Below, one piece after another: positions 1 through 64,000 of a stretch of DNA of 64,000 nt (positions are counted from its first letter, which is position 1; the number at the start of each line of letters is the position of its first letter). The stretch is from the NCBI RefSeq assembly GCF_013426895.1, contig NZ_AP023175.1, positions 682,001-746,000 of the forward strand. The letters are read 5' to 3'. The notes beneath the pieces are model-generated. The model made no database searches and was not told the DNA's origin. It saw only the letters and a program-made list of their open reading frames with translations. The position numbers and the translations under genes were made by a program. This DNA is from Paraburkholderia largidicola (GTDB lineage Bacteria; Pseudomonadota; Gammaproteobacteria; Burkholderiales; Burkholderiaceae).

Positions 1-1386
1 GTGATCGCGCCGCCGCGCGGCTCAGCGCGCCGCCGCGCCATTGCCGCGCTCGAAACGATCGTCGCGACGCTCATCGCGATCGCCATCTGCTGGGCCTTCG
101 ATCACACCGATCCTTTACTGGTCCAGAGCGGCTTCGGCTGGATCTGGATCGTGCCGCTCGTGATCGCGCTGCGTTATGGAACGATAGCGGGCGTGTTTTC
201 CGGGCTGATCCTGCTGGCGTCGTGGTACGTGCTGTACCCGGAATACAGTGGCGTGTCCGCGCCCGTTTCGCTCGCGCATGCGTTGCTGGAGACGCCGCAC
301 ACGCGGCTCTTTCCCGTGAGCTTCTTTCTGGGCGGCTTCGTCGTCACGATGCTGTGCGGGCAATTCGGCGACATCTGGATCACGCGGCTGCGGCAAGGCC
401 GCATCGCCAACGACTATCTCGCCGAACGCCTGTCCATTCTGACGCGCAACCAGTTCATGCTGCGCATCTCGCACGAACGGCTCGAACAGGATCTGCTCGG
501 ACGTCCCGCAACGTTGCGAGATTCGCTGGCGCGCTTGCGGACCGTGATTCTCAATCAGGAGCCGACCGAAGCGCAGCAAGGCGTCGTCGATTTGCGCGGC
601 GCGCAACCATTTCTCGAAGCGGCTGCGCAAGCCTGCCAGATCGAAAGCGCGAGCGTGCATACGTGGCGCGGCGGCAAGCCGGCGACCATCGCGGCGGCAT
701 CGATCGGCGCGCCCTCGGCGTTCGAACCCGACGATCCCCTCGTGCGCGAAGCGCTCGAAACGCGCACGCTGGTGCATGTCGAATCGAAGGCGAATCAGGA
801 CCTGTCGCTGAGCCGCTATGTCGTCGTGGTGCCGCTGATCGACGCGCAGAAGAATCCGGTCGGCGTGCTCGCCGTGGAGCGCATGCCGTTTCTCGCGCTC
901 ACGCGCGACAACCTGCAGTTCCTGCTCGTGCTCTGCAACTTCTACGCGGACGGCGTGCAGCACGCCGTCATCACGCGCGATACGCTCGCCACCTTCCCGA
1001 CTTGCCCGCACACCTTCGCGCTCGACTATGCGCGGCTCGTGCATCTGAAGCGTGACACGCAGGTGCAGTCGTCGATCGTCGCGCTCGTGTTTCATAACGA
1101 CGAACCCGGCACGACGCTGTACGAGCATGTGCTGCGCACGCGCCGCGCGCTCGACGTGCAGTGGCCGTTGCGCGACGAACGGCATCGCGTGGTGCTCACG
1201 CTGATGCCGCTGTCGGGCGATAGCGCCGTCGACGGCTATCTGCTGCGGATCGAAGAAAACCTGCGCGCGCAGTATGGTGTCGACTTCGAAGCGGCGCGCG
1301 TCGCCGTGCATTCGATGGCCGTGTCCGCCGACGAACCCATCGCCGCTCTGCGGCGCCTGCTGGAGCGCTGCGATGTCCGCGTCTGA
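1..1386 (+). CDS. pelD: PelD, cyclic-di-GMP receptor of the Pel exopolysaccharide machine (5' end at window edge)
   Basis: Inner-membrane regulator that binds cyclic-di-GMP and activates Pel polymer synthesis and export. The 461 residues match the usual length (about 455). Hydrophobic helices occupy roughly residues 18-115, followed by a GAF-like region (about 190-330) and a degenerate GGDEF domain. The inhibitory-site motif RxxD is visible as R382-A-L-D385, with a further arginine at R391, the pattern that binds cyclic-di-GMP in the Pseudomonas protein. The GTG at base 1 could be the true start or an internal codon, because the window begins here. pelE overlaps its end by 14 bases and pelF and pelG follow, so the identification rests on both sequence and gene order. 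Confidence 0.93.
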   Translation: MIAPPRGSARRRAIAALETIVATLIAIAICWAFDHTDPLLVQSGFGWIWIVPLVIALRYGTIAGVFSGLILLASWYVLYPEYSGVSAPVSLAHALLETPHTRLFPVSFFLGGFVVTMLCGQFGDIWITRLRQGRIANDYLAERLSILTRNQFMLRISHERLEQDLLGRPATLRDSLARLRTVILNQEPTEAQQGVVDLRGAQPFLEAAAQACQIESASVHTWRGGKPATIAAASIGAPSAFEPDDPLVREALETRTLVHVESKANQDLSLSRYVVVVPLIDAQKNPVGVLAVERMPFLALTRDNLQFLLVLCNFYADGVQHAVITRDTLATFPTCPHTFALDYARLVHLKRDTQVQSSIVALVFHNDEPGTTLYEHVLRTRRALDVQWPLRDERHRVVLTLMPLSGDSAVDGYLLRIEENLRAQYGVDFEAARVAVHSMAVSADEPIAALRRLLERCDVRV

Positions 1387-2542
1387 CGGCGTCACGGCCG
1401 ATCGCGGCCGTTCTGCGGGCGCGCGCATCACGTTCGTCGGCGTGCTGCTCGTCGCGCTCGGGCTGGCGCTGGAGATCGCCGTTTTCATGATCGCGACTCG
1501 CAGCCTGCCCGACACGTCCGCCGAATGGCTCGGCGGTCTCGTCAACACGGACGTCTCGACGCTGCGCGCCGCCGCGCATCTGAACACGCAGACCCTGCTG
1601 CTGTGCCTGCTCGTGCAGGCCTGCGCCGCGCTCGCGACCTCACTCGGTATCGCGGAGATGATGCCTGCGCGCTACCGGCGCCCCCGCTTGGGACTGCTCG
1701 TGTCACTGTGGTTTCTGAACTTCGCGGTGCCTGTCGGTGGGATGCTTTGCTCGATCGGCGCGCTCGCGATTGCCGCCGTGTTGCCGCAGCCGCGCGCGCA
1801 ACTGCCCATCGTGCCCGTCGAGGAACCGGAGTTCGCCGCGAATCTGATCGGCACCGTGTCATACGGGCGCGGCGCGCGCCTGAAAGCCGAATTGCAGAAC
1901 TCGGAAGCGGGCACGTCGTTTCGCATGACCGCCCTGCTCGCGATGCAGACGATGCCCGCGCGTACCGTCTCACCGCTGCTGCAAGGCATGCTCGCCGATC
2001 CGCTCGACGATATCCGGCTGCTCGCGTACGGCATTCTCGACAACCGCGAGAAAGCGCTCACGCAACAGATACTCGTCGAACGTCCGAAGCTCGATGCGAA
2101 GCTGCATCCCGAATTGAGCGATGCGGAACGCGCGCACGCAAACCGGACGCTCGCGCAGCTGTATAGCGAACTGATCTACGAAAACCTCGTGACGGGCGAC
2201 GTGTACCGCAATGCCGCCGACCAGGCCGACGGCTTCGCGGCCGCCGCGCTTGAACACGATCCGAACGACGCGGCGCTGTGGCGTCTGCGCGGGCGTCTTG
2301 CCATTGCGCGGCGCGATCTCGACGGCGCGGACGCGATGCTGCAACGTGCGATCGATTGCGGCTTTCCACGCGAACGCATGCTGCCCTGGCTCGCCGAAAC
2401 GGCTTACCTGCGCCGCGATTTCGCGCGCGTGCGCAAGCTGCTGGCCGAAATGGACAATCGCGCCGCGACGCCGACGCTGGCCGCCGTCCTCGACTTCTGG
2501 AAGCCGCGCGGCCCGAACGCCGCGCAGCCCCGCACCATCTGA
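1373..2542 (+). CDS. pelE: PelE, membrane/TPR-like Pel biosynthesis protein
   Basis: Third inner-membrane component of the Pel complex, thought to bridge PelD and the polymerising glycosyltransferase. The 389-residue reading has two or three hydrophobic helices in the first ~110 residues, then a soluble helical part with TPR-like repeats (around residues 215-380, rich in alanine, arginine and leucine). I chose the ATG at 1373, which overlaps pelD by 14 bases, because it begins just before the first membrane helix and fits the tight packing of the operon; an earlier ATG would lie deep within pelD. Sequence similarity alone is weak in this family, so the call relies mostly on position between pelD and pelF. 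Confidence 0.88.
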   Translation: MSASDGVTADRGRSAGARITFVGVLLVALGLALEIAVFMIATRSLPDTSAEWLGGLVNTDVSTLRAAAHLNTQTLLLCLLVQACAALATSLGIAEMMPARYRRPRLGLLVSLWFLNFAVPVGGMLCSIGALAIAAVLPQPRAQLPIVPVEEPEFAANLIGTVSYGRGARLKAELQNSEAGTSFRMTALLAMQTMPARTVSPLLQGMLADPLDDIRLLAYGILDNREKALTQQILVERPKLDAKLHPELSDAERAHANRTLAQLYSELIYENLVTGDVYRNAADQADGFAAAALEHDPNDAALWRLRGRLAIARRDLDGADAMLQRAIDCGFPRERMLPWLAETAYLRRDFARVRKLLAEMDNRAATPTLAAVLDFWKPRGPNAAQPRTI

Positions 2543-2552
2543 GGCCGCCCTC

Positions 2553-4139
2553 ATGTTCTCGTCCCAAACGCCGTCACTGCCGCACGCGGAGTCCGCCGAT
2601 ATCGCCCTGCTGCTCGAAGGCACGTTCCCCTATGTGAGCGGCGGCGTGTCGAGCTGGGTCAATCAGGTGATCCGCGCGTTTCCCGAGTATTCGTTCGCGC
2701 TGTGCTTTCTCGGCAGCCGCCCGCAGGACTATCCGAAGATGCAGTACGCGTTGCCTGACAACGTCGTGCATCTGGAGAATCACTATCTGTACGATTTCGC
2801 ACCGCCACCGCTGGTGCAGAAGCAGCGCGGCGATGCGTCGGCGTTCATGCGCTCCGCGCATCTGCACGACGCCTTGCGCAACCCGGCGATGCGCCACGCT
2901 GCGGGCCGCATGCTCAAGGACATGTTGAACGAGCTGCGCCCCGGCGGCGCACTGGGCGAAGACGCGTTTCTCTATTCGAAGGAAGCCTGGCATTATCTGA
3001 CCGACCAGTACCGGCAGTTCTGCACGGACCCGTCGTTCGTCGACTACTTCTGGACCGTGCGCATCATGCACAAGCCGCTATGGCAACTCGCGAAAATCGC
3101 CGAAGGTTTGCCGCGCGTGAAGATGTTCCATACGGTATCGACGGGTTATGCGGGCTTTCTCGGCGCGCTCGCGCGCTATCGCCATGCGCGGCCCCTGCTC
3201 GTATCGGAGCACGGCATCTATACGAAGGAACGCAAGATCGATCTGTTCCAGAGCGAATGGATACGCGACAACCGCAGCATCTTCGAGCGCGACGTGTCGC
3301 AGATCGGCTATTTCCGCGACCTGTGGGTGCGCTTCTTCGAAACGCTCGGCCATGTGTGCTACGACGCCGCTGAAGACATCATCGCGCTCTATGAGGGCAA
3401 CCGCCTGCGGCAGATCCTGGACGGTGCGCCCGAAGCGAAAACGGCCAACATTCCGAACGGCGTGAATCTGCCGAAGCTCGCGCCTTTACGCGCGCAGCGC
3501 GCCGCGGGCGTGCCGAAGACGCTGTGCCTGATCGGCCGCGTGGTGCCCATCAAGGACATCAAGACCTTCATCCGCGCGATGCTGACCGTCGTGCGCCGCA
3601 TGCCCGATGCCGAAGCGTGGATTGCCGGCCCGGAGAACGAAGACCCGTCGTATGCGGCCGAATGTCATGCGCTCGTCGAGAGCCTCGGCCTGAACGACAA
3701 GGTGAAGTTTCTCGGCTTCCAGAAGATCGACGAATTGCTGCCGAAATGCGGCGTGCTCGTGCTCAGTTCGATTTCGGAAGCGCTGCCGCTCGTCGTGCTC
3801 GAAGGCTTTGCGGCAGGCGTGCCTTCCGTCACGACGGACGTGGGCTCGTGCCGTCAGTTGATTTATGGACTGGATGGGGACGATGCGGCGCTCGGCGCGG
3901 CGGGCCGCGTCGTGCAGATCGCCGATCCGCGCGCGCTCGCCGAAGCGGCGCTCGATCTGCTCGACGAAGACAACTGGCATGCCGCGCAGCAGGCGGGGAT
4001 TGCGCGCGTCGAACGTTACTACACGCAAGACCAGATGGTCGGCTCGTATCGCGAGCTATATGCGAGGCTCACCGCGCAAGCGGATCTCGTCGATCCACCC
4101 GCATCGGAAGCCGATCTTCTGATGCAGATGCCTCACTGA
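2553..4139 (+). CDS. pelF: PelF, cytosolic GT4-family glycosyltransferase for Pel polymer
   Basis: Cytoplasmic glycosyltransferase that polymerises the Pel polysaccharide from UDP-sugars. The 528-residue protein begins with the N-terminal PelF-type domain (EGTFPYVSGGVSSWV) and ends with a GT4 donor-binding domain. The retaining-transferase E-x7-E motif is visible in EALPLVVLEGF, followed by AAGVPSVTTDVGSC. The start at 2553 lies ten bases after pelE and leaves the characteristic N-terminal sequence intact. A candidate ribosome site (GAGG) precedes it. Gene order pelD-E-F-G confirms the role. Confidence 0.95.
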   Translation: MFSSQTPSLPHAESADIALLLEGTFPYVSGGVSSWVNQVIRAFPEYSFALCFLGSRPQDYPKMQYALPDNVVHLENHYLYDFAPPPLVQKQRGDASAFMRSAHLHDALRNPAMRHAAGRMLKDMLNELRPGGALGEDAFLYSKEAWHYLTDQYRQFCTDPSFVDYFWTVRIMHKPLWQLAKIAEGLPRVKMFHTVSTGYAGFLGALARYRHARPLLVSEHGIYTKERKIDLFQSEWIRDNRSIFERDVSQIGYFRDLWVRFFETLGHVCYDAAEDIIALYEGNRLRQILDGAPEAKTANIPNGVNLPKLAPLRAQRAAGVPKTLCLIGRVVPIKDIKTFIRAMLTVVRRMPDAEAWIAGPENEDPSYAAECHALVESLGLNDKVKFLGFQKIDELLPKCGVLVLSSISEALPLVVLEGFAAGVPSVTTDVGSCRQLIYGLDGDDAALGAAGRVVQIADPRALAEAALDLLDEDNWHAAQQAGIARVERYYTQDQMVGSYRELYARLTAQADLVDPPASEADLLMQMPH

Positions 4140-4154
4140 ACGGGGGACGCGACC

Positions 4155-5525
4155 ATGGCGGGGATTGGCTTCGAACTGCGCAAGATGCTCCGGCGCAACA
4201 CGCTGCTGGGGCTCATGCAGGCTTATACGTACGCGGGTCTGATCGGCGCGGGACCGTGGGTGCTGTCGATCGTGGGCATTCTGCTGATCGGTGTGCTCAG
4301 CATTCCGTTCGTGCTGCCCACCGGGTTGATCACGCAGTTCCAGGTGTCGGTCACGTATCTGATTTCGCTGTCGCTGGTGTTGACGGGGCCGTTGCAGCTC
4401 GCGTACACGCGCTTCACGTCCGACCGCTTGTTCGAAAAGCGCCGCGATCTCGTGCTGCCGAATTTTCATGCGGTGATGTTCATCGTCACGGTGGCGTCGA
4501 CTGTGCTAGGGGGGCTTGCTGTTGTCTTTCTTTTTCCGCAGCAGACGGCTGCGTATCGCCTGCTGATGCTCGCGGGCTTTGTCGTGATGGGCAATATCTG
4601 GATCGCGACGATCTTTCTGTCGGGCATGAAGCAATACATGTCGATCATCGTCGTGTTCTTCATCGGCTATGCGGTGACGACGGGCGCGGCGCTCTCGTTG
4701 AACCGGTTCGGCCTGACGGGCTTGCTGTCGGGCTTCGTGGTCGGACAGACGGTGCTGCTGATGGGCCTGCTCGCGCTGATCTATCGCGACTATCGCAGCG
4801 ACCATTTCATCTCGTTCGAAATGTTCCGCAAGCAGTATCGTTACCCTTCGCTGATGCTGACGGGCCTGCTGTATAACCTCGGCATCTGGGCCGACAAGTT
4901 CATGTTCTGGTATTCGCCGGGCACCGGGCAAGCTGTGATCGGTCCGCTGCGCGCATCGATCATCTATGACATCCCTGTGTTTCTCGCGTATCTCGCGATC
5001 ATTCCCGGTATGGCCGTATTTCTGATGCGCATCGAAACGGATTTCGTCGAATACTACGACGCGTTTTACGATGCCGTGCGCGAAGGCGCGTCGCTGCAGC
5101 ATATCGAGCGCATGCGCAATGCGATGGTCGAGGCGTTGCGCAACGGCATCTGGGAAATCATGAAGGTGCAGGCGATCGCCGCGATGATGCTGTTCGCGGC
5201 GGGGACGATCCTGCTGCAATGGCTGCAGATATCGACGCTGTATCTGCCGCTGCTGTATATCGACGTGATCGCGGCCAGTATGCAGGTCGTGTTCATGGGC
5301 ACGATCAACGTGTTCTTCTATCTCGACAAGCGCAAGATCGTGCTGTTGCTGGTGGGTACGTTCGTCGCTTCGAACGTGGTATTGACGGCTATTACGCTAT
5401 CGCTGAACCCTGCTTTTTACGGTTATGGGTTTGCAGGGTCGCTGCTGCTCGTCGTGCTTGCGAGTCTTTATCTGCTCGACCGCAAGCTCGACTCGCTCGA
5501 GTATGAGACGTTCATGCTGCAATAA
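4155..5525 (+). CDS. pelG: PelG, polytopic membrane transporter of Pel polymer
   Basis: Integral membrane protein related to the polysaccharide/MATE flippase superfamily, thought to carry Pel polymer across the inner membrane with PelD and PelE. It has 456 residues with about twelve hydrophobic segments and the family N-terminus MAGIGFELRKML. A strong ribosome site (GGGGGA) lies nine bases before the ATG. It is the last gene of the operon; its stop codon abuts a perfect hairpin that serves as terminator for the convergent aldo/keto reductase. Confidence 0.95.
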   Translation: MAGIGFELRKMLRRNTLLGLMQAYTYAGLIGAGPWVLSIVGILLIGVLSIPFVLPTGLITQFQVSVTYLISLSLVLTGPLQLAYTRFTSDRLFEKRRDLVLPNFHAVMFIVTVASTVLGGLAVVFLFPQQTAAYRLLMLAGFVVMGNIWIATIFLSGMKQYMSIIVVFFIGYAVTTGAALSLNRFGLTGLLSGFVVGQTVLLMGLLALIYRDYRSDHFISFEMFRKQYRYPSLMLTGLLYNLGIWADKFMFWYSPGTGQAVIGPLRASIIYDIPVFLAYLAIIPGMAVFLMRIETDFVEYYDAFYDAVREGASLQHIERMRNAMVEALRNGIWEIMKVQAIAAMMLFAAGTILLQWLQISTLYLPLLYIDVIAASMQVVFMGTINVFFYLDKRKIVLLLVGTFVASNVVLTAITLSLNPAFYGYGFAGSLLLVVLASLYLLDRKLDSLEYETFMLQ

Positions 5526-5552
5526 AAACGCGGCGTGGCTTGCCACGCCGCG
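5521..5552 (-). terminator. Intrinsic terminator of the aldo/keto reductase gene
   Basis: A perfect 11-bp stem (5529-5539 with 5542-5552) closes a two-base loop. On the minus strand it is followed by TTTTTATT, the classical intrinsic terminator layout. It overlaps the end of pelG, so it may also slow plus-strand transcription, although no T run follows in that direction. Confidence 0.8.
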
Positions 5553-5567
5553 CGATGCACCCTTCGC

Positions 5568-6623
5568 TCACACTTCGCCGCCAAAGCGCGTTCCTGCAAT
5601 CTGCTGACGGCGCGGCTCGCCTTGCCGCTCCAGCATCCAGCCCGGATACTCGGACGGCAAACGGCTCACTTCGTCGAGCTTCGCCAGTTCTTCCTTGCTC
5701 AGTTCGACCTTCGTCGCAGCGATGTTGTCGTCGAGTTGCTCGACGCGCTTCGCGCCGACGATCACGCTCATCACCGACCGTTGATGCAGCAGCCACGCGA
5801 GCGCGATCTGCGCGACCGAGACGCCCTTCGCGTCGGCAATGGCGCGCATCGCGTCGACGCAATCGAATGCGCGATCGCGGTTGACGGGCGGGAAGTCGAA
5901 TGTCGTGCGGCGACTGCCTGCTTCGCCCTGCTCGTCGCGCTTGTATTTGCCGCTCAACAAACCGCCCGCGAGCGGACTCCATACCATCAGGCCCAGGCCT
6001 TCGCTTTGCAGCATCGGCACCAGTTCGCGCTCGAGGTCGCGGCCCGCGATCGTGTAATACGCCTGCAACGTATCGAAGCGCGCGAGACCAAGGCGCTCCG
6101 AAATGCCTAGCGCCTTCGCGATCTGCCACGCGGCCCAGTTCGATACGCCGATATAGCGCACGTGGCCGTGCTGCACGAGCGTATCGAGTGCGCGCAGCGT
6201 CTCCTCGATCGGCGTGACGGGATCAAAGCCGTGGATCTGATACAGATCGACGTGATCGAGCTGCATGCGCTGCAGGCTCGCCTTGATGCCGTCCATGATG
6301 TGGTAGCGCGACGCGCCGCGCGCATTCGGGAAGTCGCCGGTCTGGCCGAATACTTTCGTCGCGACGACCACGCTGTCGCGCGGCACTTTCAGGTTCTTCA
6401 GCGCCTGCCCGGTGATCTGCTCCGAGACGCCGGACGAATAGACGTCGGCCGTATCGATGAAATTGATGCCCGCGTCGATCGCGCGGCCGATCAGACGTTC
6501 GGCGTCACTCTGCTGCAGATCGCCGATGTGCTGCCAGATGCCACCCGTGCCGCCGAAGGTCATCGTGCCGAGGCATAGTTCCGAAACGAAAACGCCAGTG
6601 CGGCCAAGCTGGTTGTATCGCAT
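5568..6623 (-). CDS. Aldo/keto reductase (YajO/Tas-like)
   Basis: NADPH-dependent oxidoreductase of the aldo/keto reductase superfamily; the substrate is unknown. The 351-residue protein starts with MRYNQLGRTGVFVSELCLG and shows the active-site Asp-Tyr context (INFIDTADVY), the catalytic Lys in VVATKVFGQ and the His in YQIHGFDP. The cofactor-binding region near the C-terminus contains IVGAKRVEQLDDN. I chose the ATG at 6623 because conservation begins there; upstream in-frame codons lack family features. It converges on pelG and ends at a clear intrinsic terminator. Confidence 0.9.
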   Translation of the reverse strand: MRYNQLGRTGVFVSELCLGTMTFGGTGGIWQHIGDLQQSDAERLIGRAIDAGINFIDTADVYSSGVSEQITGQALKNLKVPRDSVVVATKVFGQTGDFPNARGASRYHIMDGIKASLQRMQLDHVDLYQIHGFDPVTPIEETLRALDTLVQHGHVRYIGVSNWAAWQIAKALGISERLGLARFDTLQAYYTIAGRDLERELVPMLQSEGLGLMVWSPLAGGLLSGKYKRDEQGEAGSRRTTFDFPPVNRDRAFDCVDAMRAIADAKGVSVAQIALAWLLHQRSVMSVIVGAKRVEQLDDNIAATKVELSKEELAKLDEVSRLPSEYPGWMLERQGEPRRQQIAGTRFGGEV

Positions 6624-7073
6624 GTTCGAGACTCCACGTGAGTGATGAAGCGGTGCTGAGTCGATCAGAATACTCAATGCGCGGCGATGTTGCTGGTGCG
6701 TTGCCATGGCTTTTACAACCGTCCGTGCAATCCGCGCATGGATACTTGCCGGGCCTTTCGATAACCCTTTCATGACAATTTCATTCAGCACACGAGCGCA
6801 TTTCTTCCGTCATGCCGCGCGTCGGCTCATGTAGGATCGGCGTCATGTTCTATAGACCGATGAGATGAGCGCGCATCTATGCATCATCACCGGCACTGCA
6901 GGCGTGTTCGGAGAGTGGGTGACCGGTAGTTGCGTTATAGCGTGCCCGATCGAACACCCGATCGCAACCTCGGCACGCCCCCACGAAACCTGCGAGACTG
7001 AACGGGTCTAACGGTTTTACGGGCGTGCCACACCGCACTGGATATGCGGCGCCCCGCCCCCATCTTCGACCTC
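6624..7073. other. Divergent intergenic region, aldo/keto reductase / lhr
   Basis: About 450 bp between divergent genes. It must hold promoters for both, but I could not define a convincing -35/-10 pair or operator, and I see no small gene with a credible ribosome site. Confidence 0.5.
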
Positions 7074-10000
7074 ATGACTTCCGTCTCTTCCGCCGCCTTC
7101 GGGCTGGCCGACCCGCTGGCCGATTTCCATCCGGCCGTGGCGGGCTGGTTCCAGAAAACCTTTGCCGCGCCCACGGACGCGCAGGCCGCCGCATGGCCAT
7201 TGATCCGCAATGGCCGGCACACGCTCGTCGCCGCGCCGACAGGTTCGGGCAAGACGCTGACCGCGTTTCTCGCCGCGCTCGACGAACTCGTGCGCGACGG
7301 GCTCGCGCACGGCGGCGCATTGCCGGACGAAACGCTGGTGGTTTACGTCTCGCCCCTCAAGGCGCTGTCGAACGATATCCGCGTCAATCTGCAGACGCCG
7401 CTCGAAGGCATTGCGAACGAACTCGCCGAACGCGGGTTGCCCGTCCCCGAGATTCGCACCGCCGTGCGCACCGGCGATACGACACAACAGGAACGCGCCG
7501 CGCTGAAAAAGCGCGCGCCGCATATTCTCGTCACGACGCCCGAATCGCTGTACGTGCTGCTCGGCTCGGCGTCGGGCCGCAAGATGCTCGCGACGGTCCG
7601 CACGGTGATCGTCGATGAAATCCACGCGATGGCGGGCGGCAAGCGCGGCAGCCATCTCGCGCTGTCGCTCGAACGGCTCGATGCGCTGTGCGGCCGGCGC
7701 CTGCCACGCATCGGCCTGTCGGCGACGCAAAAGCAGATCGAAGCCGTCGCGCGGTTTCTGGTCGGCGGCGCGCGTGTCGACAGCGACGAACCCGCCGACT
7801 GCGCGATCGTCGATGTCGGCCATGTGCGTGCGCGAGATCTCGCGCTGGAAATTCCGCCCGTACCGCTCGAAGCGGTGATGTCGAACGAAGCGTGGGAGCT
7901 CGTCTACAACCGACTCGCCGAACTGGTCGCGCTACACCGCACCACGCTCGTGTTCGTCAACACGCGGCGCATGGCCGAGCGCGTCGCGCGGCATCTGACC
8001 GAGCGCCTCGGCAAGGACGCCGTCGCTGCGCATCACGGCAGCCTCGCGAAGGAACATCGCCTCGACGCGGAGCAGCGTTTGAAGCGCGGCGAGCTGCGCG
8101 TGCTGATCGCGACGGCATCGCTGGAACTGGGCATCGATATCGGCGACGTCGATCTGGTCTGCCAGATGGGCTCGCCGCGCGCGATCGCGCCGTTTCTGCA
8201 ACGCGTCGGACGCTCGGGCCACCATGTGGGTGGCATGCCGAAGGGGCGGCTGTTCCCCGCTTCGCGCGACGATCTGATCGAATGCGCGGCGCTGCTCGAT
8301 TGCGTGCGGCGTGGCGAGCTTGATCTGCTGCACATTCCGCGCGCGCCGCTCGACGTGCTTGCGCAGCAGATCGTCGCCGAAGTCTGCAACGCCGAATGGA
8401 GCGAGGACGCGCTGTTCGAACGCTTCCGTCACGCCGCGCCGTATGCCGCGCTCGAACGCGAGCAGTTCGACGCCGTGCTGCGCATGCTCGCCGAGGGCTA
8501 CACGAGCCGTCACGGCCCGCGCGCCGCGTATGTGCATCGCGACGCCGTCAACGGCACGTTGCGCGGACGGCGCGGCGCGCAGCTCTATGCGGTGACATCG
8601 GGCGGCACGATTCCGGAAAACGCCGATTACACGGTGGTGCTCGAACCGCAAGGGCTCAATATCGGCACGGTCAATGAAGACTTCGCCGTCGAAAGCCTTG
8701 CAGGCGATGTGTTCCAGCTTGGCAACGCGTCGTACCGGATCATGCGTGTCGAAAGCGGCCGCGTGCGGGTCGAAGATGCGCAAGGCCAGCCGCCGAACAT
8801 TCCGTTCTGGCTCGGCGAGGCGCCGGGGCGCAGCGATGAACTATCGGCGGGCGTCGCGCGGCTGCGCGCGGAGATCGAGCGGCGGCTCGCCGTCGCGAAG
8901 ACCGCTTCACCGATTGCTTCGGATACCGATGCATTTTCCGATTCACACGACGGCGTTGCGACCGTCGCCGAGCAGGCGGCCACGGTCACGCTCGATCTCG
9001 AACCCGCTATTGCGTGGCTGGTTGAGCAGACTCAGCTACCCGAGGCAGCCGCGCGGCAAATCGTCGAATATCTGGCGCGCGCCCGCCAGGCCCTCGGCGC
9101 GCTGCCGACGCAAGACACGCTCGTGATGGAGCGTTTTTTCGATGAATCGGGCGGCACACAGCTCGTGATTCATACGCCGTTCGGCAGCCGCGTCAATCGC
9201 GCGTGGGGCCTTGCGCTGCGCAAGCGCTTTTGCCGCACGTTCAATTTCGAGTTGCAGGCGGCCGCGACGGAAGACGCGATCGTGCTGTCGCTGACGGGCG
9301 CGCACAGCTTCGCGCTCGATGAAGTGTGGCGCTATCTGCGTTCGGCGACAGCCGAACACGTGTTGGTCCAGGCGCTGCTCGACGCACCGCTGTTCGGCGT
9401 GCGCTGGCGCTGGAACGCGACGACGGCGCTCGCGTTGCCGCGCTACACGGGTGGCCGCAAGACACCGCCGCCGTTGCAACGCATGCGCAGCGACGATCTG
9501 CTCGCAACCGTATTCCCCGATCAGGCCGCATGCCTCGAAAACATCGCGGGCGAGCGCGAATTGCCGAGTCATCCCCTCGTCGATCAGACGCTCGACGACT
9601 GCCTGCACGAGGCGATGGACACGGATGGCTGGCTTGCGCTGCTGCGCCGGATCGAAAGCGGGCAAATCGCGCTGGTGAGCCGCGATCTGCCTGCGCCGTC
9701 GCCGCTCGCCGCGGAAATCCTCACGGCCAAGCCGTACGCGTTTCTCGACGACGCGCCAATCGAAGAGCGCCGCACGCAGGCCGTGTTGAATCGACGCTAC
9801 ACGAGCGGCCCCGACTCCGCCGACGATCTCGGCGCACTCGATGCCGACGCGATTGCAAGCGTCGGCGAAGAAGCGTGGCCGCAAGCGCGCAACACCGACG
9901 AGATGCACGAAGCGCTGATGGGCCTTGCGTGCATCACGGAAGCCGAGGCGCAGCGCAACGAAAACTGGCCCGCGTGGCTCGCAGAACTCGCGAAAACGGG

Positions 10001-11519
10001 CCACGCTGCGCGGATGCAGATCGCGCAACACGACGCGCTGTGGCTGCCCGCCGAACGTCTGACGTGCCTGCGGGCGATTTATCCGCAGGCGCAAATCAAG
10101 CCGACGATCCGCGCGCCTAAGGGTTTCGACGAACCCTGGACAGAAGACGACGCGCTCGTCGACGTGGTGCGTGCCCGGCTGACGGGATTCGGGCCGCTGC
10201 CGCTTGCGTCGATCGCACGCGCGCTGGCGCTGCCTGCTTCGACGGTTGCACTGGCGCTCACGCGGCTCGAAGCGGAAGGCTATGTGATGCGCGGCCGCTT
10301 CACACCGGGCACCACGGATGAAGAGTGGTGCGAGCGGCATCTGCTCGCGCGCATCCATCGTTATACGGTGCGGCGCTTGCGGCGCGAGATCGAGCCTGTC
10401 GAGCGGCACGACTTCATGCGCTTCCTGTTCGCGTGGCAGCGCCTCACACCCGATACGCGCGGCGAAGGACGGGATGCGCTCGCCGCCGTGCTCGATCAGC
10501 TCGAAGGTTTTCAGGCGGCTGCGAGCGCATGGGAAGAAGACATTTTGCCTGCGCGGCTGAAGGACTATTCGATCACCTCGCTCGACGAGCTGTGCCGTTC
10601 CGGCAAGATCGTCTGGACACGGCTCACGGATCGCGCGCGCGGCGCAAGCGGGCCGGTGCGCAGCACGCCCATCGTGCTGTTGCCGCGCCGTGCGCTGCCC
10701 GTGTGGACCGCGCTGCTCGACACGTCGAAACAGCCGGAGTTGTCGCCGAAAGCGCAACTGGTGTTCGATACGTTGACGCAGCACGGCGCGATGTTCTTCG
10801 ACGAGTTATCGGGCGATGTTCATCTGCTGCGCGTCGAACTCGAAAACGCGCTCGGCGAACTGGTCGCGGCGGGCCTCGTCAATTCGGACAGCTTCGCGGG
10901 TTTGCGTGCGCTGCTGAAACCCGTCGCGAAACGCAACGCGTCGTATTTTCCGAGCCGCCGTCCGCGCGGCGCGGGCGCGCTGATCGGCGGCATGGACGAT
11001 GCGGGGCGATGGGCGCTGTTGCGGCGGCCGGTTGCCGCTGTGGCCGAAGAACCTGCGCCCTCTTCTTCCCGGCGTTCTTCGACTTCGTTCGCGCCCGACG
11101 TGATCGAGCATGTTGCGATGGCGTTGTTGCGGCGCTTTGGCGTCGTGTTCTGGCGGTTGCTCGAGCGGGAAGCCGAATGGCTGCCGCCGTGGCGCGATCT
11201 GCTGCGTGTGTATCAGCGGCTGGAAGCACGCGGTCAGGTGCGGGGCGGACGCTTCGTCAATGGTCTGGCGGGGGAGCAGTTTGCGTTGCCAGAGGCGATT
11301 CCGCTGTTGCGGGAGGTGCGTCGCCATGCGGATGATGGTGCTTTTGTGTGTGTCGCGGGTACGGACCCGTTGAATCTGGTCGGCACGTTGCTGCCGGGGA
11401 CAAGGTGCCTGCTGTTGCAGGGAACCGCGTGCTGTATCGGGATGGTGTGCCCGTTGCGTCGCTCGTTGCCGGCGAGTTTAATCTGCCCGATGATGTCGAT
11501 GGCGAGATCAAGCAGGTGA
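7074..11519 (+). CDS. lhr: Lhr-type large ATP-dependent DNA helicase (3' end frameshifted)
   Basis: Very long superfamily-2 helicase of the Lhr group, which acts in DNA repair. Visible helicase motifs are APTGSGKT (Walker A, near residue 53), VDEIH (Walker B/DEAH-like), GLSATQ (motif III) and RVGRSGH (motif VI, near residue 377). Winged-helix and Lhr-specific C-terminal regions follow. The ATG at 7074 gives about 1480 residues; an in-frame ATG at 7044 is an alternative, and neither has a good ribosome site. The frame runs to a stop at 11519, but after about 11397 the encoded residues become Cys/Met/Ser-rich and unlike the family, while the expected tail continues in another frame to 11548. 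This suggests a one-base loss in a GGGG run. A metallophosphoesterase partner gene often seen next to bacterial lhr is absent. Confidence 0.9.
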
Positions 11520-11548
11520 TGAGAATGCGGCTCGCGCGGCGGTATTGA
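11398..11548 (+). other. Out-of-frame native tail of the Lhr helicase
   Basis: In the -1 frame relative to the upstream gene this stretch encodes [16 protein letters not shown] followed by [15 protein letters not shown] and ends at a stop at 11548. This reads as the natural continuation of the family's C-terminal sequence after VGTLLPG. The join falls in a run of four G at about 11397-11400. It may be a true mutation, a homopolymer sequencing error or a -1 slip by the ribosome. Confidence 0.8.
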
Positions 11549-11632
11549 ATGGGGTTTGGGTTTGCTTTCGCTCGCATCCGCGGTTTGCGTTTTCGCTGGC
11601 ATCCGCATTTTGTTATGCTTGCCTCAAGCGTT

Positions 11633-11710
11633 GCCCCTGTGCGGGGCGGCACCTACTTTTCTTTGCCGCCGCAAAGAAAAGTAGGCAAAAGAAAGCGGCT
11701 CACACCGCCA
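11633..11710 (+). repeat. 78-bp arm, copy A left, with 34-bp hairpin
   Basis: One of four near-identical arms in the window. It carries a perfect 15-bp stem with a 4-base loop (CGCC) at 11652-11685; the stem begins CCTACTTTTCTTTGC. The arm also holds GTGCGGGGCGGCAC-type G+C-rich sequence on its outer side. The hairpin lies about 100 bases past the lhr stop. Confidence 0.9.
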
Positions 11711-11858
11711 ATCCTTGTGTTTGCCTGAGGGCCCCCACAGGTTCTTATGCTTCACACGGCGACGCCCTGGTTTGCGCTCGTTGCCAACGTTCTCCCTGTA
11801 CGCCTCACCCCGTTCACGCGCCCGAACTACAGCACGCCGTGCCAGTTATTCCACAGCC

Positions 11859-11991
11859 GCCCAGGTGGCAAACTGTGTGTAGGTCGAAGTAGCTCACACG
11901 CCTCACTTCGGACAGATAGCGCACGCGTTCCACCCTGTAAGCGCGCCAGGCTTTACGACGCGACAACCTACACACAGTTTGCCACCTGGGC
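11859..11991. repeat. Inner long stem-loop of copy A
   Basis: Two perfect 26-bp inverted repeats (11859-11884 and 11966-11991; core GGTGGCAAACTGTGTGTAGG) enclose an 81-base conserved loop. The arms are identical in copy B, although nearby sequence has diverged. A single frame of 50 codons is open through both copies without insertion or deletion. Confidence 0.85.
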
Positions 11992-12136
11992 AGCACATAC
12001 CAATCGCTGTCGCTGGCCGTTGTACGGGTGCTTGACGCGGGTGAGGCATTCATTCAAAGCGTTGGCAACGAGCACCGACCAGGGCACTGCGGTGTGAAGC
12101 ACGGGGACGCGGGGGCCCGTGGATAAGAACACGTGC

Positions 12137-12214
12137 TGGCGGTGTGAGCCGCTTTCTTTTGCCTACTTTTCTTTGCGGCGGCAAAGAAAAGTAGGTGCCG
12201 CCCCGCACAGGGGC
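12137..12214 (-). repeat. 78-bp arm, copy A right, with 34-bp hairpin
   Basis: Inverted partner of the arm at 11633-11710. Its hairpin is at 12162-12195 with loop GGCG. It lies about 150 bases past the trehalase stop on the opposite strand, so it could end transcription from that side. Confidence 0.9.
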
Positions 12215-12360
12215 AACGCTAGCGGACCAATAAAATCACGCGGACGCCAGCGCAAAGGCCAAAACACCAAACCGCGACGCCTGAAGCACGAAGGCAAACC
12301 GCGGATGCCGGCGCAAAAGCCCCGAACACCAAACCACGCCCACCCGCATCGACTACGCTA

Positions 12361-14070
12361 TCACTCGCCTGGGGCGTACAGATCGAGCAACTTCAACGTC
12401 ACGCCATTAGTCCACCCAAAGCCATCCTGCAACGGATACTCACCGCCACCACCGCCTCCAGTCCCCGATCCTTCAACCACATATTTCTCCACCAACTTCT
12501 GCTCCTTCGAGTAAACATTCTTAACATCCGCAAGAAACCGCGTACCAATCTGCTGCGCAAGATCACTGCGCCCATAACGCCGCAACCCTTCAATCGCGAG
12601 CCAATGCAACGGCGCCCAGCCATTCGGCGCATCCCACTGCTGGGTCGTGTCGTAAGTCGACGTGGTGAGACCGCCCGGCTTGAGCAACACACCCGCAACC
12701 ACATTCGCCGTCTTGTGCGCGCGATCAGGCCACGCAGCACCCGCGAACAACGGATACAGCATCGCGGGCGTCTGGTTGTCGCGCGACTTCGCGAGCTTCC
12801 AGTCGTAATCGCCGTAGTATCCCTTGCTATTCCACAGATACCGGTTGATGCCCTCGGCACGTTTCGCCGCCTTACCGATGAACTGCACGACGCAACTAAA
12901 ATCCCGCGTCTCCGAACAACCGCGCGCAATGGTCGTCTCGAGATGGAACATCAGGCTGTTCAGATCGACAGGGATGATCGAAGTAGTGCGAACGGTCGTT
13001 AGATTCATGTTGTCGCCGAACCAGCGCGAACTGAAATCCCAGCCGCTTTCCGCCGTCGCGCGCAGATCGCGGTACACCTCGTTAGGCGCCCGCCCGGTGG
13101 CTTTCTGCGCCGTCTGCACGTCTTCGAGATACGACTCGTCGCGCGGCGTGTCGAGTTCGTCCCAATAACGGTTCAGCACCGTTTTGTCCGGTAGCACCAC
13201 GACGTTGCGCGTTGCGTCGCCAGGCTTCGTCGTCGACGCGCCCTGCATCCAGTACGCGTATTCCTTGCGCATGGCCGGCAAATACTTCTGATAGACGCGC
13301 CCCCCTTCGACCTTTGCGGCAAGCTCCACCATGTACGAGAAGAACGGCGGCTGCGAGCGGCTCAGATAGTAGGTCCGGTTGCCGTTCGGAATGTGGCCAT
13401 ACGTGTCGATCATGTACGCGAAGTTGTCGAGCATGTTGTCGACGAGATCTTCATGTCCCGACTCCTGCAAGCCGAGCATCGTGAAATACGTGTCCCAGTA
13501 ATAGCCTTCGCGAAAGCGCCCGCCGGGCACGACGTACGGCTTGGGCATCGGAATCAGCGAACTGTACGGCGGCGCGGTCGTCGTCGTGCGCGTGAGTTCG
13601 GGCCACAGCCAGTTGATGTGATCGCGCAGCGACTGGTTCGGCGGCGGCGTGATCACGGGCTCCGAAGGCGGTATGAAGTACTGGTCGACGAAAGTTTTCA
13701 GCGAGAAATTCGGCTGGTTCTTCTGCGTTTCGTAGGCCTGGAGGATCGTTGCGGGGTCCGCTTTCGGCAACGCGTCGACGAAGGTCTTCTGGTCGGGATA
13801 GATCTGCCGGGTCTGCACAGCGACGAACAGGTCGCCATACAACTTGTCGGGCGGCGGCGGCAACGTGCCGCCCAACTGCGTATCGGCGCTCGCCACGCGC
13901 GCGAAACCTGCCAGCAGCACAAAGCTTGAAAACGCGACTGCACGCGCGGCGGATCGCTTGCGCAGAGGCGGCGAGCTTGATGGCGCCGCGCATTGCATCG
14001 GGTCAAAAAGAACTGCGGTTGATGGATGTGTACTGACAGTCCTGCTACGAACAGACGACAGCGTACTCAT
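12361..14070 (-). CDS. treA: Periplasmic alpha,alpha-trehalase
   Basis: Glycoside hydrolase family 37 enzyme that splits trehalose to two glucose molecules in the periplasm. Both family signatures are present: [15 protein letters not shown] and [10 protein letters not shown], plus the glycine-rich loop before [14 protein letters not shown] near the C-terminus. The 569-residue reading begins at the ATG at 14070, preceded by a strong ribosome site (GAGGAGGGAG). A long basic N-terminus leads into a hydrophobic segment ending in ARVASA, consistent with an export signal. The gene is monocistronic and ends in the composite repeat. Confidence 0.95.
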
Positions 14071-14388
14071 GTCTCCCTCCTCGGAAAGGTGGACAACCGG
14101 TCTGGTCTGCCGTCGCGCTTTTTGATTGCCACGCGAGCATCGCATAGGAGCACGTACGTGCGCAATCGCGCGTGAACGTTTGCGGAACCGATCCCTGAAA
14201 AGCATCTTTTTTTCTATGCTTTCTGATTAAAGAAAGCTGATTCAAAGGTCGTTAATCAATTCGGAGCCGTACGTCCGGCCGCTTCGTTACAATGAAGCAA
14301 ATCAGTCATCGATAAGACTCTTCGCCGCCGCGTGCTGTACTCGTATTCGGAGCTCGACTGGAGGCAACTTTTTGCCCGGGGACCCTTC
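14071..14388. other. Divergent promoter region treA / rpfR
   Basis: About 320 bp of mixed composition. It contains an A+T-rich stretch around 14205-14260 that could hold the treA promoter, but I cannot assign -35/-10 elements with confidence. No small gene is evident. Confidence 0.4.
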
Positions 14389-16392
14389 ATGAACGACGAT
14401 CAACACGATCAGGTGCTTTTCGCCCGGTTCGGAACGAGCAGCCCCTGCTGGCGGCTGTCGAGCGACAGCAATGCGCTCGAACTGACGCCCGAAACGGATG
14501 ACGACACAGCCACGGTCGCCATTGCCCTGTCGGGTGCGCAGGCCGCGCAGATTCGCAGGCTCACGGGCGTCACCTCGCATCTCACCATGGACGTGCGCCT
14601 GTTCGGCGAAGCGCTGCGTCTGCATCTGGTCGGCAAGAAGCTCAACAGCAGCACCTGGGCGGGCACGGCTTCCGGCTACGAAGACACCGAGTCCGTCGCG
14701 CGCGATCTGGTGCATGGGCTGTCATTCGCCGAGCAGGTCGTGTCGGAAGTCAATTCCGTCGTCGTGATCGTCGACAAGAACGGCCGCATCCAGCGCTTCA
14801 ACCGGCTCGCCGAAGAACTCACGGGCATGAAGGAAGAAGACGTGGTCGGGCGCAGTGTGTGGGCGCTCTTCATGTCGTCGGAAGCGGGCGCGGCGTCGAG
14901 CCAGAACATTTCGGGCTTCTTCAATCAGGGCGTCGCGTACGAAGTCGAGCGGCGCGTGCGCACCGTGCACGGCGAGCGGCTTTTCCTCTTTCGCAACAAA
15001 TTCGTGATGAGCGGGAGCGGCGTCGACGAACAGTTTCTGATCTGCTCGGGCACCGACATCACCGAGGAACGCCGCGCGCAGGAACGTCTGTCGGAACTGG
15101 CCAACACCGATTCGCTGACGGGCCTGCCCAACCGCAACGCGATTCACGACAAGACGCGCGCGGCCATCGCCAGCGCGGCGGCGGGCGAATCCGTCGGCAT
15201 CCTGTTTCTCGATCTCGACAATTTCAAGAAGGTCAACGACCACTACGGCCACGTGTTCGGCGACCGGCTGATCCAGGACGTGTCGTCGGCCGTGCGCGAG
15301 TGTCTTGCCGACGAGGACACGCTCGCGCGCCTGGGCGGCGACGAGTTCATCGTGCTGTCGCCGGTTGCGTCGGTGGCGTCGATGGAAGCGATGGCGCAGC
15401 GCATTCTGGAGCGGCTGCGCGTGCCATTCAGCCTCGGGCTGGTCGAGGTCTACACCGGCTGCTCGATCGGCATTGCGATGTTCCCCGAACATGGCGACAG
15501 CCTCGAAGCGCTGATCCGCGCCGCCGACACCGCCATGTACGTGGCCAAGGACGACGGCAAGCGCACGTATCGCGTGTTCTCGCCGGAGATGAACCGCAAG
15601 GTCGCCGAGTACATGTGGCTCGATACGAATCTGCGGCGCGGCCTCGAAGAAGGCCAGCTGACGCTGCACTATCAGCCGAAGCTCTCGCTGGCCACGGGCA
15701 CCGTGTACGGCGTGGAGGCGCTGGTGCGCTGGAATTCGCCGGAGCGCGGGCAGATCATGCCCGCCGCGTTCATCCGCTACGCGGAAGAGTCGGGGCTGAT
15801 CGGGCCGCTTGGCCGTTGGGTGATGCAAACGGCGGCCGAACAGGCCGCGCAATGGAAGGCGCGCGGGCTGTCGCTGCGCGTGGCGATCAACGTGTCGGCG
15901 CGGCAACTGGTGGATACGGCCGTGGTGTCGCATTTCACGGAGGCCCTGCAGCGCGCGCAACTCGATCCTTGCCTGCTCGACATCGAGCTGACGGAAAGCT
16001 GCCTGATCGAAGACGAAGCGGCCGCGATCGACCTGATTACGCAATTCCGCGATCTCGGCGCGCAGGTCCATCTGGACGATTTCGGCACCGGCTATTCGTC
16101 GCTGTCGCAGCTTGGGCGCATTCCGCTCGACGTGATCAAGCTGGACCGCAGCTTCGTGAGTTCGATCAACGCGGACAGGAAATCTCAGGCGCTGGTGCGC
16201 TCGATGGTGGCCGTCGCGCAAGCGCTGCAACTGAAGGTGGTGGCGGAAGGGATCGAGACGGAATCGGAAGAGCTGTTCATGAAGGGACTGGGCGTCGAAT
16301 ACGTACAGGGTTTTCTGTACGGCAGGCCGATGCCCGCAGCCGAATTCGAGCGCTGGCTGCATGACAGGCAGAAGATCCGCTTGATCGCCTGA
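14389..16392 (+). CDS. rpfR: RpfR, BDSF receptor with PAS-GGDEF-EAL domains
   Basis: Cytoplasmic sensor that binds the quorum signal cis-2-dodecenoic acid (BDSF) and alters cyclic-di-GMP level. The 667 residues show an N-terminal region (1-105) matching the RpfF-interaction domain, a PAS domain (about 113-225), a GGDEF domain with intact G316-G-D-E-F320, and an EAL domain with intact E443-A-L445. In Burkholderia RpfR the phosphodiesterase is raised by BDSF. The start at 14389 (MNDDQHDQ) is preferred over a GTG at 14332 because family conservation begins here. It faces rpfF tail to tail, which strongly supports the assignment. Confidence 0.93.
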   Translation: MNDDQHDQVLFARFGTSSPCWRLSSDSNALELTPETDDDTATVAIALSGAQAAQIRRLTGVTSHLTMDVRLFGEALRLHLVGKKLNSSTWAGTASGYEDTESVARDLVHGLSFAEQVVSEVNSVVVIVDKNGRIQRFNRLAEELTGMKEEDVVGRSVWALFMSSEAGAASSQNISGFFNQGVAYEVERRVRTVHGERLFLFRNKFVMSGSGVDEQFLICSGTDITEERRAQERLSELANTDSLTGLPNRNAIHDKTRAAIASAAAGESVGILFLDLDNFKKVNDHYGHVFGDRLIQDVSSAVRECLADEDTLARLGGDEFIVLSPVASVASMEAMAQRILERLRVPFSLGLVEVYTGCSIGIAMFPEHGDSLEALIRAADTAMYVAKDDGKRTYRVFSPEMNRKVAEYMWLDTNLRRGLEEGQLTLHYQPKLSLATGTVYGVEALVRWNSPERGQIMPAAFIRYAEESGLIGPLGRWVMQTAAEQAAQWKARGLSLRVAINVSARQLVDTAVVSHFTEALQRAQLDPCLLDIELTESCLIEDEAAAIDLITQFRDLGAQVHLDDFGTGYSSLSQLGRIPLDVIKLDRSFVSSINADRKSQALVRSMVAVAQALQLKVVAEGIETESEELFMKGLGVEYVQGFLYGRPMPAAEFERWLHDRQKIRLIA

Positions 16393-16582
16393 ACCCCCGA
16401 AAAGTTCGCTGGATCGCCGGGATCTCCCGCCTGGCCGTTGCTACGGCTGACTACTGGGTAATGCATGCTGCTTGATGCCTTCTGCTACGTTGATGGTTGC
16501 GTCAATACCTGACGGGTGCAGACGGAGCGCGTGAATGCTGAGCGCGGGGGCGTTCTGCCAATCAGACTACTGTCCTTCCTGC

Positions 16583-17461
16583 TTACGCAACGTTCATCGC
16601 AGCCGGGCGCAAATTGCCCGCGCGGCGGTTCTGCAGCATCACGAGCCGTTCCATGAAGGCGAGATCCTTCTCCTCGATCGTGAACGCGGACTGCACCCAG
16701 TCTTCCGTAATTTCCATCAGTTCGGCGCGCGACAGTTGCAGCACGCGCTGACGCGCCCGTACCATCGCGCGGATGCCGTTGAGCTTGGGGCGCAACGTGT
16801 CGATGAAGGTGCGCGTCGCGATATACGCCTCGCCCGGCTCGAACAGATGGTCGACGAGGCCGCGGCTTTCGTGCCACTCGGCCGTATGCGATTCGCCGCC
16901 GCCGATCAGTTCTTCCGCGAGGCGCATGCCCGCCTTGCGCGCGACGAGCGAATAGCCGCCCATGCCCGGGAACAGGTTGAAGGCGATCTCCGGAAAGCCC
17001 ATCCGCGCGTCGTTCTGCGCGAGCACGAAATGATGCGCGAGCGCCGCTTCGAAGCCGCCGCCGAGCGCGCTGCCCTCCACCATCGCAATCGAAATCGCGC
17101 CGGTATCGAAGCCGCGCGCCGCTGCGTGCACGCAATCGACGCAGGCGCGCGCATACGCCATCAGCTCCTGTCGGCGGCCGGCGCGGATGGCGTCGGCAAA
17201 AAAGCTGAGATCGCCGCCGACGTTGAACATGGTCGGAATCACGGAGCCTGTCACCCAAAAATCGATGCGCACATTGGAATCGCGCGCGGCCCGCGCGAGT
17301 TCGAGGATGTCGTGCACCAGTTCGAGGTTGAAGCATGGACGCGGTTGCGCGCGCAACATCATCCACATGACGTTGCGCTCTTCTTCGTAATACGCGGAGA
17401 TTTGCGACAGCTTGCCAGCTTCGAGGAACGGACGGCAGGCGTGATGGTTTTGCAGATTCAT
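16583..17461 (-). CDS. rpfF: RpfF, BDSF (cis-2-dodecenoic acid) synthase
   Basis: Crotonase-superfamily enzyme that makes the diffusible fatty-acid signal BDSF from an acyl-ACP, with both dehydratase and thioesterase activity. The 292 residues carry the two family glutamates 20 residues apart, E138 in GGGFEAAL and E158 in GFPEIAF, matching the catalytic pair of Xanthomonas RpfF. Start at 17461 has AGGACC upstream as ribosome site. It converges on rpfR with a 190-bp gap, the usual arrangement of this two-gene signalling unit. Confidence 0.95.
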   Translation of the reverse strand: MNLQNHHACRPFLEAGKLSQISAYYEEERNVMWMMLRAQPRPCFNLELVHDILELARAARDSNVRIDFWVTGSVIPTMFNVGGDLSFFADAIRAGRRQELMAYARACVDCVHAAARGFDTGAISIAMVEGSALGGGFEAALAHHFVLAQNDARMGFPEIAFNLFPGMGGYSLVARKAGMRLAEELIGGGESHTAEWHESRGLVDHLFEPGEAYIATRTFIDTLRPKLNGIRAMVRARQRVLQLSRAELMEITEDWVQSAFTIEEKDLAFMERLVMLQNRRAGNLRPAAMNVA

Positions 17462-17901
17462 TTTGAACGGTCCTTTTGAAGTTAAAAACTCGGGTGAAGC
17501 ATTGCGAGCCTAAAACAGACCAGAATCTGGTGGGGCGGCCTAACCAACAGAAGAATGCAGTTCTTCATAACTATGGCGACGCCCGCTGGACGGGCTTCTT
17601 GCCAGGCGCGGCTTGCGCAAACGATTGCCCTCTGAAGTAAAACTTCAAACAAACGTTCTCGCCTGCGCTTTAATAAGGGCACAAAGCGGTAATTAGAATA
17701 TCTGTTTTAATTCCAGCTGAAATGTCGCTGCAAACGTTTTAATGCAATCCGAAGTTATTCCGATTGCATTGTTTTGTGAATTCGGGGCGATGAGAGGCAA
17801 AAAGCGGCAAAGCGATCGCGCTCAGCCGCGTTTTCCCCAGAGAGGTGACATGGGTCCATCGATCGATGCGGATGCAACGGCATGCGCATCGACGGCGCGC
17901 T
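17462..17901. other. A+T-richer region upstream of rpfF with inverted repeat
   Basis: About 440 bp between rpfF and the end of the downstream dehydrogenase gene. It should contain the rpfF promoter. The clearest feature is a perfect 9-bp inverted repeat at 17741-17749 and 17762-17770 (AATGCAATC / GATTGCATT). I see no credible coding sequence. Confidence 0.5.
17741..17770. promoter_or_regulatory. Inverted repeat upstream of rpfF
   Basis: Nine-base arms separated by twelve bases, in A+T-rich DNA about 280 bp upstream of rpfF. It could be a binding site or a hairpin; position alone does not decide. Confidence 0.3.
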
Positions 17902-19002
17902 TTACTGCAGGCGCGCGGACCAGTTATCGGCGGCTTCCTGCGACAAACCCGCCGCTAGCGCGGCCTCGCGAATCTGCCGCCAGGTTTGCGGATCGACGGG
18001 AATGCCGTTGGCCTCGCGCTCGGCGCGTGTCGCGCGCTCCGGCTCGCCCGGCGCATAGATGCGCTCCGCGCCGCCCGCCAGCGGCGACGCCTTCACCCAT
18101 TCGACGAACGCATCTGCCTCGGCCTCGGCGTTTGGGGCGTCGAAGGCGGCGGGATCGGCGATCACCGACAGCATGCAGTTGATGATCGCGTTGGTCTTTT
18201 GCAGCGTGTCCTCGTGCGTCGTGTAGCCGCCCGACAACGCGCCGCCAAAAATCTCGCACATCGCCGCGAGACCGAAGCCCTTGTGGCCGCCCGCCTGTCC
18301 GCCAACCGGCATCAGCGCGCCGAACGGCGCTTCCATCATCACTTTCGGCTCGACGGTCGGGTTGCCTTCATGGTCGATCAGCGAGCCGGGCGGCACCTGC
18401 TTGCCCTGGTTGTACGCGACGCGCGTCTTGCCGTAAGCCACGGCGCTCGTCGCGAAGTCGAGCACGAGCGGCGCCTTGCCCTGGCGCGGAAAGGCCGCGC
18501 AAAACGGATTGGTGCCGATGCGCCGGTCCGCGCCGCCGAACGGCGCGACGAGCGGATCGCCCGCCACGTTGACGAAGTGGAACGACGCGAGGCCCGCCTT
18601 CGCGCACTGCTCGGCCCAATGCCCGATCCGCCCGATGTGATGCGCGTTGCGCAGCGCGACGGCGCACACGCCGAGTTTTTTCGCGCGCTCGATGCCCTGC
18701 TCCATCGCCTCGTGCGCGACGACCTGGCCGAAGCCCTTGCCGCCGTCGATCGTCAGTACCGCGCCGACGTCCTTCACGACGCTCGCATGCGTGTTCAGCT
18801 TCAGCTCGCCATCGCGCAGCGAATCGACATAGCGCGGGATCATGCCGACGCCGTGCGAATCGTGCCCCGTGAGATTGGCGGCAACGAGATGATCGGCGAC
18901 GAGCTGGGCTTCACGCGGCGAACTGCCCGCCTGCTCCCATATCGCGCGCACGTAGGCGTGCAGTTGATCGACGGGAATACGGGGAGCGCGCGTGTCGTTC
19001 AT
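17902..19002 (-). CDS. Ldh2-type malate/lactate/ureidoglycolate dehydrogenase
   Basis: NAD(P)-dependent dehydrogenase of 2-hydroxy acids in the Ldh2/MDH2 family, which has no Rossmann fold. The 366 residues show the catalytic-histidine motif (GHDSHGVGMIPRYV), RNAHHIGRIGHW and the cofactor-site region RIGTNPFCAAFP followed later by GHKGFGLA. Substrate cannot be fixed from sequence; hydroxycarboxylates such as malate or lactate are likely. The gene lies 101 bp downstream of the M20 peptidase on the same strand, but a hairpin between them suggests separate or only partial co-transcription. Confidence 0.85.
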   Translation of the reverse strand: MNDTRAPRIPVDQLHAYVRAIWEQAGSSPREAQLVADHLVAANLTGHDSHGVGMIPRYVDSLRDGELKLNTHASVVKDVGAVLTIDGGKGFGQVVAHEAMEQGIERAKKLGVCAVALRNAHHIGRIGHWAEQCAKAGLASFHFVNVAGDPLVAPFGGADRRIGTNPFCAAFPRQGKAPLVLDFATSAVAYGKTRVAYNQGKQVPPGSLIDHEGNPTVEPKVMMEAPFGALMPVGGQAGGHKGFGLAAMCEIFGGALSGGYTTHEDTLQKTNAIINCMLSVIADPAAFDAPNAEAEADAFVEWVKASPLAGGAERIYAPGEPERATRAEREANGIPVDPQTWRQIREAALAAGLSQEAADNWSARLQ

Positions 19003-19036
19003 TCGATGATCGGTTCGTCAAGGAAAAAGATGGACA

Positions 19037-19064
19037 GTGAGAGAAGCCGACAGGCTTCTCTCAC
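19037..19064 (-). terminator. Hairpin downstream of the M20 peptidase
   Basis: Perfect 12-bp stem (19037-19048 with 19053-19064) and 4-base loop. On the minus strand a T run follows only after about eight bases, so it is a weak intrinsic terminator or an attenuating hairpin between the peptidase and the dehydrogenase. Confidence 0.55.
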
Positions 19065-19103
19065 GCGGAAAAACGCTTCAGCGTCGAACGTTCGGGACAG
19101 GCA

Positions 19104-20573
19104 TCAAGGCGCGGCGGCAATCACCTCGGCGACAGCCGCCGTCAGCTTCTTGCCGTACGGCACATGCAGGAACTCGTTCGGACCGTGCGCGTTCGACTTC
19201 GGTCCGAGCACGCCGCACACCATGAACTGCGAGGTCGGGAAGCCCGCCTTCAGCACGTTCATCAGCGGGATCGTGCCGCCCTGGCCGATGAACGCGACGT
19301 CTGCGCCGAAGTGCTGGCGCGATGCGTCGTTCAGCGCGGTGCCGAGCCACGGTGCGAGTTCCGGCGCGTTCCAGCCCGTCGCGGCGCCCGCGTCCGGCTT
19401 GAACGTGACCTTCGCGTTGTACGGCGGATCGAACTCCAGCAGCGACTTCAGTTGCTGCACGGCGTTTTCCGCATCGACGAGCGGCGGCAGACGCAGCGAC
19501 AGCTTGAACGCCGTGCGCGGACGCAGCACGTTGCCCGCATCCGCGAGCGACGGCAGGCCCGCCGCGCCCGTCACCGACAGCGACGGACGCCAGGTGGAGT
19601 TGAGCAGCGCTTCTTTCGGGTCGGTGGTGGTTGGCAGCACGGAGCCGCCGTCCTGGCCGCAGGCCCACGGCAGTTTTTTCCACACGTCGTCGCCGAGAAT
19701 CTTCGCGGTCGCCTCGGCTTCGTCGAGACGGTCGAGCGGAACCGGGCAATGGAAACCCTTCGGCAGCAAGGTGCCGTCCGCGGCGTCTTCGAGACGCTCG
19801 AACATTTGCCGCATGATGCGGAAGCTCGACGGCGCGATGCCGCCGTAGCCGCCCGAGTGAATGCCTTCGTCGAGCACCTGCACTTCGAGGTCGCCGGACA
19901 CGAGGCCACGCAGCGACGTGGTGAGCCACAGCTGATCGTAATTGCCCGCACCCGAGTCGAGACACACGACGAGGCCGACCTTGCCGAGCCGCTCGCGCAA
20001 CGCGTCGACATACGGCAGCAGATCGTAGCTGCCCGACTCTTCGCAGGTTTCGATCAGGCCGACGCAGCGCGGCCGCTCGATGCCTTGCGCGTCGAGCGCG
20101 GCCAGCGCGGTGAGGCTGGCGTAGATCGCGTAGCCATCGTCAGCGCCGCCGCGGCCGTACAGCTTGCCGTCCTCGAGCTTCGGCGTCCACGGGCCGAGGT
20201 CGTTGCGCCAGCCGTCGAATTCCGGCTGCTTGTCGAGGTGGCCGTACAGCACGATGGTGTCCGTGCTGCCCGAGCGCGTGGCCGGCGACTCGAAGAAGAT
20301 CACGGGCGTGCGGCCCGGCAGACGCACGATTTCGAGCTTCAGCCCGCGCACGGGCTGCTGCTCCGCCCACTTCGCGGCTTCCGTGATCACGCGCTCGATA
20401 TAGCCGTGCTTTTCCCAGTCGGCGTCGAAAGCCGGGCTCTTCGCGGGCACGGCGATGTAGTCGGTGAGCGCCGGCACGATCTCATCGTTCCATTTGCGAT
20501 CGACGAATTCGCGCAGTGTGTCGTGATTCAGCTTTTGAGCTTGTTGGGTATCGTCGGAGATCATGATGGCCAT
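19104..20573 (-). CDS. M20 family metallopeptidase / dipeptidase
   Basis: Zinc-dependent peptidase or amidohydrolase of family M20 (ArgE/DapE/CNDP-like). The 489-residue reading contains metal-site motifs VLYGHLDKQPE, GRGGADDGYA and ETCEESGSYD, followed by the dimerisation insert and QGGTIPLMN near the end. The ATG at 20573 (MAIMISDD) gives a usual N-terminus; ATG at 20564 is an alternative and codons further upstream look non-native. Natural substrate unknown; proteins of this length usually act on dipeptides or N-acyl amino acids. Confidence 0.88.
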   Translation of the reverse strand: MAIMISDDTQQAQKLNHDTLREFVDRKWNDEIVPALTDYIAVPAKSPAFDADWEKHGYIERVITEAAKWAEQQPVRGLKLEIVRLPGRTPVIFFESPATRSGSTDTIVLYGHLDKQPEFDGWRNDLGPWTPKLEDGKLYGRGGADDGYAIYASLTALAALDAQGIERPRCVGLIETCEESGSYDLLPYVDALRERLGKVGLVVCLDSGAGNYDQLWLTTSLRGLVSGDLEVQVLDEGIHSGGYGGIAPSSFRIMRQMFERLEDAADGTLLPKGFHCPVPLDRLDEAEATAKILGDDVWKKLPWACGQDGGSVLPTTTDPKEALLNSTWRPSLSVTGAAGLPSLADAGNVLRPRTAFKLSLRLPPLVDAENAVQQLKSLLEFDPPYNAKVTFKPDAGAATGWNAPELAPWLGTALNDASRQHFGADVAFIGQGGTIPLMNVLKAGFPTSQFMVCGVLGPKSNAHGPNEFLHVPYGKKLTAAVAEVIAAAP

Positions 20574-20743
20574 ATCCGGTGCAGTCGAAACGCACATGAT
20601 AGACCTTACGGCCCGGCTTGCCGAATTCGTGTGAACCATACGGCGCGTGGCTTGCAATCAGCCTTCAAACGGCAAGCGGACGATGCCCGATCGCGCGACA
20701 ATGAAGGGATCGAAAGGATAGACACTGCGCCTGGGGAGGCTCG

Positions 20744-21052
20744 ATGAACAGCCAGATGATGATACAAGGCGTCGCGGCCGTCGCCGCGCTGGGGCTGTAC
20801 TTTCTGCCGTCGATCATCGCCGATCGCCGCAAGCGCTACGACATACTGACCCTCGCCCTGTTCAACGCATGCATGGGCTGGACGGTGTTCGGCTGGCTGG
20901 TCGCGCTGTACTGGGCGTGGCAGCCGAATCCGCCCGTCAATCTGGAAGGTGAAGTGGTGCGTTCGCGCCGCACCCTCAGCATGCGAACCTTCACGAAAGG
21001 GCTCGGCGAGCGCGTGCGGTGGCGCGAATCGCGCGACCGTTCGGGCAAATAG
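20744..21052 (+). CDS. Superinfection-immunity-like small membrane protein
   Basis: A 102-residue protein resembling the phage T4 Imm-type superinfection immunity family. It has two hydrophobic segments (about 8-24 and 38-58) with the conserved YFLPSIIADRRKR and GWTVFGWLVALYWAW, then a basic soluble tail. A strong GGGGAGG ribosome site precedes the ATG. Such proteins are widespread in chromosomes without a linked prophage, and no phage genes are nearby, so a role in blocking phage DNA entry is only a family-level inference. Confidence 0.75.
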   Translation: MNSQMMIQGVAAVAALGLYFLPSIIADRRKRYDILTLALFNACMGWTVFGWLVALYWAWQPNPPVNLEGEVVRSRRTLSMRTFTKGLGERVRWRESRDRSGK

Positions 21053-21084
21053 CGCGCCGCCCGCCGCTCAACGACCAGGACCCC

Positions 21085-22242
21085 ATGATGCAGATCACCC
21101 CGTTCCAGATTTCGGTTCCCGACTTCGAGCTTGCCGCGCTCAAGACGCGCCTCGCGCAAACGCGCTGGCCCGACACGTTCGATAGCGCGCCGTGGTCGCT
21201 CGGCACCGACTTGAACTATTTGCGCGATCTCGTCGATTACTGGGCGGGCGGGTACGACTGGCGCGCGACGGAAGCGCGGCTCAATCAGGAGCCGCAATTC
21301 GTCGCGCAGGTCGGCGATCTTGCCGTGCACTTCGTGCATCGGCGTGGCACGGGGCCGAAGCCCTACCCGCTCGTCATCACGCACGGCTGGCCCGGCTCGT
21401 TCATCGAGTTCGCCGAACTGGTGCCGCAACTGTGCGACCCGGCGTCGTTCGGCGCAGACCCCGCCGATGCATTCGATGTCGTGGTCCCGTCGATGCCCGG
21501 CTATGGCTTTTCGGAGCGTCCTTCGAAGCCGGGCATGTCGGTGTTCGCGATCGCCGGTCTGTGGGTCGAACTGATGCGCGGCCTCGGCTACGCGCGCTTC
21601 GGCGCGCAAGGTGGCGATCTGGGCGCGGCGGTGTCGATCGCGCTGGCGGCCAATCATGCGCAGCAGGTCGACGGCATTCATCTCAACTTCCTGCCGAGTT
21701 CCTACGCGCCCGGCGTCGCGCCCGACGATCCTTCCATCACGCAGGAAGAGCGGGATTTTCTCGCGTCCAAGGCCGTATTTGCCGATGCTGAAGGCGCCTA
21801 CGCGCACATGCACGCAACGAAACCGAACACGGCCGCGTTCGCGCTCAACGATTCGCCAGCCGGGCTGGCCGCGTGGATCGTCGAGAAATTTCGCGCGTGG
21901 AGCGATTGCGATGGCGACGTGGAGCGCGTGTTTTCGAAGGACCAGTTGCTAACCGATCTGTCGTTGTACTGGCATACGCAGACGATCGGCTCGTCGATGC
22001 GGCTCTATGCGGAAACGCGCGCGCGGCCATTGCGCTTCGAGCCGGGCCAGCGCGTGACGCCACCGCTCGGGTTTGCGCGCTTTCCGAAGGAGATCAGCCA
22101 GCCGCCGCGCTCGTGGATAGAGCGCGTGTTCAACGTCACGCAGTTCGCCGATATGCCGCGCGGCGGGCACTTCGCCGCGATGGAACAGCCTGCGCTGCTC
22201 GCCGAAGAGATACGGCGCTTCTTCCGGCCGCTGCGGGGCTAA
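21085..22242 (+). CDS. Epoxide hydrolase (alpha/beta-hydrolase with EHN domain)
   Basis: Hydrolase of the microsomal/juvenile-hormone epoxide hydrolase type. The 385 residues begin with the EHN lid domain (ITPFQISVPDFELAALKTRL), followed by the oxyanion motif HGWPGSF and the nucleophile elbow GGDLGA, with Asp as nucleophile, and the catalytic histidine in RGGHFAAMEQP. ATG at 21085 or 21088; both lie just after the upstream gene (32-bp gap), suggesting co-transcription. It ends 28 bp before the stop of the convergent HxlR regulator. Confidence 0.88.
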   Translation: MMQITPFQISVPDFELAALKTRLAQTRWPDTFDSAPWSLGTDLNYLRDLVDYWAGGYDWRATEARLNQEPQFVAQVGDLAVHFVHRRGTGPKPYPLVITHGWPGSFIEFAELVPQLCDPASFGADPADAFDVVVPSMPGYGFSERPSKPGMSVFAIAGLWVELMRGLGYARFGAQGGDLGAAVSIALAANHAQQVDGIHLNFLPSSYAPGVAPDDPSITQEERDFLASKAVFADAEGAYAHMHATKPNTAAFALNDSPAGLAAWIVEKFRAWSDCDGDVERVFSKDQLLTDLSLYWHTQTIGSSMRLYAETRARPLRFEPGQRVTPPLGFARFPKEISQPPRSWIERVFNVTQFADMPRGGHFAAMEQPALLAEEIRRFFRPLRG

Positions 22243-22270
22243 GCGTGCAACGAAGCCTGGCGACGCATCG

Positions 22271-22690
22271 CTAGCGACGCGACTGCGCGAGCGCGTCGTA
22301 GCGCTCGCGCGCGGCGTCCAGCGCGCCGCCGTGCGTTTCGGCCCAGCGGTCGAGCGTGACGAGCGCGTCGCTCAACGACAGCCCGATCGGGCTCAACCGA
22401 TATTCGACATGCAATGGCTTCGTGCCGCAGACCTCGCGGATGACGAGCCCGTTGCGCTCCAGGTCGCGCAACGTCTGCGACAGCACCTTCTGTGAAATGC
22501 CGCCGATTTTGCGCAGCAGCGCGTTGTTGCGCATCGGCCCGTCCTGCAGCGCGGGCAGGATCAGCAATGTCCATTTACTCGCGATCAGTTCGAGCGCGAG
22601 CCGCGACGAACAAGCCTCGTCGAACACGTTACCTGGGTGCTGCGCCTCGTTGATGGCGTCGACGGAATGGTCCGGCGCGGGCATTGCCAT
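22271..22690 (-). CDS. HxlR-family transcriptional regulator
   Basis: A 139-residue winged-helix regulator. Family features are the N-terminal cysteine (EACSSRLALELIASKW), the recognition region GGISQKVLSQTLRDLERNGLV and the wing YRLSPIG. Such proteins often sense electrophiles or disulfide stress. It is divergent from the small SMR exporter gene with a 76-bp gap, so control of that exporter and of itself is likely. Confidence 0.88.
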   Translation of the reverse strand: MAMPAPDHSVDAINEAQHPGNVFDEACSSRLALELIASKWTLLILPALQDGPMRNNALLRKIGGISQKVLSQTLRDLERNGLVIREVCGTKPLHVEYRLSPIGLSLSDALVTLDRWAETHGGALDAARERYDALAQSRR

Positions 22691-22766
22691 GGTTACCAGA
22701 AGGTGCGTAATGGTCAGCGGATCACTATACCTCTACGCTGCGTCCATTCTTCAAATGGAGGTAGTG

Positions 22767-23084
22767 ATGGCGTGGTTAATCCTGCTCGCGGCAAGCGTCG
22801 TTGAAATCCTGATGGGCCTTGCGCTCAAGTACGCGAACGGCTGGACGCGCTTCTGGCCGAGTGTCGGCGGTGTGGCGGCCGCGCTGGCGAGCGTGTTCCT
22901 GCTGACGCTCGCGATGAAGCATCTGCCTGCGGGCACCGCGTATGTGGTGTGGACGGGCATCGGGTCGCTGGGCATCACGCTGCTCGGCATCGTGCTGTTC
23001 GGCGATCCTGTGTCGGCGCCGCGGATCGCATGCATGGTGATGATCGTTGCCTCGGCGGCGGCGCTCAAGTGTATCGACGGGTAG
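22767..23084 (+). CDS. Small multidrug resistance (SMR) family exporter, SugE/Gdx-like
   Basis: Four-helix, 105-residue inner-membrane exporter that works as an antiparallel dimer. The conserved membrane glutamate is in ASVVEILMGLALKYANG and the family motif in AYVVWTGIGSLGITLLG is closer to guanidinium exporters (Gdx/SugE) than to EmrE. The ATG at 22767 has GGAGG five bases upstream; an earlier ATG overlaps that site. The upstream gap is too short to hold a guanidine riboswitch, so HxlR control is the likelier regulation. Confidence 0.85.
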   Translation: MAWLILLAASVVEILMGLALKYANGWTRFWPSVGGVAAALASVFLLTLAMKHLPAGTAYVVWTGIGSLGITLLGIVLFGDPVSAPRIACMVMIVASAAALKCIDG

Positions 23085-23267
23085 TGCCGCTTCTGTATCT
23101 GGCGTGCGCCGGCAGCACGCGAAACAATCGACCGGTTCGCGCGACTGGCGCTCAATCGAGGTGGATCACCACCGGGGAACGCGAACCGGGATGCACATCC
23201 CGTCATGCCGCGCGCCTGGGCCTTGCCACGATCCTTCGATCGGTCTTCCTTCAACGGAGTTCACGCA

Positions 23268-23900
23268 ATGCCTCAAACCTCGCATCTCGTTGCATTTGCT
23301 TTCGTCGCGCTCGGCATGGCGCTCACGCCCGGGCCCAACATGATCTATCTGATCTCGCGGTCGATCTGCCAGGGCCGTGTGGCAGGCCTGATTTCGCTGG
23401 GCGGGGTGGCGCTTGGTTTCGTGGTCTATATGTTCTGCGCTGCGTTCGGTATTACGGCGTTGCTGCTTGCCGTGCCGTTTGCGTATGACACGCTGCGGTT
23501 TGGTGGCGCGCTCTATCTGCTGTATCTCGCATGGCAGGCTGTGAAGCCGGGTGGACGCTCGCCGTTCCAGGTGCGCGATTTGCCCGTCGATAGTCCGCGC
23601 AAGTTGTTCACGATGGGTTTCATCACCAATCTCTTGAATCCGAAGATTGCTGTGCTGTATCTGTCGCTGCTGCCGCAGTTTATTGATCCGCAGCACGGCA
23701 GCGTGCTTGGGCAATCGCTGGTATTTGGCGCGATTCAGATCGTGCTGAGTATTTCTGTTAATTCGACTGTTGCGGTGACGGCGGGGTCGATTGCCGCGTT
23801 TCTCGCGGGTAGGCCGACGTGGCTCGTCGTGCAGCGATGGATCATGGGGACTGTGTTGGCTGGGCTTGCAGTCAGGATGGCGGTGGAAGGGCGGCGGTAA
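23268..23900 (+). CDS. LysE/RhtB family amino-acid exporter
   Basis: Six-helix inner-membrane exporter of 210 residues. The family signature is clear near the N-terminus (GMALTPGPNMIYLISRS) and the central FTMGFITNLLNPKIAVLYLS motif is intact. ACGGAG lies about eight bases before the ATG at 23268. Substrate unknown (homoserine, threonine or other amino acids). The gene ends at the second composite repeat. Confidence 0.92.
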   Translation: MPQTSHLVAFAFVALGMALTPGPNMIYLISRSICQGRVAGLISLGGVALGFVVYMFCAAFGITALLLAVPFAYDTLRFGGALYLLYLAWQAVKPGGRSPFQVRDLPVDSPRKLFTMGFITNLLNPKIAVLYLSLLPQFIDPQHGSVLGQSLVFGAIQIVLSISVNSTVAVTAGSIAAFLAGRPTWLVVQRWIMGTVLAGLAVRMAVEGRR

Positions 23901-24052
23901 GCCTTGTCATTTTGTCTGCGACGGCTTGGTTTGGTTTTTCGCTTTTCGCTTTTCGCTTGCATCCGGGTTATGACTTTGTGCTTCAGGCGGTGCCGGTCGG
24001 TGTTTTCGCCTTTGCGCTGGCATCCGCGGTTTGCTTCTGGTTCGCAAGCGTC

Positions 24053-24130
24053 GCCCCTGTGCGGGGCGGCACCTACTTTTCTTTGCCGCCGCAAAGAAAA
24101 GTAGGCAAAAGAAAGCGGCTAACACCGCCA
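24053..24130 (+). repeat. 78-bp arm, copy B left
   Basis: Matches the left arm of copy A at all but one or two positions. Hairpin at 24072-24105, 15-bp stem, loop CGCC. It lies about 150 bases past the LysE-family stop codon. Confidence 0.9.
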
Positions 24131-24276
24131 GCACGTGTTCTTATCCACGGGCCCCCAACGTCCCCACGCTCCACGCGGCAGCCTTGCTGTTCGCGTGCGT
24201 TGCCAACGCTTTGTATAGAAGCCTCCCCTGCTTCAGGCACCCATACACGGGCGAACGCCAGCGAATGGTATGTGCC

Positions 24277-24409
24277 GCCCAGGTGGCAAACTGTGTGTAG
24301 GTTGTCGCGACGCACAGGATAGCGCTCTTACAAGGTGGGGCGCGTGCGCTATCGGTCCGAAGCGAGGCGTGTGAGGTACTACGGCCTACACACAGTTTGC
24401 CACCTGGGC
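24277..24409. repeat. Inner long stem-loop of copy B
   Basis: Inverted repeats at 24277-24302 and 24385-24409 around an ~82-base loop; arms identical in sequence to those of copy A. The loop retains the blocks GTGCGCTATC and GGCGTGTGAG seen (as complement) in copy A. Confidence 0.85.
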
Positions 24410-24557
24410 GGCCGCGGACGATCTGGCGCGGCATGCGGAAATGCGGGCGCGCGAAGCGGGTGAGGCATACAGAGAGAACGTTGGCAACGAGCGCGGACTG
24501 GTGCGTTGCCGTGTGAAGCGTAAGACCCTTTGAGGGCCCTCAGGCAGCAACAAAAAT

Positions 24558-24635
24558 TGGCGGTGTGAGCCGCTTTCTTTTGCCTACTTTTCTTTGCGGC
24601 GGCAAAGAAAAGTAGGTGCCGCCCCGCACAGGGGC
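24558..24635 (-). repeat. 78-bp arm, copy B right
   Basis: Inverted partner of the left arm, hairpin at 24583-24616 with loop GGCG. It lies about 90 bases past the stop of the minus-strand DUF2158 gene. Confidence 0.9.
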
Positions 24636-24720
24636 AACGCTAGCAAACCAGAAGCAAACCGCGGATGCCGGCGAACAAACAAGCAAACCACCCCCAAACC
24701 GCCCGCGCAAAGCGCCCCCC

Positions 24721-24993
24721 TCAGGGTGAAACACTCCGAACAAACCTGTGCACTGATCCCGCCGGAATCGAGCGCGGCTGCCGCCACACTTCATCCTGCG
24801 CGAAGGTTTCCTGACGCAATTCGCCATGGTCGTCGAACCATTGGCATACGAGCCATTCACCCGTCTTACGGGCAATCGCCCCAACATAAGTCACCGTCAT
24901 CCGCGGGCCGCCCGTTTTGAGCGTCACCACGTCCCCGACAATGATTTGCACCGTTTGCGTCGTATCAAATGCGTCGAAAGTAGCAGTCAGCAT
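24721..24993 (-). CDS. DUF2158 (YodC-like) small protein
   Basis: A 90-residue protein with the family core VGDVVTLKTGGPRMTV and CQWFDDHGELRQETF. Function is unknown in this family. The ATG at 24993 has a GGGGAC ribosome site at good spacing; an in-frame ATG at 25014 lacks one. It stands alone, with a long A+T-rich region upstream and the composite repeat downstream. Confidence 0.8.
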   Translation of the reverse strand: MLTATFDAFDTTQTVQIIVGDVVTLKTGGPRMTVTYVGAIARKTGEWLVCQWFDDHGELRQETFAQDEVWRQPRSIPAGSVHRFVRSVSP

Positions 24994-25527
24994 GGATGTC
25001 CCCGTTATAAGCATTAGGCTGGCTGAAAATTCACTGCCATAAACGCACCGCGTTCCAACGAATAATTAAGAGTGGGGCAAGATTAACAATCGAATATTTC
25101 GACAGCAAGTATTTTTTATTGGAAGCGTTTTCAGCAAAACCGAAATAGTCGGGAAGATATCTCGAACGTTCGTTCGTTATTGTTTAGTTCGCGAATCGCC
25201 TGTCGGCAAAGGCGGCATGTTGTCGCGCAGCACACCTCAAACCGGAGTTTAGGCAGCGTGTTCAGGGTATACGTAAATACGCCCGACCGCTCGCTGTCAT
25301 CAGACTGACATTCCGCGCGTTATTACGGGTTTAAAAACCATGCCGCACGATTAACCGGCGTCATCTGTGAATAAGCGCATCACTGCTGAACGGGAAAGAT
25401 TAGTTGCAATGCGCAATGCACGGCGGCTGCAATCGTATGACTCTAAACAGTGAAAACGTTATCGGACGATTTTCAACTGTATTTTTGTTCTGTCGACATA
25501 CAAAAATGCAGCCGCTCGGGATTTTCC
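24994..25527. other. A+T-rich intergenic region
   Basis: About 530 bp, visibly richer in A+T than the coding DNA around it. It should hold the promoter of the DUF2158 gene. It contains a perfect 10-bp palindrome CGAACGTTCG at 25163-25172. No coding sequence with a ribosome site is visible. Confidence 0.5.
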
Positions 25528-27033
25528 CTAAGCCGTTTTGATCGCGCGCAATGAAGCGCGCTGCTGATGCCGGACCAGCGTCACACTGAGCGCAATGCAG
25601 ATCACCATCAATACGGCGTTGATTGCGAGACTGCGCTGGAACGCATACGCATAGCCCGCCGCCGACGCATTCGCCGATAACGCGCCAAAGAACGCGCCGC
25701 TAATGGCGGCCGTGCCGAACGCCGAGCCGATCTGAAGCGTCGACGTCACCACGCCCGACGCAAGCCCCGCCTTCGCCGGCTCCACTTCGCCGAGCACGAT
25801 GCGCATGATTGACGGCAACACGAGCCCCTGCCCTACGCCGGCGATAACCAGCCCCGCGTAGAACAGAACGCCGAGCGCCGCGTGCGTCGCAGCCCAGCCG
25901 GTCGCCGAGAAACCGACCGCCATCATCGAAAAACCGAGCGTCAGCACATGTCCGCCCAGGCGCCGCACGACGGCGGGCGACGTCAGCGGCCCGGCGACGA
26001 AGCCCAGCGCGAACGGCATGATCGCGATGCCGGATTGCAGCGGCGTCCAGTGCAAACCCGTCTGCAGATAAATGCCGTACGTGAGAAAGAACGCGCTATT
26101 GCAATAGAACAGAAACGCGAGCACGAGCCCCGTCGAAAAGGCCGGATTGCGGAATAGTTGCAGATCGACGAGCGGGCTGCCGCCGGTGCGCTCGACGCGA
26201 CGCTCCGTGGCGACGAACGCGGCAAGCGCAGGCACGGCGAGCGCGAACATCGCGAAGGTCCACCACGGCCAGCCGGCTTCGCGGCCATGCGTCATCGGAT
26301 AGATCAGCAGTATCAGCACCAGCGACAGCAGCGCGACGCCTTTCAGATCGACGCCTTCACGCGTCGAAGACTGATTTTCCGGCACGTATTTCCACGCGCC
26401 GATAAACGCCAGCACGCCGACGGGAATGTTGATCAGGAAAATGGCGCGCCAGTCGAGACCGAACGGCTGGTACGTGATCAACGCGCCGCCCCCCAGTTGC
26501 CCGACGATCGACGCGAGCCCGAACACGAAGCCGTAAAAGCCCATCACGCGCGTCTGCTGATGCGGCGGCACGACGGCGCGCACGGTCGCCAGCACCTGCG
26601 GCGCCATCACCGACGCCGCCATGCCCTGCACGATACGCGCGATCACGAGCACGTGACCATTCGGTGCGAAGCCGCACAGCGCCGAAGCGACGACGAAGCC
26701 CGCCATCCCCGTCATGAACATCCGCCGCCTGCCGAACAGGTCGCCGAGCCGCCCGCCCGTAATCAGCAACACCGCATACGCCGATGCATAGGCGGAGACG
26801 ATCAGCTGCAATTGCGCGTCAGTGGCGTTCAGGCCCGTGTGGATCGCGGGCAGCGCCAGATTGACGATGAAATAGTCGAGCGGCGCGAGAAACGCGCCGA
26901 CGAACAGCACGGTCAGCGCCAGCCCTTGCCGCTCGAAGCGCTGCGGCCCTTGCGCTTCGGCACGCGGCGCCGGCTTGTCGGCGTGCTGCGCGGATGCGGT
27001 TGCGGGAGGTAAGGCGACGCCCGACGCTTTCAT
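25528..27033 (-). CDS. DHA2-family MFS multidrug transporter (EmrB/QacA-like)
   Basis: Drug:proton antiporter with about fourteen membrane segments. Motif A is clear (GGRLGDLFGRRRMF) and the family antiporter motif region APQVLATVRAVV follows. The reading from ATG 27033 gives 501 residues; ATG at 27048 is possible but overlaps an operator-like palindrome. It lies 32-47 bp downstream of a TetR gene on the same strand, and paired similar sites flank that TetR gene, so repression by TetR and release by a drug is the natural reading. Confidence 0.88.
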   Translation of the reverse strand: MKASGVALPPATASAQHADKPAPRAEAQGPQRFERQGLALTVLFVGAFLAPLDYFIVNLALPAIHTGLNATDAQLQLIVSAYASAYAVLLITGGRLGDLFGRRRMFMTGMAGFVVASALCGFAPNGHVLVIARIVQGMAASVMAPQVLATVRAVVPPHQQTRVMGFYGFVFGLASIVGQLGGGALITYQPFGLDWRAIFLINIPVGVLAFIGAWKYVPENQSSTREGVDLKGVALLSLVLILLIYPMTHGREAGWPWWTFAMFALAVPALAAFVATERRVERTGGSPLVDLQLFRNPAFSTGLVLAFLFYCNSAFFLTYGIYLQTGLHWTPLQSGIAIMPFALGFVAGPLTSPAVVRRLGGHVLTLGFSMMAVGFSATGWAATHAALGVLFYAGLVIAGVGQGLVLPSIMRIVLGEVEPAKAGLASGVVTSTLQIGSAFGTAAISGAFFGALSANASAAGYAYAFQRSLAINAVLMVICIALSVTLVRHQQRASLRAIKTA

Positions 27034-27046
27034 GCATCTATCATTC

Positions 27047-27067
27047 ATGACTGAACGTTCAACAATT
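27047..27067. promoter_or_regulatory. Candidate TetR operator, tetR-MFS spacer
   Basis: A 21-base site (ATGACTGAACGTTCAACAAT plus T) with a perfect TGAACGTTCA palindrome at its centre. It matches 17 of 21 bases of the site upstream of the same tetR gene, which supports recognition by one protein. Confidence 0.6.
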
Positions 27068-27080
27068 GGAGAAAAAAATT

Positions 27081-27713
27081 TCAGGTGAGCGCGCGCATCG
27101 CGACGTCGACGACAGCTTTCAGTTCGTCTTCCTTGCGCTTGCATTTATTGAGCACGCGCAGGCCTTGCGTCATGCACAGCAGGAAATCGGCGACCGCCTT
27201 TTCATCGAGGTCGCTATTGAACACGCCCGCCGCCTGCCCTCGGATCACGGCGGCCGCGAGCAGCGTGACGACGCGCCGCTGGATCGCGCGGATTTTCGCG
27301 TGCAGCGCTTCGTCGTCGGGTTGCAGCTCGAGCGTGCTGTTCGTGATGAAGCATCCCGTCAGCGTCGACGCGGTGCGCGTGTGGTGCAGCAGCGCATTGC
27401 GCAACGCGACGTCGGGCGGGACATTGGCGTTCAGCCGCTCGACGAGCCCGGCAATTGCCCCTTCCGCGTAATGATCCAGGGCGGCCATCATGATGCCGTG
27501 CTTGTCGCCGAACACGCCGTACAGGCTGCCGCGCAGCACGCCTGTCGCGTTGCAGAGATCGTCGACGGATGTCGCGTGAAAGCCGTTGCGCCAGAACACC
27601 TTGCCGGCTTCGGTGAGCACGGCAGCCGTATCGAATTCGCGCGGGCGGCCGCGCGGGCACGATTCGTCCCGTCTGGCGGCGCTCGCGCGCCGGGGTGCAG
27701 TGTTATCGGTCAT
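27081..27713 (-). CDS. TetR-family repressor of the adjacent MFS pump
   Basis: A 210-residue TetR protein with an N-terminal helix-turn-helix (about residues 27-70: FHATSVDDLCNATGVLRGSL then YGVFGDKHGI) and a ligand domain of the AcrR/TetR_C type. ATG 27713 (MTDNTAPRR) is preferred to 27722; neither has a strong ribosome site. It is first in a two-gene transcript with the DHA2 pump. Confidence 0.87.
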   Translation of the reverse strand: MTDNTAPRRASAARRDESCPRGRPREFDTAAVLTEAGKVFWRNGFHATSVDDLCNATGVLRGSLYGVFGDKHGIMMAALDHYAEGAIAGLVERLNANVPPDVALRNALLHHTRTASTLTGCFITNSTLELQPDDEALHAKIRAIQRRVVTLLAAAVIRGQAAGVFNSDLDEKAVADFLLCMTQGLRVLNKCKRKEDELKAVVDVAMRALT

Positions 27714-27725
27714 GCACGCCATTTT

Positions 27726-27746
27726 ATGACTGGTTGTTCAATAATT
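27726..27746. promoter_or_regulatory. Candidate TetR operator upstream of tetR
   Basis: A 21-base match (17/21) to the site at 27047-27067, placed 12 bases upstream of the tetR start. It is consistent with autorepression. Confidence 0.6.
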
Positions 27747-27888
27747 CAAGGAGAAATCCTCGTGGGTTCTGCACCATCGTGTCCCAGCACAATAGACCGC
27801 AAACATTGAGCAATGCTCTCAGAAACGCCACGGGATGGCCGTGCAATCGACCTGTTTGCCTGCGACTACACAGGTACGGGAGGTGTCT

Positions 27889-28071
27889 ATGCGCTTTCGG
27901 CAATTCGCGGCGATTTCGACTGTGGTGCTTTTTTGTGGCCGCGCCAGCTTTGAACAGACCGGCTTGCCGGTCTACGGGCGCCTCAGCGGCGAGAAGCGTA
28001 AGCCATGGTTTTTCGTCCATGTCGCGAAGGAGATAGGGCAAGAGGTGTCGTCGCGCCTACACTCAGACTAA
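27889..28071 (+). CDS. Possible small ORF of unknown function
   Basis: Sixty codons starting at an ATG with GGGAGG five bases upstream. The encoded protein starts MRFRQFAAISTVVLFCG, which could pass for a short export signal, and ends with a basic-acidic tail. I recognise no family, and the other strand is also open, so this may be chance. Confidence 0.2.
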   Translation: MRFRQFAAISTVVLFCGRASFEQTGLPVYGRLSGEKRKPWFFVHVAKEIGQEVSSRLHSD

Positions 28072-28184
28072 GGTTTTTGCCATGATAAGGCGCGGGTTCT
28101 CTCGGCTACTCCAATGGTCATGCGCGCACGCCCAACATAATCAAACCCAAACCGCACACACAACATGCTCCCCCTTGCGCTCAA

Positions 28185-29432
28185 TCAGGGAGTCTGCAAA
28201 GTACCGTCTTTCAACCGGGTTTGCGTCCAGGTCGTCACCGTGTTCTCGCACGGGTACTTCGCCGCTTCAGTTTCGTCGATATCGACTCCCAGACCGGGTC
28301 TGTCGTTCGCATACACGTGCCCGTTGCGGAATTCGGGCAAGCCAGGGAACACGTCCAGCAATGCCGCCCGTGGCCCCTTCAGGTCCTGGATGACAAAATT
28401 GGGCGGCTCGGTGCCCGACCATTCCTGAACCCCGAAGTTGCGCGCAGCGAGATCGATATGAATGTTCGCCGCGTGAGCCATCGGCGACATATCCCCCGGA
28501 CCATGCCACGCTGTCCTCACGCCAAACTGTTCGGCGAATATCTGCAGCTTGCGGCCGGCAGTAATCCCGCCGATCTGGCTCAGGTGAACGCGAATAAAGT
28601 CGATCAGGCGCTCCGTGATCATGAAACGCCATTCAGACGGGTTGTTGAAGAGTTCGCCCTGAGCGAGAGGTGTCGTCGTCTTTGCGCGCAGCTGCCGCAT
28701 CCATTCCCCCTCTTCCAGTGCAATCGCGTCTTCAAGGAAGAACAGCTCGTATTGCTCGAGCTCGCACGCGAAGCGGATCGCCTCGACGGGTTTGAGGCGT
28801 TCATGCACGTCGTGACACAGCTCGACGTCGAAGCCCACCTTGCTGCGAATGCCGTCGAAGAGCTTAAGGGTTTCACGCATGTATTTCCTGCTGTCGAGAT
28901 ACACGCCCTCGGGTGCGCGCGCCGGCGCACCCGAGGGCGCCTTGCCGTAGCCGCCTCCGCCATAGCCGCCACTCTGACAGCGAATGTGCGTGATGCCCTG
29001 CTCCCGGTATTTCTGGATGTTCTCGCACAACTCGTTGAGGTCACGCCCGTCCGCATGACGATAGATCGGCACCCCTTCCCTGCACTTGCCGCTGAAGAGC
29101 TGATAGAGCGGCATGTCCGCCATCTTGCCCTTGATGTCCCACAAGGCCATATCGATGCCCGAGATCGCATTGTTCTCGATGGGGCCGTTGCGCCAGTACG
29201 CGTTCTGGTGCATCAGTTGCCAGAGTTCCTCGATCGCCTCGGCGTCCCGGCCAATAAGGAGCGGCCGCAAATACTCTTCGATCAGGCATTTGACCGCGAC
29301 ATGCCGATACGCAAACGTCGCGCAACCGAGCCCATACAGTCCAGCCTGGTTCGTCTCCACCTTGACGACGATCAGGTTGATGCCTTCCGGCGCGGTCAGG
29401 ATGACCTTTACATCGGTGATCAGCGTTGCCAT
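28185..29432 (-). CDS. Enolase-superfamily sugar-acid dehydratase (D-mannonate dehydratase / RspA-like)
   Basis: Mg-dependent dehydratase of six-carbon sugar acids in the mannonate dehydratase branch. The 415 residues contain AISGIDMALWDIKGKMADMP, YRHADGRD, the general-base region (RCQSGGYGGGGYG), HDVHERLKP, FFLEDA and HGPGDMSPMAHA, as in this family. Some members act on mannonate, others on gluconate, and some are slow on both. It is the last gene of a GntR-controlled operon with an SDR and an MFS transporter, so uptake and breakdown of a hexonate or hexuronate is likely. Confidence 0.85.
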   Translation of the reverse strand: MATLITDVKVILTAPEGINLIVVKVETNQAGLYGLGCATFAYRHVAVKCLIEEYLRPLLIGRDAEAIEELWQLMHQNAYWRNGPIENNAISGIDMALWDIKGKMADMPLYQLFSGKCREGVPIYRHADGRDLNELCENIQKYREQGITHIRCQSGGYGGGGYGKAPSGAPARAPEGVYLDSRKYMRETLKLFDGIRSKVGFDVELCHDVHERLKPVEAIRFACELEQYELFFLEDAIALEEGEWMRQLRAKTTTPLAQGELFNNPSEWRFMITERLIDFIRVHLSQIGGITAGRKLQIFAEQFGVRTAWHGPGDMSPMAHAANIHIDLAARNFGVQEWSGTEPPNFVIQDLKGPRAALLDVFPGLPEFRNGHVYANDRPGLGVDIDETEAAKYPCENTVTTWTQTRLKDGTLQTP

Positions 29433-29477
29433 GTTGTTCCTGCCATTGCAAATGTTGAGTCGTGGTGTGGCGCTTTA

Positions 29478-30767
29478 TCAGCGGCTCACTGCGAGGCGCC
29501 CTTCCTGCTTCGAGCGTTGATCCGAGTGCGCAGGCACAGTGATCATCAGAATCACCGAGCACAGCAGCGCGCCTGCCATGAAGATGTACGATGCCGCCGG
29601 GCTGCCCGTCGCGCCGTTCAGATAGCCGACGATCCACGAGCCGAGAAACGCGCCCATTGCGCCGCATGCATTGATGAGTCCGATCGCGCCGCCCAGCACG
29701 TTGCTCGGGATCAGTTCGGGAACGAGGGCGAAGAACGGTCCGTACGGCGCATACATCGTTGCACCTGCCACGACCAGCAACGCAAACGACATCCAGAAGT
29801 GCGAGCTGCCGATCATGTACGAAGCCACGAACGCGATCGTTCCAATCAGGAGCAACGGCCACACAAACAGTTTGCGGTTGCGGGTCTTGTCCGACAGCCA
29901 CGACGCGAGCAGCATCAGGATGATTGCGGCGAGATAGGGAACGGCGGCAAGCCATCCGACTGAAACGATATCGATCGTCGAAGCCGTTTTGAGAATCGAT
30001 GGCAGCCACATGATGAAGCCATACACGCCGACGCTCCACAGCGCGTGAATCGCACAGCATTTCAGTACGATCGACGAGCGGAACGCGGTCTTGTAGTCAC
30101 GCACCGGTGCGATATCGGCCTGCTCGGCTTTAAGACGCGCCTGCAATTCGGTCTTTTCTGCGTCGCTCATCCAGGGCGCATCGGCCGGCTTGTCCTTCAC
30201 CGTGAACCACCATACGATTGCCCACGCCAGCGCAGGTACGCCTTCAATCACGAACATCTCGCGCCAGCCGAAGCTGTGCACCAGATAGCCGGACACCACC
30301 GACATCCACAACACCGTCACCGGGTTGCCGAGTATCAGGAACGTGTTGGCGCGCGATCGTTCTGTTCGCGTGAACCACCGGCTGATGTACATCAGCATCG
30401 ACGGCATCACGGCCGCTTCGACTACGCCGAGCACGAAGCGCAGCACCATCAGCATCGGAATGTTGCTGACCATGCCCGTCGCGGCAGCGCAGAGGCCCCA
30501 CAGGATCAGGCTGAAGAAAATCAGTTTCTTGACGCTGTTGCGCTGCGCGTAAATTGCGCCGGGCACCTGAAACAGACAGTAGCCGAGAAAGAAAAGCGAC
30601 CCGATCAGCGACGAGGTGCCGTGCGAGATGCCGAGATCCTTGTCGATGCCGGCGGCTGCTGCAAAACCGTAGTTAGCGCGATCCAGATAGGCGAGGCTGT
30701 AGGTGATGAAGATGATGGGCATCAGATACCACCACCTTTGAGTTGCTACGGGTTTGACGCTTTCCAT
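29478..30767 (-). CDS. MFS transporter, anion:cation symporter (sugar-acid) family
   Basis: Twelve-helix major facilitator, 429 residues, with the family N-terminus LAYLDRANYGFAAAAG and RFVLGVVEAAVMPSML in motif region 5. Relatives carry glucarate, galactonate or hexuronates. The ATG at 30767 has GGAGA seven bases upstream. It sits between the SDR and dehydratase genes in one transcription unit and probably imports the substrate for both. Confidence 0.9.
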   Translation of the reverse strand: MESVKPVATQRWWYLMPIIFITYSLAYLDRANYGFAAAAGIDKDLGISHGTSSLIGSLFFLGYCLFQVPGAIYAQRNSVKKLIFFSLILWGLCAAATGMVSNIPMLMVLRFVLGVVEAAVMPSMLMYISRWFTRTERSRANTFLILGNPVTVLWMSVVSGYLVHSFGWREMFVIEGVPALAWAIVWWFTVKDKPADAPWMSDAEKTELQARLKAEQADIAPVRDYKTAFRSSIVLKCCAIHALWSVGVYGFIMWLPSILKTASTIDIVSVGWLAAVPYLAAIILMLLASWLSDKTRNRKLFVWPLLLIGTIAFVASYMIGSSHFWMSFALLVVAGATMYAPYGPFFALVPELIPSNVLGGAIGLINACGAMGAFLGSWIVGYLNGATGSPAASYIFMAGALLCSVILMITVPAHSDQRSKQEGRLAVSR

Positions 30768-30865
30768 GATGTCTCCGATCGGTACCGCGAAAGACGGCAC
30801 ACACTGCGTGATGAGCGGGATCGTGCCGTTCTTTTAGTTGTGGTAGATCCCTGCGTGAGTTGCAT

Positions 30866-31633
30866 TCAAAGCACGGCCAGCCAGCCTCCATCGACATAGA
30901 TGATCTGGCCGTTGACATAGCTCGATGCGGGCGACGACAGAAACACCGCCGTGCCAACGAGCTCCTCCGGTCTGCCCCAGCGTTGTGACGGGTTGCTGTT
31001 CTTGACCCATGCATCGAAGGCGGCGTTATCGACGAGCGCCTGATTCATATCGGTCAGGATGTAGCCGGGACCGATCGCGTTCGCCTGGATGTTCGATGCA
31101 GCCCACTCGGCGCTCATTGCGCGGGTCAGCATCTTGATGCCTCCCTTCGCCGCGGTGTACGCGCCGACTGTCGCGCGGGCCGCTTCGCTCGTCAGCGAAC
31201 CGATATTGACGATCTTGCCGCCCGTGCCGCGCGCAATCATCCGCTGCGCCGCCTGCTTCGATACGATGAAGGCACTGGTCAGGTTCGTGTCGATCACGCG
31301 CTGCCAGTCCGACAGTGCTAGCTCGATGAGCGGCTTGCGAAACTGGATGCCGGCGTTATTGATGACGATGTCGATCTTCACGCCGTCTCTGTCCCATTGG
31401 GCGAAAGCATCGGCGACGGCCTGTTCGTCCGTCACGTCGAAGGCACGGCCTCGCGCGCTGAAGCCCTTCGCATCCAGCCGGCTGACCGCGTCGGCGACCG
31501 TATCGGCGCGTGTGCCGTTCAGCATCACGCTCGCGCCTGCGGTTGCGAGTCCCTCGGCCAGCGCAAAGCCGATGCCGCGTGCCGAACCCGTGACGAGCGC
31601 CGTGCGACCGCTCAAGTCGAATAACTGTGTCAT
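30866..31633 (-). CDS. SDR oxidoreductase, gluconate 5-dehydrogenase-like
   Basis: Rossmann-fold dehydrogenase of 255 residues. Cofactor motif TGSARGIG, NNAG at the usual position, and catalytic Ser and Tyr-x3-Lys in IGSLTS and YTAAKGG. It is closest in pattern to IdnO/KduD-type enzymes that oxidise gluconate C5 or related keto acids. Position between the GntR regulator and the MFS gene supports a role in hexonate catabolism. Confidence 0.87.
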   Translation of the reverse strand: MTQLFDLSGRTALVTGSARGIGFALAEGLATAGASVMLNGTRADTVADAVSRLDAKGFSARGRAFDVTDEQAVADAFAQWDRDGVKIDIVINNAGIQFRKPLIELALSDWQRVIDTNLTSAFIVSKQAAQRMIARGTGGKIVNIGSLTSEAARATVGAYTAAKGGIKMLTRAMSAEWAASNIQANAIGPGYILTDMNQALVDNAAFDAWVKNSNPSQRWGRPEELVGTAVFLSSPASSYVNGQIIYVDGGWLAVL

Positions 31634-31724
31634 GCGTGGCTCCTTGTGCGGAATTCAAAAACCAGGCGCGAAAACGCCCCTCGCGACCGGCCTCCCGCCG
31701 CGACGATAGTGGAAACAGGAAGCG

Positions 31725-32444
31725 TCAGACGGGTGTGTCGTTTGCGGTTTGCCTGAGCTTGTCGCGGTCATCGAAGTCCTTCTCCGCACGCTCGATCAGC
31801 GTCAGTACCGCGGCCTCCGCGGCCGCTTCATCGCCCTGTTCGATCGCCACGCAAAGAGCCTCGTGCATCGGCAGCGAACGCGCCGGACCGCCGGCGATTT
31901 CGGAGCTGAGCTCAAAACTCGTACGCAGAATCGCCGACAGCGCGTTCTGCATCTGCTGGACAAACTGGTTGTGGCAGGCGGTGAGGATTGCGCCGTGAAA
32001 CGCGAGATCGGCGGGAACATATTCGCCATGGCCGGCGACGGCGCGTTCCATCGCCTTGAAAGCGCGACGCACGGCGGCGCGGTCTTCATCGGTCGCGCGT
32101 CGGGCGGCGAGTCTGGCTGCGTTCGGTTCGATGATGAGGCGCAGCTCCATCAGGTCCTGGATCAGGCCCGCGTCAACCGTCCCCGCCCTCGCGCGCCACG
32201 TGATCACGTCCGGGTCGAACAGTTGCCATTGCGAACGCGGCAGCACGATCGTGCCGTAACGGCGGCGCACCTGGAGCATGCCTTTCGCCGACAGCGACTT
32301 CATCGTCTCGCGAATCGTGATGCGACTGACCTGCATCTGCTCGGCGAGCACGGGCTCAGCCGGCAAAATATCGCCCGGCGCGAACTTCCCTGAGCAAATC
32401 TGCTCGCCCATCTGGTTCAGGACCTGCCGATGCAGCGTATCCAT
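31725..32444 (-). CDS. GntR-family (FadR/FCD) regulator of the sugar-acid operon
   Basis: A 239-residue repressor with N-terminal winged helix (residues about 10-75, AEQMQVSRITIRETMKSL) and an FCD effector domain whose metal-binding His residues fall in LAFHGAILTACHN. It is the first gene of the operon. A perfect 26-bp palindrome sits 8 bp before its start, just after a good promoter, which predicts autorepression relieved by a sugar acid. Confidence 0.9.
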   Translation of the reverse strand: MDTLHRQVLNQMGEQICSGKFAPGDILPAEPVLAEQMQVSRITIRETMKSLSAKGMLQVRRRYGTIVLPRSQWQLFDPDVITWRARAGTVDAGLIQDLMELRLIIEPNAARLAARRATDEDRAAVRRAFKAMERAVAGHGEYVPADLAFHGAILTACHNQFVQQMQNALSAILRTSFELSSEIAGGPARSLPMHEALCVAIEQGDEAAAEAAVLTLIERAEKDFDDRDKLRQTANDTPV

Positions 32445-32452
32445 GTTTTCGC

Positions 32453-32478
32453 CTCTACATCATACGTATGATGTAGAG
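32453..32478. promoter_or_regulatory. Perfect 26-bp palindrome, GntR operator
   Basis: Each 13-base half is the exact complement of the other; the centre is CATACGTATG and the outer ends are CTCTACAT/ATGTAGAG. It lies between the -10 element and the gntR start codon, the place expected for a repressor site. Confidence 0.8.
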
Positions 32479-32507
32479 ATAGTAGGCAAATGACCCATCG
32501 GGTTCAA
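32479..32507 (-). promoter_or_regulatory. Promoter of the GntR sugar-acid operon
   Basis: On the minus strand, TTGAAC (complement of 32502-32507), a 17-bp spacer and TACTAT (complement of 32479-32484). The operator palindrome begins directly after the -10 element. Confidence 0.6.
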
Positions 32508-32905
32508 CCAGGGATCTCCCTGTATCTGAACAATGGGATTAGCGACCCTTTCGCGTGTGGCGACTAACGGCGGCCAAGTGGGTTTCCGCATGGATGTCCC
32601 GCGTGCCCGTCGCGACAGCAAGCAGCGCAATTCCCCGGGCACGCCCGATGCCAGTTTCTGTCCTGATTGTCATTAGCAGCGGGACGCTTAACCGCCTTGG
32701 GGAGACACAGCGCTTGATTGAATTCTTGCGCGAGCACCAGGGGGCGCCTCTCGAATCTTGAAATCTCTCCCCATCCGTCTGTCAACGTCGGGCAGGAGCG
32801 ACCCGAAGCGGACTGGCCGGCGAGACCTGCTACAAACTAGCCAGGGCATTGTCGATTTCCGACCATCCGGTTCGTCGTCAGTAAACCCCATTCAAAGGAT
32901 CTCCC
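32508..32905. other. Intergenic region gntR / YCII gene
   Basis: About 400 bp with no recognisable gene. A plus-strand reading that ends at 32761 resembles the tail of a regulator only loosely, and I do not claim it. Confidence 0.35.
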
Positions 32906-33277
32906 ATGAAATACCTCGGCCTGGCCTACTTCTCCCCCGAACAATTCGCCGCGATGGCGCCAGACGAAATCAAGGAATTGGTGAGCCAGTGCCCGGCATT
33001 GGACGAGAAGATGCGCGCTACCGGCAAGGTTCTGATTTCCGCCTCTCTTGGCGATCTGGACAAGTGGAGGACGCTCCGCCCGCGCACGGGAGAGACGCGC
33101 ATCACCGATGGGCCTTACACCGAGTCGAAGGAGGTCGTGGGCGGCCTGTTCATCATCGAGGCGGACAGCACTGACGAGGCGTTACGCATCGCGTCCATGC
33201 ACCCGGCTGCCACACTGGGCGAAGCAGGCGGATGGGCCGTGGAGCTTATCCCCTTGGACTTCTATCTGGCGCGATGA
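32906..33277 (+). CDS. YCII/DGPF-domain protein
   Basis: A 123-residue ferredoxin-fold protein of the YCII family, with MKYLGLAYFSPEQFAAM, ITDGPYTESKEVVGGLFIIE (the DGPF-type motif) and EVALRIA-like helix ASMHPAA. Members often lie beside an ECF sigma factor gene and are thought to act with it, but no sigma factor lies nearby here. AAGGATC precedes the ATG. Function unknown. Confidence 0.85.
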   Translation: MKYLGLAYFSPEQFAAMAPDEIKELVSQCPALDEKMRATGKVLISASLGDLDKWRTLRPRTGETRITDGPYTESKEVVGGLFIIEADSTDEALRIASMHPAATLGEAGGWAVELIPLDFYLAR

Positions 33278-33283
33278 GGATAG

Positions 33284-33308
33284 GAACGCCTGTCTCAAGA
33301 AGGCGTTC
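33284..33308 (+). terminator. Candidate terminator hairpin of the YCII gene
   Basis: Eight-base perfect arms GAACGCCT (33284-33291) and AGGCGTTC (33301-33308) close to the stop codon. Only a short T cluster follows, so termination may be partial. Confidence 0.45.
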
Positions 33309-33422
33309 GCGTTCCTTTCATCACAGACGGCGTGAGCGTTCGGTTTCGAAAACGGCAAAAGCGAACGTCATGGTGGCGAGCGCAGGGTAGACACCTGCGC
33401 CGGCCAACACCGTAATGCCGGG

Positions 33423-34805
33423 TCACGGCGAGGCGCTATTCCGCCTCGCTGCTTCGATTGCGGGCGACGGAACCGATAGCACAGGTCTCCGGTTGCCCTG
33501 CCAGACCCGCCTGGCGACCGCGGGACTGAGCAGCGACGACGGTGGCATCGTGAGGTTGACGACCTGCAGAAACGCTGTCGCCAGCGTGCTGTCGCGGTTC
33601 GCGGCAAGGTGAAGCTTGCCGATGTACCAGTTGATGAACCGTAGCATCAGCGGGCGGGCGCCCTCGACGCGTGGATGGCGGAGGTCGTTGCCAACCGCAA
33701 TGTCCCACGGAATGTCGACGAGCTTCGCGGCCGCCGCGAAGAATCGACGCGCAAGATCGTTCGAACCCGCCTGCAGGCACCGCTGTAGCGCGAGCGCTTC
33801 CTCTGCCGCGACCGTCATGCCCTGCCCGTAGACAGGATTGAAGCTGCAGATGGCATCACCGAAGACCAGGTAATTTTCGGGGAACCGTGCGAGCTTCTCG
33901 TACCGCCGACGCAGGTTGGAGACGTAGCGGTAGCGCCTGTAATCGGTGAGAGGCTCCGCCCTTGCGACGACGTCGTGAATCTCCATGGTCGGCAGCGTTG
34001 CGAGATACGCGAGAAAGCCTTCATCGTTGTCGGGCGCATCGTCGCCAAGATAACCGCCGGTACTGACGATCCAGCTGTCGCGTTCCTGCGCGAGCATGAC
34101 GCCGTTGCGCCAGTACGGCGCACTACCGGCAACCACGATACCGTGCTTGCCATCGAGATCATCGGGTCGACGTCGATAAGTACGAGTCATGTAGCTGATG
34201 CCGATCTCGACCTTCTCCCCGACGGGAGCCTGGTAGCCCAACTCTTCCAGCCACGCCGCACTGGAAGAGCCACGGCCAGTCGCATCGACGACAAGGTCCG
34301 CGTGGATGGTCTCTTCAGCCTTGCCCTCGGCATACGTGCGCACACCCGTCACGCTCCTGTGAGCGGGGTCGGTCGCAAGACCCCGCACCGCGCAATTTTC
34401 GATGGCGCGCAGGTTCGGCAACCTCATGAGCCGCCGGCGCAAATGGCCTTCGAGCACGGGACGGCTAGCAAGCAGACCGATCAGGTCGCTCGCGCTGTTA
34501 GCAAGCCTGATGTTGTGGCCTATCCAGATCACATCGTTGGCTACATCACCGACCAGGCCGCCGCATTGCGTAACGACCTCGCTGTTATATCCAGGGAAGA
34601 ATTCTTCGAGTACCGCGCTGCCGCGCGCAAGGAGTCCATGGACATGACGGCCTTGTGGCACACCCTTGCGCGGCGCGTCTGCGTCCGGAAACGCGTCGCG
34701 TTCGAGCACCGTGACGGTGGTATAGAAATCGGACAGTACGCGGGCAGCCAGCAGCCCGCTCATGCTGGCGCCAATCACGACCGCATGTTCACCAAGTTTC
34801 GGCAT
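33423..34805 (-). CDS. FAD-dependent monooxygenase/halogenase-like oxidoreductase
   Basis: Flavoprotein of 460 residues with an N-terminal FAD-binding Rossmann motif (VVIGASMSGLLAARVL), the DADAPRKGVPQGRHVHGLL region typical of this group, and a second FAD motif near FGDAICSFNPVYGQGMTVA. The ATG at 34805 has GGAGGA before it; the longer reading is not supported. It is divergent, with a 118-bp gap, from a regulator fused to an alpha/beta-hydrolase, so the pair probably handles one small molecule. Substrate unknown. Confidence 0.85.
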   Translation of the reverse strand: MPKLGEHAVVIGASMSGLLAARVLSDFYTTVTVLERDAFPDADAPRKGVPQGRHVHGLLARGSAVLEEFFPGYNSEVVTQCGGLVGDVANDVIWIGHNIRLANSASDLIGLLASRPVLEGHLRRRLMRLPNLRAIENCAVRGLATDPAHRSVTGVRTYAEGKAEETIHADLVVDATGRGSSSAAWLEELGYQAPVGEKVEIGISYMTRTYRRRPDDLDGKHGIVVAGSAPYWRNGVMLAQERDSWIVSTGGYLGDDAPDNDEGFLAYLATLPTMEIHDVVARAEPLTDYRRYRYVSNLRRRYEKLARFPENYLVFGDAICSFNPVYGQGMTVAAEEALALQRCLQAGSNDLARRFFAAAAKLVDIPWDIAVGNDLRHPRVEGARPLMLRFINWYIGKLHLAANRDSTLATAFLQVVNLTMPPSSLLSPAVARRVWQGNRRPVLSVPSPAIEAARRNSASP

Positions 34806-34923
34806 GACAATCCTCCAGTTCGATCCGTCGCAATCCGTCCAGCGACCCTCATTTGCAGGGAATGATAGGATTGGTTCGTCCCCTGAGCGTCCCCTGGACG
34901 CCGTCATTGAAGGTCGCCTCGCC

Positions 34924-36474
34924 ATGGCTCTGTTCAGCGTGCGGACGCTCGGATTTCCGGAGATCCGTCGGGATCACCGGCTGTGCCAACTGCCCTTGCG
35001 CAAAGGCCTGGCTCTGTTGGTCTACCTGGCCGAAGCGGAGGGCTCAGTCGGACGCGACGTCCTTGCCACCATGTTGTGGCCGGAAGGCGGTGAAGAGGTT
35101 GTACGGGCGCGGCTGCGGCGTCTGTTGCATCGTCTCCAGCACGCGCTCGGCGACGACACACTTACTATAGATCGGTCTACGGTTCGATGGTCGGCGGCGA
35201 TCACGTTGCAGGTGGATTCCCAACTGTTTGAGGAAGCCTGCGACCACGGCGAGTTCGAGCAGGCGTGCCGCCACTATCCCGGTGACTTTCTCGAAGGTTT
35301 TTCACCGGGCGACTGCCCTCAGTTTGAAGAGTGGGCTTTTTTTCGCCGGGAGGCCTTGCGCGGCCGGGTGATTCAAGCACTCGAGCGAGTGGTGCACGAC
35401 AAGCATGCCGCGGGAGACTACGCGGCCGCAGCCGCGCACGCCGGCCGTCTCGTCGAGCTCGATCCGTTCAGCGAAGTGTACGGCCGGCACCTCGTCCGCA
35501 ACCTTCTACTAGCGGGAGACCGGACCACGGCCCAGCGGCACCTCGAGGCTCTGACGCAGCGCCTTCGTGACGAGCTGAATGCGGCCCCCGAATCCGAGAC
35601 CCGCGCGCTGCTTGATGCCGGCGCAACGTTGCCCATCGAGGACCCGCCGTCGACGCGCTACGTCAGCAGTGGCGGCGTCCATCTCGCATTTCAGACTTAC
35701 GGCGCCGGCCTCGTGGATGTTCTGGTGCTCCCCGGTTTCGTGTCTCACGTCGAACGGGTGTGGGAGGAGCCCCGGTGCCGGGCGTTCCTGTCTGCTCTCG
35801 CCGGGATGGGCCGTCTCATCCTGCTCGATCGTCGCGGCGTCGGGCTTTCCGACCGGGTCGGGTTTAATCCCAACGTCGACGCGACTGCGCAGGACATCGG
35901 CACGGTGCTAGACGCTGCAGGCAGCCAAAAGGTCGTGTTGTTCGGCGCGTCGGAGGGTGGGCCAGCATGCATCAGGTTTGCCGTCGATCACCCTAACCGT
36001 GTTGCTGGTCTCATTCTGTTCGCCTCGTTGGCGAAGGGAACGGCAACGCACGACTATCCCCACGCACTTCAAGCCAGTCAGTATGACATGTGGCTGCAGC
36101 AGCTCGTCGCGGGCTGGGGCGGCCCGGCAGGCATTGAGACATTCGCACCGAGTCTGTCCGGCGATCCTCAGGCGAGAGCCTGGTGGGCAGGCCTGCTTCG
36201 CGCCGCGTCGAGCCCGGGAGCCATCAAGGGAGTGCTCGCGGCGTTGCGCGACATGGATGTGCGGCATCTCCTGGGCCGGATTTCAGTGCCGACCCTGGTG
36301 CTGCATCGTCACGACGACCGCGCGGTTCGCATCGGCGCCGCCCGGCATCTCGTCAGCCACATCACGCAGGCGCGATTCGTCGAGCTCGACGGCGCCGATC
36401 ACTGGCCCTTCGCGGGCGATCAGCAACCCGTACTGGACGAGATCAAGCAATTCGTCGGCAGTCTCGCGGGGTAA
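34924..36474 (+). CDS. BTAD-type transcriptional activator fused to an alpha/beta-hydrolase
   Basis: An unusual 516-residue fusion. Residues 1-95 look like a winged-helix DNA-binding domain (LRKGLALLVYLAEAEGSVGR), residues 95-240 match the bacterial transcriptional activator domain of SARP-type regulators (FLEGFSPGDCPQFEEWAF), and residues 250-516 form a complete alpha/beta-hydrolase. The nucleophile elbow is G341-A-S343-E-G345, with an acid in LVLHRHDD and histidine H493 in GADHWP. Similar hydrolase domains are found fused to adenylate cyclases or LuxR-type domains, where they are thought to sense ligands. Start at 34924 follows family pattern. It probably controls the divergent flavoprotein. 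Confidence 0.85.
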   Translation: MALFSVRTLGFPEIRRDHRLCQLPLRKGLALLVYLAEAEGSVGRDVLATMLWPEGGEEVVRARLRRLLHRLQHALGDDTLTIDRSTVRWSAAITLQVDSQLFEEACDHGEFEQACRHYPGDFLEGFSPGDCPQFEEWAFFRREALRGRVIQALERVVHDKHAAGDYAAAAAHAGRLVELDPFSEVYGRHLVRNLLLAGDRTTAQRHLEALTQRLRDELNAAPESETRALLDAGATLPIEDPPSTRYVSSGGVHLAFQTYGAGLVDVLVLPGFVSHVERVWEEPRCRAFLSALAGMGRLILLDRRGVGLSDRVGFNPNVDATAQDIGTVLDAAGSQKVVLFGASEGGPACIRFAVDHPNRVAGLILFASLAKGTATHDYPHALQASQYDMWLQQLVAGWGGPAGIETFAPSLSGDPQARAWWAGLLRAASSPGAIKGVLAALRDMDVRHLLGRISVPTLVLHRHDDRAVRIGAARHLVSHITQARFVELDGADHWPFAGDQQPVLDEIKQFVGSLAG

Positions 36475-36489
36475 CTGTGAGAAGGTAAA

Positions 36490-36519
36490 AGCCAGCCGAC
36501 AATCTTCTGTCCGCTGGCT
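36490..36519. terminator. Hairpin between convergent genes
   Basis: AGCCAGC (36490-36496) pairs with GCTGGCT (36513-36519), and after one C/C mismatch GACA pairs with TGTC, giving an 11-bp stem. It lies just past the fusion-regulator stop and also downstream of the convergent lipoprotein gene. Confidence 0.5.
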
Positions 36520-36572
36520 GAGCACTACGACGACCGAGGTGTCGTGCGAAGGTCACCTACATGATGAGCCGA

Positions 36573-37721
36573 CTACTTCGTGGCGAAAACCGAAACTCCA
36601 CCATTCGGGAACGCACCGGCGCCTGCCTGGAACGGCACATAGACCTGACCGAGGTTGCTATCGACAGCAACCGAGTGCGCGCCGGTTCCCACCGCGACGG
36701 TGTAGAGCAGCTTGCGCGTCGCCCCATCGATCACACCCATTTGCGGAGTGAAACCCGATGCCGCCGCCGTGCCGCTCGTTACCCAATGGCGCGCGGGCAA
36801 AAAGTAGCGGTTCGATGTCGGATCGTAGGCGACCTGGTCCGTTCCTCCGAACGGCACCGATGCGAGTTGAGAACCTGTATTGCGATCGAGAATCAACGTG
36901 ATCAGCGGACTACCCGCAGACGGATCGCAACCGATCAACACATCGCCGTTAGGACCGAGTGCAATGCCCGTGGGTCCGCATTTGCCAAGCGGGAAGGATT
37001 TGCTGACAGTGGGTGTACCAGACGTGACGGAACTGGCGGTGATGACGTCCAGTTCGCCGTCCGGGTTGGCCGACGTTCCGTCGTTATTGATCAGGAAATT
37101 CTTTGAGGATGAGTCGTACGTGCACGCTTCCAGTCCCGATGAGCCGTTGAAGACCAGTTTCGATACGACCGCTTGCGTCGTGGTCGAAATGAAAGTCACG
37201 TACGGCGGCGTCTCGCCAGGGCTCGCGAACATGATGAGATGATCGTCGGGATCGTAGCAGCCTTCATCGACACGCGAGCCTGATGTGCTGATTGGAATTG
37301 TCTTGACCGCTTTCATCGCAGACGTATCGACGATCTTCACGGAATCTACGTCGCCCACATACAGCGTATTCATTCCCGTCACACCCACGATCCCGTCGGG
37401 CCCGGACGCATCCGTACTCGCGCCTGCCCCGGTAAAACCTCCCTGAATCTGCGCGATCAGCGTATTCGATTTCGTATCGAAGACATCGACGGCCTTGTTA
37501 TTTCGATCCGCCAGATAGTATTTGCCCGCTTCCGTGTAGCCGATATCGAAGCTGAACGCTGGTGTCGTGGCATTGGGTACGGCAATGTTCGTCAGCAGCC
37601 TGGACGGCGTGGGTGCGGGTGTCGATGACGCCGGAGTCGAAGTGGAGTTGTCTCCTCCGCCGCATCCGGCGACTACGACCGTCGCGACGATCAGGATGGC
37701 TAATAAAGGTTTGTTCATCAA
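36573..37721 (-). CDS. Secreted lipoprotein with YncE-like beta-propeller repeats
   Basis: A 382-residue protein with a lipoprotein signal; the lipobox VVAGC places the lipidated cysteine at residue 20, followed by a Ser/Thr/Pro-rich linker. The remainder reads as six or seven short beta-propeller blades (AVDVFDTKSNTLIAQI, SVKIVDTSAMKAVKTI, MGVIDGATRKLLYTV). Such proteins sit on the outer membrane or in the periplasm; function is unknown. It stands alone, with an A+T-rich island upstream. Confidence 0.82.
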   Translation of the reverse strand: MMNKPLLAILIVATVVVAGCGGGDNSTSTPASSTPAPTPSRLLTNIAVPNATTPAFSFDIGYTEAGKYYLADRNNKAVDVFDTKSNTLIAQIQGGFTGAGASTDASGPDGIVGVTGMNTLYVGDVDSVKIVDTSAMKAVKTIPISTSGSRVDEGCYDPDDHLIMFASPGETPPYVTFISTTTQAVVSKLVFNGSSGLEACTYDSSSKNFLINNDGTSANPDGELDVITASSVTSGTPTVSKSFPLGKCGPTGIALGPNGDVLIGCDPSAGSPLITLILDRNTGSQLASVPFGGTDQVAYDPTSNRYFLPARHWVTSGTAAASGFTPQMGVIDGATRKLLYTVAVGTGAHSVAVDSNLGQVYVPFQAGAGAFPNGGVSVFATK

Positions 37722-38722
37722 TCGGCTCCTTTGAGCGGCAAAAACACGTGGGGGAAATGCCAGGGTGCTGCACAGGATCTGCCGGAGCGCCTCGATGATT
37801 CATCGCACACGTGGGCTCATGTCATCCATTTCTTCGAAGCGGCTTGATGCAGTGCTTCGTTACAGCGGTAAGGATGAGGAATGAGCGGCAATAATGCACA
37901 GAAAATAAATTGATGGTTTCTATACAGAGGCTTGAATGGACGTATGGAAGACGAAATACTCACATCGCACCAGATCGATTTCTTCGTAAGTTTGAGAATT
38001 CGTTGAAAACTAGAAATAACAATGAGAGGCAATAAGAATTTGCCAGAAATAAAAATCGCGCTGCAATGCCGCATTGTTTATATCGCTGACGGGCTATAGA
38101 GCGCCGCGCCTCTCGATGAAGATGTGGAGGACCAATTGCCGCGGGGCACATCGATCTGACCTGCGCGGATCTTCCGGTGAGATACGCGAATCAGGTTTGT
38201 CAGCCCTGTAAGGCTGCGTTATGAAATGGAAAGCGGGAATGGAGACGATGAAAGAGAGACGCCGGGAGAAACGTATTCGACGTAAGGGAAAACGCCTGGC
38301 ATCTAACTCATTCGTTGTACCGACAGGATGCCAAAAAGTAAAAGCTTGCAATTTAATGAAAATAATGAATGACTCAATTCTCGATTACCAAAACACAAGA
38401 TAAAACATTCGAATCTTGATAAAAATATATCTTCTTAAGCTTAATCTAAGAATTAGAGAAATATACTCACGAATTGCCTTTGTGTAGCGTGCAGAGGAAT
38501 GGGCATGAACTTAGGTATGTGATGTGGTCGTGCCTGCTACTGCCGAATTTGAACGCCGCCACGCCAGACTGAAGGCGAAGTTCACGTGTGCGGCAGCGCG
38601 GGTGGCAATGCGTTGGCCGATTGCCGTCCCGGTAGTTCGAAATCTCTCATGCTGTTTGCCCTCTCGTCAGTTGTCGTGCAGCGGGCCCGGCTGACGAGAG
38701 CAACATGAGGCAATACGCGCTG
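37722..38722. other. A+T-rich island without a recognisable gene
   Basis: About 1 kb in which the part from roughly 37860 to 38480 is clearly poorer in G+C than any coding region around it. Short ORFs on both strands have no ribosome site or family pattern. It may be foreign DNA or a degraded gene. A hairpin at its right edge serves the SnoaL-like genes. Confidence 0.5.
38661..38700 (-). terminator. Hairpin downstream of the SnoaL-like pair
   Basis: Perfect 10-base arms CTCTCGTCAG (38661-38670) and CTGACGAGAG (38691-38700) with a G+C-rich 20-base loop. No T run follows on the minus strand, so it may stabilise mRNA ends or end transcription with help from Rho. Confidence 0.4.
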
Positions 38723-39208
38723 CTACTGCGCGGGAACCGGCACAATCGACGCGATGCGCCAGCCGTCAGCGGTTCGCACTGCCGTTTCATAGACGAGAAA
38801 CGACGCGGTTTTCGCCGTGGCTTCCGAAGCGCCTGCCGTGACCCGAGTGGGCGCGTACAACTGCGCGACGTCAGCACTCAGCGGAACAACGCGGATCTTC
38901 GCGACGTCGGGCTCGAACTTCCAGACACCCTTGAAAGTTTCCTTGAAATGCTCGATCAGCGCCGGCTTGCCCCAGAACTGATACGAACGGGCGAGGAGCA
39001 CGATCGGGTCGGGTTCGCCGGCCGGAGCCGAGGCGAGTACGCCGGCGAACGCATCGATGTCGTGCGCGGTCGCAGCCTCCGCCTGCCGGATGAAAACGGC
39101 TTCGACCGCTTGCCGGTCTTCATCGGTAAATCGATGCGGCGCTTCAGCATGCGCGGCGCTCACCATCACAATTGCAGCGCAGCAGGCCAGCACTTTTTGT
39201 AGGCTCAT
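38723..39208 (-). CDS. Exported SnoaL-like (NTF2-fold) protein, copy 1
   Basis: A 161-residue protein with a signal peptide ending near AHA (residue 21) and an NTF2-fold domain of the SgcJ/EcaC type. It is a tandem paralogue of the next gene (39221-39721): both share ATAHDIDA/ETAHDLDA, YAPTRVT and the identical end VPVPAQ. Genes are 12 bp apart in one transcript. Function of exported members is unknown. Confidence 0.8.
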   Translation of the reverse strand: MSLQKVLACCAAIVMVSAAHAEAPHRFTDEDRQAVEAVFIRQAEAATAHDIDAFAGVLASAPAGEPDPIVLLARSYQFWGKPALIEHFKETFKGVWKFEPDVAKIRVVPLSADVAQLYAPTRVTAGASEATAKTASFLVYETAVRTADGWRIASIVPVPAQ

Positions 39209-39220
39209 GTGCGTCTCCCT

Positions 39221-39721
39221 TTATTGCGCCGGCACCGGAATCACCGCTGCAACCTTCCAGCCGGACGGGCTGCGGATCATAAACTCGTTGATCAGAAAGG
39301 TCGCCGTCTTCTCTGGTTGGCCCGGCGCGCCGATGGTCACCCTGGTAGGCGCGTACACCTGTACCGTATCCTGGTTCAGCGGAATGATGCGCAGCGCACT
39401 CTGATCCGGCTCGACCCGCCATGTCCCGGCGAAGGTCTGCCTGAAATGCTCGAGCACCTCGTCCCTGCCCCAGAAGCGATATGCGCGGGCCACGAACGAC
39501 ACGGGATCCGGCTGTCCCGGTGCGGTAGAAGCGAACATGCCACTCAGCGCGTCGAGATCATGTGCAGTCTCGGCGGTCGCCTGCTGTAGAAACAGCGCGC
39601 GAACCGCCTGAGTATCGGCGGGCGTCACATCGGCTGCTTGCGCACAGCCTGCTCCCGTCAGCAACGAAAGCAACAGAACAACCGGCAGGCTGCGCCGCAC
39701 ACGCAATGATCGATTAGTCAT
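39221..39721 (-). CDS. Exported SnoaL-like (NTF2-fold) protein, copy 2
   Basis: A 166-residue paralogue of the neighbouring gene and probably the first of the two to be transcribed. Its N-terminus (MTNRSLRVRRSLPVVLLLSL) forms a signal peptide ending in CAQA. A lipobox reading (GAGC) is also possible. The shared core includes FWGRDEVLEHFRQTFAGTW and YAPTRVTIG. ATG 39721 is preferred; ATG 39733 is possible. Confidence 0.8.
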   Translation of the reverse strand: MTNRSLRVRRSLPVVLLLSLLTGAGCAQAADVTPADTQAVRALFLQQATAETAHDLDALSGMFASTAPGQPDPVSFVARAYRFWGRDEVLEHFRQTFAGTWRVEPDQSALRIIPLNQDTVQVYAPTRVTIGAPGQPEKTATFLINEFMIRSPSGWKVAAVIPVPAQ

Positions 39722-39853
39722 GGTCAGTCTCATATGCCCGTATTTGCGATGGAGAACGGCCAGACGACGGGAACCTCCAGCCGTTGCAACCCGACTACGA
39801 ACCGCCGCGTTCTCACCCGCCAGAACGCACCCCGGTGTGAACGCTGATACGTG

Positions 39854-40735
39854 TCACTGGAAGAGCGTGATGTTTTCACGCAGCCACTCAGACAATGACC
39901 GTGGGGGTTTGCCCGTCAATTTTTCGAAAGTCGCCGTGGTCTCTGCGATTGCAGATTCACGAAAAAGCCTGTCCAGCCCGAGAAGCAGGTCGACAACCAG
40001 CGGCGGCTGGCCACTCGCGAGCAAGGCCTCGCGATGCTCCGTGGGCGACCGGTCGTTGTAGACGACACGGCGTCCGAGCACTTGAGACAACGCCTCAGCA
40101 ACCTGTTGCATCGTCCAGTTTTGCGGCCCGCTCAGGTGATACGCCCGCTGCGATCCGTCGGGAACGTCTTCGAGCAACGCAATGCGCGCCGCTTCGGCGA
40201 CATCTCGCGTATCGATGAAGTTGACGGCTCCATGTCCCGCCGCACCGGCCCAATTTCCGGCTGCAACCGACGCGCCGGCGCGCTTGAGAACGTCGGCGAA
40301 CGTCGTCGGCCTGAGCGCGGTCGAGGCGACCGGCTGGCGAGCCAGATGTGCTTCGATCCGCATGTGCCAGGCGAATGGGTTGAGCTGCGTTGCCGGTCCC
40401 ATCACCGACAGCTTGACGATGTGGTGTACCCCCGCGGCGACGGCAGCATCGATGAGCGCAATTTCATTTTCCACCTGCCGGGCGGATGTCCCATGCGCCA
40501 CGAAGACCTTGTCGACGCCGGCCAGTGCGTCGGCGAGCGTGGCGGGTCGGTCGAAGTCCACCGTTGCGACGGTGACGTTCGGCGCAAACTGCGCCGTAGC
40601 GCTTTGGCGAGTGAGGGCGACGACATCGACGGAATCCGTGCCCAATCGATCGATTAGCGTATTGCCGACGCGGCCGGTCGCGCCTGCCACGGCTAGGCGC
40701 ATAGGGCGCGATGCATGGGCTGTCTGATTGAGCAT
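39854..40735 (-). CDS. NmrA-like NAD(P)-binding protein (atypical SDR)
   Basis: Rossmann-fold protein of 293 residues with the cofactor motif VAGATGRVGNTL and the NmrA-type middle region (FIDTRDVAEAARIAL). Relatives act as NADPH-sensing proteins or as quinone/aldehyde reductases. It is divergent from a TetR gene, and two TetR-type sites sit in the 79-bp gap, one between its -35 and -10 elements, so it is very likely repressed by that TetR. Confidence 0.87.
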   Translation of the reverse strand: MLNQTAHASRPMRLAVAGATGRVGNTLIDRLGTDSVDVVALTRQSATAQFAPNVTVATVDFDRPATLADALAGVDKVFVAHGTSARQVENEIALIDAAVAAGVHHIVKLSVMGPATQLNPFAWHMRIEAHLARQPVASTALRPTTFADVLKRAGASVAAGNWAGAAGHGAVNFIDTRDVAEAARIALLEDVPDGSQRAYHLSGPQNWTMQQVAEALSQVLGRRVVYNDRSPTEHREALLASGQPPLVVDLLLGLDRLFRESAIAETTATFEKLTGKPPRSLSEWLRENITLFQ

Positions 40736-40755
40736 GTCGACTCCTTGATGTATGA

Positions 40756-40803
40756 TGGAACGATCAGTCCAAGAATGATGGAACAATCGTTCCAGCTTGT
40801 CAA
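40756..40803. promoter_or_regulatory. Paired TetR operators and NmrA-gene promoter
   Basis: Two related 16-base sites: TGGAACGATCAGTCCA at 40756-40771 and the perfect inverted repeat TGGAAC-AATC-GTTCCA at 40779-40794, with centres 23 bp apart. For the minus-strand gene, a consensus -35 (TTGACA, complement of 40798-40803) lies just outside, so the second site would cover the promoter spacer. Confidence 0.7.
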
Positions 40804-40814
40804 CGGGAAGATTT

Positions 40815-41408
40815 ATGAGTGGGAAACCCCAATACGACGAGGCCGCCGTCATCGCTGCAGCAATCGACGTTTTCTGGCGTCACGGCTATGCGACGGCGTC
40901 CATCAATGACCTCACGGAAGCCACCGGCCTGTCGCGCTCCAGCCTCTACCAGCGGTTCGGCGACAAGGACGGCCTGTTCCGCGATGCGCTGGCCGTCTAC
41001 ACCGAGCGCGTGCTACGGCGGATGAGCGCAGCCCGCGCGGACTCAGCGCGGGCAAGCGTGGCAGCAATACTGAGGGAATTTTTGCCAACGCCGGCAGCGT
41101 CGCGACGGCCGGCCGGCTGCCTGTTGTCGCGAAGTACTGCCGAACTGCTGGATCTCGCAGCGGCAGGAAAGACAACAACACTGGCTGGTGTCGCACGGCA
41201 GCGCGAGATCTTCGCGGATCTCCTGCGGGCAGGCGTGGCGAACGGCGAAGTTGCACCGGGGACCGATGTGGACGCCTTTGCCTGGTACTATCTCGGCGTC
41301 TTGCAGGCCGTTTTGAATCTTCCACAGGCGGGCGCATCGGGTGAAGCGCTTGGCAACATCATCGACGTTGCCATGTCCGCGTGGCCAGACGCGGACAAAC
41401 GCGGATGA
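40815..41408 (+). CDS. TetR-family repressor
   Basis: A 197-residue TetR protein with helix-turn-helix YATASINDLTEATGLSRSSL followed by YQRFGDKDGLF, and a TetR_C-type ligand domain with the cysteine-containing PAGCLLSRS. The ATG at 40815 has GGGAAG upstream. It is divergent from the NmrA-like gene and probably represses both promoters through the two sites in the gap. Confidence 0.88.
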   Translation: MSGKPQYDEAAVIAAAIDVFWRHGYATASINDLTEATGLSRSSLYQRFGDKDGLFRDALAVYTERVLRRMSAARADSARASVAAILREFLPTPAASRRPAGCLLSRSTAELLDLAAAGKTTTLAGVARQREIFADLLRAGVANGEVAPGTDVDAFAWYYLGVLQAVLNLPQAGASGEALGNIIDVAMSAWPDADKRG

Positions 41409-41461
41409 GGATTTCGCGTCATTCATTCCGCTCGTATGTGCGCGGCGCCGAGCCATGCCCG

Positions 41462-41917
41462 TCACCTCTTCAACTCAAAGATGCTGTCAATCTCAACCGG
41501 GATGCCCATCGGCAACGAATGCACTCCCAGCGCGCTTCGAGCCGGCAGATGGTCTTGCCCAAACAGCGTCAGCAACAGATCACTCGCGCCATTGGCCACT
41601 TGCGGATGCTGGGTGAACGACTGTTCAGCACGCACGTAAACGGTTAGCCGACTGCATCGCTCGACGTTGTCGAGTCCGCAGGCCTGTTCGACGCACGCCA
41701 GGATCATGAGCATCGTCAGGCGCGCCGCGTCTTGAGCCTTTTCCAGAGAAATCTCGCGGCCGACCATTCCGACGATTGGCTTGCCATCCTCGAAAGGGCC
41801 GAGCCCCGATACATACAGTTGACTCCCCGAAACGGAAACCGTCCGATAGGACCCAAGCGGGTTGATGGGCGATGGCAATTTTAGGCCCGCTTGCGCGAGG
41901 CGTTCGGATACGTTCAT
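41462..41917 (-). CDS. RidA/YjgF-family protein
   Basis: A 151-residue trimeric deaminase-fold protein. The family arginine-containing end motif is present (ARSALGVHSLPMGIPVEID), as is LYVSGLGPFEDGKPIVG. Members with intact arginine release ammonia from reactive enamine/imine intermediates. Start at 41917 chosen because the longer reading has no family sequence before it. It lies downstream of a carboxymuconolactone-decarboxylase-like gene on the same strand. Confidence 0.88.
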   Translation of the reverse strand: MNVSERLAQAGLKLPSPINPLGSYRTVSVSGSQLYVSGLGPFEDGKPIVGMVGREISLEKAQDAARLTMLMILACVEQACGLDNVERCSRLTVYVRAEQSFTQHPQVANGASDLLLTLFGQDHLPARSALGVHSLPMGIPVEIDSIFELKR

Positions 41918-42021
41918 GTTCGGGCTCAGCGTAATGTGAAAAAGAAATGGATTCGGCCTGGTGAAGTTTGCGCGATGCAGTGAGTTCAACCGTCCGATAC
42001 GACGAACGACGTTCGTCGACA

Positions 42022-42603
42022 TCACGTATCGAGAAGTGTAGGAGTTCCGTTCTTCAAGCCCTGATGTGTACGCACGACGGGAAAGTCAATCTCCGTGTTT
42101 GCAACGACGTTCGCGTAGTTCGTCAAGACGCTCAGTGCGACGTGCACGACAATCTCGACGATCTGCGCATCAGTGTAGCCGGCCTCCTTGACGACACGCA
42201 GGTCTTGGTCGGATACGCGGCCACGCGTGTGCGCGACCTTCGCGGCGAACTGCACGGCAGGGGCGGCCGTTGGTTCATTCGAACCACCATTTCGATTGGC
42301 GAATATTTCCGCATCGTCGAGCTTCGCCACGTTCTTTCCTAAATAGCTGTGCGCCGACATGCAATAGTCGCAGCCGTTGATTTCGGCGACGGCGAGAGCA
42401 ATACGCTCGCCGGTTTGTGCTGGAAGTGAGCCTTTTGTTAAGGCTGCCGCCAGACCAAGGTAGCCCTCTAGCGCCGCGGGGCTGTTGGCCATCAGACGAA
42501 ACAGATTCGGTACCACACCCAGTTTCTTGTTGACGGCTTCCAAAAAGGGCTGAGAAGCAGCGGGTGCATCTGTGATCGTGGCGGGTATCTGAAGACGGGA
42601 CAT
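42022..42603 (-). CDS. Carboxymuconolactone decarboxylase / AhpD-like peroxidase
   Basis: A 193-residue helical protein with the AhpD-type redox motif C-x2-C-x3-H in NGCDYCMSAHSYLG, so it probably reduces peroxides through a cysteine pair. Start at 42603 fits family length. It is followed 104 bp later by the RidA-like gene, and the two may form a small detoxification unit. Confidence 0.88.
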   Translation of the reverse strand: MSRLQIPATITDAPAASQPFLEAVNKKLGVVPNLFRLMANSPAALEGYLGLAAALTKGSLPAQTGERIALAVAEINGCDYCMSAHSYLGKNVAKLDDAEIFANRNGGSNEPTAAPAVQFAAKVAHTRGRVSDQDLRVVKEAGYTDAQIVEIVVHVALSVLTNYANVVANTEIDFPVVRTHQGLKNGTPTLLDT

Positions 42604-43101
42604 ATCGGCTCTGCCTTTTGAAAACAAGAGAAATTGTCGAAGACAACGGACGCGTATGCTTCTATCGGAAAGTGCATCACAACACGGACCATCGAACCGT
42701 AAGCCGCCTATTTTTCAGCGGCAGATCCGCGGATACGGATCGAACTTTCTATTTCACTTAGTAATCCACAATATAACTATGTCAGGTCGAAACTGAATAA
42801 CATCCCATCGACGAATTGCCCGAGATCAGCCGACGTTACTCATGCATCGCGGCATGCCCGACCTTCACGCCACTTATAGGGCTATGACGCTAGCGCCCGT
42901 ACTCCAGCTTCTCCGATTCAGATACGGGACGACCTTGGCTATCCACTCTAAAGAACGTATCCGAAACTGGCCATATCCCTGCGTCTGATTTGCATGATCT
43001 ATCGTACGATCGACGCATTCGGACAAGCGTGGCAGATCGACACCGCCTGGGGACCGAAGCGTTGGAGCCGACAAATCAAGCCAGCAGCGTAAAAAGGACT
43101 G
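42604..43101. other. Intergenic region with short palindrome
   Basis: About 500 bp holding the promoter side of the AhpD-like gene and the 3' side of the AraC gene. One perfect 10-bp palindrome (ATCGTACGAT, 43001-43010) is present. No gene is evident. Confidence 0.4.
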
Positions 43102-44073
43102 TCAAAGGAGCTCCGAACTTCGCGCGACAAAGGCGCCGGTCTGTGCGATTCGATGCGCGTCACGCGGTGGATAGCCAAACTCCTCCTTGAAGGCACGACT
43201 GAAGGCAGCCTCCGAACCATAGCCGGCACGGTGTGCCACTTCCGTCACCTTCAAGGTCCCTCCGCGCAGCAAGTCTGCTGCGACTGTCAATCTCCAGCGC
43301 GTCAGATAACGCAACGGTGGAAGCCCCACCACCGCCGTGAAACGATCCGAGAACATTGATCGCGACATCATCGCGGTCTCGGCGAGCGCCGAGACCGTCC
43401 ATGCACGATCCGGTTCCCGATGCATCGCGTTCAACGCACGGCCGACGCGTTCGTCGCTCAGTCCCGACAGCCAGCCGACCCGATCGCCTTGCCGGCTGAC
43501 CCACATCCGCAAGGTGCGGATAACCAGCAGATCAATGAGCCGCGAGATCATCAGCAATGACCCCGGCCCGGCGCTACGCGATTCCACGTCCAGGAAATGC
43601 GTAATAGAGGCCAGCCAGGGAGGCTCGCTGACTTTGTCGCATGTCAGATGAATCAGCCCGGGAAGGCCGGTGAGCAAAGAGCGTAACGGCGCCCCGTCAA
43701 AATAGAATGATCCTGCGAGAAAGGATCCCGCCGTGCCCTCGTCAGCCGCCCATTTGAACGTCTGAGCATGTCTGCTCGGGGCAAAGTCCACCGCCACCTC
43801 GAAGCGTTGACGTGCTTTCCTGCCTGGCCCGCTTCGAATCGTATGTCCGTCCGCATGTGGCAAGAGAACGAAGTCGCCTGATCGAAGCGTCACAGAGGGA
43901 CCATTGCATTGAGACACCGACAGTTCGCCCGCACGCAGATGTAAAAACGTTGCCGGCCCTGGCGGAAAAATCACTTCAGTGGAACCGCCCAGCTCGCCGT
44001 GAAAAACGTGATCTCCACGAAGGCGGATCAGCTTGAGTACCTGCGACAGGACATCGGCGTGCTCGGACGGCAT
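43102..44073 (-). CDS. AraC-family regulator with cupin-type sensor domain
   Basis: A 323-residue regulator. The N-terminal half is a cupin-like ligand domain (FLHLRAGELSVSQCNGP), the C-terminal 100 residues carry two helix-turn-helix units (WTVSALAETAMMSRSMFSDR and VTEVAHRAGYGSEAAFSRAF). It is divergent from a broken MFS gene; the intact version of that gene may have been its target. Confidence 0.9.
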   Translation of the reverse strand: MPSEHADVLSQVLKLIRLRGDHVFHGELGGSTEVIFPPGPATFLHLRAGELSVSQCNGPSVTLRSGDFVLLPHADGHTIRSGPGRKARQRFEVAVDFAPSRHAQTFKWAADEGTAGSFLAGSFYFDGAPLRSLLTGLPGLIHLTCDKVSEPPWLASITHFLDVESRSAGPGSLLMISRLIDLLVIRTLRMWVSRQGDRVGWLSGLSDERVGRALNAMHREPDRAWTVSALAETAMMSRSMFSDRFTAVVGLPPLRYLTRWRLTVAADLLRGGTLKVTEVAHRAGYGSEAAFSRAFKEEFGYPPRDAHRIAQTGAFVARSSELL

Positions 44074-44142
44074 GGGTGACTCCTCGGGGCATATTCACAG
44101 GGCTGCGCCCATCAACGATGTGTGCGATGGTCAGGAGACTAA

Positions 44143-44618
44143 CAGCTGCTTGACGACGAGCCTCGCGTACACGCCCGGCATCGCACTGGTCATGCCTTGC
44201 GGGCCGCTCATCGCGATGTGGGATGGCGATCGCGTGGAGCGCAAATGGCAGATCGTCGGCCCGGCGCTGCGGGTTGCCGCCACCGGGCTCTGTTCTGCAC
44301 AATCGCGCCCCGCTGCCCTGACCGTGCTGACGGGCGCGCTTGTGACGCTCGGCGCGACGACGCTGTCGTACAACTTCCACGCGTATCAGTCTGAACTCTA
44401 CCCAACACGCGTACGGGCGCGTGCGACAGGCTTTGTCTATGCGCGGCGCCGCCTGTCGGGAATCTTCAGCGGATTTCTGGTTGCCTATGCGCTGCGCGGC
44501 GGTGGGGTATCGGCTACGCTCCTGCTGATCGCTGCGTGCATGGCCCATCGATGCTCTCGTGATCGGCGTGCTGGGACCGGCGACACGCGGCCGGTCGCTG
44601 GAGTCGATTTCGCAATAG
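44143..44618 (+). pseudogene. Remnant of an MFS sugar/metabolite transporter (C-terminal half, frameshifted)
   Basis: Translated, this stretch reads as the second half of a major facilitator: DRVERKWQIVGPALRV, then YQSELYPTRVRARATGFVY and RLSGIFSGFLVAYALR. After ACMA (about 44540) the family sequence continues in another frame as IDALVIGVLGPATRGRSLES, ending at a stop at 44618. There is no N-terminal half and no start codon, so it is a decayed fragment. Confidence 0.8.
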
Positions 44619-44719
44619 ACGCCGCAAGCCAAGGAATCGCCGGAAACTTCGCATACGAGGCGCGGGTAACAGCACACGCCAACGTGAAGCCCGTCCGGAT
44701 TGCGTACAGGAATTTCATC

Positions 44720-45190
44720 ATGCTTTCAGTACTCCGCCTGCAAAGACACAGACCCGTGGTACTCGCTGCCCTCGTGATGATAGCGGGTGCATGTGTTCCC
44801 GCCTCAACGGCTGGCGCTGTCGATGTGGAAGCCGGAGAAGCGCCCTTTCTCTCCGAAAACGACAAGGCGATGACGAAAATGATGGACGACATGTCCATCA
44901 AACCGACAGGCGACGTCGACCGGGACTTCGTGGCGATGATGGCACCGCACCATCAGGGCGCAATCGACATGGCGCAAGCCGAACTGCGCTACGGACACAA
45001 CGAACGATTGCGTCGCATCGCCCAGGAGATCGTGGTCGAGCAACAGCAGGGAATCGTCGCAATGCGGCTCGCGCTGGGTCAGCCATTGCCCGCTCCTGCC
45101 CCTGCGCCGGACCAGGCTACGCCGGCATCGATCCCCGCGCCACTGCATTCGACCTCCCCGACTCACATGAACATGCAGAAGGAGCCATGA
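44720..45190 (+). CDS. Exported DUF305 protein
   Basis: A 156-residue protein with a signal peptide (ending near TAGA, about residue 32) and a DUF305 four-helix domain with the family motif MAPHHQGAIDMAQ and a second helix QEIVVEQQQGIVAM. DUF305 proteins are periplasmic and often linked to copper or other metal handling; a proline-alanine-rich tail ends in a Met/His patch (THMNMQ). Start at 44720 has AGGA nearby. Its stop overlaps the start of the next gene by four bases, so the two are translationally coupled. Confidence 0.83.
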   Translation: MLSVLRLQRHRPVVLAALVMIAGACVPASTAGAVDVEAGEAPFLSENDKAMTKMMDDMSIKPTGDVDRDFVAMMAPHHQGAIDMAQAELRYGHNERLRRIAQEIVVEQQQGIVAMRLALGQPLPAPAPAPDQATPASIPAPLHSTSPTHMNMQKEP

Positions 45191-46668
45191 TGAAAACCAC
45201 GTCCATCGCAGCGACGACACTCGCGGCTCTCATGCTCGCCGCGCTGCAGCCAGCCTCGGCAGGTCAGGTACCCGGTTTGCAGTCGGATCCGGATATCCCC
45301 ATCACCCATCGTGATCGCGTGTACGCGGCCGAGCAGTTTTCCAACACAGTCTCTGTGATCGACCCGGCCGACAACCACCTGGTCGGCCTGGTTCGCCTCG
45401 GCGATCCGACGCCGGCAAACTTCAGCCCGCTATATCACGGCCAGGTGCTGGTGCACGGCATGGGTTTTTCACCGGACCACCGCACACTCGCGGTGGTATC
45501 GATCGGCTCCAATTCCGTCACGTTCATCGATACGCAGACGAACGCGATCAAACATGTCAGCTATGTCGGCCGATCGCCGCACGAAGCGTTCTTCACGCGC
45601 GACGGCAACGAGGTGTGGGTGACGGTGCGCGGCGAGAACTATGTCGACGTGCTCGACGGCAAGACGTTCAAGGAGAAGACACGCATTACCGTTCCCGCGG
45701 GCCCGGGCATGCAGATATTCTCGCCCGACGGCAAGTATGGCTACGTATGTTCTTCGTTCAACCCGGAGATCGAAGTCATTTCGGTGGCGGACCACAGGAT
45801 CGTCGGCAAGGTCAGGCAGGAAAGCCCGTTCTGCCCGGACCTCGCCGCGACGCCGGACGGCAGGCAGGTATGGTTCACGCTAAAAGATGTCGGCAAGATT
45901 CAGGTGTTCGATGCCCGACCGCCGTTTGCGTCGTTGACGACGATCGAAACCGGGCCCATCACGAACCACGTCAACATCGTGCGCAACGCGAATGGCATGT
46001 TTGCCTATGTGACCGTAGGTGGCCTGAATCAGGTCAAGGTGTTCCGCACCGACGACTTCTCGCAGGTCGCAACGATTCCGGTCGGCAACCTGCCGCATGG
46101 GATCTGGCCATCGGGCGACGGCAGCCGCGTCTACGTCGGCCTCGAAAACGACGACGCAATGACCGTCATCGATACGCTGGCGAACAAGGTCATTGCCAAC
46201 GTACCGATCGGACAGGCACCGCAGGCGGTAGCTTATGTGCCGAACGCGGTGCCCGAAGGCGACGGTACGGCGAACACGCAGCCGCTTGGCCTGGCGGGAC
46301 AGACCACGCACCTCGCAATGAAAGCCGTCGCAACAGGCAAACCCGCTGACGCTGCCGGTGTGCCCACCACCGTCACACTGTTCGATCAGGGATTGATTCA
46401 GGTGCTGCAGGCCGCTGTCACCGGGCTGGAGCCCAGACAGCCCTACGTGCTGTGTCTTTCGGACAAGCCCGACGGCAGCGGCACCGTGGAACCGCTGGCC
46501 GACTTCATGACCAACGGAGCCGGCGCAGCCATCGTCACCGCGCTGGGCCAGATCCGCCAACTGGTCGCACCCGAAACGGGCGCAGCGGGCGACAGGCGTC
46601 GTTATCTGATGATCGCTCCACACGTTGCGGGGAAACGTGGCGCGGTGGTCCAGGTGCAAGCGCTTTAG
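45187..46668 (+). CDS. Exported YVTN/YncE-like beta-propeller protein
   Basis: A 493-residue secreted protein. The signal peptide ends near PASAG (about residue 26). Residues 40-370 form beta-propeller blades (NTVSVIDPADNHLVGLV, SNSVTFIDTQTNAIKHV, DDAMTVIDTLANKVIANV), followed by a separate C-terminal beta domain of about 110 residues. It overlaps the DUF305 gene (ATGA), so both proteins are made from one message and probably act together in the periplasm. Function unknown. Confidence 0.83.
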   Translation: MMKTTSIAATTLAALMLAALQPASAGQVPGLQSDPDIPITHRDRVYAAEQFSNTVSVIDPADNHLVGLVRLGDPTPANFSPLYHGQVLVHGMGFSPDHRTLAVVSIGSNSVTFIDTQTNAIKHVSYVGRSPHEAFFTRDGNEVWVTVRGENYVDVLDGKTFKEKTRITVPAGPGMQIFSPDGKYGYVCSSFNPEIEVISVADHRIVGKVRQESPFCPDLAATPDGRQVWFTLKDVGKIQVFDARPPFASLTTIETGPITNHVNIVRNANGMFAYVTVGGLNQVKVFRTDDFSQVATIPVGNLPHGIWPSGDGSRVYVGLENDDAMTVIDTLANKVIANVPIGQAPQAVAYVPNAVPEGDGTANTQPLGLAGQTTHLAMKAVATGKPADAAGVPTTVTLFDQGLIQVLQAAVTGLEPRQPYVLCLSDKPDGSGTVEPLADFMTNGAGAAIVTALGQIRQLVAPETGAAGDRRRYLMIAPHVAGKRGAVVQVQAL

Positions 46669-46960
46669 CCAGGCACGCGCTTCAGGGAATCCAGACGCGT
46701 GCCGAACCGGTCGGATCGCGGCGGGTAGAGATGCGCCGGGTCCAGCGAGAATGCGACCGGGCGCACCCGGCCCATGATCTCATCGCGAGGGAAGAATCCG
46801 AAATATCGCGAGTCCCACTATTGTCGAGATTGTCGCCGAGCATCGCATCGCCGGTTAGCCTGTTCATCCCGAGCGCCTGATATCGTGCGCGCGTCCCGTC
46901 GACGTACAGCACGTTGTCGCCCATCGCGATTGCCCACGACGTGGTGCTCCATTTCTCAGA
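46665..46960 (-). pseudogene. Remnant of a signal peptidase I gene (lepB-like)
   Basis: The minus strand encodes DAMLGDNLDNSGTRD, matching the conserved GDNxDNSxDSR box of signal peptidase I, and after a one-base frame change it continues as SRYFGFFPRDEIMGRVRPV and then LDPAHLYPPRSDRFGTRL. Both N-terminal catalytic boxes with the serine are missing. It overlaps the last bases of the beta-propeller gene. Confidence 0.7.
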
Positions 46961-47034
46961 CAGCCGCTAGCAAATGCTTGCGGTTGATCGGGGCGTTGAG
47001 GCGGCGATTTTTTATCGCCTCCTTCTGTTGGCGC

Positions 47035-47769
47035 CTACACGCCCGGCTTCCCCTTCGCCTTGGTCTTCGGACTGCTGGCCGCACTAGAGCGCTCTTTCGA
47101 TGCAGCGCCCCGTTGCGTCTCACTCGCCGGTTCGCCGCGCGCCGCCGCCATCATGTCCTCGAGGTAATGCTGCATCACGCGCTGGAACTCCAGGATCGCC
47201 GCGTTCCTGTCGCTCACGCTCGCGTCGTGGCTAAGCGTGACAGCCGCCTTCATCAAATGCTGGACGATCACGGCCCGGAACAGCGCCTCTTTCGCGGAAA
47301 GTCCCGGGGCGAGTGCGGCCAAGACAGACGCGATCCCTTTGCGCAATCTTTCGCGCACGCCATTGGCGCCGGGCAGCACGACATCGTGCACATCGGCCAG
47401 CGTCACGAAGGCGGGATGCCTCTTGCGAAACGTCGCAAACAGTGTCGTCAGCGTGCCGGCAACGGTCGACACGTCGAGCGACGACACTTCCTCGCGCAGC
47501 CGCTCAAATGCTGCCTCGATCTCGGTCACATAGTGTTCGATCAGCGTGCCTGCGATCTGCTCTTTTGTCGGAAAGAACTGGTAGAGCGAACCAATCGATG
47601 ACTTCGCGCGCGCGGCGATCGCCGTCATCGTCGTTGCTTCATACCCCTTTTCGGCAAATTCCGCACTCGCGGCTTCGAGCAACGATGCGACCCGCGCATG
47701 GCCTCTCGCGCGGCTAGGCGCCTTGACTTCGCTCGCGGCCAAAGTTGACTTTTGTGAGTCCATCCTCAT
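47035..47769 (-). CDS. TetR-family repressor
   Basis: A 244-residue TetR protein: helix-turn-helix YEATTMTAIAARAKSSIGSL then YQFFPTKEQI, a long ligand domain, and an unusual Lys/Ala/Ser-rich tail of about 30 residues. It is divergent from an isochorismatase-family gene, and the gap carries a TTGTGAG/CTCACAA operator over that gene's promoter, so it likely represses both. ATG 47769 or 47763. Confidence 0.88.
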   Translation of the reverse strand: MRMDSQKSTLAASEVKAPSRARGHARVASLLEAASAEFAEKGYEATTMTAIAARAKSSIGSLYQFFPTKEQIAGTLIEHYVTEIEAAFERLREEVSSLDVSTVAGTLTTLFATFRKRHPAFVTLADVHDVVLPGANGVRERLRKGIASVLAALAPGLSAKEALFRAVIVQHLMKAAVTLSHDASVSDRNAAILEFQRVMQHYLEDMMAAARGEPASETQRGAASKERSSAASSPKTKAKGKPGV

Positions 47770-47796
47770 ATACTATTTGTGAGCACCCCCTCACAA
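47745..47796 (+). promoter_or_regulatory. Promoter and operators of the isochorismatase-family gene
   Basis: TTGACT (47745-47750), an 18-bp spacer and TATACT (47769-47774) make a good sigma-70 promoter. A perfect inverted repeat TTGTGAG-N6-CTCACAA (47777-47796) follows the -10, and another TTGTGAG half-site (47752-47758) lies in the spacer. Binding would block the promoter. Confidence 0.75.
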
Positions 47797-47836
47797 TACA
47801 TCACCCGCCAATCCCTTTCAACGGAAGACCATCTCG

Positions 47837-48415
47837 ATGCAAAAACTCGACCCCAAGACGACAGCGCTCGTTCTGATCGATCTCCAGCAGGGCATTCTCG
47901 GCTTCGGCAAAGCACCTCGTTCCGGTGAAGCCGTCGTGACCGCGGCTGCCGCGCTCGCGAAGCGCTTTCGCGAAGTGGACGCGCCCGTCGTGCTGGTCCG
48001 CGTGGGCTGGAGCGCCGATTTCGGCGACGCACTGAAGCAGCCCGTCGATCAACCCGCAGCACTCCCACCTGGCGGATTGCCCGCGAACTGGTGGGATTTC
48101 CCCGCAGAACTGGCCGTGGAAGAGCACGACATCAAGATCACGAAGCGCCAATGGAGCGCTTTCTATGGCACCGAACTCGATCTGCAATTGAGGCGCCGCG
48201 GCATCCAGACCATTGTGCTCGGTGGGATTTCGACGAATATCGGCGTCGAGTCGACGGCCCGTGCCGCGCACGAACACGGTTACTCGCTGGTGCTCGTCGA
48301 GGACGCCATGAGCTGCACTGCGCCCGAGCATCATCAGGCATCGCTCGATTTCATCTTTCCGAGGCTCGGCCTGGTGCGCCGATCTGCCGATGTACTGAGC
48401 GCACTGGCCGACTGA
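47837..48415 (+). CDS. Isochorismatase-family hydrolase without the catalytic cysteine
   Basis: A 192-residue protein of the isochorismatase-like fold. Family residues D15 (LVLIDLQQG) and the lysine in ITKRQWSAF are present, but the position that holds the catalytic cysteine in nicotinamidases and similar amidases is glycine (STNIGVEST). The same replacement occurs in true isochorismatases, whose reaction does not need the thiol, so an ether or vinyl-ether hydrolysis is more likely than amide cleavage. Controlled by the divergent TetR. Confidence 0.85.
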   Translation: MQKLDPKTTALVLIDLQQGILGFGKAPRSGEAVVTAAAALAKRFREVDAPVVLVRVGWSADFGDALKQPVDQPAALPPGGLPANWWDFPAELAVEEHDIKITKRQWSAFYGTELDLQLRRRGIQTIVLGGISTNIGVESTARAAHEHGYSLVLVEDAMSCTAPEHHQASLDFIFPRLGLVRRSADVLSALAD

Positions 48416-48490
48416 CGCGGCGAGATGAACGGACGGCTGTGCGCCCTCGCCGCATCCGCCGTCGCAACGCACGTGACAGGCGCGTGCCAT
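48416..48490. other. Short gap after the isochorismatase-family gene
   Basis: No clear hairpin terminator is visible; the following 440 bp hold only decayed minus-strand coding sequence. Confidence 0.3.
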
Positions 48491-48861
48491 TCAACGCGTT
48501 CCGAGCACCATCGTCGCCGGCGATGACAACAGAGATCGTGCGCGCGCATCCTGTTCAACGGTTATCACGCCCTGGTCTGGATCAATCTGGCGCTCCCTGA
48601 AGGGCAATATCCGATCCGATGATGATCCAGACCCGCATAGGTTTCGGCGCAATTGAAATAGGGGCGATGACAATCGACTGTCACGCCCTTCCAGGCGCGT
48701 CCGCGAGTGGTGGCAATCGGCTGCTGGGGACGCGCGCACAGAATTTCGTCAATCGAAATCAGTTTCGGCAGGCACGACGAAGGCATGACGTTCTGAAACA
48801 TGGCACGATCCGCGAGCAACGAGCGGCCAACACCAGTGGTGGGTCGCAGAAGCCAATCCAT
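48491..48861 (-). pseudogene. Probable remnant of an AraC-type regulator (sensor domain only)
   Basis: The minus strand encodes SIDEILCARPQQPIATTRGR and YFNCAETYAGLDHH, then stops; an overlapping frame continues with DQGVITVEQDARA and ends at 48491. The pattern resembles the N-terminal domain of an AraC regulator; no helix-turn-helix region follows. The family match is from memory of pattern, hence moderate confidence. Confidence 0.4.
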
Positions 48862-48933
48862 GACAGCGCGATTGATTGCGTCACAAGTTACGAAACACGG
48901 ACAACGCCGCTCGTGCGTGACTCTCGTTTTGCG

Positions 48934-49287
48934 TTATCTGGCCAATAACTTCGTATTGCGCGAGGTTGCGAAGGCGTCTTTGATAAAAGCATTACCCGTC
49001 TTCTCAGCGAGCGCATATGCCTGCTGTTCGGTCATCCAGTATCGCTGGCTAGCTGCGTCGTACTGGAGATAGCCAGATGCGGCGAGGTCGGCCAGCCAAT
49101 CGCGCACGCACCACAATTCTGTTCTGGTTGTATTCGCAAGCACTTCTGCTGATGACGGATTGTCAGCCAGCACGCTATAGAGTTTCAGTCTATTACCGGC
49201 AACTATCGTGGACGCGTATATGACCGGTTCACGACGATGATGGAATGCGCTATAGAACCTGGCGAGTTTCCCGATTTGAATAGCCAT
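48934..49287 (-). pseudogene. N-terminal fragment of a methyltransferase with winged-helix domain
   Basis: A 117-residue reading with a start and stop. It matches only the winged-helix N-terminus of SAM-dependent methyltransferases of the Rv2258c type: GNRLKLYSVLADNPSSAEVL, RDWLADLAASGYLQYDAAS and RYWMTEQQAYALAE. The methyltransferase domain is missing, so the gene is truncated by about two thirds. It could still be expressed. Confidence 0.6.
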
Positions 49288-49590
49288 GATTGCCTCCTGG
49301 TCACGCTTCGTCGCATAGTCGGGTTCGACGGAATGGTCCGCTGGATCAGTTGAATTGCGGCCGTCGGATCGGGGACGTGGAGAATCGGATGGCGCCAGTG
49401 TGCTGCTATGCGTGAAACAAGAAAAGCTAATTTCTCTAACTTCAATTAAGTGTCGCTAATGTAGTGCGGCTTGCCGGCGCGATGACGCCCTTTGCCCGGA
49501 GGGCGAAATCGCACGGACGATCACCTCGCGGCATTCAGGTGGTTCACAATTCAAACCCGCGAAATGTCGTCAGTGTTCATTGCATCGCCG
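49288..49590. other. Intergenic region without recognisable feature
   Basis: About 300 bp between the truncated methyltransferase gene and the end of the SDR operon. I see no promoter, hairpin or gene I would defend. Confidence 0.4.
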
Positions 49591-50361
49591 TCATCCTCGC
49601 CCGACGAATGGCATTGTTGTTGCCATGACGGTGTGAAACAGCACGTTCGCATCGAGTGGCAAGCTCGCCATATAGGCCACGGAACGCCCTACGATTTCCG
49701 CGTCGATAAGCGGTTCCTCCGCGAGTTCCCCATTGGCCTGCAGAACGCCGTGCGCCATCTGGTCCGCAAGCGCGCTGTGCGCATTGCCTACATCGATCTG
49801 GCCCACCGCAATGTCGTGCCGGCGGCCGTCGAGCGCGGCACAGCGTGTCAGGCCCGTGACCGCATGCTTCGTTGCCGTGTAGGCTATCGAATTCGGCCTC
49901 GGTACCCAGGCCGACAGCGAGCCGTTGTTGATGATGCGGCCACCGCGTGGCGATTGCGTGGACATGATTCTGAACGCTCGCTGCAGGCAGAAGAACATGC
50001 CGTTGAGGTTCACATCGACTGTGCTGCGCCATTGCTCGGGCGTCCATGTTTCGAACGAACCCTGCGGATTGCCGACGCCTGCATTGTTGAAAAGCAGGTC
50101 CAGCCGACCGAAACGCGCGACGACGGCATCGAACGATGACGCGACCGCATGCGGATCGGACACATCGCACGATACGGCAAACGTGCGCCCACCGAATGCA
50201 CCGGCATCCGCGATCTCGCGCAACGGCTCGATGCGCCTGCCAAGCAGCGCAACCGACCAGCCGTTACTGAGCAATTCGAGAGCGGCTGCCTTGCCGATGC
50301 CGGAGCCGGCACCCGTCACGATGGCCACGCGCGGCATCCTTATCTGGTTCTCCTGACTCAT
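49591..50361 (-). CDS. SDR oxidoreductase, last gene of the dehydratase operon
   Basis: Rossmann-fold dehydrogenase of 256 residues: cofactor motif TGAGSGIG, NNAG, catalytic Ser in NNGSLSAW and Tyr-x3-Lys in YTATKHA. It ends with VMATTMPFVGRG, typical of one SDR subgroup. Ten bases separate it from the IlvD/Edd dehydratase, so it is co-transcribed and likely acts on the same pathway; its substrate is unknown. Confidence 0.88.
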   Translation of the reverse strand: MSQENQIRMPRVAIVTGAGSGIGKAAALELLSNGWSVALLGRRIEPLREIADAGAFGGRTFAVSCDVSDPHAVASSFDAVVARFGRLDLLFNNAGVGNPQGSFETWTPEQWRSTVDVNLNGMFFCLQRAFRIMSTQSPRGGRIINNGSLSAWVPRPNSIAYTATKHAVTGLTRCAALDGRRHDIAVGQIDVGNAHSALADQMAHGVLQANGELAEEPLIDAEIVGRSVAYMASLPLDANVLFHTVMATTMPFVGRG

Positions 50362-50371
50362 ACGTGCTCCA

Positions 50372-52168
50372 TCAATGGTTGTCCCGCGATTCGCCGCGCA
50401 GCTCGACGATGTCGAGAAACAACGTCGCCGGTTCGAGACATGCGCCGCTGCCTTGCTGGCCTACCATGCTTCGATAGATCTCCTCCCACGGCGTCTGGTT
50501 CGGCAACGCTGGCGGCGACCATGCAGCCCGCCGGACAGCGAGTTCTTCATCGGATACCAGCAGATCGACGCGACGCGTCTTCAGGTCGATGCGCAGCCGG
50601 TCGCCCGTTTTCAGCAACGCCAGCCCGCCGCCCAACACCGCTTCCGGCGATACATTCAGAATCGACGGACTGCCCGATGTGCCGCTCTGGCGCCCATCGC
50701 CCATCGTCGGCAGCGTGTCGATGCCGCGACGGATCAACGCGGCGGGCGGCTGCATGTTGACCACTTCCGCGCCGCCCGGGTAACCGACCGGTCCGCAGTT
50801 CCGCATGACCAGCATCGAGTTCTCGTCGATTCCAAGCGCAGGATCGTCGATGCGCGCGTGGTAGTCCTCAGGGCCCTCGAATACGATCGCCGTCACTTCG
50901 AACGCGTCCGGATCGTCGGGATTCGACAGGAAGTGCTCGCGAAAGCGCGCGTCGATCACGCTCACTTTCATCACCGCGTTTTCAAACAGATTGCCGCCGA
51001 GCACGACGTGACCGCCGGCAGGCTTGAGCGGCGCGCCGAATGCCCGAATGACCTCGCGATCCGGCTCGGCAACACCGGACAAATTCTCGGCTAGCGTGCG
51101 CCCTGTGACAGTCATCGCTTCACCGTGTAGCCGTCCTGCGTCGAGAAGCTCCTTCAGCACGCCTGGTACACCTCCTGCACGATGAAAGGCTTCGCCGAGA
51201 AAACGCCCTGCCGGTTGGCAATCGACGAGCAATGGGATATCGGCGCCGACTCGCTGCCAGTCATCGAGCGAATGGGCTACGCCCATGTGTCGTGCGATTG
51301 CAATCATGTGGATCGGGCAGTTCGAAGAAGCGCCGATCGCCCCCGCGACGGCTACCGCATTTTCAAATGCCTCGCGCGTCATGATGTCTGACGGCCTCAG
51401 GTTCTCCTCGATCATCTGCACGATCCGCTTGCCGGTCTCGAAGGCAAACCAGCCTCGCTCGCGATACGGCGCAGGCACCGATGCGCAGCCGGGCAACGAC
51501 ATGCCGAGCGCCTCCGCGAGCGAATTCATCGAAAGCGCGGTGCCCATCGAATTGCAATGCCCCGCCGAAGGCGCGGACGAAGCGACCTTCTCCATGAACG
51601 TCGCGTAGTCGAGTTCGCCCCTCGCCAGTTCCTTGCGCGCCTCCCATACGACGGTGCCGGACCCCGCCAGCTTTCCCTGATACCAGCCGTCGAGCATCGG
51701 ACCGCCGGAGAGCACGATCGACGGAATGTTGACGGTGGCCGCTGCCATCAGGCAGGCGGGCGTGGTCTTGTCGCAGCCTGTCGTGAGCACGACCCCGTCT
51801 AGCGGATAGCCGTGCAGCACTTCGACCAGCCCAAGATAGGCGAGATTGCGATCCAGTGCCGCCGTGGGCCGCTTGCCGGTTTCCTGGATCGGATGCACAG
51901 GAAACTCCAGCGGAATGCCACCCGCATCGCGGATACCGTCGCGCACGCGCTTCGCGAGCTCGATGTGGTGACGATTGCATGGTGCAAGATCGGAGCCCGT
52001 CTGCGCGATTCCGACGATCGGCTTGCCGGACTGCAATTCGTCGCGCGTAATGCCGAAGTTCATGTAGCGCTCGAGGTACAGCGCGGTCATGCCGGGGTTC
52101 GACGGGTTGTCGAACCACCGGCGACTGCGCAGCGACCGTGGCGCGCGTTCGGATTGATCAGATGTCAA
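50372..52168 (-). CDS. IlvD/Edd-family dehydratase (arabonate/xylonate dehydratase-like)
   Basis: Fe-S dehydratase of 598 residues. The cluster cysteines are seen in DLAPCNRHH, TGCDKTTPACLM and GHCNSMGTALSMN; NCGPVGYPG lies near the C-terminal domain. The sequence is closer to sugar-acid dehydratases than to the isoleucine/valine enzyme. A TTG start at 52168 has AGGAG about eight bases upstream, and gives the usual N-terminus (SDQSERAPRSLRSRRWF); the upstream ATG would extend into the aminotransferase gene. It lies 22 bp after that gene. Confidence 0.88.
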   Translation of the reverse strand: MTSDQSERAPRSLRSRRWFDNPSNPGMTALYLERYMNFGITRDELQSGKPIVGIAQTGSDLAPCNRHHIELAKRVRDGIRDAGGIPLEFPVHPIQETGKRPTAALDRNLAYLGLVEVLHGYPLDGVVLTTGCDKTTPACLMAAATVNIPSIVLSGGPMLDGWYQGKLAGSGTVVWEARKELARGELDYATFMEKVASSAPSAGHCNSMGTALSMNSLAEALGMSLPGCASVPAPYRERGWFAFETGKRIVQMIEENLRPSDIMTREAFENAVAVAGAIGASSNCPIHMIAIARHMGVAHSLDDWQRVGADIPLLVDCQPAGRFLGEAFHRAGGVPGVLKELLDAGRLHGEAMTVTGRTLAENLSGVAEPDREVIRAFGAPLKPAGGHVVLGGNLFENAVMKVSVIDARFREHFLSNPDDPDAFEVTAIVFEGPEDYHARIDDPALGIDENSMLVMRNCGPVGYPGGAEVVNMQPPAALIRRGIDTLPTMGDGRQSGTSGSPSILNVSPEAVLGGGLALLKTGDRLRIDLKTRRVDLLVSDEELAVRRAAWSPPALPNQTPWEEIYRSMVGQQGSGACLEPATLFLDIVELRGESRDNH

Positions 52169-52190
52169 CGCGTTCTCCTGGATCTTCCCG

Positions 52191-53522
52191 TCAGGCGTGC
52201 AGCAGCGGCTCGTAACGATCGACGAACGACGCAACCGCTTCTTCGAGACGTTGCAGATCGCCTTCTTCGTGCGCCAGCGTCAGCACGATGAAGCCGCGAC
52301 GCGCGACATAGCATCCGCGTTCGATCATGTGTAAGAAGAACAGATCTTTGAGCGGCGTTTCGGCATCGCCGAGGTCGTCGACGGAATGGATTGGCTGAAG
52401 ACCCGCATGAAGATTCATCAGCGATCCGATGCCCGTGAACTGCATCGCGACATTGCGCTCGCGGCACAGGCCGTTGAGCCGCGCGCGCAGCCGCTCGCCC
52501 TTTTCGTTGAGTGCAGCGGCAGCGCCCGGCGTATAAAGACGCGAGAGCCCCGCGTATCCCGCCGCCATCGACAGCACATTGTTGTTGAAGGTACCCGCGT
52601 GCGGGGTTGCACCCGGCAAGCGCGGATCGAACTGTGACATCACGTCCTGACGGCCGCCAAATGCGCCGAACGACATGCCGCCGCCGATGTACTTGCCAAA
52701 CGTCGTGAGGTCGGGACGGATGCCGAGCAAGGCCTGCCGTCCACCGCCCGACAGGCGCGACGTCACCACTTCGTCGAAGATCAGCAATGCGCCATGACGC
52801 TGCGTCAGATCCCGCAATCCTTCCAGAAATTCAGGCTCGCCGACGATACATCCACCCGCGACCTGCATCGGCTCCACGATGACTGCGGCGATATCATCCG
52901 CATGCGCAGCAAAGATTGCTTCGATACTTTGCAGATTGTTGTATGGCGCGACGATGAAATCATGCGGCACATTGACCGCGCTGTTGCCGCTGCCGAACGT
53001 CAGGACGCCGCCGTGATAGCCACCCTTGAAGGCAATGACCTTCTTGCGTCCCGTGAAGATGAGCGATGCCGCGATGGCCATCAGATTCGACTCGGTACCC
53101 GAGTTTGTGAAGCGCAGCGACTCGACGGAACCGAAACGTTCCTGCATCAGGCGCGCAAGCGGTACTTCCAGCGTGTTGTGGCCTGTCAGATTCAGTCCGT
53201 TATCGAGTGCCTCGACAATCGCTGCGCGAATCACGGGATGACTATGGCCATACATCGCCGTCGTATACTCGGCGAGAAAATCCGTGTACGCGTGACCGTC
53301 TACGTCCCACAACCGCTTGCCCTCGCCACGCGCAATCGTGAGTGGGAACGGCGGATAGAACAGCACGGAACGGGTATTGCCACCCGGCATTACCGAGAGT
53401 GCTTCAAGATGCGCCGCTTCACTTTTCGGATTCGACTTCGCGAACGCATCCGCGGCGAGTGAAGCCGCGCGCGTGAGTTCGGCCACATTCGGCTGCGGAG
53501 CCAATACGTTATCTATCGACAT
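52191..53522 (-). CDS. Class III aminotransferase (glutamate-1-semialdehyde-like)
   Basis: PLP-dependent enzyme of 443 residues. PLP-site motifs are SGTESNLMAIAAS, the aspartate in LLIFDEVVTSR and the Schiff-base lysine in LTTFGKYIGGGMSFGAFGG. Relatives include glutamate-1-semialdehyde aminomutase and decarboxylating or transaminating enzymes for non-standard amino acids. It lies between a periplasmic binding protein and an IlvD/Edd dehydratase, which suggests the operon takes up and deaminates an unusual amino compound. Confidence 0.87.
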   Translation of the reverse strand: MSIDNVLAPQPNVAELTRAASLAADAFAKSNPKSEAAHLEALSVMPGGNTRSVLFYPPFPLTIARGEGKRLWDVDGHAYTDFLAEYTTAMYGHSHPVIRAAIVEALDNGLNLTGHNTLEVPLARLMQERFGSVESLRFTNSGTESNLMAIAASLIFTGRKKVIAFKGGYHGGVLTFGSGNSAVNVPHDFIVAPYNNLQSIEAIFAAHADDIAAVIVEPMQVAGGCIVGEPEFLEGLRDLTQRHGALLIFDEVVTSRLSGGGRQALLGIRPDLTTFGKYIGGGMSFGAFGGRQDVMSQFDPRLPGATPHAGTFNNNVLSMAAGYAGLSRLYTPGAAAALNEKGERLRARLNGLCRERNVAMQFTGIGSLMNLHAGLQPIHSVDDLGDAETPLKDLFFLHMIERGCYVARRGFIVLTLAHEEGDLQRLEEAVASFVDRYEPLLHA

Positions 53523-53576
53523 ATGAATTCCTGATCCATTCGATGCTTTTTCTGAATACGGGTTTAGTGAGGTCGC

Positions 53577-54704
53577 TCATTCGACAGGCACAATCGAACC
53601 GCCCGCTGACCAGTACACGGTCATCGGCGCCTTGACCCATTCGCCACGCTGATCGAAGCGCACTACGCCGAAAAGCGTGTTGAAGGCCGATTGGTGAAGC
53701 GTCTTGTCGAGCGCTTCCGGCGATAGCGACTGAGCCGCCGAGATCGCGTCGCCGATCATCATCGTGGCGGCATAGAAGGACGGCCCCTTCTGATCGGGAT
53801 CGACACCATATGCCGCCTTGAAGCGGGTTTCGAAGCGCTTTCCATCGGGCAACGCGGCAAGCGGCACACCGCCTTGCGGACAGTACATCTTTCTGTCGAG
53901 CGCACCGTCCGCGAGCCGCGGAAATTCACCGACGCAAAGCCCGTCGCCACCCATCAATACCGCGTTGACCGCGAGGTCACGCATCTGCCGGGCCAGATAG
54001 GCCGCCTGTCCGTAATAGCCGCCGTAGAAAATGCCCTGCGGCTTTTCGAGTTTGACTTTCGACAGCACCGCTTTGAAATCGACCGTGTGGTCCGTCGAAT
54101 ATTCGCGCGCGACGATATCGATGCCGAGTTTCTTCGCCGTCGTGACAAACACATCCGCTACGCCCGAACCATATGCGGTGCGATCGTCGATCACAGCGAC
54201 GCGCTTCAGATGCAGCGTGTTCGCCGCGTAATCGGCCATTTTCCCGCCGAGCACGTTGTCGTCGGTCGTCAGACGGAACACGTAGGGATAGCCGGGTACC
54301 GTCAATGCAGGATTCGACGCTGCAGGCGTGATCATGATGACCTTGGCGTCGTTGTAGATCTTCGACGCGGGAATCGTCACGCCCGAGTTCCAGTGTCCGA
54401 TCACCGCGAGCACGCCACTATCCACGAGTTTCTGCGCGACGGTCACGCCTGCTTTGGGGTCCGATTGATCATCCACAGAGATCAATTCGAATTTGAGCGT
54501 CTGGCCATTCAACGTCATGTGCTTTGCGTTGAGGTCATCGACGGCGAGTCTGGCGCCCCGTTCATTGTCCTTGCCGCTCGCAGCTTGCGAACCCGTCAGC
54601 GGACCGGCGACACCGATCTTCACGAGCGTGTCCGCATGAACCGTCGCGGACGCGAACGCAACGCTCAAGCAAACCACAAGCGTCTTCATTGCAGGAATGC
54701 GCAT
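53577..54704 (-). CDS. Periplasmic substrate-binding protein, branched-chain amino-acid type
   Basis: A 375-residue LivJ/LivK-type binding protein. The signal peptide ends near TVHA (about residue 24). Family features are VGIAGPLTG-like VKIGVAGPLTGSQAASGKD, GHWNSGVTIPAS and PAASNPALT. ATG 54704 has AGGAG eight bases upstream. No permease or ATPase genes occur within the operon, so it must use a transporter encoded elsewhere or act as a sensor. Confidence 0.9.
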   Translation of the reverse strand: MRIPAMKTLVVCLSVAFASATVHADTLVKIGVAGPLTGSQAASGKDNERGARLAVDDLNAKHMTLNGQTLKFELISVDDQSDPKAGVTVAQKLVDSGVLAVIGHWNSGVTIPASKIYNDAKVIMITPAASNPALTVPGYPYVFRLTTDDNVLGGKMADYAANTLHLKRVAVIDDRTAYGSGVADVFVTTAKKLGIDIVAREYSTDHTVDFKAVLSKVKLEKPQGIFYGGYYGQAAYLARQMRDLAVNAVLMGGDGLCVGEFPRLADGALDRKMYCPQGGVPLAALPDGKRFETRFKAAYGVDPDQKGPSFYAATMMIGDAISAAQSLSPEALDKTLHQSAFNTLFGVVRFDQRGEWVKAPMTVYWSAGGSIVPVE

Positions 54705-54717
54705 GATCGTGCTCCTG

Positions 54718-55419
54718 TCACCGATTGATGAGATGTTCGAGAACGCCCCGAACGGGTTCGAGCGTGGCGAACTCGTAGTCCGGGCGTGCCTGGAAATCAC
54801 CCAGTTGCTCTGCGCCACGATTGATCCACGCGACCTTGATACCAAGCGGTTTCGCACCGTCGATATCGGCCCACGTGCCGATCGAGCAATGGAAGATTTC
54901 GTCGGCACGCAGGCCAAGCGTGGCGAGTCCCGTTTTGAAGATCGTTTCCGAGGGTTTATACGCGCGCGCCATTTCCGCCGTCGTCACTTGCGGAAAATAG
55001 TCAGCAAGACGGCTGCGACGCCACAGGTCAGTGTCCATGTTCGTGATAGGCATCAGCACGAACTCGTCACGCGCCCAATCGAGAAATGCGACAGCGTCAT
55101 CGAAAGGCGGAGATGACTCGACCAGATGCGTCAGCAGCAGTTCAGTCAACGCGGCCATGTCCTCGCCATCGGTGCTGCCTTTGGTTAATGCCTCGAGACA
55201 GTTCGTGAGTGCATCTTGCGCGACGTCCCGATAGCGCCGGTACGCGCTGCTCCTGTACCCCTGTACGGTGCGCTTGTCCCAGTCGTGATAGACGTCGGTG
55301 GCGGAGTGCGCCGACGCGAGCCCGACATGCTGCAACACGGCTTCCATGCCGCGAATGCCGCCTGTTGTCACGTCGACGAGCGTACCGAAGTAGTCGAAAG
55401 TTAGCGCTTTGGGTTTCAT
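54718..55419 (-). CDS. HAD-superfamily hydrolase (haloacid dehalogenase type II-like)
   Basis: A 233-residue hydrolase with the nucleophile aspartate D9 in TFDYFGTLVDV, motif II Asn in MPITNMDTD, and the lysine and acidic motif in RAYKPSETIF and STGTWADIDGA-like SIGTWADIDGAKPLG. It is the first gene of the five-gene minus-strand operon, 13 bp before the binding-protein gene. Substrate could be a 2-haloacid or a small phosphate ester. Confidence 0.87.
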   Translation of the reverse strand: MKPKALTFDYFGTLVDVTTGGIRGMEAVLQHVGLASAHSATDVYHDWDKRTVQGYRSSAYRRYRDVAQDALTNCLEALTKGSTDGEDMAALTELLLTHLVESSPPFDDAVAFLDWARDEFVLMPITNMDTDLWRRSRLADYFPQVTTAEMARAYKPSETIFKTGLATLGLRADEIFHCSIGTWADIDGAKPLGIKVAWINRGAEQLGDFQARPDYEFATLEPVRGVLEHLINR

Positions 55420-55434
55420 ATGTTCATTCCATCA

Positions 55435-55443
55435 TGTAGTACA
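55435..55443. promoter_or_regulatory. TetR-type site near the HAD operon start
   Basis: TGTA-G-TACA lies 16 bases upstream of the HAD start codon. It resembles the stronger TGTAC-GCT-GTACA repeat in the same divergent gap. Confidence 0.35.
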
Positions 55444-55594
55444 ACTAATTCATAAGAAAATTGAACGACGGCAAAGCTGTCCTTCGATGTAAAGGGCTGG
55501 ATCGACGCGGGCCGCCCCCAGTCTCTCCGGGTGATGCGCAAACATTGTCAAAAACGTCCTGAACCATCAGTCGATGGCCTCGAAGTGAATTTAA

Positions 55595-55607
55595 TGTACG
55601 CTGTACA
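55595..55607. promoter_or_regulatory. Inverted repeat TGTAC-N3-GTACA, candidate TetR operator
   Basis: A perfect 5-bp repeat with a 3-bp spacer in the A+T-rich middle of the 296-bp divergent gap between the HAD operon and tetR. Confidence 0.45.
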
Positions 55608-55715
55608 ATTAAATTTCGCAAGCGCGCAAATTTGCGGGTTTTCCCGGACGTCTCGCGCTATCGCATTGTTTGCAGTAGAGTGACGCTCGTTCGAATTCAC
55701 TGGCGGGAACTCACG

Positions 55716-56459
55716 TTGAGCAGAAAGGAAGAATCGGCGGCGCCTGTGCCTGAAAAGAAGCGACGTGGCCGGTCCGCAAGGGATCAGGGACTGTCGAGGG
55801 AACGTGTCGTCGAGGCAGCCCTCGCATTGATCGATGCCAAAGGCTATGCGTCGTTCAGCCTGCGCGACGTCGCGAGAGAGCTGGGTGTCTATCCGACGGC
55901 AATCTACTGGCACGTCCCGAGCCGCGACGAACTCCTCGTCGAGGTGATCGCAGTGGCACTAGGCGACCTCGTTCCCCCGGCACTGCCTGCCGCACGCTGG
56001 CGTGACTGGTTGAAAGAACTGTTCAATCGTTATCGCAATGCGGTGGCGCGACATCCGAACATCGCGCCGTTGCTGGGTTCCCAGATCATCTCGAACGCCA
56101 GTATGAATCCCGTGATGGTGGAGGCTGTTCTCCAGACCTTGCTGACTGCGGGTTTCAGGCCGGAAGACCTGATTCACGTCTACAACACGGTAATTACGGC
56201 GATGGTCGGATTTGTGACGCTGGAATTTGCAAGCCACGGCGCTGATGAACGTGACGCATGGGAAGGCAAGTTGCGCACGCGATTCGAAGAACTGGATCCG
56301 AACGCCTTTCCAGTATTGACGTCGAACGTGAAGCGGCTTTCGAATCAGGCATTCATCGTGCGATGGAAGGGTGGCACCAATCCATCGCTCAAGCAGAGCC
56401 ATGAGCGTTATATCGATGTGGTGCTAGATGGACTTCAGCGGCAGTTGCCAGGCACATGA
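55716..56459 (+). CDS. TetR-family regulator of the divergent dehydratase operon
   Basis: A TetR protein with helix-turn-helix YASFSLRDVARELGVYPTAI then YWHVPSRDELL and a TetR_C domain related to those of the C-terminal 33 type. No ATG lies near the expected N-terminus; the TTG at 55716 gives 247 residues with a basic lead (SRKEESAAPVPEKKRRGR). A TTG at 55632 would add 28 residues of no clear family. Divergent position implies control of the HAD-to-SDR operon. Confidence 0.8.
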   Translation: MSRKEESAAPVPEKKRRGRSARDQGLSRERVVEAALALIDAKGYASFSLRDVARELGVYPTAIYWHVPSRDELLVEVIAVALGDLVPPALPAARWRDWLKELFNRYRNAVARHPNIAPLLGSQIISNASMNPVMVEAVLQTLLTAGFRPEDLIHVYNTVITAMVGFVTLEFASHGADERDAWEGKLRTRFEELDPNAFPVLTSNVKRLSNQAFIVRWKGGTNPSLKQSHERYIDVVLDGLQRQLPGT

Positions 56460-56609
56460 GCGCCCCCAACGGCAGGAAGTCTTACCGCTAAACAGACCGC
56501 CCTGCCTCCGCTCACGACCTGCTTTTTCCAATTCCCCCTGTTACGCGACGCGAGAACGGCGCTTGCTATAGGATCGATTTCCCCTGATCCGATCTGGAGC
56601 GCCTCAGTC

Positions 56610-57287
56610 ATGAAACCTCATATCGTCGTCCACATGATGTCGTCACTAGACGGTCGCAGTCTGACTGACGGCTGGCAACTCAAGTTTGTCTTCAAGCTTT
56701 ACGAAGACACTGCAGCCACCTTCGGTGCGCAGGGCTGGATCTGCGGTCGCGTCACGATGCAGGAGGTGTCGCACGGCGACGATTATCCAAAAGGGCTCGC
56801 GAAAGGGCCGATCCCGCGCACCCATCATTTTGTGGAGCGCAACGCCGCTCAATACGCCATTTCTATCGATCCTCATGGGCGCGTCGCGTGGAAGAGCAAT
56901 ACGGCGCTCAATTCGCATGTCGTCGAAGTCGTGACGGAAGGCGTGGCCGACGATTATCTGGCCTATCTCCAGTCCATCGGCGTGTCATACATGTTCGGCG
57001 GCAAGAGCGAAATCGATCTGAAGAACGTGGTGCAAACCTTGGCAACTGAGTTGAGCGTCACGAAGCTGATCGTCGAAGGCGGTTCGCGTATCAGCGGCGC
57101 TTTCGTGAACGAAGGCCTCGTCGACGAGGTGAGCGTCCTGATCATCCCGCTCGTGGACGGTCGCAGCGAGCATCCTTCATCGTTCGAAGTGCCCATGGAG
57201 AAGTGGCGCGCGCCCGCGTACCTGAATCTGACGTCGATCGAAAAGCTGGAGCGTGGCGCGGTGTGGTTGCGTTATACCACCTCATAG
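56610..57287 (+). CDS. RibD C-terminal/dihydrofolate reductase-like protein
   Basis: A 225-residue reductase-fold protein related to the C-terminal domain of RibD. Family features are HMMSSLDGRSLTDGW, WICGRVTMQEV, and TKLIVEGGSRISGAFVNEGLVDE. Stand-alone members are NADPH-dependent but their substrates are rarely known. The gene is monocistronic, 150 bp after tetR. Confidence 0.87.
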   Translation: MKPHIVVHMMSSLDGRSLTDGWQLKFVFKLYEDTAATFGAQGWICGRVTMQEVSHGDDYPKGLAKGPIPRTHHFVERNAAQYAISIDPHGRVAWKSNTALNSHVVEVVTEGVADDYLAYLQSIGVSYMFGGKSEIDLKNVVQTLATELSVTKLIVEGGSRISGAFVNEGLVDEVSVLIIPLVDGRSEHPSSFEVPMEKWRAPAYLNLTSIEKLERGAVWLRYTTS

Positions 57288-57425
57288 CGAATCGCCCGAA
57301 GCCCGATTTTGGTCGCACCAGTGAAGGCCAGGATAAGAACGCGCGGCACTGTATGGCCTGGACTGCGCAATCGGCGGAATGCGGCTATTCTCTAAGGCGA
57401 CATCAACCTGCCTTGGGATGCCGAC

Positions 57426-57866
57426 ATGACTGACACGGCGAATGAAAGCGCGGTCCGTTCGACGATAGACGTGTTCTATCAGGCCTTCGCTGCGAAGGAC
57501 ATCGATCTGCTGCGGACGGTCGTAACCGACGACTGGGAATATATTCCCGAGCCGCCCGGCGTGAAGCATGGTCCTGATCAAATGATTCCGGCCTTCGAAC
57601 GCATGGCCAGATCGATTCCCGACATGAAGATTACAATTCTCGATCTGCTGATCCACGGGAATCGCGTGGGCGTTCGGGCGGACGTCAGCGGCACCCAGGC
57701 TGGCGAACTTTTCGGCGTTCCTGCTACGTCGAAGCCGATCAGATTTGCGGTTCATTCATTCCATGAATTGCGCGGAAATCTGATCGCCAAAACATGGCAT
57801 ATCGAAGACTGGTTTTCCGCCTTCCGACAGATCGGAACCTTGCCGGCAAGCATGGACCAGCACTGA
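57426..57866 (+). CDS. SnoaL-like ester-cyclase-family protein
   Basis: A 146-residue NTF2-fold protein without signal peptide. Family features: RSTIDVFYQAFAAKDIDLL and KTWHIEDWFSAFRQIG. Such proteins are small hydrolases, cyclases or binding proteins; no substrate can be assigned. It is not closely similar to the exported SnoaL-like pair elsewhere in the window. Confidence 0.82.
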   Translation: MTDTANESAVRSTIDVFYQAFAAKDIDLLRTVVTDDWEYIPEPPGVKHGPDQMIPAFERMARSIPDMKITILDLLIHGNRVGVRADVSGTQAGELFGVPATSKPIRFAVHSFHELRGNLIAKTWHIEDWFSAFRQIGTLPASMDQH

Positions 57867-58095
57867 GCTTGCGTCATCAGTCGACGATTGCGGCACCACG
57901 GGCCGGTATTGAGCAAACATCACGCTAGCGTGATTTCTCCTGCCGTGGTCGCTCAACGTGCGTATGCGAAACAACGTGTGATCCCGCAGTTCCGTTCATG
58001 CGCGGCCGCTCTGCGCCGGCTTCGTCGCATGCCGTCACGTTTTCAGGATCTTCGCTACACTACCGTTTCCATTGCTTCCGTACACATGTGCAATC

Positions 58096-60708
58096 ATGTC
58101 GTCGGTTGTCCGCATCGTCTTATGGTCCGTCCGTCACCGCTTTAGCGTGATTGGACTTTCGCTCGTCCTTGCGATACTGAGCGCCTATTTCGTCGCTCAT
58201 CACTTCAAGATCAACACTGACACCAGCCGCCTATTGACGGTCGACAAACGATGGGAAGCATTGTCGACCGCGGTGGACCGCGCCTTCCCGCAGCGTGGCG
58301 GGTCCATACTCGTTCTCGTCGAAGCGGATGCGCCCGAGTTCGCCGATGCGGCCGCCAAAGAGCTTGCAAACGCGTTGAAGAAGGACACGGCCCAGTTCAC
58401 CACGGTGACAGAACCCGAGGGTGGCGAGTTCTTCGGACACAACGGTTTGCTCTTTCTTCCATTGGCCGACGTGCAGTCGACCACGACGCAACTGACGCAA
58501 GCGCGCCCGCTCATCGACGGCCTCGCCCACGATCCGAGTCTGACCGGCCTTGCGAACCTGCTGACGACCACCCTGCTCCTTCCGCTGCAAATCGGACAGG
58601 TCAAGCTGGCGGGAATGGCACCGCTGCTCCAGCGTAGTGCGAATGTACTGGAGCGAGTCGAGGCGAATCAGCCCGCTGCGTTCTCGTGGCGTGCGATGAG
58701 CGACCATGATATGAAGCTGCCTGCGCGTGCGTTCGTACTCGTGCAGCCCGTATTGAACTATGCGTCACTCAGAGCGGGCGGCACCGCCACTGAATCGATC
58801 CGCAAAATGGCCGGCTCGCTGAATCTGGGCCGAAAATATGGCGCTCGTGTCCGCCTCACAGGCGAACAACCGCTCGCCGACGACGAATTCGCATCGGTGC
58901 AGGACGGCGCCGCGTTCAACGGCGTGCTCACCCTGATTGCCGTCGTCGCGATTCTCTGGTTTGCGCTGCGATCGGCAAAGCTCGTACTCGCCGTGTTCAT
59001 CACGCTGATTGTCGGACTGCTGCTCACGGCTGCCATCGGTCTGATGATGGTGGGCGCGTTCAACATGATCTCCGTGGCGTTCATGGTGCTGTTCGTCGGC
59101 CTCGGTGTCGACTTTGGCGTGCAGTTCACCGTCAAGTATCGCGAGGAACGTTTCAAGGACGACCGTCTCGTCACTGCGCTGATCAATACCGCAAAGACAT
59201 TGGGAAGCCGCTTGCGTCTTGCCGCGATTGCCGTGGCCGTCAGCTTCTTCTCCTTCATACCGACCGCTTACCGTGGCGTGTCCGAGTTAGGAAAGATAGC
59301 GGGCGTCGGCATGATCGTGGCCTATGTGACCAGCGTGACGCTTTTGCCCGCGCTGATCCGGGTTCTACGTCCGCACAGGGAGCAAGTCTCACCGGGTTTC
59401 AGAAAGCTCGCCGGCACCGACGATTTTCTCGACCAGAATCGCAAGTCCATTCTTCTGCTCGCGGCCGTCGTGATCCTTGGCGCGTCACCGCTACTATGGA
59501 AATTGCGTTTCGATTTCAATCCGTTGCACCTGAAAGATCCGCATACCGAGTCGATGGCGACTTTGCTCGCGCTAAAGGACTCGCCCGAGATGGGCGTGAA
59601 CAATGTGCGCGCAATGGCCTCTTCATTGACGGGCGCCAATGCGATTGCCGCGCGCCTGTCGAAGCTGCCCGAAGTCGGCCGGACCATCACGTTGACCACA
59701 TTCATACCAACGGACCAGCCACAGAAGCTCGCGATGATTGCGAGTACCGCACAAGCCTTGCTGCCGGCGCTCACGCAAACACCTTCTCTGCCCGTCAGCG
59801 ACGCCGTGCGCGTCAGCGCATTGCGACGCGCGGCAAATCAGCTGGCTATCGCTGCTGAAGATCATCCCGGGCCAGGCGCCGAAGAAGCGAAGCGGCTCTC
59901 GCACATCCTCACCAGGCTCGCCGATGCACCCAGCGCCGTGCGTGACCGCGCCGACTATGCAATGACGCAGCCATTAAAGATTGCACTCAGGCAACTGACG
60001 GACTTGCTCGAACCGGCCGAAATCACGCAAGACAATTTACCGACTGAAATAGCAAGGGACTGGATCGCGAGCGATGGCAAAGCGATCGTGGAAATCTCCC
60101 CGAAAGTACCGGCTGGTGTCGATCCGAATAACGACGCATTGTTGAGAGAGTTCGCGAGAGCCGTAAGCGCTGCGGAGCCGAACGCGATCGGTGGTCCGAT
60201 TTCCATTCTTTATTCCGCCGACCTCGTCATCAAGGCTTTTCTTCAGGCAAGCGCCTATGCGCTGGTGGCGATCTTCGTCATTCTGTGGATTGCACTGCGC
60301 CGCATCGACGATATCCTTCGAACCATCGTGCCGCTGCTGGTTTCCGCAATGCTCACGCTCGAGTTGTCCGTGGTGTGCGGGCTGCAACTGAACTTTGCGA
60401 ATATTATCGCGTTGCCATTGATGCTCGGCGTGGGCGTTGCATTCAAGATCTATTTCGTGATTGCGTGGCGCGGTGGCGAAATGCGCCTGCTCGAATCGAG
60501 CCTGACCTATGCGGTGATCTTCAGTGCTGCGACGACGGGCGCGGCATTCGGCAGCCTGTGGTTCTCGCATCACCCCGGCACGTCCAGCCTGGGTGCGTTA
60601 CTTGCGCTGTCGCTCGTCTCGACGCTGATTGGCGCCGTGGTTTTCCAACCGGTCTTGATGGGCCGACCGCGCACCACGCAATTCGAAGCGACCGTGCGAA
60701 TACCCTGA
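58096..60708 (+). CDS. hpnN: HpnN, RND-family hopanoid transporter
   Basis: An 870-residue inner-membrane RND protein that moves hopanoid lipids toward the outer membrane. It has an N-terminal helix (residues 8-32), a large periplasmic domain, two sets of five or six helices around residues 280-420 and 710-860, and the characteristic [22 protein letters not shown]. Start at 58096 ([10 protein letters not shown]); ATG 58072 would add eight residues. No hopanoid synthesis genes (shc, hpnH, hpnJ) occur near it. Confidence 0.9.
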
Positions 60709-60769
60709 GCATTTGTCGCTTCTCACGGTTGTCGAATACGCATCGCGTATGTCGCGTTGAACGGCCGCC

Positions 60770-61714
60770 CTATTTGAGCGCCGTCTGAAGCCGTCGGGAC
60801 GGCAATCTTCCTTGCGAGGTTTCGCCCGCATCCTTGAAATGTTCTGCGACGAAGTCCAGAAACACAGCGATCCTCGCCGACAACCTCGTGTTGCGGTAAT
60901 AGACAGCGTGTATCGGCCGATAAAGCTCGACCGTGTCGTCGACGAGTACTTCCACCAGACGGCCGCGACGTCTTGCTACCGTCGTCATATAGTCGCCAAG
61001 GCATGCAATGCCGGTGCCGTTTTCTGCCAGCGCGAGCAGCGTTTCGCCACTCGACGCGCGCACGGACGGGCGTACTTTGTAGACGTCATAGCCCGCATGG
61101 CGGAGCGGCCAGTTATTGAGCGTGTCGAGTTGGGAATAGCCGAGCAGCGTATGCTTCTCGAGATCCGCTGGACGAGCCGGCCTACCCGCCCTGTCGAGGT
61201 ACTCCGGACTGGCCAGAATGCGCAGCCTGCTGTTAGCCAGCACGCGCGCGTTCAACGTCGAATCCCGAAGTGCACCGATCCGTATCGCCACGTCGGTACG
61301 ATGCTCGATCAGATCGATGACTTCGTCGCTCGTATTCAGTTCGAGCTCGATGTCGGGATAGGACACATGAAACTGTGGAATCAGCGGCGTCAGCACATGC
61401 TGCATGAACGGCGTCGCGGCGTTCACGCGCAACCGGCCGGCAAGCTGCTTGCGATGCGATACGGTTTGTTCTTCCGCGAAATCGACAGCAGCGAGTATCG
61501 AACGCGCATGTTCGAGAAAGACTTGCCCCTCTTCGGTCAACTCGAGGCTCCGGGTTGTGCGCCGCATCAGCGTGGTATCGAGCTTCTGCTCCATGCGGCG
61601 CAGCAGACGGCTCATTACCGAATTCGGCAGATGCAACTTCTCCGCAGCGCGGGTCAACGATCCGACATCCGCGATGGTGACAAACGCGAACATCTCATCG
61701 AGCGTCGTCTTCAT
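60770..61714 (-). CDS. LysR-family regulator, co-translated with an MFS exporter
   Basis: A 314-residue LysR protein with N-terminal helix-turn-helix (SLTRAAEKLHLPNSVMSRLL) and a periplasmic-binding-like effector domain. Its ATG overlaps the stop of the MFS gene (ATGA), so the two are translated together. Self-regulation together with the exporter is likely. Confidence 0.9.
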   Translation of the reverse strand: MKTTLDEMFAFVTIADVGSLTRAAEKLHLPNSVMSRLLRRMEQKLDTTLMRRTTRSLELTEEGQVFLEHARSILAAVDFAEEQTVSHRKQLAGRLRVNAATPFMQHVLTPLIPQFHVSYPDIELELNTSDEVIDLIEHRTDVAIRIGALRDSTLNARVLANSRLRILASPEYLDRAGRPARPADLEKHTLLGYSQLDTLNNWPLRHAGYDVYKVRPSVRASSGETLLALAENGTGIACLGDYMTTVARRRGRLVEVLVDDTVELYRPIHAVYYRNTRLSARIAVFLDFVAEHFKDAGETSQGRLPSRRLQTALK

Positions 61715-62964
61715 GCCGTCGCAGGCTGCTGCGCTCTCTGCAAAGTCAGAACGAAGACGACCAGACCGGTGAGTGTCAGCGCGAAGCCCGCCCACACCGC
61801 CGATAACAGCCCCCAGCCAGCGCCGATGGCGAGTCCGCCTGCCGCCGCGCCGATTGCATTTGCCACATTCAATGAAGCCAGATTCATTGCGCCCATCAAG
61901 GTCGGCGCTTCCGGCGCAAAGTGTGTGAGTCGCACCTGAATGGTCGGAATCGCCGTCATCATCGTCATGCCGACTCCGAAGAGCATCGTCATCAGTACCC
62001 AGTCGTGCATGCCGAACATCGCAAGCACCGCGAGCACGACGAGTGCGCAACCAAAGCCGAGATTCAATCCGAGTGCTGGATGCGAGTCCGCAAGACGGCC
62101 GCCAATCAGATTGCCGATGGTCATCCCGATTCCAAACAGCGCGAGCGCCAGCGGAATAAGCGATGCATTCAACGACGCGACGTCCGTCACAAACGGGCCG
62201 ATAAACGTGTACACCGCGAAGATGCTGGCTACGCCCAGCGCGGCAACGATCATCGTCACCCACACGCGCGGCTTTCGCAGCGCGCCCAGTTCTCGCCCGA
62301 GTGAACCACCGTCGAGCGCGTTGCTGCGCGGAATCCACGCCCATAGGGCCGCAAGCGCGAACATCGCGAGTATCGAGACGGCCAGATACGTTTCCCGCCA
62401 GCCGAGGTTTTGCCCGAGGAAAGTCGCGAGCGGTGATCCCACGATGGTCGCGATCGTCAATCCCGTCATGACCATCGCGAACGCTTTCCCAGCACTGCCT
62501 TCCCCGACGATGTACGAAGCCACCACCGCCCCTGCTCCAAAGTAAGCACCCTGCGGCATGCCGCTGATGAAGCGTGCGACGACGAACATCCCCAGATTCA
62601 TTGCAGCCGCCGACAGCAGATTGCCGACAACGAACAGACCGATGAGAAACAACAGCAACGTACGTCTGTTGAGACGGCTCGCCATCAGCGTGACGAGTGG
62701 CGCGCCTGTCACCACGCCGAACGCGTATGCGGTGATTGCATGAGTCGCTTCCGGGATGCTCAGTCCAAGGCTCGACGCGAACAGTTGCAAAATGCCCATG
62801 CTCGCGAACTCGGACGTACCGATACAAAAGCTGCCGAGCGCCAATGCGAAAAGCGTCAGACCACGCCTGCGGGATTCGGATTCTTTGGTGCAGTGAACGA
62901 CAACCGCGTCGCACTGTGCTTCATAGGCTTTCTCGTGCATGTCTTGTTCCGGATTCAGCAGCAT
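61711..62964 (-). CDS. MFS exporter of the DHA1 (AraJ/arabinose-efflux-like) family
   Basis: Twelve-helix exporter of 417 residues. Family features: LGSFCIGTSEFASMGIL, motif A region (ASRLNRRTLLLFLIGL) and RFISGMPQGAYFGAGAV. ATG 62964 has TAAGG at good spacing; ATG 62940 (MHEKAYE) is the alternative. It is followed by a LysR gene with a four-base overlap, an arrangement that couples pump and regulator. Substrate unknown. Confidence 0.9.
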   Translation of the reverse strand: MLLNPEQDMHEKAYEAQCDAVVVHCTKESESRRRGLTLFALALGSFCIGTSEFASMGILQLFASSLGLSIPEATHAITAYAFGVVTGAPLVTLMASRLNRRTLLLFLIGLFVVGNLLSAAAMNLGMFVVARFISGMPQGAYFGAGAVVASYIVGEGSAGKAFAMVMTGLTIATIVGSPLATFLGQNLGWRETYLAVSILAMFALAALWAWIPRSNALDGGSLGRELGALRKPRVWVTMIVAALGVASIFAVYTFIGPFVTDVASLNASLIPLALALFGIGMTIGNLIGGRLADSHPALGLNLGFGCALVVLAVLAMFGMHDWVLMTMLFGVGMTMMTAIPTIQVRLTHFAPEAPTLMGAMNLASLNVANAIGAAAGGLAIGAGWGLLSAVWAGFALTLTGLVVFVLTLQRAQQPATA

Positions 62965-63435
62965 CAGTGCCTTACGATATTCAGGTTCATGTAATCGTGT
63001 TGGGCGCCAATCAAACCGGCAAACCGTTCGATCGCGCAAATGCGCTGTGCCAGACAGCGACAAGAACGTCGCACGTGCGTGAGCGTTTCCTATTGCAGGC
63101 ACACATCGCGATAATCAACCGTTCGTCGATAGACGTTCTTACCCAGCCACGAGACGAAGGTATATTCGACGTAGGCATTGCTGCAGACGATGATCCAGTT
63201 ATGGAGCGTGGAATTCATGGCGGCATCCTCCCTGTAGAAATCGGCGTCGACATGACACGCAAAGGGGTTTCAACAAAAAACTCGCCATGACACCAAGCAT
63301 AGTGACCACGCACAATCGAAACCATTCTACGGTGGTGTATGAATGAATCGCATCGACGTAACGACGCTATACATCGGTATAGCCGCCAGCGTCGCATACG
63401 TCGTGCGATTGCGGTCGAGTCGCCCGGATTCGAGT
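62965..63435. other. Intergenic region between SRPBCC and MFS genes
   Basis: About 470 bp that includes one short minus-strand reading (listed separately). Otherwise no recognisable feature. Confidence 0.4.
63090..63218 (-). CDS. Possible 42-residue protein
   Basis: ATG at 63218 with GGAGG at good distance, 42 codons, stop TAG. The product begins MNSTLHNWIIVCSNAYVE and is rich in aromatic residues (three Trp/Phe, four Tyr). I recognise no family. The clear ribosome site is the only support. Confidence 0.35.
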   Translation of the reverse strand: MNSTLHNWIIVCSNAYVEYTFVSWLGKNVYRRTVDYRDVCLQ

Positions 63436-63855
63436 TCAGCGCCTGTTATCGAACGAAGCCGAGAGTGCCTTCAGACCATCGCGATAGATGCCTTCGAAAA
63501 GCGCCGACGCTTCTTCATCGCTTACGCCAGCGGGAGTAAATTCTCCAAACCACTCGACTCGCGAACTTTCCGCGCTGATCGTTTGCACACGCAGCGTCGA
63601 GCGATAACCGGTCACAGGAAACGGCGCTTGCAGAATCGAATACGTGTAGCTACGTGCGCTGTTATCGAACGCTTCCAGTCGTTCGACGATCGCGTCGCCG
63701 GCGGGCGTGGAAAGACGCCGCACGCGCCCGCCTTCGTCCGTTTCGCTCGACGGAATAAAAGGCAGCCAGTCGGGCAACGAATCGAAGCCGCCGATCAGTT
63801 GCCACACGGCCTCAGGTGAAGCGTGAATCTCGATGGATGCTTGGGCGCGTGCCAT
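63436..63855 (-). CDS. SRPBCC (polyketide cyclase/START-like) protein
   Basis: A 139-residue lipid/aromatic-ligand-binding fold protein. Features: ASIEIHASPEAVWQLIGGFD, LPDWLPFI and VEWFGEFTPAGVSDEEA. It begins 10 bp after the end of an aldo/keto reductase gene on the same strand, so it is co-transcribed. Ligand unknown. Confidence 0.87.
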   Translation of the reverse strand: MARAQASIEIHASPEAVWQLIGGFDSLPDWLPFIPSSETDEGGRVRRLSTPAGDAIVERLEAFDNSARSYTYSILQAPFPVTGYRSTLRVQTISAESSRVEWFGEFTPAGVSDEEASALFEGIYRDGLKALSASFDNRR

Positions 63856-63864
63856 GGTGGGTCC

Positions 63865-64000
63865 TTAAACGTTGTCGACGGGAAGCGGTGCGTTCGGGGC
63901 AACGAGAGCCTGTTCACGCAGGTCGTGCCAGAACTGGGCCGGAATGATCTCCGTCACGGCGGCATGATCTTCGGCGATCCGCTCGGGACGGCTAGCACCA
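63865..64000 (-). CDS. Aldo/keto reductase, C-terminal part only (cut by window edge)
   Basis: The last 44 codons of an aldo/keto reductase. The cofactor-binding end motif GASRPERIAEDHAAV and the family tail FWHDLREQALVAPNAPLP are clear. The rest lies beyond the window. It is followed by the SRPBCC gene with a 9-bp gap. Confidence 0.8.
   Translation of the reverse strand, partial: GASRPERIAEDHAAVTEIIPAQFWHDLREQALVAPNAPLPVDNV

Follow-up and report, generated by a model that had tools for sequence, protein, structure and literature searches.

The elements described here are long interspersed palindromes, which probably act as chronic hotspots of DNA breakage and gene conversion, with both the break and the nuclease being what we infer. 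In the 9.47 Mb genome of the host, Paraburkholderia largidicola, about 170 of them (estimated from some 340 arm hairpins) make up approximately 1.3% of the sequence, and the genes beside most of them carry a graded, strand-specific loss of C which is found on both sides of the element. As a more tentative extension, they could constitute a bacterial counterpart of meiotic hotspots: a palindromic repeat spread by recombination, with arms recognised by a putative nuclease, which would provide up to about 170 fixed break sites, homogenise itself by ectopic conversion, replace ordinary terminators and leave a heritable strand-specific gradient on many gene ends across a Paraburkholderia clade.

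The window, i.e. the whole stretch of DNA that was analysed (64,000 nt, C2:682001-746000), contains two copies, A (approximately 11566-12338) and B (approximately 23930-24700), of about 0.75 kb each. An earlier note, made from the letters of this window, had described them as composite palindromes with inverted arms and inner and outer repeats, and mapping of the inverted repeats in both copies bears this out. Reading of the two sequences indicates that they are one asymmetric element in opposite orientation, in which a T/G-rich outer end is followed by an arm of 115-144 nt, an interior, an inner inverted repeat and an asymmetric core, after which the order is reversed. The features are the following, in window coordinates:

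11566..12338: element A, whole composite palindrome, inverted and direct repeats, DNA fold z -20.1
11566-11591/12291-12316: outer inverted repeat of A, 26 nt, 85%
11622..11736 (+): left arm of A, 115 nt, 89% complementary to the right arm
11652..11685: left 34-bp arm hairpin of A, inverted repeats; 168 + 174 copies of the hairpin genome-wide with at most one mismatch
11748-11833/12016-12101: further inverted repeat of A, 86 nt, 74%
11856..11884 (+): left inner repeat of A, 29 nt, 97% with the right one
11885..11965: asymmetric core of A, the sequence between the inner repeats
11966..11994 (-): right inner repeat of A, 29 nt
12111..12225 (-): right arm of A, 115 nt
12162..12195: right 34-bp arm hairpin of A, inverted repeats
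23930..24700: element B, a copy of the element in inverted orientation, inverted repeats, DNA fold z -21.1
24015..24158 (+): left arm of B, 144 nt, 88% complementary to the right arm
24072..24105: left 34-bp arm hairpin of B, inverted repeats
24274..24316 (+): left inner repeat of B, 43 nt, 84% with the right one
24370..24412 (-): right inner repeat of B, 43 nt
24530..24673 (-): right arm of B, 144 nt
24583..24616: right 34-bp arm hairpin of B, inverted repeats

The repeat is not a product of chance, since the window has 8 occurrences of CCTACTTTTCTTTG when one mismatch is allowed (0.01 expected), and since both copies fold as single-stranded DNA far beyond their shuffled counterparts (A z = -20.1, B z = -21.1, 20 shuffles each). 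Each arm contains a 34-bp hairpin, CCTACTTTTCTTTGC-N4-GCAAAGAAAAGTAGG, and a consensus built from 65 copies forms a single rod when folded with RNA energies; the element is thereby a long near-palindromic inverted repeat, as would be expected of a fragile palindrome. The arms also carry three mirror-matched tracts on one strand, TTTTCTTT / AAAGAAAA / AAAAGAAA, which fit the intrastrand triplex motif, and are possibly triplex-prone. The tracts are jointly shortened to TTTCTTT / AAAGAAA / AAAGAAA in Caballeronia, and also in a relative (G042), in its second arm type. The two arm types of G042 (seen e.g. in L117 and L127), with TTTTCTTT and TTTCTTT, differ together in the loop and the third tract, and two copies (L120 and L122) carry the outer end module twice in tandem, joined within the hairpin sequence. 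An RNA gene, or a structure at the RNA level, was considered and rejected, as pairing within copies is not above permutation in the arms, the interior or the inner repeat. It is below it in the interior (z -3.4) and slightly above in the outer part, at a level reached by 4/200 permutations. The palindromic partners of the interior match more poorly within one copy than between copies, and the RNA-structure test on the copies gave no consistent excess of G-T over A-C at paired positions.

Both elements of the window lie in convergent gaps, as the earlier note had it. A is flanked by genes coding for an Lhr-type helicase (7044-11519, +) and a trehalase (12361-14070, -), and B by genes coding for a LysE-type exporter (23268-23900, +) and a DUF2158 protein (24721-24993, -). 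The 820 bp previously given for the gap of B stands, but the gap of A measures 841 bp by the present gene call instead of 812 bp, a value which fits a stop codon at 11546-11548 in another frame. The frame of the Lhr-type gene stops at 11519 while that other frame runs to 11546-11548, and a late frameshift is possible. The window also has a match to the ZMP/ZTP riboswitch at 23131-23228 (+, 59.8 bits).

Searching the host genome with the arm hairpin and tabulating the flanking genes revealed a high-copy composite palindrome with a strong preference for gene 3' ends. The hairpin is found 168 and 174 times on the two strands with at most one mismatch, and a generic hairpin pattern has 340 exact matches. 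The placement sample consists of 61 stretches (1.2 Mb), namely the window, 55 stretches chosen around copies and 5 C2 stretches not so chosen, with genes called by a script which missed the DUF2158 gene beside B. It contains 77 elements. In 65 of them the arms are separated by 506-514 nt, 5 carry a large insert between the arms, and in the other 7 a single hairpin was recognised. The tail-to-tail placement proposed from A and B holds in that convergent gaps are the commonest, but they account for 53% of the 77 elements and not for all (41 convergent, 33 co-directional, 3 divergent). Gaps of 60 bp or more that lack an element, taken from these stretches, are distributed differently (70 convergent, 315 co-directional, 128 divergent; chi-square p ~1e-16), and none of the 77 elements lies within a called gene, IS genes inside elements aside. 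Among the 99 gene ends that face an intact element, 39 have the hairpin 100-119 nt from the stop codon, which is the peak of the distribution. A run of at least 4 T within 14 nt of the stop is present at 70/94 gene ends no more than 180 nt from a hairpin, compared to 18/835 other genes, and TAG stops are commoner beside elements (20/94 vs 117/932), as C>T changes in CAG would give.

The composition of the flanking genes changes in a graded manner, hereafter called the cone. On the strand whose 5' to 3' direction leads to the element (the toward-strand), third positions have less C and more T and G the nearer they lie to it. Fourfold T/(T+C) climbs from 0.128 to 0.685 where genes read toward the element, with a decay length of 408 nt. 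For genes that read away, the corresponding rise is from 0.086 to 0.667 (71 sites in the first bin), with a decay length of 383 nt. The cone therefore lies on both sides of the element, which is the strand-specific rise in flank mutation that characterises fragile palindromes. In convergent gene ends that lack an element the ratio stays at 0.21-0.26 throughout (125 genes), whereas in those with one it starts at 0.73 and falls to about 0.22 (63 genes). The 95th percentile of the null, 0.32, is exceeded by 109 of 134 flanks and not by the other 25, and the cones are weak at some shared sites. Three gene ends in the window illustrate the effect (last 120 codons in each case):

11157..11516 (+): cone in the end of the Lhr-type helicase gene, third-position T/(T+C) 0.49 vs 0.22 in the rest
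12364..12723 (-): cone in the end of the trehalase gene, third-position T/(T+C) 0.62 vs 0.30 in the rest
23538..23897 (+): cone in the end of the LysE-type gene, third-position T/(T+C) 0.58 vs 0.44 in the rest

The interior of the element is not depleted in C on the entering strand (C/(C+G) of 0.571 in the first half), and a hotspot model therefore has to invoke conversion, or else breakage at the palindrome base. A strongly context-specific deaminase was rejected, as the C-to-T shift has log-odds of 1.5-2.4 in all neighbour contexts. The cone was also rejected as a general property of REP arrays: in a small sample of 14 E. coli sites (200 kb) the profile shows a slight rise (0.49) within the first 100 nt and no gradient farther out. 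Cones are present at sites of P. caribensis and PGU19 (three sites, one of them with a single hairpin) and in other species represented by one to six two-arm sites each, being weak in P. diazotrophica and at the Caballeronia site.

Transcription modifies the cone, since in co-directional gaps it is stronger where the gene reads into the element (0.56 vs 0.36, 18/19 pairs). This observation, together with the location of elements at gene 3' ends, is what speaks for a transcription-coupled origin, in which RNA polymerase would stall in the element and form R-loops, and the exposed coding strand would be damaged and lose C. We consider this unlikely, as the genes reading away keep the sign of the toward-strand although their coding strand is the other one (with a 95% interval of 0.227-0.349 still at 200-300 nt), and as G/(G+A) on the toward-strand is not lowered.

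The same genes can be compared in genomes with and without the element. T/(T+C) is 0.62-0.92 for lgt and 0.36-0.67 for smpB in the 8 genomes with an element (host included), vs 0.15-0.45 and 0.03-0.28, respectively, in the 23 without; this grouping was made partly by hand, with G019 (lgt) and G082 (smpB) reassigned to the genomes with an element, and G092, which at smpB has two short motif matches but no arm, to those without. Grouping by an automatic motif rule, without the host, gives means of 0.81 (n=6) with the element vs 0.26 (n=24) without for lgt, and 0.45 (n=7) vs 0.17 (n=23) for smpB. The arm hairpin was not found in the fetched stretches of G107 and G019 at lgt and of G082 at smpB; at both genes the cone is seen only where the element or a recognisable part of it is present. 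When polarised (over two genes in eight related genomes, so that one change may count several times), the changes in the nearer half of lgt are C>T 129/280, C>G 65/280 and A>G 16/32, and in that of smpB C>T 59/192, C>G 40/192 and A>G 23/24, all of them above the farther half.

A second comparison is offered by a sister species (G052), whose flanks are about 91% identical to those of the host (10 pairs). Out of the 17 elements in its stretches, 4 of which were fetched because of their differing look, 14 have an element at the orthologous host site, 2 face a remnant and 1 faces an empty site. At sites where the other genome has no trace of the element (L098/L091 and L052/L101), the measured flanks of the element are near baseline, the values being 0.30 (left) and 0.08 (right) at L098 of G052 and 0.15 (right) at L052 of the host. 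The remnant sites of the host keep the cone (0.65 at L092; 0.56 and 0.54 at L093), and both remnants end at one junction, the short repeat GCCCC at the arm base. In this two-species comparison without an outgroup, trace-free sites are read as recent gains and remnant sites as recent losses.

While the sites are largely shared, their content is not. In 11 orthologous pairs, the host ortholog ranks 30, 64, 12, 61, 30, 32, 36, 14, 25, 27 and 48 of 65 in similarity, i.e. at random; 5 of the pairs agree in orientation, 5 are flipped and 1 could not be decided. The outer ends are mostly not orthologous between the two species either, with the pair L105/L041 as the clearest exception. Among host copies, variable sites less than 40 nt apart are in linkage disequilibrium with an r2 of 0.10, which has dropped to 0.024 for sites 160-200 nt apart, and the nearest neighbours of the left and right interiors agree in 9/65 copies, with distances of the two interiors still correlated (Mantel r 0.52). 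The decay, the disagreement between neighbours and the random ranks together indicate that the copies are mosaics which exchange sequence. The arms are nearly invariant within a lineage (144/147 hairpins without mismatch in the host sample) and differ between lineages as a set.

The preferred reading, a chronic break and conversion hotspot, would account for these observations as follows. The palindrome, or its possibly triplex-prone arms, would occasionally be extruded and cut, and resection of the 5' ends would leave the toward-strand single-stranded for some hundreds of nucleotides; the loss of C on this strand on both sides corresponds to the 3' overhang expected after such a break. Error-prone fill-in would turn damaged bases on the exposed strand into permanent C>T, C>G and A>G changes. 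Repair would sometimes use another genomic copy, by which the interior would be exchanged and flipped and the arms kept uniform within a lineage; ectopic repair is thus the proposed source of the turnover, flips and mosaics. Over time, the old terminator between stop codon and element would be eroded, leaving the T/G-rich spacer that is observed immediately behind the stop codon. SbcCD was rejected as the nuclease, as SbcD, the canonical one, scores over the model cut-off in 2/26 genomes and below it in the host; this low score may be the reason why such palindromes are tolerated.

Two eukaryotic systems resemble parts of this scheme. Human meiotic breaks leave strand-asymmetric C>N and A>N changes on the resected strand, with C>G, C>T and A>G among them and C>T raised in CpG, alongside gene conversion (PMC7615360). 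The polarity and spectrum of the cone resemble this pattern, except that CpG is not singled out here. The human breaks are programmed at PRDM9 sites (PMC7615360), while here the break is a proposed one and the cutter putative. In yeast, inverted repeats raise mutation in reporters on both flanks, which depends on the opening of break ends and on resection (PMC3681665). Those are engineered eukaryotic reporters with effects reaching 8 kb (PMC3681665), whereas the present repeats are natural and bacterial, with a decay of approximately 0.4 kb recorded over evolutionary time and a presumed break.

The insertion preference or two-way transcription barrier suggested by the earlier note does not hold up as the main point, since it explains neither the strand-specific cones nor the turnover of content nor the orientation flips. 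As regards a terminator function, the element has abundant hairpins and T-rich stretches, but ordinary terminator hairpins are absent from the lgt and smpB sites carrying it. A terminator-like hairpin no more than 150 nt from the stop is present in 22/23 (lgt) and 15/23 (smpB) element-free genomes, and in 0/8 genomes with the element for either gene, from which it follows, for lgt, that the element stands where a terminator stood. In element-free convergent gaps of the host such a hairpin was found in 36/73, some of the 73 being within IS-split elements. At L098 of G052, where the element has no cone on its right side, the terminator is still beside it. At L052, the terminator of G052 is missing from the host although the cone is absent there, and terminator loss can therefore also come with insertion. 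The entering halves of the elements are C-rich, beyond the 95th percentile of random windows in 27/65 (first half) and 38/65 (second half), but this is suggestive only as regards Rho loading. The replaced hairpins, the 3'-end preference and the C-rich halves, which could load Rho, would all suit a two-way terminator maintained by selection, with the composition of gene ends selected for termination or RNA stability. Such selection gives no reason to expect synonymous change as far as about 1 kb into genes, cones in genes whose 5' end faces the element, or turnover at shared sites, and we find it quite improbable as the full explanation; termination may instead be a second role of the element.

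It had also been claimed that no transposase is linked and that neither a REP sequence nor an insertion sequence explains the layout. Both points are supported: the element could not be matched to any described REP or IS, and the transposases inside some copies are insertions into it. Four of the 5 copies (out of 77) with a large insert (L037, L056, L067 and L075) carry one and the same element, which we take to be of the IS30 type, at a recurring spot beside the arm hairpin, and the fifth carries another transposase. An autonomous version with its own gene between the arms was rejected on account of the nature of these inserts. Five of the 7 single-hairpin elements adjoin an IS481-type insertion, which splits the second hairpin in the three copies read (L031, L063 and L076), while L033 and L035 retain the far outer motif. 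These recurring insertions at hairpins make the palindrome a landing site for IS elements. At L084:7812-9948, a different transposase gene (425 codons) lies in the interior of one element. Linkage to a REP transposase was likewise rejected: there are two Y1_Tnp matches in the host genome, one over the cut-off, and neither 3.2-kb locus contains the element junction or an inner motif.

Patchy copy numbers in the genus (51/117 genomes with any hairpin), nearly invariant ends and presence or absence differing between close species would nonetheless suit a non-autonomous MITE- or REP-like element moved in trans, whose single-stranded transposition intermediates would cause the strand-specific damage. 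Against this stand the lack of a linked transposase, the absence of element motifs from the two Y1 loci, the retention of the element at shared sites while its content changes, and outer ends that vary between copies, where a MITE would have the fixed terminal inverted repeats of a known transposase. Moreover, no clear target-site duplication was found at the two sites comparable with a genome without the element (L098/L091 and L052/L101, i.e. one remnant-free site in each direction), and the junctions are not sharp. This origin is hence doubtful, and we give it little credence. Arrest of replication forks, with exposure of the lagging-strand template, is very improbable as the cause: palindromes are known to obstruct forks, but arrest predicts opposite polarity on the two sides of the element and in the two halves of the chromosome, which are marked off by a change in the sign of the GC skew at approximately 1.5-1.75 Mb, and both sides and both halves agree.

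Amongst bacterial repeats, REP/BIME sequences are likewise interspersed palindromes found in convergent and co-directional gaps and rarely in divergent ones, occur as pairs in opposite orientation and are targets of IS elements (PMC3733652). Their units are of 20-40 bp compared to about 750 bp here, and the tag GTAG or CGTC lies beside the REP palindrome (PMC3733652), whereas GTAG sits inside the paired stem here. The 34-bp hairpin occurs as part of the 0.75-kb palindrome, and in the host stretches that were fetched the inner motifs occur in elements only. REP differs further in having a Y1 transposase flanked by the repeat, and the present element in having cones, of which the 14 E. coli sites have none beyond 100 nt. 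Burkholderia is not mentioned in the covered portion of this survey (PMC3733652). The TM-ECO motif of E. coli is a conserved intergenic motif with three mirror-matched tracts, sometimes in inverted pairs, and has been linked with local instability and a very variable copy number (PMC4666352). It is a G/C-rich motif of 36-37 nt, in contrast to the A/T-rich motif in long palindromic arms described here, and the word Burkholderia is absent from the main text of that paper (PMC4666352).

The Rfam model RF02421 (Bp1_684 sRNA, PMC3521395) matches the outer end of the arm at 32-40 bits, below its gathering score of 44, and the matched part is one end of the longer element. RF02421 may thus describe a piece of this palindromic repeat; the words repeat and palindrom are absent from the main text of PMC3521395. 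Within the open-licence literature and a few subscription papers, no description was found of the repeat or of bacterial mutation cones around repeats, and no open-licence paper was found containing the letters of the arm and the inner repeat. Fragile palindromes are already known, while graded strand-specific scars left by a natural bacterial repeat family were not found in print. The system is natural and replicated: each genome offers about 170 sites, and several species are available, as are presence/absence pairs and controls within the same gene. It makes the mutational cost of a palindrome readable from sequence. If the reading is true, interspersed repeats can impose mutation rates on bacterial genes that are local and strand-specific, remodel the ends of genes and their codon usage, and exchange their content by conversion while their sites persist; analyses of codon usage or selection near such repeats would be biased, and one Rfam sRNA family would perhaps be a piece of a repeat.

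As for relatives, 51 of the 117 genomes in the genus sample (host included) have at least one hairpin, 9 have at least 40 per strand and 66 have none at that stringency, the symmetric loop variant being scored on both strands. In the order sample, the generic hairpin is found in 8/300 genomes (host included). A pattern scan of named genomes gave at least 120 matches, and among the matches listed, 80 in number, all are from Paraburkholderia or 'Burkholderia sp.'. Twenty plasmid records match (10 Paraburkholderia, 7 Burkholderia and 3 Caballeronia), with at least 39 or 40 places counted in six large Paraburkholderia replicons, and no hairpin matches were found in phage records. The one site read in Caballeronia NK8 shares the architecture but not the sequence. 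On a plasmid of B. cepacia ATCC 25416, an arm-like sequence lies between aceF and lpdA (L356:5001-5076), and Bp1_Cand684 has been reported from a place of this kind (PMC3521395). Two genomes of another family of the order (G170 and G412) contain a similar hairpin with another loop, mostly CTTTTCTTTG-CTTCGC-CAAAGAAAAG, 8 and 29 times, respectively.
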